Of a stretch of DNA of 33,128 nt, positions 1-33,128 are shown one piece after another. This DNA comes from Gallionella sp. (GTDB taxonomy: Bacteria > Pseudomonadota > Gammaproteobacteria > Burkholderiales > Gallionellaceae), in assembly GCA_030700315.1 (NCBI GenBank), contig JAUYJO010000018.1, positions 1 through 33,128 of the forward strand, written 5' to 3'. The notes beneath the pieces were generated by a model. That model was not told the DNA's origin. It worked only from the letters and a program-made list of their open reading frames with translations, and ran no database searches. Made by a program: the position numbers and the translations under genes. The stretch's first letter is position 1. Every line of letters begins with the position of its first letter.

Positions 1-54
1 GGGAGTGGTAAGCCATAAATCCTATGAACAATAGGATGATGTGCGATAGCCACC

Positions 55-158
55 GTAACTACTCAGGTCGAAATTACGATGCTCATGAAAACGCTACAAC
101 ACCAGTCCCTTCCCCCTGGAAGGGGGAAGGAGAAAAGCGGCTGTACCTGAGTAGTCAC
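55..158. mobile_element. Short MITE-like element, copy A (deleted form)
   Basis: The ends are inverted repeats: GTAACTACTCAGGT on the left and ACCTGAGTAGT on the right. The interior holds one CCTTCCCCCTGGAAGGGGGA hairpin. A longer copy lies at 26791-26986 with the same ends and two such internal hairpins. Copy A matches that copy with the stretch between its two internal hairpins removed, so it looks like a recombination-deleted derivative. There is no coding capacity. No clear target duplication was seen around this copy. Confidence 0.6.
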
Positions 159-184
159 ACATTTCGAAAAATTGTTCGCGTTTT

Positions 185-239
185 ACCCCAAACCCCAAAC
201 CCCAAACCCCACACCCCAACCCCCCAACCCCAAACCCCC
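185..239. repeat. C-rich CCCCAAA-type tandem tract
   Basis: About seven irregular units of CCCCAAA or CCCCAA follow each other. The minus strand would read GGGGTTT repeats, which can form a G-quadruplex. The tract lies in the non-coding stretch before the porin-cytochrome gene. The open reading frames over it are Pro/Thr-rich and are low-complexity artefacts. Confidence 0.6.
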
Positions 240-330
240 TCCAGCTCCCCCTCGTCAGGGGGAGAGCCTAGACTCCTCCCCTGATAAGCCTGTCCTGAGC
301 TTGTCGAAGTGGGGGCGGCTGGGAGGGGTT
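228..330. repeat. Intergenic repeat, inverted copy near 5160-5230
   Basis: The block contains CTCCAGCTCCCCCTCGTCAG followed by a GGGGGAGAGCC half. A near-identical block occurs in inverted orientation at about 5160-5230. It continues into GCCTGTCCTGAGCTTGTCGA, which is related to the CCCTTCGACAGGCTC motif found after the small genes at 2836 and 3259. Confidence 0.5.
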
Positions 331-383
331 TGGGTTGTTTCACGTTAAGTCGGACGAACTGGAACCGAAAAAGTAGCGGTTTG

Positions 384-419
384 TGTAGGTCGGATGAGCG
401 CAGCGTTATCCGACCTACA
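384..419. repeat. REP-type hairpin GTAGGTCGGAT
   Basis: TGTAGGTCGGAT at the left pairs perfectly with ATCCGACCTACA at the right across a short loop. It belongs to the GTAGGTCGG family found at least six times in the window. A 5' GTAG before a GC-rich stem is typical of REP elements mobilised by RAYT transposases. No RAYT gene is visible here. Confidence 0.65.
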
Positions 420-517
420 ACGCTTGAGAATCAACTATTTGAATACTTTATATAAGACATGGCGTCCCGTCCTCACCTTGCCATGTTGCAAAAAAACCAC
501 ACCCCACGCATAAACCT

Positions 518-545
518 TTGACAGTTTATCCCCTTAATCTATACA
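518..545 (+). promoter_or_regulatory. Sigma-70 type promoter of the porin-cytochrome gene
   Basis: A perfect -35 TTGACA (518-523) is followed after 16 bases by TATACA (540-545). Transcription should begin near 552, leaving a leader of about 75 bases before the ATG at 628. It is the most consensus-like promoter I found in the window. Confidence 0.65.
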
Positions 546-627
546 GTCCGCGTTAGTGGTAGCAGGGGGGTTTTTGCAATCACTTTGAGTTATGCACATT
601 AAACCAATTTCTAAGAGGAAATACACA

Positions 628-1860
628 ATGAAGAAAATCGTTCTCTCTCTGGCAAGCGTGTTGGCAGCAACCGCATTTGCCCCAGAAGCGGCCGCCATAC
701 CGGCGTATGCACGCCAAACCGGCATGGCATGCACCGCTTGCCACGCGCAACATTTCCCGATCCTGAACGGCTTTGGTCGCGCATTCAAGGCTGGCGGTTA
801 CACCATGATGGGTTCGCAAGGCAAGGTGGAAGGCGAACACCTGTCGATTCCAGACACACTGAACATGTCCATGATCGTCAAGCTGCGCTACCAGGACAAC
901 AACCAAGCCAGCAACGATGGTGCTCTCGGTAAAGCCGCCACATCGCAAAATAAAGGCGAAGGTCAATGGCAATTTTTCGACGAATTCGCTCTGTTGATCG
1001 GCGGCCGTATCGCTGACAACGTCGGCCTTTTCTTTGAAGGCCAGATGCTTGCAACAGCGCCTCTTCTGGGCATCGCGCGTATGCCGTTCGTGTTTGACAT
1101 GGGTGGTGCCAAGCTCTCCTTAGTGCCCTTCTTAAATGATGGCGGCAGCGCGATGGTTGGATACGAACTGTCCAGCGGCGGCGTTCTGCGCGCCAATCGC
1201 TGGTCCGAGCACCGCGACCATACTTCCGCTATCCAGTACAACAGGAATGTAGAAGCGGCAACCGGTTTCGCCTTTGCAGCACAGAACGACATGGGTTTCA
1301 TCAACCTCACCAAGTGGGCCGCAAACTTTGGTCCTGATGGCGCGGCGGCTTTGTCCAGTAACTATGTCCGTATTGCCGCGACCCCGACTGTGGGTAGTTG
1401 GTCGATGGTGGTGGGCGGCGGCAAGATGAGCGGAAGTTCATATAACGCTGCCTTGGGTGCTGAAGTCGTGACCGATCAAACCTTCTTCGACCTCCAGGCA
1501 CAGGGTGAAGTGGGCGGCAATGAGCTGGGCGTGTATGCGCAGCACTCCAAAGCGCCTTCTGATCCGGTCGGCAGAACATCCGCCTACAATTCTAAGAATG
1601 TAACTGACAGGAAAGCATGGACGCTCGGTGTCGATTACACCGTGATCCCGCATGCGTTGAGTATCGGTGCCGCCTACCGCAGCGCCGATAACGGTGCCGC
1701 CTCCAACGTCAATGGCGACGATGCATGGACGGTGCAGGCCATATATGACCTGTATCAGAACGTTGCGCTGCATGCGGTCTACAGCAAGTCGAGTGGCTCT
1801 GCACACACTGCCACTACGGAAAACGAACTGTTGACATTGATGCTGGAAATGGCTTGGTAA
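628..1860 (+). CDS. Cyc2-like fused cytochrome c / outer-membrane porin
   Basis: This protein of 410 residues begins with a Sec signal peptide (MKKIVLSLASVLAATAFA, then an Ala-rich cleavage region). Just after it is a single haem-c motif, CTACH, at residues 35-39, within the segment ARQTGMACTACHAQHFP. The rest is rich in alternating, aromatic-bounded strands and ends in a C-terminal Trp, as expected of an outer-membrane beta-barrel. A small N-terminal haem domain before a barrel is the layout of Cyc2, the outer-membrane iron oxidase, so electron entry from outside the cell is possible. The exact family is inferred, and a related porin-cytochrome of unknown donor is the alternative. I chose the ATG at 628 over 592 because AGAGGAA sits at the right distance and the signal peptide starts there. 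It stands alone, with a strong promoter before it and a terminator after it. A fragment of a related gene lies at 7465-7596. Confidence 0.6.
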   Translation: MKKIVLSLASVLAATAFAPEAAAIPAYARQTGMACTACHAQHFPILNGFGRAFKAGGYTMMGSQGKVEGEHLSIPDTLNMSMIVKLRYQDNNQASNDGALGKAATSQNKGEGQWQFFDEFALLIGGRIADNVGLFFEGQMLATAPLLGIARMPFVFDMGGAKLSLVPFLNDGGSAMVGYELSSGGVLRANRWSEHRDHTSAIQYNRNVEAATGFAFAAQNDMGFINLTKWAANFGPDGAAALSSNYVRIAATPTVGSWSMVVGGGKMSGSSYNAALGAEVVTDQTFFDLQAQGEVGGNELGVYAQHSKAPSDPVGRTSAYNSKNVTDRKAWTLGVDYTVIPHALSIGAAYRSADNGAASNVNGDDAWTVQAIYDLYQNVALHAVYSKSSGSAHTATTENELLTLMLEMAW

Positions 1861-1945
1861 GGCTGTCCTGCATGGTTAGTTTAAGTAGCAAGAATCTATT
1901 GGGTATGCTTGATCGATACCTGAAAGTTCAGTAAGTTGATGCAAG

Positions 1946-1978
1946 AAACAGGGGAGACTTCGGTCTCCCCTGTTTTTT
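1946..1978 (+). terminator. Rho-independent terminator, TTCG-loop family
   Basis: The 12-bp stem AACAGGGGAGAC is closed by a TTCG tetraloop and followed by a T run. It ends the porin-cytochrome transcript. The same hairpin recurs with small changes at 2490, 2917, 3347, 7886 and 8294. Confidence 0.85.
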
Positions 1979-2014
1979 GAACCGGATTTTTAGCTGTTTT
2001 ATCGAGGTAGTCTG

Positions 2015-2407
2015 ATGAACAACACGGCAAAGTTGGCCCAAATAGACAAGCTTTTGAGCGGACTGCCCACCTTCAAATGCAAGGAGGGCTGTTTTGATTG
2101 CTGCGGGCCGGTCAAATTGACGCGGCTTGAATATATGCGCTGCCTCAAGGCATCCGGGCGTACAGCAGAAGATGTCAGACAACAGATGCAGAGCAACCTG
2201 AAGCAGGGGATATACACCTGTCCGCTGCTCGACGCCGAAACCAAAAAATGTTCCGTTTACGAAGTACGCCCAGCCATTTGCCGCCTTTTCGGCGTGGTCA
2301 AGGGCGAACTCCTCTGCCCGCACGGACACGCACCAGATCCATCTGTCTTGCTGAGCGACGAGCAGTCGCGCAAGATTCTCAGGAAAGTGGATGCGCTGGG
2401 GAAATAA
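2015..2407 (+). CDS. YkgJ-family cysteine-cluster protein
   Basis: The product has 130 residues. Cysteines are arranged as CKEGCFDCC near residues 24-32, then CPLL, KKCSVYEVRPAICRLF and LLCPHG. This is the pattern of the YkgJ / UPF0153 family, which is thought to bind zinc or an iron-sulfur cluster and whose biochemical role is unknown. The protein is predicted to be cytoplasmic, with no signal peptide or membrane segment. ATG at 2015 follows TCGAGGTAG. The gene stands between two copies of the TTCG-loop terminator, so it is probably a single-gene unit. Function is unassigned. Confidence 0.75.
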   Translation: MNNTAKLAQIDKLLSGLPTFKCKEGCFDCCGPVKLTRLEYMRCLKASGRTAEDVRQQMQSNLKQGIYTCPLLDAETKKCSVYEVRPAICRLFGVVKGELLCPHGHAPDPSVLLSDEQSRKILRKVDALGK

Positions 2408-2430
2408 ATTAAAGTGAACCCTTGAGTTGG

Positions 2431-2467
2431 CGTAGGTCGGGTTAGCGGCTTCATCGCGTAACCCGAC
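2431..2467. repeat. REP-type hairpin
   Basis: GTAGGTCGGGTTA pairs with TAACCCGAC across a loop containing GCGGCTTCATCGCG, which can fold on itself. It sits between the YkgJ-type gene and its terminator. Confidence 0.6.
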
Positions 2468-2489
2468 AAACAACAGCAATTGCATCATC

Positions 2490-2522
2490 AACAGGGGAGA
2501 CTTCGATCCCACCTGTTTTTTT
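2490..2522 (+). terminator. TTCG-loop terminator, imperfect copy
   Basis: It reads AACAGGGGAGAC, TTCG, then a right arm with changes (ATCCCACCTGTT) and seven T. The stem is weaker than in the other copies because of mismatches in the right arm. Confidence 0.65.
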
Positions 2523-2593
2523 GCACCAGTGGCACGCAAAGTTCGTTACACTGGCGAAACTCGAAGCTGCCGAATTTTTAAGGAACGCGAAAA

Positions 2594-2836
2594 ATGAGTG
2601 CTGCTATTTTTGATACGCACGCCTACATCAAAAAAATGAAGGCAGTGGGCTTTACTGAAGAGCAAGCCGAGGTTCAAGCAGAAGCGGTTGCCGATCTGAT
2701 TAACGAGCGGCTGGTGACCAAGGATGATCTGGACTTGCGTATTGCCGAGCTTAAAACCGAGCTGGTGAAGTGGATGCTTGGTATAGCGGCAGGCCAGATT
2801 GCGTTGCTGGTGGCTTTGTTAAAGATGCTTGGCTGA
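2594..2836 (+). CDS. Small DUF1640-like coiled-coil membrane protein 1
   Basis: The protein has 80 residues. An N-terminal part (AAIFDTHAYIKKMKAVGFTEEQAE) is followed by a charged helix (LVTKDDLDLRIAELKTELVKW) likely to form a coiled coil. It ends with one hydrophobic segment, about residues 61-79, that should anchor it in the membrane. The FDTH..K.....G....QAE.....L.....ATK.DL pattern matches short bacterial members of the DUF1640 / CCDC90 family, whose function is unknown in bacteria. AAGGAACG precedes the ATG, and TACACT upstream (about 2549) may be its -10. It is one of six related copies in this window. Family assignment is by recalled pattern. Confidence 0.7.
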   Translation: MSAAIFDTHAYIKKMKAVGFTEEQAEVQAEAVADLINERLVTKDDLDLRIAELKTELVKWMLGIAAGQIALLVALLKMLG

Positions 2837-2852
2837 AGCTCGCGCGGGATAG

Positions 2853-2872
2853 GCTGAGCCCTTCGACAGGCT
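2853..2872. repeat. CCCTTCGACAGGCTC intergenic motif
   Basis: The motif GAGCCCTTCGACAGGCTCGG follows the stop codon of the small gene. Variants occur at about 3279, 4956 and, inverted, 290. With the downstream ATACCCAT and AACAACAGCAAAGCAG stretch it forms a unit shared by the neighbouring small genes. Confidence 0.5.
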
Positions 2873-2916
2873 CGGGACGATACCCATAAAACAACAGCAA
2901 AGCAGTTGATGTAACG

Positions 2917-2948
2917 AACAGGGGAGACTTCGGTCTCCCCTGTTTTTT
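2917..2948 (+). terminator. TTCG-loop terminator
   Basis: A perfect 12-bp stem AACAGGGGAGAC closes on TTCG and is followed by TTTTTT. The 35 bases before it are almost identical to those before the copy at 3347, so the tail of the gene unit was duplicated as a whole. Confidence 0.85.
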
Positions 2949-3013
2949 GTATACAGCCAGCGAAAGTTTGCTACACTGCGCGCATCGCATAGCTCCATTA
3001 AGAAGGATGCACT

Positions 3014-3259
3014 ATGGAAATTCAACTTTATAAAGCGTTGCTCGAAGCTGGCATCGGAACCGACACGGCACAACGGGTTGTCGAATCTGTAGGCAAGGAG
3101 ATTAATGACAAAATCAATGAACGGGCAAGTACGCTTGCAACCAAGGCGGACTTGTCAGAGCTAAAAGCAGAATTGATAAAGTGGAACGTGGGAACTCTGA
3201 TTGCCGTGGCGGGGATTGTATTGACGATTGCAAAATTTGTCCTGGCCGGGAATGGTTAG
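3014..3259 (+). CDS. Small DUF1640-like coiled-coil membrane protein 2
   Basis: The product has 81 residues and the same build as the gene at 2594. It has a short N-terminal helix (YKALLEAGIGTDTAQRVVE), a central stretch (STLATKADLSELKAELIKW), and a C-terminal hydrophobic anchor (GTLIAVAGIVLTIAKFVLA). AGAAGGATG precedes the ATG, and CTACACTGC about 40 bases upstream may be the promoter -10. It lacks the FDTHKF opening of its relatives, so it is a diverged copy and not a recent duplicate. Function unknown. Confidence 0.7.
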   Translation: MEIQLYKALLEAGIGTDTAQRVVESVGKEINDKINERASTLATKADLSELKAELIKWNVGTLIAVAGIVLTIAKFVLAGNG

Positions 3260-3346
3260 CTCGCGTAGATGGGTTGAGCCCTTCGGCAAGCTCAGGACAG
3301 GCTCCGCCGATACCCATCAAACAACAGCAAAGCAGTTGATGTAACG

Positions 3347-3378
3347 AACAGGGGAGACTTCGGTCCCCCCTGTTTTTT
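3347..3378 (+). terminator. TTCG-loop terminator
   Basis: AACAGGGGAGAC pairs with a right arm carrying one change (GTCCCCCCTGTT) around TTCG, then six T. The leader sequence GTTGATGTAACG before it is the same as at 2917. Confidence 0.8.
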
Positions 3379-3443
3379 GCGCTTGCAACAATCACGTCTA
3401 TCCGCAACAATGCCCACATTTGTCGTTATCAGAGGAGTGAGCC

Positions 3444-3677
3444 ATGCAAATCACATTGGAGCAAATAGCCGAGGGCGCGCTCGCTTTGCCGAGCGAGGCG
3501 CGTGCGCTGTTGGCGGATCGTTTGGTGGAAAGTCTTGATCCGGCAGAGGATGGTTACATTCGGCAGTTATGGGTTAAGGAAGCGCAGCGGCGCATTGCTC
3601 AGGTGCGTAGTGGGGCGGTGGCAACGATACCCGGTGAGGTTGCTTTTTTCCAAGTGCGTGCGGCAATCGTAAAGTGA
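3444..3677 (+). CDS. Antitoxin of a RelE/ParE-type module (Unstab_antitox / TIGR02574-like)
   Basis: The protein has 77 residues. The pattern LPSEARALLADRLVESLD, then W..EAQRRIAQVRSGAVATIPGE, is the signature of the short 'putative addiction module component' antitoxins. These bind a RelE/ParE-fold toxin through the C-terminal part and usually repress their own promoter. AGAGGAGTG precedes the ATG. Its stop overlaps the GTG start of the next gene by four bases (GTGA), the usual coupling for such pairs. The partner toxin gene is broken, so this antitoxin no longer has an intact local toxin. Confidence 0.75.
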   Translation: MQITLEQIAEGALALPSEARALLADRLVESLDPAEDGYIRQLWVKEAQRRIAQVRSGAVATIPGEVAFFQVRAAIVK

Positions 3678-4089
3678 ATTACGAGTTTCATCCTGAAGCA
3701 TCGTCTGAGTTTCAGGAATCTGCAGTTTTCTATGAGTCTCAGCAAATCGGTTTAACGTGAAACTCGCGTAGCGATCGTTTGCCTCCTCGCCCGCTTGCGG
3801 GAGAGGATTGAGGAGAGGGGAACGGGCATGGCAGTTTCATTATCAGGGGTGGCTACTGCCATGCCCGTTGGGTGCGCGCTTTATCGCGGCAGTGCAGTCT
3901 GCTGTTGATCATATCGTGGTAGCCCCCCAAGCCTGCCGAGTGATGGAAGAGGATGTTCGCCGATTTCTGACCAAGGTTTTCCCTTATGCCGTGCTGTATA
4001 CGATTGAGAGAGATTACATTCTGATTGTGGCAGTGATGCACTGCCATCGTGAGCCGGGTTATTGGCATCACCGGATTCAGCCCGCGTAG
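3674..4089 (+). pseudogene. RelE/ParE-family toxin split by a palindromic insert
   Basis: The first 27 codons (GTG start, NYEFHPEASSEFQESAVFYE) match the N-terminus of RelE/ParE toxins and run into TGA at 3758. The rest of the toxin resumes at 3871 in another frame: GARFIAAVQSAVDHIV, RRFLTKVFPYAVLYTIERD and VMHCHREPGYWHHR, the last with the family's C-terminal HxxREPxYW pattern. Joining IGL (ending 3754) to GARF (from 3871) gives a full-length toxin of about 100 residues. About 116 bases therefore interrupt it. No product of normal size can be made, so it should be inactive. Confidence 0.75.
3755..3870. repeat. Palindromic insert inside the toxin gene
   Basis: The inserted segment ends with a perfect inverted repeat: AACGGGCATGGCAGT at 3821-3835 pairs with ACTGCCATGCCCGTT at 3855-3869. 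It also holds a CCTCCTCGCCCGCTTGCGGG hairpin-like stretch. It has no reading frame of its own. Its left end (TTAACGTGAAAC) matches, inverted, GTTTCACGTTAA near 337-348. Confidence 0.6.
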
Positions 4090-4166
4090 CGAGGGTGCAT
4101 GAATAATGATGCACCAAATAATAGTGGAGCACGGTTTTCTTGGTATTTGAAACGTAACGGTAAACA

Positions 4167-4197
4167 AAACATGGTGAGGCTTCGCCCCCTGTTTCTT
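4167..4197 (+). terminator. Degenerate TTCG-loop terminator
   Basis: It reads AAACATGGTGAGGC, TTCG, then CCCCCTGTTTCTTT, a worn version of the hairpin after the other small genes. It lies after the broken toxin gene, and pairing is partial. Confidence 0.45.
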
Positions 4198-4254
4198 TGC
4201 GCTTGAATACTTTCTTTTTGCTACAATCCACACAGCTAACAGAGGAGGCAGATC

Positions 4255-4502
4255 ATGAGTGCCGTTACATTCGATACCTTGAAATTCGTCAAAACGCTGG
4301 AGGCAAGCGGCATAGACAAAAAGCAGGCTGAAGCTATTGCGTTTGCTTACAGAGATGCCTCAACGGATCAAGAAAATTGGTAACGAAAGTAGATTTGCAG
4401 TTGGAATTGGGGCCCATCAAGTCGGAGTTGCATATGATGAAGTGGATGATTGGGCTTATCCTAGGCGGGGTTGTGGCATTGGTGTTGAAGTCATTTTTCT
4501 GA
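4255..4502 (+). pseudogene. DUF1640-like small gene, frameshifted
   Basis: ATG at 4255 after AGAGGAGGC opens MSAVTFDTLKFVKTLEASGIDKKQAE, the family N-terminus, but the frame stops at 4381. The second half continues in another frame: LVTKVDLQLELGPIKSEL, then the anchor KWMIGLILGGVVALVLKSFF, ending at TGA 4500-4502. Compared with the next copy (GATCAGGAACTGGTAAC), this one has two extra bases at about 4375-4379. Both halves are well kept, so the lesion is recent, a sequencing error, or less likely a programmed shift. Confidence 0.7.
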
Positions 4503-4531
4503 TAGCGACACGTAAAAGGGGGCAAGCAAAA

Positions 4532-4675
4532 ATGGATAGCAGAGGCAGCGATGCTTCGGCAGATCAGGAACTGGTAACAAAAAAAGATTTGCAGGTAGAG
4601 CTGGCTCCAATCAAGGTGTTGCTGGGTGTTGTGATGGGCGGGATTATCGCCCTCATCATGAAGGCTTTTTTCTGA
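4532..4675 (+). pseudogene. DUF1640-like gene, N-terminally truncated copy
   Basis: Only the second half of the family is recognisable: DASADQELVTKKDLQVELAPIK followed by the hydrophobic end VVMGGIIALIMKAFF. The FDTLKF opening is missing. An ATG at 4532 could start a 47-residue peptide, without a good ribosome site. It is very similar to the second half of the copy before it, so this is a tandem duplicate that lost its front. Confidence 0.6.
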
Positions 4676-4698
4676 AAATTACCGAGGTACTAAAGTGC

Positions 4699-4836
4699 AT
4701 GGCAAGGCTTTTCCCGAGGCGGTCGGCGACAAAACAGGACTTGGTAGAACTGAAGCTGGATATGATCAAGTGGATGGTTGGTTTGGGGCTGGCGCAAATT
4801 GCATTGTTGGTCGGTATTTTGGCGAAAATAAATTAA
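4699..4836 (+). pseudogene. DUF1640-like gene, second truncated copy
   Basis: The ATG at 4699 opens 45 residues: a short arginine-rich start, ATKQDLVELKLDMIKW, then the anchor MVGLGLAQIALLVGILAKI. Its end resembles that of the intact gene at 2594 (KWMLGIAAGQIALLVALL). The N-terminal module is absent. It may still encode a small membrane peptide, but I read it as a remnant. Confidence 0.55.
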
Positions 4837-4856
4837 CCAGGCAATGAAAATAATAA

Positions 4857-4888
4857 GCACGCACCATGGTGCGCACAGCGCGCCCTAC
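4857..4888. repeat. REP-like palindrome around GCACCATGGTGC
   Basis: The 12-base palindrome GCACCATGGTGC is followed by GCGCACAGCGCGCCCTAC. Read on the minus strand this begins GTAGGGCGCG, the GTAG-headed pattern of a second REP subfamily. Confidence 0.5.
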
Positions 4889-5390
4889 GCACAATAATTC
4901 AGGATTCGCGTAGGTTCTCATGGGCATCTCTAAAAATTCAAATTTCGTCATTCCGGCCCTTCGGCAGGCTCTCAAGAAACAGCTTTTTATACCCATAATT
5001 TCAATTGGTTGCAAAGCATAGGAAATGGCCAAACAGCAACCACCAAGAGCAAACCCCTGGTGAAACAACTAGCCATTCGACTATGCCATCAAAAGGCGAT
5101 GGCCAAGTCGCTGGTTATCCCAGCCTCCCCTTGTGCGACATCCGTTGCGCGGATTGCCTGCTTACCCCACTTCAGGGGAGGAGCTGCACTGGCTCTCCCC
5201 CTGACAAGGGGGAGCTGGAGGTGGTTTGGGTCTTGGGTGCAATTGTTTCCTGTTCACGCCTTGCCTCGCGTATGCGGGGCTTACTTGGCTCATGGTCAAA
5301 CGGTACGCTTGAGATTTTTTTCTCCCTTGCCAAATTGGCAATGAAGTGTGGCGCATTACTGCAACGCAAACCGCAGGAGGAAATGAGGTT
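4889..5390. other. Gene-free stretch with repeat fragments
   Basis: No convincing gene was found in these 500 bases. It holds a CCCTTCGGCAGGCTC motif (about 4956) and an inverted copy of the 228-330 block at about 5160-5230. It also has CATGGTCAAACGGTACGCTTG at about 5291-5311, which matches the right end of the element at 7656-7826. The reading frames here are low-complexity and overlap each other. Confidence 0.5.
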
Positions 5391-5400
5391 ATGGTGAGCA

Positions 5401-7410
5401 ATGAATCCGGGAAGAAATGATCCGTGTCCTTGTGGCAGCGGAAAAAAATACAAAAAATGCTGCACGGGTAAGTTGGATTCCAGCCAGTCTTTGCCGCTCA
5501 GGCAGCGAGGCCCGGTTGCGGGCGCGAGAAAGTCGGGTCCGTCGCCAGATGAACTTCACCAGCTTGTCGCAATGTTCGGAGCCGGCCATCACGCGGAACT
5601 GGAAAGCCGGGCGCGCATGCTGCTTGAGCGCTATCCGGAGGCAGGGTTTGTCTGGAAGGTGCTGGGTGTCATGCTGCAGATGCAGGGCAGGGATAGTCTG
5701 CTTGCTTTGCGCAAGGCGGCGGAGCTTCTGCCGGGAGATCATGAGACGCATTACAATTTGGGCAACACCCTGTTGTTGCTCAATCGCCTGAACGAAGCTG
5801 AGGCGAGTTATCGGCAGGCTCTGCACATCAGGCCGGACGATGCCGACGCTTGTTTTAACCTGGGCAACGCCTTGTGGAAACAGGGGCGTCTCGACGAGGC
5901 GGCTGCCAGCTATCTGAAGGCGCTGAAAATCAGGCCAGACCACGCCGAAGTGTATGGCAATCTCGGCAACATTCTTCAGGAACTCGGCAAGCTTGACGAG
6001 GCCGAGGCCAGCTATCGGCGGGCGCTGCAACTCAAGCCGGGCTATGCTGCGGCACATTACAATTTAGGCAATCTCCTGCATGACCGAAACCGGCTTGGCG
6101 AGGCCGAGGCGAGTTACCGGCAGGCTCTCAAGATTAGCCCGGACAATGTGGATGCGCATACCAATCTCGGCAATCTCCTTCAAGAGCTGGATCGTTTGGA
6201 GGAGGCCGAAGCCAGCTTTCGGCAGGCGCTACAGATTAAACCTGACTACGCCGAAGCGCATGGCAACCTTGGGAAGCTGCTTCTGGACAGGGGGCGCATC
6301 GACGAGGCTGAAGCCAGCTTCTGGCAAGCGCTTCAGGTCAGGCCGGATGATCTGGTGGTGCGCTTGAGCCTTGCTTTGGCGAGAAAGGTGAAGGCTGGCG
6401 ACGAAAACATGGCGGCGCTGATCGCGACCGAGCAGGCCACCCGGAACAGCGCAACGCCGTTGCCGGTTGACGGGGCGATGTGCCTGCATTTCGCGCTGGG
6501 CAAGTGCTATGACGATACCGGTGTTCACGAAAAAGCCTTCCCGCATTTTCTCGAAGGCAACCGGTTGAAATGTGCCACGTCAGGCTTCAATCCGGATCAG
6601 GCCGCGCAGTACTTCGCCTCGATCATGCAAAACTTCGACACGGAGGCGCTAGGCAGGCTGCGTGGCGGCGGGGATTCTTCGCCTTTGCCGATTTTCATAC
6701 TGGGCATGCCGCGCTCCGGCACCACGCTGGTCGAGCAAATCGTTTCCAGTTATCCCGGCATTCATGGTGCTGGAGAATTGCCGGATATGAAGGTGATTAT
6801 GCGGCGAAATATGGCGGGCTCTGCCTTTCACGATAACTTGAGCTCTCTGGATCAGGCGCAGCTTGCTAGTTGGGGAGCGGAGTATGTTGCCGGGCTGCAA
6901 TCCCGCGCACCGTCGGCTTTGCGCGTCACCGACAAAATGCCGGCAAATTTTCTTGTTGTCGGCCTGATACATCTGATGTTGCCCAACGCAAAAATAATTC
7001 ATGTCAAGCGCAATCCGGCGGATACCTGTCTTTCCTGCTTTACTCAACTGTTCAAGGATGGCCAGGAATTCAGCTACGATCTTGCTGAACTCGGGCGCTA
7101 CTATGCCGGCTATGCGCGCCTTATGGCGCATTGGCGCAACGTGTTGCCGGAAGGCGCTTTTCTCGATGTGCGGTATGAGGATGTCGTGGCGGATCAGGAG
7201 GCGCAGTCGCGGCGCATCATCGACTATTGCGGATTGGAGTGGAACGATGCCTGCCTGGATTTTCACCGCAATGAACGCGCGGTCAAAACTGCCAGCATGG
7301 CGCAGGTACGCCGACCGATTTACCAGTCCTCCGTGGAGCGCTGGAGGTCGTATGAGAAATTCCTGGAGCCGCTTTTCGATGCGCTTGGCGACCTTGCTCC
7401 CGAGCGATAG
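5401..7410 (+). CDS. SEC-C / TPR / sulfotransferase fusion protein
   Basis: The protein has 669 residues. At residues 6-21 is a SEC-C zinc motif (NDPCPCGSGKKYKKCC). Residues about 50-325 are tandem TPR repeats with the consensus EAEASYRQALQIKPDYAEAHYNLGN. The C-terminal third is a sulfotransferase domain: the PAPS 5'-phosphate loop GMPRSGTT is at 435-442 and the 3'-phosphate segment HVKRNPADTCLSC has Arg537. TPR-sulfotransferases move sulfate from PAPS to proteins or sugars, or act on glycan chains; the acceptor here is unknown. The SEC-C motif at the front is unusual for a sulfotransferase and may bind a partner protein. GCAGGAGGAAATGAGG precedes the ATG. It appears to be a single gene with no clear terminator. 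Confidence 0.85.
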   Translation: MNPGRNDPCPCGSGKKYKKCCTGKLDSSQSLPLRQRGPVAGARKSGPSPDELHQLVAMFGAGHHAELESRARMLLERYPEAGFVWKVLGVMLQMQGRDSLLALRKAAELLPGDHETHYNLGNTLLLLNRLNEAEASYRQALHIRPDDADACFNLGNALWKQGRLDEAAASYLKALKIRPDHAEVYGNLGNILQELGKLDEAEASYRRALQLKPGYAAAHYNLGNLLHDRNRLGEAEASYRQALKISPDNVDAHTNLGNLLQELDRLEEAEASFRQALQIKPDYAEAHGNLGKLLLDRGRIDEAEASFWQALQVRPDDLVVRLSLALARKVKAGDENMAALIATEQATRNSATPLPVDGAMCLHFALGKCYDDTGVHEKAFPHFLEGNRLKCATSGFNPDQAAQYFASIMQNFDTEALGRLRGGGDSSPLPIFILGMPRSGTTLVEQIVSSYPGIHGAGELPDMKVIMRRNMAGSAFHDNLSSLDQAQLASWGAEYVAGLQSRAPSALRVTDKMPANFLVVGLIHLMLPNAKIIHVKRNPADTCLSCFTQLFKDGQEFSYDLAELGRYYAGYARLMAHWRNVLPEGAFLDVRYEDVVADQEAQSRRIIDYCGLEWNDACLDFHRNERAVKTASMAQVRRPIYQSSVERWRSYEKFLEPLFDALGDLAPER

Positions 7411-7464
7411 CAGGAGCCGCAAGCGTCTTTTTGTTGCATTTCTTGCATGCACGCACGGAAGTGG

Positions 7465-7596
7465 CCTCTACAAAACGTTGCGTTGCACGCTGCCTGCAAG
7501 ACGCAATCTGGCAGCACCTATAACGCTGGCGGCACACAAGGCGGCGCAGCAGTGGCCAAGGACGTGATCGTTCCGATGCTGGAAGCGGCTTGGTAA
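7465..7596 (+). pseudogene. 3' remnant of a second porin-cytochrome gene
   Basis: In this frame the DNA reads PLQNVALHAACKTQSGSTYN and ends in VIVPMLEAAW and TAA. The intact gene at 628 reads YQNVALHAVYSKSSGSAHT and ends in TLMLEMAW. The shared QNVALHA, SGS and ML.E.AW show it is the last 45 or so codons of a paralogue. Everything upstream of it is the sulfotransferase gene, so the front was lost, probably when that region was rearranged. Confidence 0.65.
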
Positions 7597-7598
7597 TA

Positions 7599-7645
7599 AC
7601 CAGCGACTTACCCGGTGTTTTTTGCCGGGTTAGTTGGATGGCTGG
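7599..7645. repeat. Hairpin repeat with T6 loop, copy 1
   Basis: After ACCAGCGACTT, the stem ACCCGG (7610-7615) pairs with CCGGGT (7625-7630) around a TTTTTT loop, followed by TAGTTGGATGGCTG. A second copy at 16912-16955 has a different stem sequence that still pairs. The T run is in the loop, so it is not a standard terminator. Confidence 0.55.
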
Positions 7646-7655
7646 CTGTTTTATT

Positions 7656-7826
7656 AGGGATGCAGAAATTGTAAAAGTACCTTTTATGAATCGGGGGCGG
7701 GTTTCGTAGGTCGGGATTCATCCCGACAGAGCGCCGCATAACCCAACCCCGTCGGGATGAATCCCGACCTACATCATCGTGAGGTTCATGACCAAACGGT
7801 ACGTTTGTAATTTCTGTATCCCTTAG
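7656..7826. mobile_element. MITE-like element with imperfect 27-bp terminal inverted repeats
   Basis: The left end AGGGATGCAGAAATT.. AAAAGTACC matches, inverted, the right end GGTACGTTTGTAATTTCTG.. ATCCCT with few mismatches. A REP pair (7706-7772) lies inside. There is no coding capacity. The right-end sequence also occurs alone near 5291-5328, which suggests a worn solo end. Confidence 0.5.
7706..7772. repeat. REP pair (BIME-like)
   Basis: GTAGGTCGGGATTCATCCCG at the left and its inverse at the right, ending ACCTAC, form two hairpins in opposite orientation with about 24 bases between. Confidence 0.7.
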
Positions 7827-7885
7827 TTGAAGCTCGTGTAGTTGAGTTTGTCAGCCCACCAAACACCAGCTAAAGCAGTGTAACC

Positions 7886-7916
7886 AACAGGGGGAGACTT
7901 CGATCTCCCCTGTTTT
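7886..7916 (+). terminator. TTCG-loop terminator, copy before the third small gene
   Basis: AACAGGGGGAGAC, TTCG, ATCTCCCCTGTTTT. It has no intact gene directly before it, only repeats, so it may mark where another small gene unit was lost. Confidence 0.7.
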
Positions 7917-7999
7917 CTTATGTTGTGCTTGCATCGGTAGTTGCTATCAGCAACAATGCGGATCGTAATCCGATACTGAAACGCCGAGAGGTAAATATC

Positions 8000-8230
8000 A
8001 TGAGCGCGTTAACATTCGACACGCATAAATTTATTAAGCGCCTGACGGAGGCTGGAATGCCGCTCGGCCAGGCAGAGGTGTTGGCTGAAGAGCAGACAAA
8101 TCTGATTGATGAACGGCTTGCCACAAAAGATGACCTGAAAATGATGGAACTGAGACTGACTATGAAGATGGGGGCGTTAATTACGGCGGGTATCGGGATT
8201 GTTGCAACGGTAACGAAGCTGTTGAATTAG
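8000..8230 (+). CDS. Small DUF1640-like coiled-coil membrane protein 3
   Basis: The protein has 76 residues: ALTFDTHKFIKRLTEAGMPLGQAE, then LIDERLATKDDLKMMELRL, then a hydrophobic end GALITAGIGIVATVTKLL. This is the family order seen at 2594. The ATG at 8000 follows GAGAGG; an earlier in-frame ATG at 7925 lacks homology and falls in the leader. It stands alone between two TTCG-loop terminators, about 5 kb from the other copies. The location is probably cytoplasmic with a C-terminal membrane anchor. Function unknown. Confidence 0.7.
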   Translation: MSALTFDTHKFIKRLTEAGMPLGQAEVLAEEQTNLIDERLATKDDLKMMELRLTMKMGALITAGIGIVATVTKLLN

Positions 8231-8293
8231 CGCGCATGGATGGGTTGAGGTTTAACAGCACGCCGAACAACAGAAAAAGCAGTTGCAACACCA

Positions 8294-8327
8294 AGCAGGG
8301 GAGACTTCGGTCTCCCCTGTTTTTTTT
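8294..8327 (+). terminator. TTCG-loop terminator
   Basis: GCAGGGGAGAC, TTCG, GTCTCCCCTG and eight T. It ends the small gene at 8000 and insulates the BrnT gene that follows. Confidence 0.85.
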
Positions 8328-8336
8328 CGGTAATTA

Positions 8337-8365
8337 TTGACAATTTACTTTTATGTATTGACAAT
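8337..8365 (+). promoter_or_regulatory. brnTA promoter with TTGACAAT direct repeats
   Basis: TTGACAAT occurs at 8337-8344 and again at 8358-8365, 21 bases apart (two helical turns). The first can serve as -35 (TTGACA). After 17 bases, GACAAT (8360-8365) can be the -10. The start would fall at or next to the brnT ATG at 8371, giving a leaderless message. The repeats are a plausible operator for the BrnT-BrnA complex. Confidence 0.5.
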
Positions 8366-8370
8366 ATTGC

Positions 8371-8652
8371 ATGGATATCGAGTTTGAGTGGAATGAGAGC
8401 AAAAATCGCCTTAATCAGCAAAAGCATGGCATCTGTTTTGAGGATGCGTTGTATGTGTTTGCCGATCTGTCGAGATGGGATGCGCAGGATGCGCGCAAAG
8501 ATTATGGCGAGGAGCGGCGCATTACGATTGGTTTGATGGGCGTGCGAGTGTGCGTGGTCAGCTACACGATGCGCGGAGAAGTGGTTCGGTTGATTTCAGC
8601 GAGGAGGGCAAATGAGCGGGAGCAAAAAAAATATCGTGCGGCGCAAGGTTGA
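8371..8652 (+). CDS. brnT: BrnT-type ribonuclease toxin
   Basis: The product has 93 residues. MDIEFEWNESKNRLNQQKHGICFEDAL and the later RRITIGLMGVRVCVVSYTMRGEVVRLISARRAN.RE...Y match the BrnT (DUF497) family. BrnT has a RelE-like fold and cleaves RNA, halting growth until bound by BrnA. Catalytic-type residues of the family (the KH near residue 18, Arg/Glu in the C-terminal part) are present. There is no ribosome site before the ATG, and the candidate promoter touches it, so leaderless translation is likely. The gene overlaps brnA by 41 bases. The pair appears intact, unlike the other two toxin loci in the window. Confidence 0.85.
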   Translation: MDIEFEWNESKNRLNQQKHGICFEDALYVFADLSRWDAQDARKDYGEERRITIGLMGVRVCVVSYTMRGEVVRLISARRANEREQKKYRAAQG

Positions 8653-8923
8653 CTTGGGTCGTCCGCATCAGTTGAGCGAGGAGGCTGTCGCACGCCTTGA
8701 TGCGATTAAGGACGGGGATATTGATTACTCGGATATTCCACCGTTGACGGATGAATTTTTGAAGACTATGGCGCGCAGCCCGCTATATCGCCCGACCAAG
8801 CAGGCGACCACATTGCGTTTGGATACAGACGTGTTGACGTGGTTGAAGTCCATGGGCAAGGGGTATCAAACTCGCATTAATAAAATTTTGCGTGAGGCGA
8901 TGCTGCACGAAATAAAGCGGTAA
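8612..8923 (+). CDS. brnA: BrnA-type antitoxin
   Basis: The protein has 103 residues. The C-terminal half, TKQATTLRLDTDVLTWLKSMGKGYQTRINKILREAML, is the ribbon-helix-helix DNA-binding domain of BrnA. The N-terminal half with IDYSDIPPLTDEFLKTM is the part that wraps the toxin. BrnA neutralises BrnT and, with it, represses the shared promoter. The ATG at 8612 follows GAGGAGGGC within the end of brnT, so translation is coupled. Confidence 0.88.
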   Translation: MSGSKKNIVRRKVDLGRPHQLSEEAVARLDAIKDGDIDYSDIPPLTDEFLKTMARSPLYRPTKQATTLRLDTDVLTWLKSMGKGYQTRINKILREAMLHEIKR

Positions 8924-9241
8924 GGGAGCGGGAAATTATGGTTTCAGCGGGGGTGCGATTTAAACTGAGGTAGTCAATGGGAGCCGGCCACGGCTTTCCT
9001 AGGGGAAACCTCTGGGACACCCTCTGTTTTTCCTTGGTTTGAGAAAGCTCTAGCGATCTTTTCGCGTGCGCCAGAGTCGCAGCACATAGATTGTGGAAAG
9101 CTGAATTTCGTAGCGCATTTCTTAACGCACCACCAACGCATGCTGTCGGATTTTGGCTTCATTGCGTTCAGCGCCAACCTGCCAGCAAAGCGCCCCGCGT
9201 CAAGCCACAGAGTGCTTTGTTTTAGCCAGGATTGTTGCGAG
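8924..9241. other. Unassigned stretch, possible minus-strand fragment
   Basis: No intact gene was seen. On the minus strand a 67-codon frame (9177-8974) ends EGVPEVSPRKAVAGSH, which reads like the tail of a decayed element, but I cannot name it. It includes a short hairpin AGCCGGCCACGGCT at about 8982. Confidence 0.3.
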
Positions 9242-9421
9242 CGTGCTTATCGGGTTGTCTCCCAAACACACTACAGGTAGTGTGCCGTGAGAACCAGTCA
9301 TGAGAAGGCCTGCCGGCTCATATGGCTGCGACGCCCCGTGCCACATGGCTTACAGGCTGTCCATGAAAGGGTCGTTGACCCACTACATCTAGTAGGCTTG
9401 GGTGCTAACCCGATAAGCACG
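9242..9421. repeat. 180-bp structured element with 15-bp inverted ends
   Basis: CGTGCTTATCGGGTT at 9242-9256 pairs perfectly with AACCCGATAAGCACG at 9407-9421. Inside are CACACTAC..GTAGTGTG (about 9268-9285) and CTACATCTAGTAGG (about 9383-9396), two further hairpins. There is no coding frame. It may be a small mobile element or a structured RNA. It sits just before the diguanylate cyclase gene. Confidence 0.5.
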
Positions 9422-9502
9422 GTTGCGAGTTTGCGAATTGTCACATCAAAGGTATCGGGCATATTTTTGGGGTAAAATCGCACAAAATCGTGGAGCAATC
9501 CG

Positions 9503-11425
9503 ATGGATGTCGCAGAAAGCCCAATACTGGCCCGCATGAAAATCGCCAACCGCCTGCCCGCGCCGAAGGGGGTGGCGCTGGAGGTGATCAACCTGACGCA
9601 GCGCGAGGAAGTGTCCAATCAGGATATCGTCCGGCTGATCGGCGTCGATCCGGCGCTGAGCATGCGGGTCATCAAGGCGGCCAATGTGCTGCTCACCAAT
9701 CCTTCCCGGCCAATTGCGACCATCGCCGATTCTGTCACGGTGCTGGGAGTGCATGCGCTGCGCCAACTGGTGCTGGGCATCGCGCTCATCGTGGATTATC
9801 GCCACGGACCCTGCAAGCAGTTTAACTACCCGCATTTCTGGGCGCATTCGCTGTTGACCGGTATCGCCGCGAAACATCTGGCGGCACGCACACGGCTGGC
9901 TGTTTCGGAGGAAATTTTTGTGCTGGGGTTGCTGGGCAACATCGGGCAGCTTGCCTTGGCCACGGCGTATCCCGCAGAGTATGGCGAGATGCTCGAACAG
10001 GTGCGGGGCAAGACGCTGGAAGAACTGCGCCAGATGGAGCGCGATAAATTTGAGTGCGACCAGGCGGAGTTGAGCGAGGCGATACTCGCAGATATGCGTT
10101 TCCCCAAAATCTTTCAGACGCTGGCGCATGATTTTCGCCAGCCCGATTCCAGCAAAATGGCCGAGGGCTCGCGCGAGTGGCGGCTGCTGCATATATTGCA
10201 TGTCGCCTCGCTGTTGGCGGACGCGTGCCTGGCGAGCCCTGCGGAGCGCGGCGGATTGGTGGCGAAGCTGAGGCTGTACGCCGCGCGCGTGGCGATCGAG
10301 AAGGATCACCTGGTCGAGATAGGTGATGCCTGTGTGCATGACTGGCTGGAATGGCTGGAATTGTTGAATATGAAGATGGTGCATATCCCGCCGTTTGCGG
10401 AGCTGTTGAGCCAGTCGGAGACGGCGGATTCGTCGGCTGAGTTGTCGCAATGCGCCTATGCCAATCAGACAGATTACAAAATGCGCGTGCTGGTGGTTGA
10501 GGACGACCGCGCCATGCTGGTGTTGCTGGAAGCCATGCTGAAGGCGGCCGGCCATGAGGTGTTGACGGCGCGCAACGGCGTGGATGCGCTGGGGATTGTC
10601 GAGCGGCAGCGTCCGCAGCTGGTCATTACCGGATGGACGTTGCCGGAGATGGATGGCATTGCGCTGTGCCGCAAATTGCGCGAAAGCCCGGAACGGCGCG
10701 ATGTGTACGTGATCATTCTCACCGCGCAGGAAAACGTGGATATGCTGGTCGAGGCGTTCGATGCGGGCGCGGACGATTATCTGGTCAAGCCGGTCGCGCA
10801 GAAGATTTTTTTCGCGCGCCTGCGCGCCGCGCAGCGGGTGGTGCGCTTGCAGGAGGAGCTGGCCTTCGACCGCGAGCAGTTGCTGCGTTTTTCCAAAGAC
10901 CTGGCGGCATCCAACGAGCGTTTGCAGCGGCTGGCCTTGACCGATGCGCTGACCGAATTGCCCAACCGCCGCTTGGCGATGGAGCGTATCGAGCAGGAGT
11001 GGGCAATGTCCAAGCGCGGCGACCGGACCTTGTCATGTTTGATGGTGGACGTCGATCACTTCAAGCCGATCAATGACAAATTCGGCCATCAGATAGGCGA
11101 CGAAGTGCTGAAGATCATCGCCGACACCTTGCGCAAGTCGGCGCGCGCGCAGGATGTGGTATGCCGCTATGGCGGGGAAGAGTTTGTCGTGATTTGCCCG
11201 GATTCCGCCATCGATGCGGCGTATCAATGCGCCGAGAGGCTGCGCCTGAGCGTGGCGGCGCTGAAATTCAAAAATCAGGGGGTGGGTATCGGCCTGACGA
11301 TCAGCGTCGGCGTGGCGCAGAAGAAAGAGGGCATCGCGTCGATAGATGAATTGCTGAACCGCGCTGATGAATGTTTGTATGCGGCAAAACAGGGCGGGCG
11401 AAACCGGACGGTTTGCGCAAAATAA
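9503..11425 (+). CDS. HDOD-REC-GGDEF diguanylate cyclase with degenerate receiver
   Basis: The protein has 640 residues with three domains. Residues 1 to about 290 are an HDOD domain (ILARMKIANRLPAPKGVALEVINL, VDPALSMRVIKAAN), a non-catalytic HD relative used in signalling. Residues about 327-445 are a receiver (MRVLVVEDDRAM, LVKPV), but the phospho-acceptor Asp is replaced: LVITGWTLPEMDG has Gly377 where Asp is expected. Residues about 475-640 are a GGDEF domain with GGEEF at 557-561 and an RAQD inhibitory site at 548-551, so it should make cyclic di-GMP and be feedback-inhibited. Loss of Asp377 means the receiver probably works without phosphorylation. GGAGCAATCCG precedes the ATG. Its place next to flhDC and motAB suggests a role in the swim-or-stick decision (inference). 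Confidence 0.88.
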   Translation: MDVAESPILARMKIANRLPAPKGVALEVINLTQREEVSNQDIVRLIGVDPALSMRVIKAANVLLTNPSRPIATIADSVTVLGVHALRQLVLGIALIVDYRHGPCKQFNYPHFWAHSLLTGIAAKHLAARTRLAVSEEIFVLGLLGNIGQLALATAYPAEYGEMLEQVRGKTLEELRQMERDKFECDQAELSEAILADMRFPKIFQTLAHDFRQPDSSKMAEGSREWRLLHILHVASLLADACLASPAERGGLVAKLRLYAARVAIEKDHLVEIGDACVHDWLEWLELLNMKMVHIPPFAELLSQSETADSSAELSQCAYANQTDYKMRVLVVEDDRAMLVLLEAMLKAAGHEVLTARNGVDALGIVERQRPQLVITGWTLPEMDGIALCRKLRESPERRDVYVIILTAQENVDMLVEAFDAGADDYLVKPVAQKIFFARLRAAQRVVRLQEELAFDREQLLRFSKDLAASNERLQRLALTDALTELPNRRLAMERIEQEWAMSKRGDRTLSCLMVDVDHFKPINDKFGHQIGDEVLKIIADTLRKSARAQDVVCRYGGEEFVVICPDSAIDAAYQCAERLRLSVAALKFKNQGVGIGLTISVGVAQKKEGIASIDELLNRADECLYAAKQGGRNRTVCAK

Positions 11426-11474
11426 TCCGCCGAAAATCGCAATCACGATACTGAAAAGCTGCTGGCCCCAACCG

Positions 11475-11513
11475 ACCCTCCGCACTTATTCCAAGGCGGA
11501 GGGTTTGTTTTTG
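11475..11513 (+). terminator. Terminator after the diguanylate cyclase
   Basis: The perfect 9-bp stem ACCCTCCGC (11475-11483) with GCGGAGGGT (11496-11504) is followed by TTTGTTTTTG. Confidence 0.85.
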
Positions 11514-11530
11514 TAAGAGTAAATCTTACA
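11512..11530. promoter_or_regulatory. Palindrome TGTAAGA-N5-TCTTACA upstream of flhD
   Basis: Perfect 7-base arms surround GTAAA. It overlaps the T tail of the terminator and lies 180 bases before flhD. It could be an operator for a dimeric regulator, but no regulator is known from the sequence. A related GCTTACA occurs about 25 bases downstream. Confidence 0.35.
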
Positions 11531-11709
11531 TGCACCATGTTGGAGTGCTTACAAAAAATACGGCAGGTTTCCAATTTTTTCCTTGTGCGTTGCCCGTGAT
11601 AATGCGACTGCTGAAATTCGATGGTCATGCATGATTATCGGATGCGCAGCCGGTCAAGAACGTTACCCGAGCCGTATATTGGCACGCTACATTGGCACAA
11701 GGAGGCTAT

Positions 11710-12027
11710 ATGAGCACTATGCAATTGCAAGAAGGCATCCGCGACATCAATCTGACTTATTTGATGCTGGCGCAGCAAATGATCAAAGAGGATAAGCCGG
11801 CCGCAATTTTTCGTCTGGGCATCAGCCAGGACTTGGTGGATATCATTGCCGGTCTGACCCCCGCGCAGATTATCAAGATGGCGGCGTCCAACATGCTGTT
11901 GTGCCGTTTTCGCTTCGATGAAAATCTGTTGATCAGTATGGTGACCGGTTACAGCAAGGATCGCATGATGTCGCAGGCGCATGCGGCGATCCTGATGTCG
12001 GCGCAACCCGTTGAAGAGCTGGTATAG
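11710..12027 (+). CDS. flhD: Flagellar master regulator FlhD
   Basis: The product has 105 residues. INLTYLMLAQQMIKEDKPAAIFRLGIS and MAASNMLLCRFRFDENLL are the FlhD family core. FlhD joins FlhC as FlhD4C2, which recruits RNA polymerase to class 2 flagellar promoters. The ATG at 11710 follows AAGGAGGCT at ideal distance. flhC begins 13 bases after its stop, so the two form an operon. The presence of FlhDC, rather than FleQ, places the flagellar hierarchy in the beta/enteric style. Confidence 0.95.
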   Translation: MSTMQLQEGIRDINLTYLMLAQQMIKEDKPAAIFRLGISQDLVDIIAGLTPAQIIKMAASNMLLCRFRFDENLLISMVTGYSKDRMMSQAHAAILMSAQPVEELV

Positions 12028-12040
12028 CAAGGTGGTTGGC

Positions 12041-12598
12041 GTGACCGCCAGAACCGTAGCCGGCGAAGCCCAGCAGGTCCAGGTGGCAATTGACCTGATC
12101 GGGCTGGGCGCGCGTTTGCAGTTGTTGCAGGAAGAAACCTCGTTGAGTCGCGAGCGTTTGCTCCGGCTTTACAAGGAGGTCAAAGGCGAGTCGCCGTCCA
12201 AGGGGATGTTGCCCTATTCGACCGACTGGTTCATGAGCTGGCAGCCGAATATTCACTCGTCGCTGTTCATGGATATTTACCGGTTTCTGGTGGTCAACGC
12301 CGGAATCGACGGCGTGCAGGCGCTGATTACCGCCTACCGTTTATACCTCGACCAGGTGCAGGGTATCGAAGACTCCGAGCCGGTGTTGAGCGTTACCCGC
12401 GCCTGGTTTCTGGTGCGCTTTTTCAAGGCGGGGATGATGCAGCTTTCCCCGTGCGGGGAGTGCGGCGGCTATTTCGTCGCCCATGCGAACGAGCTGTACG
12501 ATAACTATGTGTGCGGCATCTGTCACCCTCCCGCGCGCGCCGGCAAAACCAAGGCGGCCAAACAGGCCTCGATAGCCGCCGCGTTAGCCGTTTGCTGA
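12041..12598 (+). CDS. flhC: Flagellar master regulator FlhC
   Basis: The protein has 185 residues. QVQVAIDLIGLGARLQLLQEET, KGMLPYSTDWFMSWQPNIHSSLF and TRAWFLVRFFKAGMMQLSPC match FlhC. Four Cys (CGEC and CGIC, 20-odd residues apart) form its structural zinc site. I chose the GTG at 12041 because it follows AAGGTGG and aligns with the usual N-terminus (M.xxxVxxEAxxxQxAxxLI). A TTG at 12011 would overlap flhD instead. It forms the DNA-binding activator with FlhD. Confidence 0.93.
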   Translation: MTARTVAGEAQQVQVAIDLIGLGARLQLLQEETSLSRERLLRLYKEVKGESPSKGMLPYSTDWFMSWQPNIHSSLFMDIYRFLVVNAGIDGVQALITAYRLYLDQVQGIEDSEPVLSVTRAWFLVRFFKAGMMQLSPCGECGGYFVAHANELYDNYVCGICHPPARAGKTKAAKQASIAAALAVC

Positions 12599-12676
12599 TC
12601 GGGTCATGGCCGTGAAAAGCTGGCCCGGTTCTGCGCCACGCTTGTGATCCCCGCCAAATAATTGCGCAAATGCGCA

Positions 12677-12703
12677 TTCAACTGCTTCCAATCCTGCCGA
12701 TTT
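12677..12703 (+). promoter_or_regulatory. Possible FliA (sigma-28) promoter before motA
   Basis: GCCGATTT (12696-12703) resembles the FliA -10 GCCGATAA, with TTCA about 15 bases before it in place of TAAA. It lies 310 bases upstream of motA, whose family is usually FliA-dependent. The -35 match is poor. Confidence 0.3.
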
Positions 12704-12842
12704 AATCTAGAATGTATGCATGGCTTGGCTGGCGCATGCTTGCTGGGGCAATCCTTCAGCCCTGAAGCCGGATAAACCGGAAAGATGGGCAGGTCGGACA
12801 GAATGTGAATTATTCCAATTCTCCATCATATAGAGCATTATC

Positions 12843-12894
12843 GTAGGGCGGGTTCTACCCGCCGGATAAAGATGTCGGGCGGAGCCCGACCTAC
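12843..12894. repeat. REP pair in the motA leader
   Basis: GTAGGGCGGGTTCTACCCGC is followed by GTCGGGCGGAGCCCGACCTA in the opposite sense. The rest of the 413-base gap between flhC and motA holds an 18-base tandem (GCGAGCAATGGATTC at 12949 and GCGAACAATGGATTC at 12967) and no gene. Confidence 0.6.
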
Positions 12895-13011
12895 GAATTA
12901 TTTTCCTATTGAAGGGAAAATGGAATGACGCAAATCTTCCTTGCCAATGCGAGCAATGGATTCAAGGCGAACAATGGATTCTCTGGATAAACAACAACAG
13001 GAAACGCGGGC

Positions 13012-13866
13012 ATGTTGGTAATCATCGGTTATGTGGTGGTGTGTTTCTCGGTGTTCGGCGGCTTTGCCATGGCCGGTGGTCATCTTGGTGCGCTATTACA
13101 GCCGATCGAGTTGTTGATGATCGGTGGGGCCGCAGTGGGCGCTTTTGTGGTCGGCAATACCAGCAAGGTGACCCGGGCGACGCTCAAGAGTTTGCCTAAA
13201 ATCCTGAAAGGGCAAAAATACAACAAGGCGGACTACATGGAGTTGATGGCCTTGCTGTATGAGCTGCTGAACAAGGTGCGCAAGGAAGGCTTGATGTCCA
13301 TCGAAGGCGATGTGGAAGTGCCGGCAGAAAGCGCGCTTTTCGCCAAATACCCCAAAGTGGCCAACGATCATCATGTGGTCGAGTTCATGACCGACTATTT
13401 GCGCATCATGGTCAGCGGCAACCTGAACGCGATGGAAATCGAAAATCTGATGGATATCGAAATTGATACCCATCACCATGAAGAAATGGTGCCTTCCCAT
13501 GTGATCGCTAAGCTGGCAGATGCGATGCCGGCTTTTGGTATTGTTGCGGCGGTGATGGGGGTGGTGCATACCATGGAGTCGGTCGGCATCCCGCCTGCCG
13601 AGCTGGGGATATTGATCGCCCACGCGCTGGTGGGCACCTTTCTGGGCATCCTGCTGGGTTACGGGTTTATTGGCCCGCTGGCCACGCTACTCGAACAAAA
13701 ATCCATGGAAGGCACCAAGATATTCAATGTTATCAAGGTGACGCTGCTGGCCAACCTTAACGGCTACGCGCCGGCAATGGCGGTCGAATTCGGCCGCAAG
13801 GTGCTGGATTCCACCGAGCGTCCGGGTTTTGCCGAGCTGGAAGAGCATGTCAAACAAAAGCGCTGA
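13012..13866 (+). CDS. motA: Flagellar stator protein MotA
   Basis: The protein has 284 residues. It has four membrane segments: the N-terminal LVIIGYVVVCFSVFGGFAMA, a second at about 30-47, and a pair at about 170-225 (MPAFGIVAAVMGVVHTM and LGILIAHALVGTFLGILLGYGF). The large cytoplasmic loop with LLYELLNKVRKEGLMSIEGDVE carries the Arg/Glu residues that contact FliG. Together with MotB it forms the proton-driven stator. AGGAAACGCGGGC precedes the ATG. motB follows, but with 130 bases of repeat between them rather than the usual few. Confidence 0.95.
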   Translation: MLVIIGYVVVCFSVFGGFAMAGGHLGALLQPIELLMIGGAAVGAFVVGNTSKVTRATLKSLPKILKGQKYNKADYMELMALLYELLNKVRKEGLMSIEGDVEVPAESALFAKYPKVANDHHVVEFMTDYLRIMVSGNLNAMEIENLMDIEIDTHHHEEMVPSHVIAKLADAMPAFGIVAAVMGVVHTMESVGIPPAELGILIAHALVGTFLGILLGYGFIGPLATLLEQKSMEGTKIFNVIKVTLLANLNGYAPAMAVEFGRKVLDSTERPGFAELEEHVKQKR

Positions 13867-13993
13867 TCAGAAGACAGAAAACAGGGGACAGAAGACAGAT
13901 TGTCGTGTGCCGCTGCGCGGCACACTATATCTGAGAACGCGGCGCTGCCGCGACAACACCTCTGTCCTCGGTCTTCTGTCTTCTGTCCTCTGA
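13867..13993. repeat. 127-bp repeat element between motA and motB
   Basis: The ends are AGAAGACAG / CTGTCTTCTGTCCTCTG inverted repeats. The core is GTGCCGCTGCGCGGCAC followed by AACGCGGCG.. CCGCGACAACA. A nearly identical copy lies in reverse orientation at 22356-22482. It begins right after the motA stop and ends 3 bases before the motB ATG. Confidence 0.75.
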
Positions 13994-13996
13994 ATC

Positions 13997-15019
13997 ATGT
14001 CCGACGACAAAAATAAAAAACCGATTGTCGTAAAGCGTGTCAAGAAGATCGCGGGCATGGCTCACGGCGGCGCGTGGAAAATTGCCTATGCCGACTTCGT
14101 CACGGCAATGATGGCGTTCTTCCTGCTGATGTGGCTGCTCGGTTCGACCGCAAAGGGTGATCTGGAGGGGATTGCCGAGTATTTCAAAACGCCGCTTGCG
14201 GTGGCGTTGTCCGGTGGCACGACGGCGGGCGATACCACCAGCATCCTCAAGGGCGGCGGCCAGGATCTCACCCGGGCGGAAGGGCAAGTCAAGCGGGGTG
14301 AAACTCCGCCCGAAAGAAAAATCATCACCCTCAAAGATGCCAAGCAGGCGCTTGAGCGCATCCAGCGCAAGGAGGAAATTGCGAAGCTCAAGCAACTGAA
14401 AGCCAGCATCGAGAAAGCCATCGAGAGCAGCCCCAAGTTGCAGCAATTCAAGAAGCAGATCCTGCTGGACATCACCAGCGAAGGGTTGCGCATTCAGATC
14501 GTGGACGAAAAGAACCGCCCGATGTTCCAGATCGGCAGCGCGGAACTTGAGCCTTACACCCGGGAAATCCTGCATGAAATCGGCAAAATGTTGAACGAAG
14601 TGCCCAACAAAGTGAGCATTTCCGGCCACACCGATGCGGCTCTTTATGGCGGGGGGGCGGCGGGGTACAGCAATTGGGAGTTGTCGGCAGACCGTGCCAA
14701 TGCTTCGCGCCGCGAATTGATTGTGGGCGGCATGGCGGAAGAGAAAATTGTCCGCGTGGTGGGTTTGTCTTCAGCCGTGTTATTCAAGAAAGAGGAACCG
14801 CTCAATCCGGTCAATCGCCGCATCAGCATGATCGTGATGAACAAGAAGGCGGAGGAGGCGGCCAGTCGTGATGGCGGTACGGTCGGCGAGGAGCCCGCCG
14901 AGGACGATGCGGAATCCAACGGAACTGGCACGCAAGAGGGGCAGGCGGGGGCGCAACAAGACATCAGCCCGCAAAATGCGGATGCGGCGTCTGCACCACC
15001 GGCAACGCCTCGGCCTTAA
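13997..15019 (+). CDS. motB: Flagellar stator protein MotB
   Basis: The product has 340 residues. A single membrane segment (IAYADFVTAMMAFFLLMWLL) carries the essential proton-binding Asp33. The C-terminal OmpA-like domain (about 170-285) anchors the stator to peptidoglycan: ISGHTDAALYGG, NWELSADRANASRRELI and NPVNRRISMIV. A longer than usual acidic, Ala-rich tail follows (about 290-340). No ribosome site precedes the ATG because the repeat element abuts it, so expression may depend on motA translation or on weak initiation. Confidence 0.95.
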   Translation: MSDDKNKKPIVVKRVKKIAGMAHGGAWKIAYADFVTAMMAFFLLMWLLGSTAKGDLEGIAEYFKTPLAVALSGGTTAGDTTSILKGGGQDLTRAEGQVKRGETPPERKIITLKDAKQALERIQRKEEIAKLKQLKASIEKAIESSPKLQQFKKQILLDITSEGLRIQIVDEKNRPMFQIGSAELEPYTREILHEIGKMLNEVPNKVSISGHTDAALYGGGAAGYSNWELSADRANASRRELIVGGMAEEKIVRVVGLSSAVLFKKEEPLNPVNRRISMIVMNKKAEEAASRDGGTVGEEPAEDDAESNGTGTQEGQAGAQQDISPQNADAASAPPATPRP

Positions 15020-15020
15020 T

Positions 15021-15040
15021 CCCGCGAATTGGCGGGTGTT
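15021..15040 (+). terminator. Weak hairpin after motB
   Basis: CCCGC and GCGGG form a 5-bp stem around GAATTG, followed by TGTTTATTT. It is only a modest terminator candidate. Confidence 0.35.
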
Positions 15041-15275
15041 TATTTCGCTGTTCGATCCAAGAAATCGATGCTGTCCATTTAAAATGCATGCTGTCGCATG
15101 GCTGCATTCTTGATAATTTGAAAGTAGGGGCGCTTCAATCTGTGGGCAGCGGTCTGGTGTTTTGCTGGCGGGAGCATCTTGGACGGCTGGGCGTTATCCG
15201 ATGGGCATTGAGCTGGTATCCTGTGCGCTGGCTTTTGTTGAGGCGGGCCGGAATGACCTGACAGGGAGAATAAAA

Positions 15276-16901
15276 ATGAAAAACTGGTGGAGCAGGCTCT
15301 CGTTAAAAAGCAAGTTTCAGATACCCATCCAGCTTACCTTGCTGATTGTTCTTGTGTTGGCGCAACGCGCCGCATTGGACGAGTTCAAGGAGCGCACACT
15401 GGAAGAGGCGCGGCAAAAAGCGGTTGTTTCTGCTGATGGTGTGCTGAACGGGTTGAACATGCTGATGCTCAACGGCATCATCGGCGATTCCGCGCAGCGC
15501 GAGCTGTATGTCAAGAAAATGGGCGCATCGGACAGGATGCTCAATTTGCGCGTCATTCGCGGCAAGCCGGTGGCGGATCAATACGGGCAAGGAGTGCCGT
15601 CCGAGCAGGCGGCAGATGAAATGGATCGCGCGGCGCTTGCGTCCGCCAAAGAACAGAGCCAGTTGTCCGAACAGAACGGCGTGCCATCTCTGCGCGTCGT
15701 CGTGCCGTTCATTGCCAAAAAAGATTTTCGCGGCACCGATTGTCTGATGTGCCACACCGTGCCGGAAGGCGCTGTGGCCGGTGCGGTCAGTATCACGCTG
15801 GATGTCTCCGATGAATTCGAGTTGATGCACAACGCGAATTGGGTCATGTGGGGTGTGCAGGGCGTCATTCAGGTTTTTCTGTTTTTCGTGATTGGCTGGC
15901 TGATCAGCTTCGTTATCAGGCCGACACGCGAGCTGCAGCAGGCAATGCTGATGATGCAGGCCGACGGCGATTTGACGAGGCGCGTGACGGTGCGCAGCGA
16001 AGACGAAATCGGTCAAACCGCCGCCGCTTTCAATAAACTGATCGACGGTTTTGCCAACATCATCCGCCAGGTGCTCGTCCATGCCGGTACGGTGTCAAGC
16101 ACCGCCGAACAATTGCACGTCTCATCCTCGCAAATCGCGCAAAGCTCGCAGGTGCAGAGCGAGGCGGCTTCTTCCACGGCGGCGGCGGTGGAGCAGATCA
16201 CGGCGAGCATCAGTTCGGTCGCCGCCAGCACCGGGGAGGTGCGCAAGTTGTCCGAAAAAAGTTTGAGCCAGACGCAACAGGGCAACCAGAATGTGACTGA
16301 AATGATCAGCGAAATCCATAGTGTGCAAGAGGCGGTCAATCAAATCGCCGGTTCGGTGAAGGAATTTGTCGACAGCACCCGTGCCATTGCCGGCATGACC
16401 CAGCAGGTGAAGGAAATCGCCGAGCAGACCAACCTGCTGGCCTTGAATGCGGCGATCGAGGCGGCGCGTGCCGGGGAGCAGGGGCGCGGTTTTGCGGTGG
16501 TGGCGGACGAAGTGCGCAAGCTGGCGGAAAAGTCTGCGCAGTCGGCCAATGAAATCGACCGGGTGACCAATTCGCTGAACCAGAAATCCACGCATGTCGA
16601 AGAAACTGTGCTAGCGGGCTTGCGCTCGCTACAGATGACGCAGGAGCATATCGAGCGGGTCTCGGTCGTGCTGACCGAGGCGGGCGAGTCGGTTACAAAA
16701 GCCAGCCACGGCGTGAGCGACATCGCCACTTCGGTGGGCGAGCAGAGCCTGGCAAGTGCCGAGATCGCGGCTCATGTGGAGCAAATCGCACATATGTCGG
16801 AAGAGAATCATGCGGCGGTGGAATCGAATACCCGGGACATCGTGCGCCTGGAGCAGTTGGCCCATGAATTGCAGGCTGCGGTGAGCCGGTTCAAGGTGTA
16901 G
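15276..16901 (+). CDS. Chemoreceptor with periplasmic haem-c sensor
   Basis: The protein has 541 residues. It has a membrane segment at about 15-30 and a periplasmic domain at about 31-189 ending in [14 protein letters not shown] (C156, C159, H160), a haem-c motif. A second membrane segment follows (about 190-214, [16 protein letters not shown]), then HAMP (about 215-267) and a full MCP signalling hairpin ([38 protein letters not shown]). Similar haem-c periplasmic sensors occur in Geobacter receptors and respond to redox state. It should feed CheA from the state of the periplasmic electron pool. The ATG at 15276 follows ACAGGGAG; the earlier in-frame start at 15162 gives an unlikely extension. 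It resembles the next receptor in the sensor part. Confidence 0.88.
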
Positions 16902-16911
16902 GGGCGCGATT

Positions 16912-16955
16912 TAACCAGGCACTTACCTATCGTTTTTTGATGGGTTAGTGGAATG
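16912..16955. repeat. Hairpin repeat with T6 loop, copy 2
   Basis: ACCAGGCACTT, then stem ACCTATC (16925-16931) with GATGGGT (16939-16945) around GTTTTTT, then TAGTGGAATGGCT. The flanks match the copy at 7599-7645. The stem bases differ on both sides in a way that keeps pairing. Confidence 0.55.
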
Positions 16956-17062
16956 GCTATGCAAAGCTATCGCGCCATTTTTTGGTACGCAAATAGATTT
17001 AGGTGCGATAACTTGTGCCCCTGCAAATTGCAGGTTAAAGAATTTTCGGGAGAAAACCGGTC

Positions 17063-19141
17063 ATGCAAAACAAAAATGCCTATGTTTCACAAAAAGAAAA
17101 GCCATTTCCGGCGAATGGCGTGCTTGTCTCGAAAACCGACATCAAGGGTATCATCACCTACGCGAACGATGCGTTCGTGGAAATTTCCGGCTATTCGCGC
17201 GAAGAGCTGGTCGGCAAGAGCCACAACATCGTGCGCCACCCGGACATGCCGCCGTCGGCCTTCAAATGGTTGTGGGATACGCTGAAAGATGAGCGCCCAT
17301 GGCGCGGCGTAGTCAAGAACCGCTGCAAAAATGGCGACTACTACTGGGTGCGAGCCACCGTCGCGCCGATTGTCGAAAACAGCAAAATTACCGGTTACGT
17401 ATCGGTACGCAAAGCCCCGACCCGCAACCAGATTGCCGAGGCGGACGCGCTGTATAAGGAGTTGAACCAGTCCGGCGCGCAGGTCGTGTCGAAATACGAG
17501 CGTTTCAAGTTCCAGAACTGGTCGCTGAAGGCCAAATTGCAGTTCATGATTCAAGCCACGCTCATCGTGGTTCTGGCTACCGCACAATTTTTTGTTTCCG
17601 CAGACCTCCGGGAAGAGCCGAAAAAACTGGCGATTGAAAAAGGCAAGCAGCTTGCCAATGAAATCATCGATGGCGCCAATATGCTGATGGTGGTCGGGCA
17701 ATACAGCGAGGCGGGCAACCGCAAGCTGTTAATGCACAAGGCCAGTTCATCGGCCGGAGTCAAGTCCGCACAGTTGGTCCGCACCAAGACCGTGGCGGAC
17801 TTGTATGGCCCAGGCCTGCCGGAAGAGCAGATCAAGGACGACGCGCAACGGCAGGTGATCGAGAGCAAGAAACAAAGTGTCACGTTCATGAGCGACGAGA
17901 GTGGTGCGACAGTTTTGCGGGTAATCACCCCCTATCTGGCGAGCAAGGATTTCCACGGCACCGACTGCACGGGATGCCATGCGACGCAGGAAGGCACGGT
18001 GCTCGGCGCTTCGGATGTGGTGATCAACATGACATCGGATAGCGCCAGAGTTGAGCGCATGGAAATGATGATGCTGGGCGGGCAGCTCGGGCTGCAAGTG
18101 TTCCTGTTCTTCTTTATCGGCTACTGTGTCGACAGGTATGTGCGCCGCCCGGTTCGTGCCGTAAGGAACGAGTTCAGAAATATCATGGAAGGCAATCTCG
18201 ATACCGAGCTGGATATTTCTATTCAAGATGAAATGGGGTCGCTGCTGTGCGAAATCCAGACCATGCAATGCTATTTGCGCACCATGGTGGACGAGATCGC
18301 CACGCCGGTGGGGCTGATGCAGCAACGCATCGTGGATATGGATGCCAGGGTGTCCAGCGTGGCGGACAATGCGGCGGGCGAGCAGGATCACATCCAGCAG
18401 ATTGCCAGTACCATGGAGGAATTCAGCCAGTCTATCGCCGAGGTGGCGAGCATGGCGGCGGATTCGCTCAGCGATGCGCGGGCGATGCAGGAAATCATCA
18501 ATACCAACGCCGACCGGATGCAAGGCCAGATCAATCCCGCCATGGGCAAGGCCATGGATACGTTGCAGTCTTCCAGCACGACGATTGCCGATCTCAGTTC
18601 TGCCATCCAGAAAATCGGCGTGATTGCGAACGCCATCAAGGATATCGCCGAGCAGACCAACCTGCTGGCGTTGAATGCGGCGATCGAAGCGGCGCGCGCT
18701 GGCGAGCAGGGGCGCGGTTTTGCGGTGGTGGCGGATGAAGTGCGCAAACTGGCGGAGCGCACCGCGACCAGCACCAAGGATATTGCCGGCACCATCGGCG
18801 AAATTAACGCCATCTCGGACGCTGCCGTAAGGTCCATGCAAGGCGCGATAACCGATGTCGAAGCCGGGGTTACGCTGGTTCACCTGAACAGCGAAGGGCT
18901 TAAAAAAATCCGGGGCGCAATGGTCAAAGTGGACGAGCGCATGGAGCACATTGCCACCGCATCGAGAGAGCAATCTGCGGCGAGCGAGAGCGTGGCCAAC
19001 AGCCTGGAGCATGTCACCAGCCTGGTGGATCACAATACGCAATCCGCCAGGGATGCCAAGCTGGCTGCGGAAGAATTGGCCAGGTCGGCCAGTGATTTGA
19101 AAAAAGCCGGTTATCCGCTGACTAAATGCGCGATGGGGTAA
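17063..19141 (+). CDS. Aer-like PAS plus periplasmic haem-c chemoreceptor
   Basis: The protein has 692 residues. The N-terminal PAS (about 15-125) is close to E. coli Aer: [52 protein letters not shown] binding is therefore likely. Then follow TM1 (about 161-178), a periplasmic domain with [13 protein letters not shown] (C302, C305, H306), TM2 (about 338-357), HAMP, and a signalling hairpin ([27 protein letters not shown]). So one receptor carries two redox inputs, a cytoplasmic flavin and a periplasmic haem. Standard Aer has no periplasmic domain. The ATG at 17063 follows CGGGAGAAAACC. It sits 160 bases after the sister haem receptor, and their sensor domains are clearly related, which suggests duplication followed by gain or loss of the PAS. 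Confidence 0.88.
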
Positions 19142-19290
19142 GTAGAGGGCAGGGGGTGAGTGTGGTTGGTTTGTTGCGTGAGGGTAGCCGCGCATAACAA
19201 GGTATCGCGAAAGGATGAAAGGCAAATGCAAGGGCAGTCTTTGAAAATACCCGGGAAAATAACGGGGAAAATAACCGGGCAGGAATGGCA

Positions 19291-19809
19291 ATGAAAAGAT
19301 TGATTACGCCGACTTCTGTTGAACGGGTGATGCGCGAAGACGATTTCATCGTTTCCATGACAGACCCGAAAGGCCGTATCAGCTATGGCAACCGGACTTT
19401 TATCGAATTTTCCGGCTACAGCGAGGCCGAGTTGCTTGGCTCACAGCACAACATCATTCGCCATCCTGATATGCCCCGAGCCGTGTTCAAGTTGCTGTGG
19501 GACAAGATCCAGAACAAAGAGGAATGTTTTGCCTATGTGAAAAATATGTCCAAGGATGGCGGATTTTATTGGGTGTTTACCAATGTCACGCCGAATCTGG
19601 ACGTGAGCGGAAATATAACGGGTTATTTTTCGGTGCGGCGCAAGCCAAAGTTGAGCGGCATTCAGGCTGTTACCGGACTGTATGCCGCCATGCTGGCAGC
19701 GGAGAAAAAAGCCGGGTCGGCCAATGCCATAGCCGCTGCCACCGCGGTGCTGGTGGATTTGTTGAAAGAAAAAGGACTCAGCTATGACGAACTCGTCCTT
19801 GCAATTTAA
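19291..19809 (+). CDS. Stand-alone Aer-like PAS protein (CetB-like)
   Basis: The product has 172 residues and is almost entirely one PAS domain: [77 protein letters not shown]. The motif [10 protein letters not shown] is that of Aer, so it probably binds FAD. It has no membrane segment and no signalling domain. The ATG at 19291 has AGGA at the right distance; the ATG at 19285 is too close to it. It overlaps the next receptor by 26 bases. This mirrors Campylobacter CetB, which passes its signal to the receptor CetA. Confidence 0.82.
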
Positions 19810-21253
19810 GTTTTCTGCGCTGCTCTGGTCGTTTTCTTTCGGGATGCTGACCATCATCCTGACCAGTTTCTGGTTGCATGGGGTGGATTTTTTTATGTTG
19901 GGCTTTCTGGTGGTCGGCGTGGCCGTGTCGGCATGGGGGCAATGGCTGGCAAGGTGCTGGCTGGCGCCGCTGGGCAAGTTGAAGTTTGCCGTTGACCATG
20001 TTGCGCAGGGAAAATTTAACAGCCGGGTGACCGGCATAGCCGAATCCCATGACGAGATCAGCATGTTGTGCTGGAGCGTGAACGATATGCTGGATCAGCT
20101 AAGTGTCATGTTTCGCGAGCAGGAATCGAGCTTCAGCGCCAACCTGAAAGGCAACTTTTACCGCACAGCGCTAAGCGGCGGAATGCACGGCGAACTCAAG
20201 AAAAACCTGGATAACCTGAATGTGTTGTTGAAGGAAATGGAAAAGCAGAAAATTGGCGCCATGCGCACCCAATTGCTGTCGCGCGCGCACTCGCTCAATA
20301 CCGATAATCTGCTGAAAAACCTGACCTCGAACCAGCAGGACATGAAGGTGATCTCGGACAACATGGACCAGTTGGCAAGCCTGTCCAGGCGCACCCGGGA
20401 AGATGCGGAGGAAAGCCGCGAATCGGTCAAGGAGGTGGTGCAAAAACTGACCGGCATCGTCGAGCGGGTGAACCACGCCAACGCTGCCATTGAGAATTTG
20501 AACGCGCGCAGCTCGGAAATCAACAAGGCGGTCGGACTGATTAACTCGATCGCCGACCAGACCAATCTGTTGGCCTTGAATGCGGCGATTGAAGCGGCGC
20601 GTGCAGGCGAGGCCGGGCGCGGCTTTGCGGTGGTGGCGGATGAAGTGCGCAAGCTGGCCGAGAACACCAAAAAAGCCTCGGAATCTATCGGCAGCGTCAT
20701 GAAGATGCTGCAAAGCGAGGCGGCTAAAATGCTCGATGATTCGCAAGAGATGCATGCGATAACCCATTCTTCGCAGGGGGTCATCGGGCAGCTAGAGCAG
20801 AAATTCGGACAGTTTTACGAGTCTGCCGTGACCACCCTGTCGGGGGCGCGTTGTGCGAAAGACCTTAGCTTTGCCTCGCTGGTCAAAGTGGATCACATTA
20901 TTTACAAGCAGCGTGCCTATGCGTTGATTAACGACCCCGGCAACGGCGAGTTCAAGAACGCCGTGGACGTCGATCACCACGGTTGCCGCCTGGGCCATTG
21001 GTATGAGGGCGAAGGTAAAGAAGTGTTCGGCAATTCGCCTTCATTCCGCTCTTTGCTGTCACCGCACAGCAAGGTTCATGAAAGTATGCAGATCATGGTC
21101 AGGCAGTTGGACCAGGGCTGGGAGCGCAATCCCGCAGTGCAGGACAGTATCTGCGACGCGCTGGATGATGCCGAAAAAGCCAGTTTGGACTTGATGTGCA
21201 TGATGGATCAAATTGTTGCGGACAAACATCCGCAAATGGGTAAGGCAGCATAA
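19784..21253 (+). CDS. Chemoreceptor, CetA-like, with C-terminal CZB zinc domain
   Basis: The protein has 489 residues. Two membrane segments lie close together (about 8-27 and 30-50) with almost no periplasmic part. A HAMP follows (about 55-105), then the signalling hairpin ([28 protein letters not shown]). The C-terminal domain (about 365-460) is a CZB zinc-binding domain: VDHIIYK (H371), [10 protein letters not shown] (C401) and HSKVH (H428, H432). It lacks a sensor domain, and the upstream PAS protein probably supplies it. CZB domains respond to zinc or hypochlorite through Cys oxidation, so the pair could combine flavin and thiol redox inputs. AAAGGACTC precedes the ATG, inside the PAS gene. 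Confidence 0.88.
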
Positions 21254-21413
21254 TTGCGCGATATTTTAGTGTGGCAGGATTTTCATGCACGGGAATATTT
21301 CGCGTAAGATGCGCGGATGCGCTGATTTTGCAAGGTTTTTGATGTTTTGTACCGCAAGCACGATTCGGAGGCTTCCTTCCCTGAAGAGCGGAGGGAGTTA
21401 ACAAGGAGAAAAA

Positions 21414-22355
21414 ATGTCGGACCTACTGAGAAATATCGATGCCCGCACCAAACTGGCGGGAACCAACAAGCTGGAGATACTGATGTTCTCGCTTGGCCTG
21501 GATAACCGCACCGGGCGCGAGGAAACCTTCGGCATCAACGTGTTCAAGGTGCGAGAAGTGATGCGCATCCCGAAAATCACCCGCGCGCCGGAAATGCCAG
21601 CGTCGGTGGAAGGCATGGTGAGTTTGCGCGGGGCATTGGTTCCGGTGGTTGATCTGGCCAAATACACCGGGATTCAAACCGATGAGAAGGCGGAGATCAT
21701 GATAGTCACCGAGTACAATGGCCATACTCAGGGCTTCCTGGTCAAGGCGGTGGACAATATCCTGCGCCTGGATTGGGCGGCGATGCGCGTCCCCCCGGCG
21801 ATGCTGGTAGCCGAATTGGGCGGGTTGGTCACGGCGATTACCGAATTGAAGGATGGCCGTCTGGTGATGATGCTGGATGTGGAGAAGGTGCTTTCAGAAA
21901 CCGGCCATTTCGATACGAACGAACTTATTTTCAAGGGCGTCAAGCCGCTGGGCAAGGATCGCACGGTGTTTTTTGCCGACGACTCTTCGGTGGCGCGCAA
22001 CCAGATTAGCCGTACACTCGATGCGATGCAGGTCAAGCATATCTCGGCAATTAACGGTCGTCAGGCATGGGACGAGTTGTCGAAGATGGCGGATTATGCC
22101 GATGCCTCGCATACGCCGCTCAAGGATATCGTGCAGGTGATACTGACCGACGTGGAAATGCCCGAGATGGATGGTTATATGCTGACGCGCAAGATCAAGT
22201 CGGACAAGCGTTTTGCCGGCATTCCGGTGCTGATGCATTCGTCGTTGAGCAGCACATCCAACCAGCAGCTCGGCAAGACGGTTGGAGTGGACGAGTATGT
22301 GCCGAAATTTGAACCGCAGAAGTTGTCGCAGACCTTGGCGCGGTTGTTGGCTTAA
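21414..22355 (+). CDS. cheV: CheV coupling protein 1 (CheW-REC)
   Basis: The product has 313 residues. The CheW-like domain (about 15-165; LEILMFSLG, FGINVFKVREVM, MVSLRGALVPVVDLAKY) is joined to a receiver (about 178-313; VFFADDSSVARNQI, LTDVEMPEMDG with Asp246, VPKFEPQKL). CheV links receptors to CheA, and its phosphorylation is thought to tune adaptation or drain phosphate. AACAAGGAGAAAAA precedes the ATG. The second cheV follows after a repeat element, and the two are clearly paralogous. Confidence 0.93.
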   Translation: MSDLLRNIDARTKLAGTNKLEILMFSLGLDNRTGREETFGINVFKVREVMRIPKITRAPEMPASVEGMVSLRGALVPVVDLAKYTGIQTDEKAEIMIVTEYNGHTQGFLVKAVDNILRLDWAAMRVPPAMLVAELGGLVTAITELKDGRLVMMLDVEKVLSETGHFDTNELIFKGVKPLGKDRTVFFADDSSVARNQISRTLDAMQVKHISAINGRQAWDELSKMADYADASHTPLKDIVQVILTDVEMPEMDGYMLTRKIKSDKRFAGIPVLMHSSLSSTSNQQLGKTVGVDEYVPKFEPQKLSQTLARLLA

Positions 22356-22482
22356 CAGAGGACAGGGGACAGAAGACAGAAGACAGAGGTGTTGTCGCGG
22401 CTGCGCCGCGTTCTCAGGTATAGCGTGCCGCGCAGCGGCACACGACATCTGTCCTCTGTCTTCTGTCCTCTGTCATCTGATT
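22356..22482. repeat. 127-bp repeat element, inverted copy between the cheV genes
   Basis: It is the reverse complement of the element at 13867-13993 apart from a handful of changes. It starts immediately after the cheV1 stop and ends before the TTAAGGAGG of cheV2. The pair brackets 8.4 kb (motB to cheV1) as inverted repeats. Confidence 0.75.
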
Positions 22483-22495
22483 AAGGAGGAAGATA

Positions 22496-23443
22496 ATGAC
22501 ATACACGGAAGACATGCTGGGCAACGAACAGGACGGCTTGCTGAATCATGTCGATGCGCGCACCAGTCTGGCGGGTACCAACAAGATGGAAATCTTGTTG
22601 TTCAGCCTGGGCAGCAACGAGAAATTCGGCATCAATGTGTTCAAGGTCAAGGAGGTTTGCCAGGCTGGCAAGATCACGCGCACACCGAACATGCCGGCCG
22701 GAGTGGACGGCATCGTGTCGTTGCGCGGGCATGTGATGCCGGTGCTGAATATGGCAAATTTCATGGGCATCTACCCGGCTGAAAAATACCACACCATGAT
22801 GGTGGCGGAATACAGCAATCACATCCTGGGCTTTCTGGTGAAAGATGTGGATCGCATCATCCGCGTGGACTGGGACAAAGTGCGCGCGACGGAAGGGATG
22901 CTTTCCGACAAGGGCGCGCTGATCACCGCGATTACCGAGTTGCCTGACGGTACGCTGATTTCGATCCTGGATGTGGAGCAGATCCTGGCGAACGCGTTTG
23001 GCGATGACATCGTCGGGAATGTCGAGCGCGTGCAGTCGGAACATGATTTGTGTATTTTCTTTGCCGACGACTCGATGGTGGCGCGCAGAAAAATTGCCGA
23101 AGTGCTGGATAAAATGGGCATCAAGCATATTCAGGCAGCCAACGGGCTGGAGGCATGGGACAGGCTCAAGGCGATGGCGGATACGGCGCAGAGCACCGGG
23201 GCAAACCTGCACGACCAGATTCAGGTGATCCTGACCGATGCGGAAATGCCGGAGATGGATGGCTATGTGCTGACACAAAATATCAAGTCAGACCGCCGCT
23301 TCGACAGCATACCTGTGGTGATGCATTCTTCGCTTTCCTCCGATGCGAACCGCGCGATGGGGCGCCGCGTCGGGGTGGATCATTATGTGCCAAAATTTGA
23401 TTCGATAGTGTTGTCGTCAACACTGCGGCCGTTGTTGACATAA
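22496..23443 (+). CDS. cheV: CheV coupling protein 2 (CheW-REC)
   Basis: The protein has 315 residues. CheW-like part: MEILLFSLGSNEKFGINVFKVKEV and GIVSLRGHVMPVLNMANFM. Receiver: IFFADDSMVARRKIAEVL, LTDAEMPEMDG with Asp248, VPKFDSIVL. TTAAGGAGGAAGATA precedes the ATG. It shares its N-terminal DARTSLAGTNK with cheV1 (DARTKLAGTNK), so the pair arose by duplication. The receiver insert between its helices (TAQSTGANLHD) is a feature of both. It leads into cheYZA. Confidence 0.93.
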   Translation: MTYTEDMLGNEQDGLLNHVDARTSLAGTNKMEILLFSLGSNEKFGINVFKVKEVCQAGKITRTPNMPAGVDGIVSLRGHVMPVLNMANFMGIYPAEKYHTMMVAEYSNHILGFLVKDVDRIIRVDWDKVRATEGMLSDKGALITAITELPDGTLISILDVEQILANAFGDDIVGNVERVQSEHDLCIFFADDSMVARRKIAEVLDKMGIKHIQAANGLEAWDRLKAMADTAQSTGANLHDQIQVILTDAEMPEMDGYVLTQNIKSDRRFDSIPVVMHSSLSSDANRAMGRRVGVDHYVPKFDSIVLSSTLRPLLT

Positions 23444-23464
23444 CAGAAGTTGAAGAGGGAAGTG

Positions 23465-23551
23465 AGAAGGGTGAAGGGTGAAGGGTTAAACCCTTGAGCA
23501 CCGCAGGTGCGCTCCCTCATCCCTTGAGCGCCAGAGGCGCGAACCCTTCAC
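23465..23551. repeat. Structured spacer between cheV2 and cheY
   Basis: GTGAAGGGTT (23478-23487) pairs with AACCCTTCAC (23542-23551). Inside, CCCTTGAGC occurs twice, each time followed by a small hairpin (CACC..GGTG and GCGCC..GGCGC). The left flank has the short tandem GGTGAA. Confidence 0.55.
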
Positions 23552-23571
23552 GGGTTATTTAGGAGCTTGAT

Positions 23572-23970
23572 ATGGGAATAGAAGGTACAAGATTTCTGGT
23601 GGTGGATGATTTTTCCACAATGCGGCGCATCGTGCGCAACCTGCTCAAGGAGCTCGGCTTTACGAATGTCCAGGAAGCGGAAGACGGGGTGGAAGCCTTG
23701 GCCAAATTGCGCGCGGATACATTTGATTTCGTGGTGTCCGACTGGAACATGCCCAACATGACAGGTATCGAGTTGCTGCGTACGATCCGTGCGGATGAGA
23801 AACTCAAGCACCTGCCGGTGCTGATGGTGACGGCTGAGGCGAAGAAGGAAAACATCATCATGGCGGCACAAGCGGGCGCGAGCGGCTATGTGGTGAAGCC
23901 GTTCACGGCCGCTACGCTGGATGAAAAATTGAAGAAAATCTTTCAAAACTTCCCAAATTTACAAAAGTGA
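23572..23970 (+). CDS. cheY: Chemotaxis response regulator CheY
   Basis: The product has 132 residues and is very close to E. coli Che[35 protein letters not shown] with Asp57, [14 protein letters not shown] (Thr) and [12 protein letters not shown] (Lys). Phospho-CheY binds FliM and switches flagellar rotation. TTTAGGAGC precedes the ATG. The next gene starts within its stop (GTGA overlap), so it is coupled with cheZ. Confidence 0.96.
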
Positions 23971-24701
23971 GTGATGCCATGACAAGTAATACTGCAAGCG
24001 GGGATTCCGATGATCTCGAAGCATTGTTCGACAGCATCGTGGCCGCCAATGCCAACGAAGCAGACCCCAATTGCGCGGTTGCCGGCAATAGCCCCGAGAC
24101 GGGCAAAGTGATCAACCAGATCGGGCATATGGCGCGCAAGCTGCATGACACCTTGCGCGAGCTGGGGCTGAACAAGGAAATCGAAAAGGCGGCCGCGTCG
24201 ATTCCGGATGCGCGCGACCGCCTGAATTATGTCGCGACCCTGACGCAGCAGGCTGCGGAGAAGGTGCTGAATGCGACCGATGCGGCGCAGCCGATTCTGG
24301 AAAAAGTGGAAGTCGAATCGCATCGCCTGGCGGGGCAATGGCACTTGCTGTTCGAGAAAAAGCTGGACGTGGCGCAGTTCAAGGAACTCGTCATGCAAAC
24401 CCAGGCTTTCCTTCATGAAGTGCCCAAGCAGACCAAGGCGACCAATGCCCATCTGATGGACATCATGATGGCGCAAGACTTCCAGGATCTGACCGGGCAA
24501 GTCATCAAGAAGATTATCGAAGTGACGAAACACATGGAACAGCAACTGGTGTCGCTGTTGCTGGAAAATGCGCCGCCTTCGGTCAAGGCAGAATTCGATG
24601 CGGGGCTGTTGAACGGCCCGGTCATCAATGCGGCGGGGCGATCTGATGTGGTGACCAACCAGGATCAGGTGGACGACTTGCTGGAAAGTTTAGGTTTCTG
24701 A
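23967..24701 (+). CDS. cheZ: CheY-P phosphatase CheZ
   Basis: The protein has 244 residues. The catalytic helix [17 protein letters not shown] is present, with Gln173 equivalent to E. coli Gln147. The C-terminal CheY-binding tail [13 protein letters not shown] is intact. It forms a long four-helix dimer and removes phosphate from CheY. The GTG at 23967 overlaps the cheY stop; an ATG at 23979 is the alternative start, and neither has a strong ribosome site. It is coupled with cheY and precedes cheA, the order seen in the gamma/beta 'F6' systems. Confidence 0.94.
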
Positions 24702-24773
24702 GCATGAGGATTATCTACAACAGCAGCCTAGCCCTTCCTCCCGCACCGGACGGCTCCGCCGCACCGTGTCGGA

Positions 24774-24805
24774 ATGGCGACTTGCTGAAAAGTTTGGGGT
24801 TCTGA
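24774..24805 (+). pseudogene. Duplicated tail of cheZ
   Basis: NGDLLKSLGF and a stop repeat the last codons of cheZ (DDLLESLGF). The DNA match is about 31 bases with five changes, 104 bases downstream of the original. The stretch between (from 24702) is unrelated and non-coding. It may mark an insertion with duplication. Confidence 0.5.
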
Positions 24806-24813
24806 AGAATAGC

Positions 24814-24868
24814 GTAGGTCGGGCTTCGGCCCGACACGGCACCAGCGTCGGGCTGAAGCCCGACCTAC
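24814..24868. repeat. REP pair before cheA
   Basis: GTAGGTCGGGCTTCGGCCCG and the inverse GTCGGGCTGAAGCCCGACCT form two opposed hairpins. They lie directly upstream of the cheA ribosome site (GGGAG), so they may influence cheA translation. Confidence 0.7.
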
Positions 24869-24881
24869 TTGGGAGAATGAA

Positions 24882-26762
24882 ATGAACGATTTTGCTGGCA
24901 TGGAAGAGTTGTTGAGCGATTTTTTGCTGGAGGCGGGCGACATGTTGTCCGAAGTGGACAGCAAGCTGATGGATCTGGAAAAACGTCCCAATGACAGCAA
25001 CCTGCTCAATGAAATATTTCGCGGCTTTCACACTATCAAGGGCGGCGCGGGGTTTCTCAACGCAACGGAACTGGTGACGCTGTGCCATCTCACCGAAAAC
25101 CTGTTCGACAAATTGCGCAACCGCGAATTGACCCTGAGCGCCGAGCTCATGGACGTGATTTTTGCGGCAACTGCCGAGGTGCGCAGGATGTTTAGCTCGC
25201 TGCAACAAAACTATCAGCCCAGTGCGGCTCCAGCGGATATTCTGGATAATCTGAAGGCGGCGTTGAGCGGACAGGCGGTTGCGGTCAAGGCGAAAAACCA
25301 GCCCGCCAGCCCGGCTCCGAGCGCTGCGGCCAAAGGTGCCCAGATGGCAGCAGGTGCTCAAACGTTGGGCGTGCAGGGGGCGGATGGCGTGGACTGGGAT
25401 GCCTTGTACAAGGCGCTGACCGGTGGCACCGATATCGTGGAAACGGTGGGCGCGACGCGCGATCCGGAAAAAATTGCCGATGCAATATCCGAAGAAGAAT
25501 CCACCAAAAAGGCATTTGGCCGACGTACCAGCGATGCGCCGGGCGCCACGGTCGGTCGGCGCGATGGCGACGTCCCGGCCAAAGAGGCCAAGGAATCAAC
25601 GATCCGCGTCGACACTGATCGTCTCGATCAGGTGCTCAATCTTTCCGGCGAAATCGGCCTGACCAAAAACCGCCTGACGCATTTGCGTTCCGACATTTTG
25701 CAGGGGCGCAACGATGCGGACGTTTTGCGCGATCTCGATCAATCTGTCACGCAACTGGATATGCTGGTGGTGAATTTGCAGAACGCGGTGATGAAGACGC
25801 GCATGCAGCCGATCGGGCGTCTGTTCAAAAAATACCCGCGCCTGGCGCGCGATCTGGCGCGGCAACTGGGCAAGGATGTGGAGCTGGTGCTGATCGGTGA
25901 AGAGACCGAAATGGACAAAACCATGATCGAGGATTTGAACGATCCTCTGGTGCATCTGGTGCGCAACGCGGTGGATCACGGCGTGGAAACCATCGAAGCG
26001 CGCATCGCCGCCGGCAAGCCGGAAAAAAGCCTCGTGGAGTTGAGCGCACGCCAGGAAGGCGACCATATCCTGATTACCATCGCCGACGACGGACGCGGCA
26101 TGCGCCCCGAAGTGATCCGCAACAAGGCGATCGAAAAGGGGCTGATCACCAACGAGATGGCGAACACGCTGGATGAAAACCAGTGCCTGGAACTGATTTT
26201 CCTGCCGGGCTTTTCCACCAAGGACGAAATCTCCAGTGTCTCCGGGCGCGGCGTCGGCATGGACGTGGTGAAAACCAATATCCAGAAACTGAATGGTGTT
26301 GTCGACATCCACTCAGAACCGGGCAAGGGGACCGTGCTGACCATTTCCTTGCCGCTCACGCTGGCGATTCTGCCGGTGCTGATTTTGCGCCTCGGCGATC
26401 AATCCTTTGCCGTGCCGCTGTCGATGGTGCGGGAAATTCTGTCCATTACCCCCGATCAGTTGCAGCAAGTCTCCGGCAGGGCGACCATGGTGGTGCGCGG
26501 CGAAGTGCTGCCGGTGTTGTCGCTGGCGCAGTTGATCGGCTGGGAGCAGAGCGTCAATCCGGAAGTGGGCGTGCTGATGCAGTTCGGCAACAACAGTTTC
26601 ATCCTGTCGGCAGACGGCTTTGCCGGGCACGACGATGTGGTGATCAAGTCGCTGGATACCTTCCGCCCCAAAGGCGTGGCGGGTGTGACCATGTCCAGCG
26701 AAGGCGACATTGTGCTGATTCTCGACATCAAAGAGCTGCTCAGCGACGTGCGCGGGCATTGA
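24882..26762 (+). CDS. cheA: Chemotaxis histidine kinase CheA (F6-type system)
   Basis: The product has 626 residues. The P1 domain carries the phospho-acceptor His50 in FHTIKGGAGFL. A long Ala/Pro-rich linker follows, then the dimer domain P3 (about 235-300; VDTDRLDQVLNLSGEIGLTK). The kinase domain P4 has HLVRNAVDHG, ADDGRGM and SGRGVGMDVV. The CheW-like P5 forms the C-terminus. A recognisable P2 is not seen in the linker. It phosphorylates CheY and both CheV proteins. GGGAGAATGAA precedes the ATG, 13 bases after a REP pair. It follows cheYZ in the same direction and is likely the main flagellar kinase. Confidence 0.95.
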   Translation: MNDFAGMEELLSDFLLEAGDMLSEVDSKLMDLEKRPNDSNLLNEIFRGFHTIKGGAGFLNATELVTLCHLTENLFDKLRNRELTLSAELMDVIFAATAEVRRMFSSLQQNYQPSAAPADILDNLKAALSGQAVAVKAKNQPASPAPSAAAKGAQMAAGAQTLGVQGADGVDWDALYKALTGGTDIVETVGATRDPEKIADAISEEESTKKAFGRRTSDAPGATVGRRDGDVPAKEAKESTIRVDTDRLDQVLNLSGEIGLTKNRLTHLRSDILQGRNDADVLRDLDQSVTQLDMLVVNLQNAVMKTRMQPIGRLFKKYPRLARDLARQLGKDVELVLIGEETEMDKTMIEDLNDPLVHLVRNAVDHGVETIEARIAAGKPEKSLVELSARQEGDHILITIADDGRGMRPEVIRNKAIEKGLITNEMANTLDENQCLELIFLPGFSTKDEISSVSGRGVGMDVVKTNIQKLNGVVDIHSEPGKGTVLTISLPLTLAILPVLILRLGDQSFAVPLSMVREILSITPDQLQQVSGRATMVVRGEVLPVLSLAQLIGWEQSVNPEVGVLMQFGNNSFILSADGFAGHDDVVIKSLDTFRPKGVAGVTMSSEGDIVLILDIKELLSDVRGH

Positions 26763-26783
26763 TAAATGCAATGATAAATGCAA

Positions 26784-26993
26784 GGCAGTCGGCACTACTC
26801 AGGTCGAAGCAGTATGCTCGAAAATAGCCACAACGCCGATCCCTTCCCCCTGGAAGGGGGAAGGTTAGGATGGGGGTGGGAGGGTGGAATGATCGCAAAG
26901 TGTCTTTATACCCCACCTTTCTACCCCCATCCCAGCCTTCCCCCTGCAAGGGGGAAGGAGAAAAGCGGCAGTACCTGAGTAGTTACGGCAGTC
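26784..26993. mobile_element. MITE-like element, copy B (full form) with target duplication
   Basis: The element runs from 26791 to 26986, with right end CCTGAGTAGTTAC and left end ACTACTCAGGTC. It is flanked by the 7-base direct repeat GGCAGTC (26784-26790 and 26987-26993), which looks like a target-site duplication. The inner part holds two CCTTCCCCCTG(G/C)AAGGGGGA hairpins around GGATGGGGGTGGGAGGGTGG and its approximate complement, so the whole can fold into one long stem. Short reading frames across it are spurious. Confidence 0.7.
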
Positions 26994-27001
26994 GCTAAAT
27001 T

Positions 27002-27081
27002 ATAGGCTGGTGGTGAGCAAAGCGAACACCGGCATGTTTGGCATCACCAAACGCTGGGGTTCGTTACTCACCCCAGCCTAC
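27002..27081. repeat. REP-like hairpin GTAGGCTGGGGTGAG type
   Basis: TAGGCTGGTGGTGAGCAAAG.. and the inverse ..GTTACTCACCCCAGCCTA bracket an inner hairpin GTTTGG..CCAAAC. It is a different REP subfamily from the GTAGGTCGGG type and ends 30 bases before the receptor gene. Confidence 0.5.
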
Positions 27082-27112
27082 GAAACTACGGACGCAAAAT
27101 TCAGGAGAAATC

Positions 27113-28240
27113 ATGTTTGGCGGAAAACTAAGGCAGGAAAATATTGCATTGCAAGACAGATTGACCCAGACCGAACGGGAAATCTCCGCATTGCGCGGCG
27201 ATTTGTCCAGGCTGGAGAGCGAGCGCGACACGGTGCGCGCCGAGCTTGAAGGGGTTCAAACCGGGCAGCAGACATCGGTGCGACTGTTTGCCAATATGCA
27301 GGGGTTTGGCGATTCTTTTATCGAGTTGCAAAAATCCCAGGTTGCGGCGGCGCAATCGTTGCGCGAAGAAAAAGATCACGCCAGCGAAGCGGCCACTGTT
27401 TCGGCGAGCAACCGCGAAGCCGTGTTGCAGATTGCGCAGAGCCTGGAAGCGTTGTCCGGCGACACGATACAGACCTCGCAGAACGTGCAAAGCCTGACCG
27501 AACGTGCGGCGCAGATCGGCAGCATCGTTCAGTTGATCAAGGAAATTGCCGACCAGACCAACCTGCTGGCGCTCAACGCGGCAATCGAGGCCGCGCGCGC
27601 CGGCGAACAGGGGCGGGGCTTTGCGGTGGTCGCGGACGAAGTGCGCAAGCTGGCCGAGCGCACCGCCAAGGCGACCAACGAAATCTCGACAATCGTGGTC
27701 GCCATCCAGGGCGAAACCGACCGCACACGCGTGCAGATGGAAGGTTGGGCGGCGAAGTCGCAGGTGTTCAGCAAAGATGTTGCGGGCGTGATGGACAACA
27801 TGAAGCACTTGCTGGAACTGTCGCACCAGATGGAAGGCACGATTTCTGCGGCGGCGCTGCGCAGCTTTGTCGAAGTCGCCAAGATCGATCACATCATTTA
27901 CAAATTTGAAATATACAAGGTGTTCATGGGCATTTCGGATCGCGATGCGGACAGCTTCGCGCCGCATACCCAGTGCCGCCTGGGCAAGTGGTACTTCGAT
28001 GGCGAGGGCAAAGATTGCTATTCCAAACTCGACGGCTATGCCGCGATGGCGAACCCGCATCAGGCATTCCACCAGCATGGCCGCGAGGCCGTCACGGCAT
28101 TCCGCTCCGGCGACCCGTTGCGCGGCATCGAACTGGTCGGGCAGATGGAAGCGGACAGCATGGAAGTGCTGGCCGCGCTGGAACGGGTTGCGGTGGCCGG
28201 GGAAGGAGACAGTAGCCTGATGTGTCGTTCGCCGGCTTAG
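27113..28240 (+). CDS. Soluble chemoreceptor with CZB domain
   Basis: The protein has 375 residues and no membrane segment. The N-terminus is a long coiled coil ([22 protein letters not shown]). Next is the signalling hairpin ([28 protein letters not shown]). The C-terminal part is a CZB domain: IDHIIYK (His260), TQCRLGKWY (Cys288) and downstream His residues in [10 protein letters not shown]. It should report cytoplasmic zinc or oxidant state to CheA. The ATG at 27113 follows TCAGGAGAAATC; the earlier start at 27038 lies in the REP hairpin. The build, coiled coil plus MCP plus CZB, matches known soluble receptors such as TlpD. Confidence 0.88.
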
Positions 28241-28291
28241 GGGTACGCGGCGCATCGTGATGCTTTGGAACATGGAAAGAACCGGCAAAAT

Positions 28292-29497
28292 ATGACAAAT
28301 CCCTCCCGACTGGCTTTAACCGGCGCATTAATTAGCGGCATCTTGCTGGGCGGTCACGCGCTGTATTTTGGCGGAGTGGCCGCTGCTCTGGCGGATGCGC
28401 TGCTGTTCCTGGTCATCGTGTCCGTCTGGGGTTATCTGCTCAAGCGGGCCGCCGGCGGCGACGGGCAGGCGGAACGTGCCGGGCTGTCAGCGCAGGGCGA
28501 TACGCCCATCATTCACGAAAGCAACTTGTTCCATGTGCAATTGGGCAAGGAACTCGCCAATCAGCTCACCTCGGCGCATACCGAACTTGGCAACACCCAG
28601 GCCATACTCAGCGATGCTATTTCGACACTGATCGACACTTTTACCACCATGGCGGAAGAGGTGCGCGCGCAGCAGGCCTTGACGTTGTTCATCACGGAGG
28701 GCGGCGAGGCTAACGAAGGCCAGAGCGCCAAACAAAAGTTCGAGCATTTCGTCCAGTCCACCTCCGATGCGATGAATGAATTTGTCGATTCCACCGTGCA
28801 GAACAGCAAGCGCGCGATGGAGCTGGTGGAAAAAATGGATGCCATCACCGGGCAGGTTTCCGGCATTCTCGGCATCCTCAACGAAGTGGAGAGCATCGCC
28901 AAGCAAACCAACCTGCTGGCGCTCAATGCGGCGATCGAAGCGGCGCGTGCGGGCGAAGCCGGGCGCGGGTTTGCCGTGGTGGCGGATGAGGTGCGCAACC
29001 TTTCGGAAAATACCAACAAATTCAGCAAACAGATACGTGCGCTGGTGGGCGATGTCAACAAATCTCTGGTCTCTGCGGAGCAATCCATCAATAGCTTGGC
29101 GGCAACCGACATGACTTTTGTGATGGAATCGAAACAGCGTGTCGAAACCATGATGGGTGACTTGACCGAGCTGAATACCACTATTGCCAGCAATGCCGTG
29201 GAGTTGAACCAGATCAATGCCAAGGTCGAGCACAACGTGGCCGTGGCGGTTTCCACTTTGCAATTCCAGGATATGAGCTCGCAGTTGCTCGCGCATGCCC
29301 AGATGCGCCTGGCCGCCTTGCAGGAAGTTGCCAGCGAGATGTGCAAGGGCGCGGACAGCCTCAGTCGTGGCGAATACCTCGAGCAAATCGCTGCCTACAA
29401 CCGCTTGCTGCATGAACATGTCGTATTGCTGGACGCGAAAAAATCCAACCCTGTCGCACAGGATAATTTTGCTACCGGCGACATCGAGTTGTTTTAA
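28292..29497 (+). CDS. Membrane-anchored chemoreceptor without periplasmic sensor
   Basis: The product has 401 residues. Two membrane segments near the N-terminus (about 6-24 and 27-48) are separated by only a few residues. A long cytoplasmic domain follows. The signalling tip is [40 protein letters not shown] distal motif, [14 protein letters not shown] (about 330-343), is common in this receptor class and resembles the CheZ-type FQD(L/M) helix. The input is unknown; it may sense membrane or energy state. The ATG at 28292 has no strong ribosome site; an upstream TTG at 28265 is possible but less likely. It follows the CZB receptor in the same direction. Confidence 0.82.
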
Positions 29498-29518
29498 TTC
29501 CAGATAATCCATTTGGGC

Positions 29519-29564
29519 GTAGGTCGGGCTTCAGCCCGACATGTCGGGTTAAAACCCGACCTAC
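29519..29564. repeat. REP pair, left copy
   Basis: A 46-base pair of opposed REP hairpins (GTAGGTCGGGCTTCAGCCCG, then GTCGGGTTAAAACCCGACCT). Its exact reverse complement lies at 32832-32877. Confidence 0.75.
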
Positions 29565-29764
29565 AACCCATTGATTTTCAATACCCCAATAGCTAATGAA
29601 CTATCTGGGTTAATTACGGGGTGCAAGCTTCGTGCCTTTCGCCCTTGGAACCGGATACTCCATGAAGTAATATGTCAACCCGCATCATTATTTCCACGCT
29701 GTATTTTTCAAGCATATGGTGTAACCTAGTAGCGTATTTTCAATAACCTGACGAGTGAAATCAA

Positions 29765-30130
29765 ATGGCCAAGACCGTATTAACTGTTGACGATTCCGCC
29801 TCCATCCGTCAGATGGTGGCTTTTACCCTTAAATCCGCAGGCTATGCCGTCATCGAGGCGGTCGATGGGCAGGAGGGGTTGGACAAGGCCAAGGCCAATG
29901 CGGTCAACCTGGTGCTGACCGACCAGAACATGCCCAAAATGGATGGCCTGACCTTGATTAAAACGCTGCGCGGCTTGCCGCAATACAAGGCCACGCCGAT
30001 CCTGATGTTGACCACCGAATCCAGTGACGCCATGAAGGCGCAAGGCAAGGCATCGGGCGCGACCGGTTGGCTGGTCAAGCCGTTCGACCCGCAAAAGTTG
30101 CTGGAGGTCGTTAAAAAAGTGATCGGCTAG
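29765..30130 (+). CDS. cheY: CheY-like response regulator of the second chemotaxis set
   Basis: The protein has 121 residues and is a single receiver: VLTVDDSASIRQMVAFTLKSAGY, LTDQNMPKMDG with Asp53, PILMLTTESSDAMKAQ and GWLVKPFDPQKLLEVV. It is diverged from the CheY at 23572 and closer to the CheY forms paired with a large CheA. It may act on the motor or serve as a phosphate sink. Weak ribosome site (GACGAGTGAAATCAA). cheA follows 95 bases later. Confidence 0.9.
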   Translation: MAKTVLTVDDSASIRQMVAFTLKSAGYAVIEAVDGQEGLDKAKANAVNLVLTDQNMPKMDGLTLIKTLRGLPQYKATPILMLTTESSDAMKAQGKASGATGWLVKPFDPQKLLEVVKKVIG

Positions 30131-30224
30131 AACGTGGCCGGGCTGTGCCCACCCCGCCGGGTTCAGACCGATCCGCATAGAGTTTTAGCCGGAATTTTTT
30201 ACACATCACACTAGGGAAAAGCCA

Positions 30225-32369
30225 ATGTCCATCGACATGAGCCAGTTTTATCAGGTGTTCTTTGAGGAGTCCGGCGAACACCTCGCGAACATGGAAAGCC
30301 TGCTGCTCGCGCTCGACCTCGATGCGCCCGACGCGGATCAGTTAAACGCTATTTTCCGCGCGGCTCACTCCATCAAGGGCGGCAGCGGCACCTTCGGTTT
30401 TAACGACATGACCGAAGTGACGCATATCCTGGAAACCCTGCTGGATGGCATACGCAAGAACGAAATCAAGATCACCGCCGACATGGTCGATGCCTTCCTG
30501 CAGGCGGGCGATGTGCTCAAAGGCTTGCTGGAGGCGCATCAGAACGGAACCATCGCCGACCCCGAGCCTTCGATTGAAATCCGCGCCAGACTGGCGCAAT
30601 TGACCGCAGAAGGCGGCCATGCCCCGCAAGCCGCAGCGGCACCCGCTACCGGCGCTGTTCAGGAAACGGCAGCGGCGGCGCACCCCTCGGTGCAGCATAT
30701 TTATCAGGTCAAATTCGACAAATCTCCCGCCATTTTTCCCGGTGAAGCCGAGCTCAATAACCTGTTGGAAGAGCTGGGCAATATCGGCAAAATTGAAAAA
30801 CAGGAAATCGCCGAGCAATCGGTCACGTTATCGCTGACCACTTTTGCCACCGAGGAAGATCTGCGTGAAACCTTCTCGTATTTTCTGCAGCCGGAGCAAT
30901 TGACCATCACCTTGCTTGGCGATGCTGTGGCGGAGGCCGCCAGCACTTCTGAAGACGATCTGGGTTACGGTTTTTTTGTCGAGCCGGAACAGCTTCAGGC
31001 GGCTGCCGAAGAGGCTCAGGGTTATGGCTTTTTCGTGGAGCCGGAGGCGCTCAAATCGGAAGTCGAGAATGCGCAGGGCTATGGTTTCTTCGTCGATGTG
31101 GAAAACAAGACCGAATCGCCAGCATCCGGTGCAACGGCGGGTCAGCCGGCTGAAGAGCCGCACCGCCGCGCCACCGACAAGGTGCCAACGGCTGCGGTCG
31201 CCGCAGCCGAAACCTCGATCCGCGTCAGTGTGGAAAAAGTCGACCAGATGATCAACCTGGTCGGCGAGCTGGTCATCACCCAGTCCATGCTGGCGGAGAT
31301 GGCTTCCCATCTTGATCCGGTGACGCACGAAAATCTGGTCAACGGCTTGGCGCAGCTCGAACGCAACTCGCGCGAATTGCAGGAATCCGTCATGTCGGTG
31401 CGCATGATGCCGATCAATTTTGTGTTCAGCCGCTTCCCCCGCCTGGTGCGAGATCTGGCCAGCAAACTCGACAAAAAAGTGCAGCTCAAAATGGTCGGCG
31501 AAGGCACCGAGCTGGACAAGGGGCTGATCGAAAAAATCAGCGATCCGATGACGCACCTGGTGCGCAACAGCTTGGATCACGGCATCGAAATGCCGAACGA
31601 TCGTATCGCCAAGGGCAAAGACCCGCAGGGCACCATCACCCTGCGCGCCGCGCACCAGGGCGGCAACATCGTCATCCAGGTGTCCGACGACGGCGCGGGG
31701 TTGAGCCGCGAGCGGATACTCGCCAAAGCCAAGGAAAAAGGCATACCCTTCAACGAAAATATCAGCGATGCCGATGTCTGGCTGATGATATTCGCCCCCG
31801 GATTTTCCACCGCAGCCGTGGTCACGGATGTATCCGGGCGCGGTGTCGGCATGGACGTGGTGAAGAAGAATATCGAGGGCATCGGCGGTCGCGTCGAAAT
31901 CTCCTCCAAGCTGGGGGAAGGCAGCACCGTTACCATCCGTTTGCCGCTGACCCTCGCGATACTGGATGGCCTGTCCATCGCGGTGGGCGACCAGCTTTAC
32001 ATCATCCCGCTCAGCTTCATCATCGAGTCGCTGCAGCCCCAACCGGAAGACATCAAGGAAATCAGCGGGCAGGGGCAGGTGTTGCATGTGCGAGGCGAAT
32101 ATCTGCCGGTCATTGCGTTGCACCAGGTGTTCAATATCCAGCCCAGAGTCACCGACCCGGCAAAAGGTATCCTGGTGCTGCTGGAAGCGGAAGGCAAAAA
32201 AGTCGCGCTGTTTGTCGACGACCTGGTCAGCCAGCATCAAGTGGTGATCAAGAGCCTGGAAACCAATTATCGAAAAGTGGTGGGCGTATCGGGCGCCACG
32301 ATCATGGGCGACGGGCGCGTGGCGATGATCATGGACGTGGGCGCGCTGGTCAAGTTTGCGCAGGCGTAG
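30225..32369 (+). CDS. cheA: Chemotaxis histidine kinase CheA of the second set
   Basis: The product has 714 residues. P1 carries His48 in AAHSIKGGSGTFGF. A P2-like segment follows (about 160-235; IYQVKFDKSPAIFPGEAELNN). A linker holds three copies of GYGFF (residues 247, 266 and 285, exactly 19 apart). Then come P3 (VSVEKVDQMINLVGELVITQ), P4 (HLVRNSLDHG, SDDGAGL, SGRGVGMDVV) and a CheW-like P5. It is distinct from the CheA at 24882, which lacks the P2 and the GYGFF repeats. ACTAGGGAAAAGCC precedes the ATG. With cheY upstream and cheW downstream it begins a second chemotaxis operon. Confidence 0.95.
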   Translation: MSIDMSQFYQVFFEESGEHLANMESLLLALDLDAPDADQLNAIFRAAHSIKGGSGTFGFNDMTEVTHILETLLDGIRKNEIKITADMVDAFLQAGDVLKGLLEAHQNGTIADPEPSIEIRARLAQLTAEGGHAPQAAAAPATGAVQETAAAAHPSVQHIYQVKFDKSPAIFPGEAELNNLLEELGNIGKIEKQEIAEQSVTLSLTTFATEEDLRETFSYFLQPEQLTITLLGDAVAEAASTSEDDLGYGFFVEPEQLQAAAEEAQGYGFFVEPEALKSEVENAQGYGFFVDVENKTESPASGATAGQPAEEPHRRATDKVPTAAVAAAETSIRVSVEKVDQMINLVGELVITQSMLAEMASHLDPVTHENLVNGLAQLERNSRELQESVMSVRMMPINFVFSRFPRLVRDLASKLDKKVQLKMVGEGTELDKGLIEKISDPMTHLVRNSLDHGIEMPNDRIAKGKDPQGTITLRAAHQGGNIVIQVSDDGAGLSRERILAKAKEKGIPFNENISDADVWLMIFAPGFSTAAVVTDVSGRGVGMDVVKKNIEGIGGRVEISSKLGEGSTVTIRLPLTLAILDGLSIAVGDQLYIIPLSFIIESLQPQPEDIKEISGQGQVLHVRGEYLPVIALHQVFNIQPRVTDPAKGILVLLEAEGKKVALFVDDLVSQHQVVIKSLETNYRKVVGVSGATIMGDGRVAMIMDVGALVKFAQA

Positions 32370-32391
32370 GTGATGCACAGGCGTAGGTGAT
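32361..32391. repeat. 17-bp tandem repeat across the cheA stop
   Basis: CAGGCGTAGGTGAT occurs at 32361-32374 and 32378-32391 with GCA between. The first copy contains the cheA stop codon, so the duplication did not change the protein. Confidence 0.6.
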
Positions 32392-32409
32392 TCGCAGGAG
32401 TGCGGTTAC

Positions 32410-32601
32410 ATGAGAACGATTAAATTTACTTACTGGCAAGACGGTGATTTTTTATCGGTTTCCTTAATGAATACCCCGACTATCAGACTCAGGGCATTAC
32501 CAAGAGAAGAGCTTGCCGAAAACCTTAAAGATTTATTAAGCGATTTTGAATCGGGCAAAGTGCCCCATGTCCGTAAAACCGAAGAATTATTGGTTGCTTG
32601 A
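32410..32601 (+). CDS. hicB: HicB-like antitoxin with two compensating frameshifts
   Basis: The frame gives 63 residues. The start (MRTIKFTYWQDGDF) and the end (ELAENLKDLLSDFESGKVPHVRKTEELLV) match short HicB-family antitoxins. The middle (LSVSLMNTPTIRLRALPR) does not. In another frame the same DNA reads FIGFLNEYPDYQTQGIT, the expected HicB sequence. One lost T in the T run near 32450 and one extra A near 32510 would explain it. About 18 residues are therefore wrong in the core and the protein may not fold. HicB normally binds the HicA toxin and represses the pair. AGGAGTGCGGTTAC precedes the ATG. Confidence 0.65.
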   Translation: MRTIKFTYWQDGDFLSVSLMNTPTIRLRALPREELAENLKDLLSDFESGKVPHVRKTEELLVA

Positions 32602-32607
32602 ATCTGA

Positions 32608-32809
32608 ATGAAAAGGCGGGGTTTAATTAATCTGCTAGAACAAATGGATCAAGCTGCTAGAACAAATGGGATGTATTTTGGCACGCGATGGCGGGCGGCA
32701 CGACTGGTACACCAATTCTGAAACAAAGCAATCTCAACCCGTGCCACGGCATAACGAAATTAACGAAAATCTGGCGAAGTCGATAATCAAAAAGCTGGGT
32801 AATGCATGA
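32608..32809 (+). pseudogene. hicA: HicA-like mRNA interferase toxin, broken by a 22-bp duplication
   Basis: The ATG at 32608 opens MKRRGLINLLEQM, the HicA start. The sequence CTGCTAGAACAAATGG is repeated 22 bases later (32632 and 32654). Because 22 is not a multiple of 3, the frame is lost. In the shifted frame the rest reads GCILARDGGRHDWYTN and VPRHNEINENLAKSIIKKLG, which includes the active-site His of the HicA dsRBD-like fold. Removing one duplicate restores a toxin of about 59 residues. It should be inactive as it stands. Confidence 0.75.
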
Positions 32810-32831
32810 AGCGGACGAACTGGAGATAAAT

Positions 32832-32877
32832 GTAGGTCGGGTTTTAACCCGACATGTCGGGCTGAAGCCCGACCTAC
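32832..32877. repeat. REP pair, right copy
   Basis: It is the exact reverse complement of 29519-29564 over all 46 bases. The stretch just before it (CGGACGAACTGGA) also occurs at about 350-362, beside another REP. Confidence 0.75.
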
Positions 32878-32915
32878 GCTAAAATAATAATTGTTAGAGC
32901 AAAAGGGAGGGCACC

Positions 32916-33128
32916 ATGCAAGCAAACGAAGCACAGGCGGCAGGTGGCAATAGCCGCGAGCTGTTAACTTTTACGCTGGGCAAAGAAGAATACGGCATCG
33001 ACATCCTCAAGGTCCAGGAGATACGCGGCTATGACGCGGTGACCACCATCGCCAACTCCCCGGAGTTCATCAAGGGCGTGATCAACCTGCGCGGGATCAT
33101 CGTGCCGATCATCGACATGCGCATCAAA
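32916..33128 (+). CDS. cheW: CheW coupling protein (3' end outside the window)
   Basis: The first 71 residues are present. [21 protein letters not shown] and [22 protein letters not shown] are the CheW signature. CheW links receptors to CheA. GGGAGGGCACC precedes the ATG. It probably belongs to the operon of cheY-cheA at 29765-32369, with a decayed hicBA pair and a REP pair now in between. Confidence 0.92.

Follow-up and report, generated by a model that had tools for sequence, protein, structure and literature searches.

A Gallionella chemoreceptor that combines an Aer-like PAS domain with a periplasmic Cache-like domain carrying a haem-c motif

The window analysed in this study is a stretch of 33,128 nucleotides from Gallionella sp. 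(contig JAUYJO010000018.1, assembly GCA_030700315.1). The chemotaxis genes and the receptor features described below are all located on the forward strand. The motA and motB genes (13012-15019) are followed by two chemoreceptor genes, one coding for a haem-c chemoreceptor of 541 amino acids that has no PAS domain (15276-16901) and the other, the subject of this work, for a fused receptor of 692 amino acids (17063-19141); this order is retained in syntenic relatives. The frame of the fused gene runs uninterrupted from ATG through stop, and a likely ribosome-binding site, GGGAG (17048-17052), was recognized in the sequence ten bases 5′ of the ATG. Partner chemotaxis genes, namely two CheW-REC (CheV-like) genes, cheY, cheZ and cheA, are found downstream (21414-26762). 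The interval between them and the fused gene holds a lone Aer-like PAS protein of 174 amino acids (19285-19809) that overlaps the start of a TM-TM-HAMP-MCP-CZB receptor (19784-21253), a pair that we take to resemble the CetB/CetA proteins of Campylobacter, an example of a split Aer. Neither member was the best match of any filtered ORF in the loci of 16 relatives. Other genes in the window are an HDOD-receiver-GGDEF protein upstream of motA (9503-11425), which has an 80 percent relative in one of those loci (L014), and a protein in which an N-terminal SEC-C motif and TPR repeats are joined to a sulfotransferase domain (5401-7410).

The fused receptor is arranged as PAS, TM1, sCache-like domain with a haem-c motif, TM2, HAMP and MCP. 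A preliminary description of this DNA had placed an Aer-like PAS, a periplasmic CXXCH domain, HAMP and MCP domains in a single ORF, and Pfam and hydropathy analyses bore this out. TM1 was located by hydropathy at residues 161-179 (17543-17599), inside a helix predicted by AlphaFold2 (155-210) that continues into the periplasmic domain, while both methods placed TM2 at residues 335-353 (18065-18121). The HAMP domain (residues 358-402; 18134-18268) is borderline, with a score of 24.1 bits that is slightly below the Pfam cut-off of 25, and the MCP signalling domain (residues 495-654; 18545-19024) matched MCPsignal with an E value of 5.2e-44. The protein scored far below the cut-off of the NCBIfam equivalogs, with the general sensory_box domain as the sole exception. 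An AlphaFold2 model of residues 1-351 had a pTM of 0.51, so the placement of the domains in it was left unused. An assembly artefact as the source of the fusion was rejected, since the same architecture is present in 16 loci with named records and in many further genomes. Conservation was evaluated on a set of 36 distinct full-length fusion proteins, which remained after the exclusion of 11 duplicates and of 2 copies that were cut or partial; over the N-terminal 351 residues, identity to the query went down to 51 percent among 17 aligned proteins.

The Aer-type PAS domain occupies residues 18-116 (17114-17410), includes the stretch NGDYYWVRA, and was matched by Pfam PAS_3 at residues 32-115 (E 3.5e-19). 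When the first 148 residues were compared with known structures, the top matches were those of E. coli Aer (31cj, E 4.2e-43, residues 4-137; 8dik, E 7.8e-43), followed by weaker matches to MmoS (3ewk, E 5.9e-31, split into two stretches) and NifL (2gj3, E 7.2e-17). The available text on Aer names seven FAD contacts, T27, H53, R57, M69, W70, N85 and R115 (PMC9668731). Five of them are retained in the 31cj alignment as H54, R58, W71, N86 and R116 of the query, and the other two are changed (T27 to K and M69 to L). Residues N34, H58, D60 and W79 of Aer, which we take to be important for FAD as well, are also retained (N35, H59, D61 and W80). All these retained residues of the flavin pocket are identical in the 36 distinct fusions, except for R116, which is found in 35. 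The PAS domain of the fusion is predicted to bind FAD. Another Aer-type sensor of the same genome, with a different output, was observed on contig 200 (L004, 1474-3414), where an Aer-like PAS is combined with a SpoIIE phosphatase domain; hydrophobic segments at residues 173-191 and 365-383 bracket a likely periplasmic stretch ahead of SpoIIE.

The 155 residues between TM1 and TM2 (180-334; 17600-18064) contain the only CXXCH of the protein, a CTGCH haem-c attachment motif at residues 302-306 (17966-17980), flanked by the two hydrophobic segments. The residue numbers given in the preliminary description, C302, C305 and H306, were correct, and the three residues are identical in 36/36 distinct fusions. 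A chance occurrence of the motif was rejected on the basis of this identity and of shuffling the 180-334 loop, which generated a CXXCH in 3 of 20,000 trials. The query domain had no Pfam match, although PF11845 matched 9 of 24 aligned members (best E 0.0059; 3 of 42 in a larger alignment at the stricter E of 0.01) and PF21563 matched 4 of the 24 (best E 1.5e-05). A periplasmic model built with AlphaFold2 from the 24-row alignment had a mean pLDDT of 88.8 and consists of strands 58-65, 97-102 and 108-117, a helix at 127-131 and a strand at 138-147 (model numbering). VIA-align gave its highest scores for single Cache domains, with Z 14.0 and an rmsd of 2.5 over 128 residues for WalK (4ywz). For Tll0287 (5b82), a haem protein, Z was 9.9 and the rmsd 3.6 over 122 residues; GSU0582 and GSU0935 were not among the structural matches listed. 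The CXXCH helix of the model sits between strands 3 and 4, i.e., ahead of the last strand, a position described for sCache_heme in the available text of a 2026 preprint (PMC12889525). The domain thus has a predicted Cache fold and a sequence that is divergent from the sCache_heme (DUF3365/Tll0287) family.

Profile comparisons led to a specific prediction for the haem ligands. In the PDB, the 24-member periplasmic profile retrieved nothing but cytochrome-motif and chance matches. The 42-member profile matched GSU0582 (3b47) across the whole domain with E 0.0017, and GSU0935 (3b42) with E 0.079, which alone is not significant. All 42 sequences agree in eleven columns (N206, M209, R220, K226, R240, G249, P290, C302, C305, H306 and G315). 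Met209 (17687-17689), also invariant in the 36 fusions, aligns with chain residue 26 of both 3b47 and 3b42. This residue corresponds to Met60 if the CXXCH histidine (chain residue 109/110) is His143 or His144, the numbers given for the two Geobacter sensors in the available text of PMC8396549, where Met60 is an axial ligand in one haem of the GSU0935 dimer. This alignment leads us to predict that the haem of the fusion would be ligated by His306, the proximal ligand, and Met209, the proposed distal one.

The distribution of the fusion was analysed with a PAS-plus-periplasm profile and that of the haem half with a profile of the periplasmic domain alone. Between 5 and 17 candidates were scored for each genome in the former searches, and 12 in the class search with the periplasmic profile, for which reason the presence counts are lower bounds. 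The fusion was found in at least 55 of 120 sampled Gallionellaceae genomes (E ≤ 1e-100), in one of which (G037) the match begins only at position 62, and in at least 18 of 300 genomes of the order, which belong to three families (f1, 7; f37, 8; f42, 3); the order count required a match from position 4 or before to position 349 or beyond. At an E value of 1e-80, which more distant fusions could escape, it was matched only in its own genome in the class sample (369 genomes) and only in its own genome and one other of the same family (G001) in the phylum sample (398 genomes); both samples contain some members of the order. The periplasmic profile alone matched at least 83 of 120 family genomes and at least 42 of 274 class genomes. 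Independently, a scan of genome contigs with six peptide patterns, of which the best 80 of 590 places were retained, produced 16 loci (L011-L026) with a full fusion and the CXXCH in place; their record titles are Gallionella, Sideroxydans, Candidatus Ferrigenium, and Gallionellales, Burkholderiales or Proteobacteria bacterium. The claim that haem-c receptors normally lack an Aer PAS was supported by the loci read. Among 29 class loci outside the window's own genome, a part of the class matches, all had the CXXCH and none had an Aer-type PAS, and no CXXCH was found in the 70 Aer-PAS ORFs of loci L027-L090. As far as sampled, the combination of the two sensors appears to be confined to one lineage group, and each half is widespread. 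An expansion of the haem Cache was seen in another genome of the genus (G068), with 13 profile matches in 2.9 Mb.

The position of the gene among motility and chemotaxis genes is also found in relatives. A cheV gene is downstream of the fusion in 11 of the 16 loci (L011-L020 and L023), nine of which have an upstream MCP with a related signalling part; as to the other two, L013 begins a short way ahead of the fusion, and in L014 the upstream position is taken by motB. The upstream MCP has a haem domain in five cases (L017-L020 and L023). The flanks of L021, L022 and L024-L026 had no mot, MCP or cheV neighbours in a scan of ORFs of at least 150 amino acids, which therefore leaves out cheY. The genes lined up between motAB and cheV in L018, and likewise in L019, are a haem MCP, the fusion and two more MCPs; the additional MCP that was scanned in each (L018, 7679-9298; L019, 7063-8715) has TarH/4HB.

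The origin of the fusion was addressed with quick, midpoint-rooted trees with SH-aLRT support, in which long branches were flagged. In the signalling-module tree (111 rows, including the query and 22 of the 36 fusion rows), the fusions share a clade of 44 rows with Aer and Aer-4HB receptors (SH-aLRT 99). This clade consists mostly of betaproteobacteria, as judged by record titles, and is separate from the Gallionellaceae haem MCPs; the sole row within the fusion clade to be labelled as a haem MCP, L010, represents the query gene truncated by the end of a locus. No sister of the fusions was resolved inside the clade. The Aer label does not form a single clade in this tree: with 11 changes, its rows are dispersed, and L060 and L064 group with seven Gallionellaceae haem-MCP rows, three of which are copies of the window's own gene. 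A reduced tree of 29 hand-picked rows, from which L060 and L064 were left out, agrees with the larger one. In the tree of the periplasmic domain (65 rows), the sister group of the 28 fusions is formed by seven haem MCPs from their own family (support 99), with the 30 other rows placed separately, and the domain encoded at 15276-16901 belongs to this sister group.

Since the signalling and haem domains group differently, a domain was probably swapped, and the simplest reading of the trees is that an Aer-type receptor acquired its haem domain from the haem-MCP line. The opposite route, the addition of a PAS domain to the neighbouring haem MCP, was argued against by the location of the fusion's signalling module in a different clade from the haem MCPs. 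Five Aer-PAS proteins chosen for a long gap between PAS and HAMP all matched TarH/4HB (L065 below the cut-off), and such receptors fit an exchange of the segment between TM1 and TM2. The upstream MCPs of L011 (4086-5711), L012 (3318-4985), L015 (3249-4883) and L016 (3203-4924) were initially considered haem MCPs, an assignment that was dropped when the match proved to be limited to the signalling part (70-80 percent identity to 15276-16901); they have TarH/4HB in place of the haem domain. These upstream genes show the same trade in periplasmic sensors at the motAB-fusion locus.

We propose, with a probability of slightly below one half (about 0.47), that the fusion is an Aer-type energy-taxis receptor with a haem-c sCache domain between TM1 and TM2, so that two inputs converge on HAMP. 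The cytoplasmic PAS domain, with FAD, would report electron flow in the inner membrane through its contact with HAMP, as in E. coli Aer. The periplasmic domain would hold a covalent haem, the state of which would change by oxidation or by displacement of Met209 by a bound gas. This change would move the long helix that includes TM1 and ends near Met209, as well as the last strand, which is joined to TM2, and would so reach HAMP. Summation of the flavin and haem signals by HAMP would then act through the MCP tip on the CheA, CheY and CheZ proteins encoded next to it, steering the cells in O2/Fe(II) gradients; the cofactors, the signals and the direction of taxis in this scheme are inferred. Points in favour are three Cytochrom_C_asm proteins (c-haem assembly) and one cbb3 oxidase in the same genome, as well as the location between motAB and the cheV pair in relatives. 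Against it count the lack of a Pfam match for the query periplasmic domain and the HAMP score below the cut-off.

As the periplasmic input we favour the respiratory redox state. The preliminary description had suggested that the protein compares the cytoplasmic flavin state with the periplasmic cytochrome pool, which is plausible as a proposal. In its strongest form, which we regard as rather unlikely, the receptor would sum or subtract redox across the inner membrane, with FAD on the electron-supply side and haem c on the acceptor or Fe(II)-cytochrome side; a cell so equipped would take its direction from the redox gap that spans its respiratory chain rather than from a single chemical. The potentials reported for the related Geobacter domains, -156 and -251 mV (available text of PMC8396549), seem low for an iron oxidiser's periplasm and in our judgement weigh against a simple redox reading, since at such values the haem could stay always oxidised unless its potential were retuned.

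A serious rival for the input of the haem half is nitric oxide. The periplasmic half would then be a sensor in which NO bound to the haem displaces Met209, the PAS domain would read the energy state, and the signal would be one of flight from NO or denitrification intermediates; we consider this possible, with the odds somewhat against it. In the available text of the 2026 preprint, a signalling-fused sCache_heme behaves as a sensor of NO and not of O2, with tight NO binding and no stable oxy-complex (PMC12889525). The corresponding text on the Geobacter sensors describes NO binding, displacement of Met60 by NO in the reduced proteins and a release of Met linked to redox (PMC8396549), and nitrite and NO are described as major challenges for iron oxidisers (PMC10734462, available text). 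One of the three Cytochrom_D1 proteins of the own genome has a 550-amino-acid open frame that would fit a candidate cd1 nitrite reductase, a periplasmic source of NO; no NorB was named among three COX1-family proteins, and L154, which is divergent and COX1-like, received no name. However, a strong Cytochrom_D1 match is absent from 33 of the 55 genomes with the fusion. Across the 120 family genomes, 22 had both, 33 the fusion only, 12 Cytochrom_D1 only and 53 neither, a weak association (Fisher p 0.014, or 0.050 when three genomes with weaker matches are added) that is uncorrected for relatedness. Moreover, in the papers covered, the biochemical evidence concerns domains outside the subfamily of the fusion.

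A receptor in which just one half senses, with the haem domain (or the PAS) in a structural role or setting the gain of the other, would agree with the borderline HAMP, yet we find it improbable because the 36 distinct fusions show no, or almost no, variation in the ligand and pocket residues of either half. This conservation supports the view that both halves are well formed and have been retained together. Direct sensing of oxygen or another small ligand by the haem half, which would make the fusion a two-threshold aerotaxis receptor, is in keeping with the title of a 1994 paper on DcrA as a sensor of oxygen concentration or redox potential and with ligand binding as the main role of Cache domains, but is very unlikely given that the single signalling-fused sCache_heme studied forms no stable oxy-complex (PMC12889525, available text).

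Neutrophilic iron oxidisers position themselves in opposing gradients of O2 and Fe(II), and the fusion, which adjoins motAB and cheA and occurs in nearly half of the sampled family genomes, is one candidate receptor for this behaviour. The available text of a 2013 source mentions aer genes in two isolates and no specific chemotaxis assays for Sideroxydans ES-1 or Gallionella ES-2 (PMC3770913), and Aer was recorded in two Ferriphaselus strains (PMC4643136, available text). Our literature search, which mostly covered papers outside subscription, found no description of the function of an Aer-PAS and haem-c Cache combination. The available text of a 2023 Gallionellaceae pangenome (PMC10734462) includes in its Table 1 a cluster 40 with one haem motif, present in 43 of 87 iron oxidisers and labelled 'Methyl-accepting chemotaxis sensory transducer with Pas/Pac sensor; Aerotaxis receptor'. 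A cluster 152 is also listed, an MCP that likewise has a single haem motif and is present in 54 of the 87. Matched by its description, cluster 40, there a table entry only, is very probably the fusion protein.

Among known systems, the periplasmic half is similar to GSU0582/GSU0935 and sCache_heme (DUF3365/Tll0287) in its predicted Cache fold, its CXXCH and an aligned distal Met; the Geobacter pair has the periplasmic haem domain, two TMs, HAMP and MCP with no PAS ahead (available text of PMC8396549). In the same text DcrA of Desulfovibrio vulgaris is a chemoreceptor with haem c in the periplasm and a PAS in the cytoplasm, and this haem-free PAS is proposed to serve output. The fusion is likened to DcrA by this description, and DcrA is thus an older precedent for periplasmic haem c joined to a cytoplasmic PAS. 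The DcrA PAS probably lies after the haem domain and is not known to be Aer-like. In Mariprofundus erugo (L065, 2489-4882) a haem-motif domain in the periplasm is followed by HAMP, a linker that by eye resembles a PAS, HAMP_2 and MCP, so that this other iron oxidiser may have an arrangement like that of DcrA. The rarity implied by the preliminary description was corrected in view of the DcrA precedent, the very probable listing of the fusion as cluster 40 and the Aer-PAS receptors of several genera that have other periplasmic domains.

The signalling module of the fusion groups with those of Aer-type receptors, and its similarity to E. coli Aer (31cj, 8dik) includes an N-terminal PAS with most flavin-pocket residues, the borderline HAMP and the MCP module. 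To our knowledge E. coli Aer has no periplasmic sensor domain, whereas the fusion has 155 residues with a haem motif between TM1 and TM2, for which it is classed as a derived variant and not as Aer proper. The claim that Aer normally lacks a periplasmic sensor therefore stands for E. coli Aer, as we know it, but not for the five Aer-PAS receptors with TarH/4HB (L027 Crenobacter, L030 Dechloromonas, L042 Pseudothauera, L063 and L065). These share with the fusion the order PAS, periplasmic domain and HAMP, with near-equal length in L027, L030 and L042, and differ from it in having a periplasmic helical bundle and no CXXCH. The fusion is thus a lineage-specific variant assembled from two known sensor types; it resembles an Aer receptor into which a haem Cache has been transferred, which would make it a natural two-compartment sensor for signal integration by HAMP.
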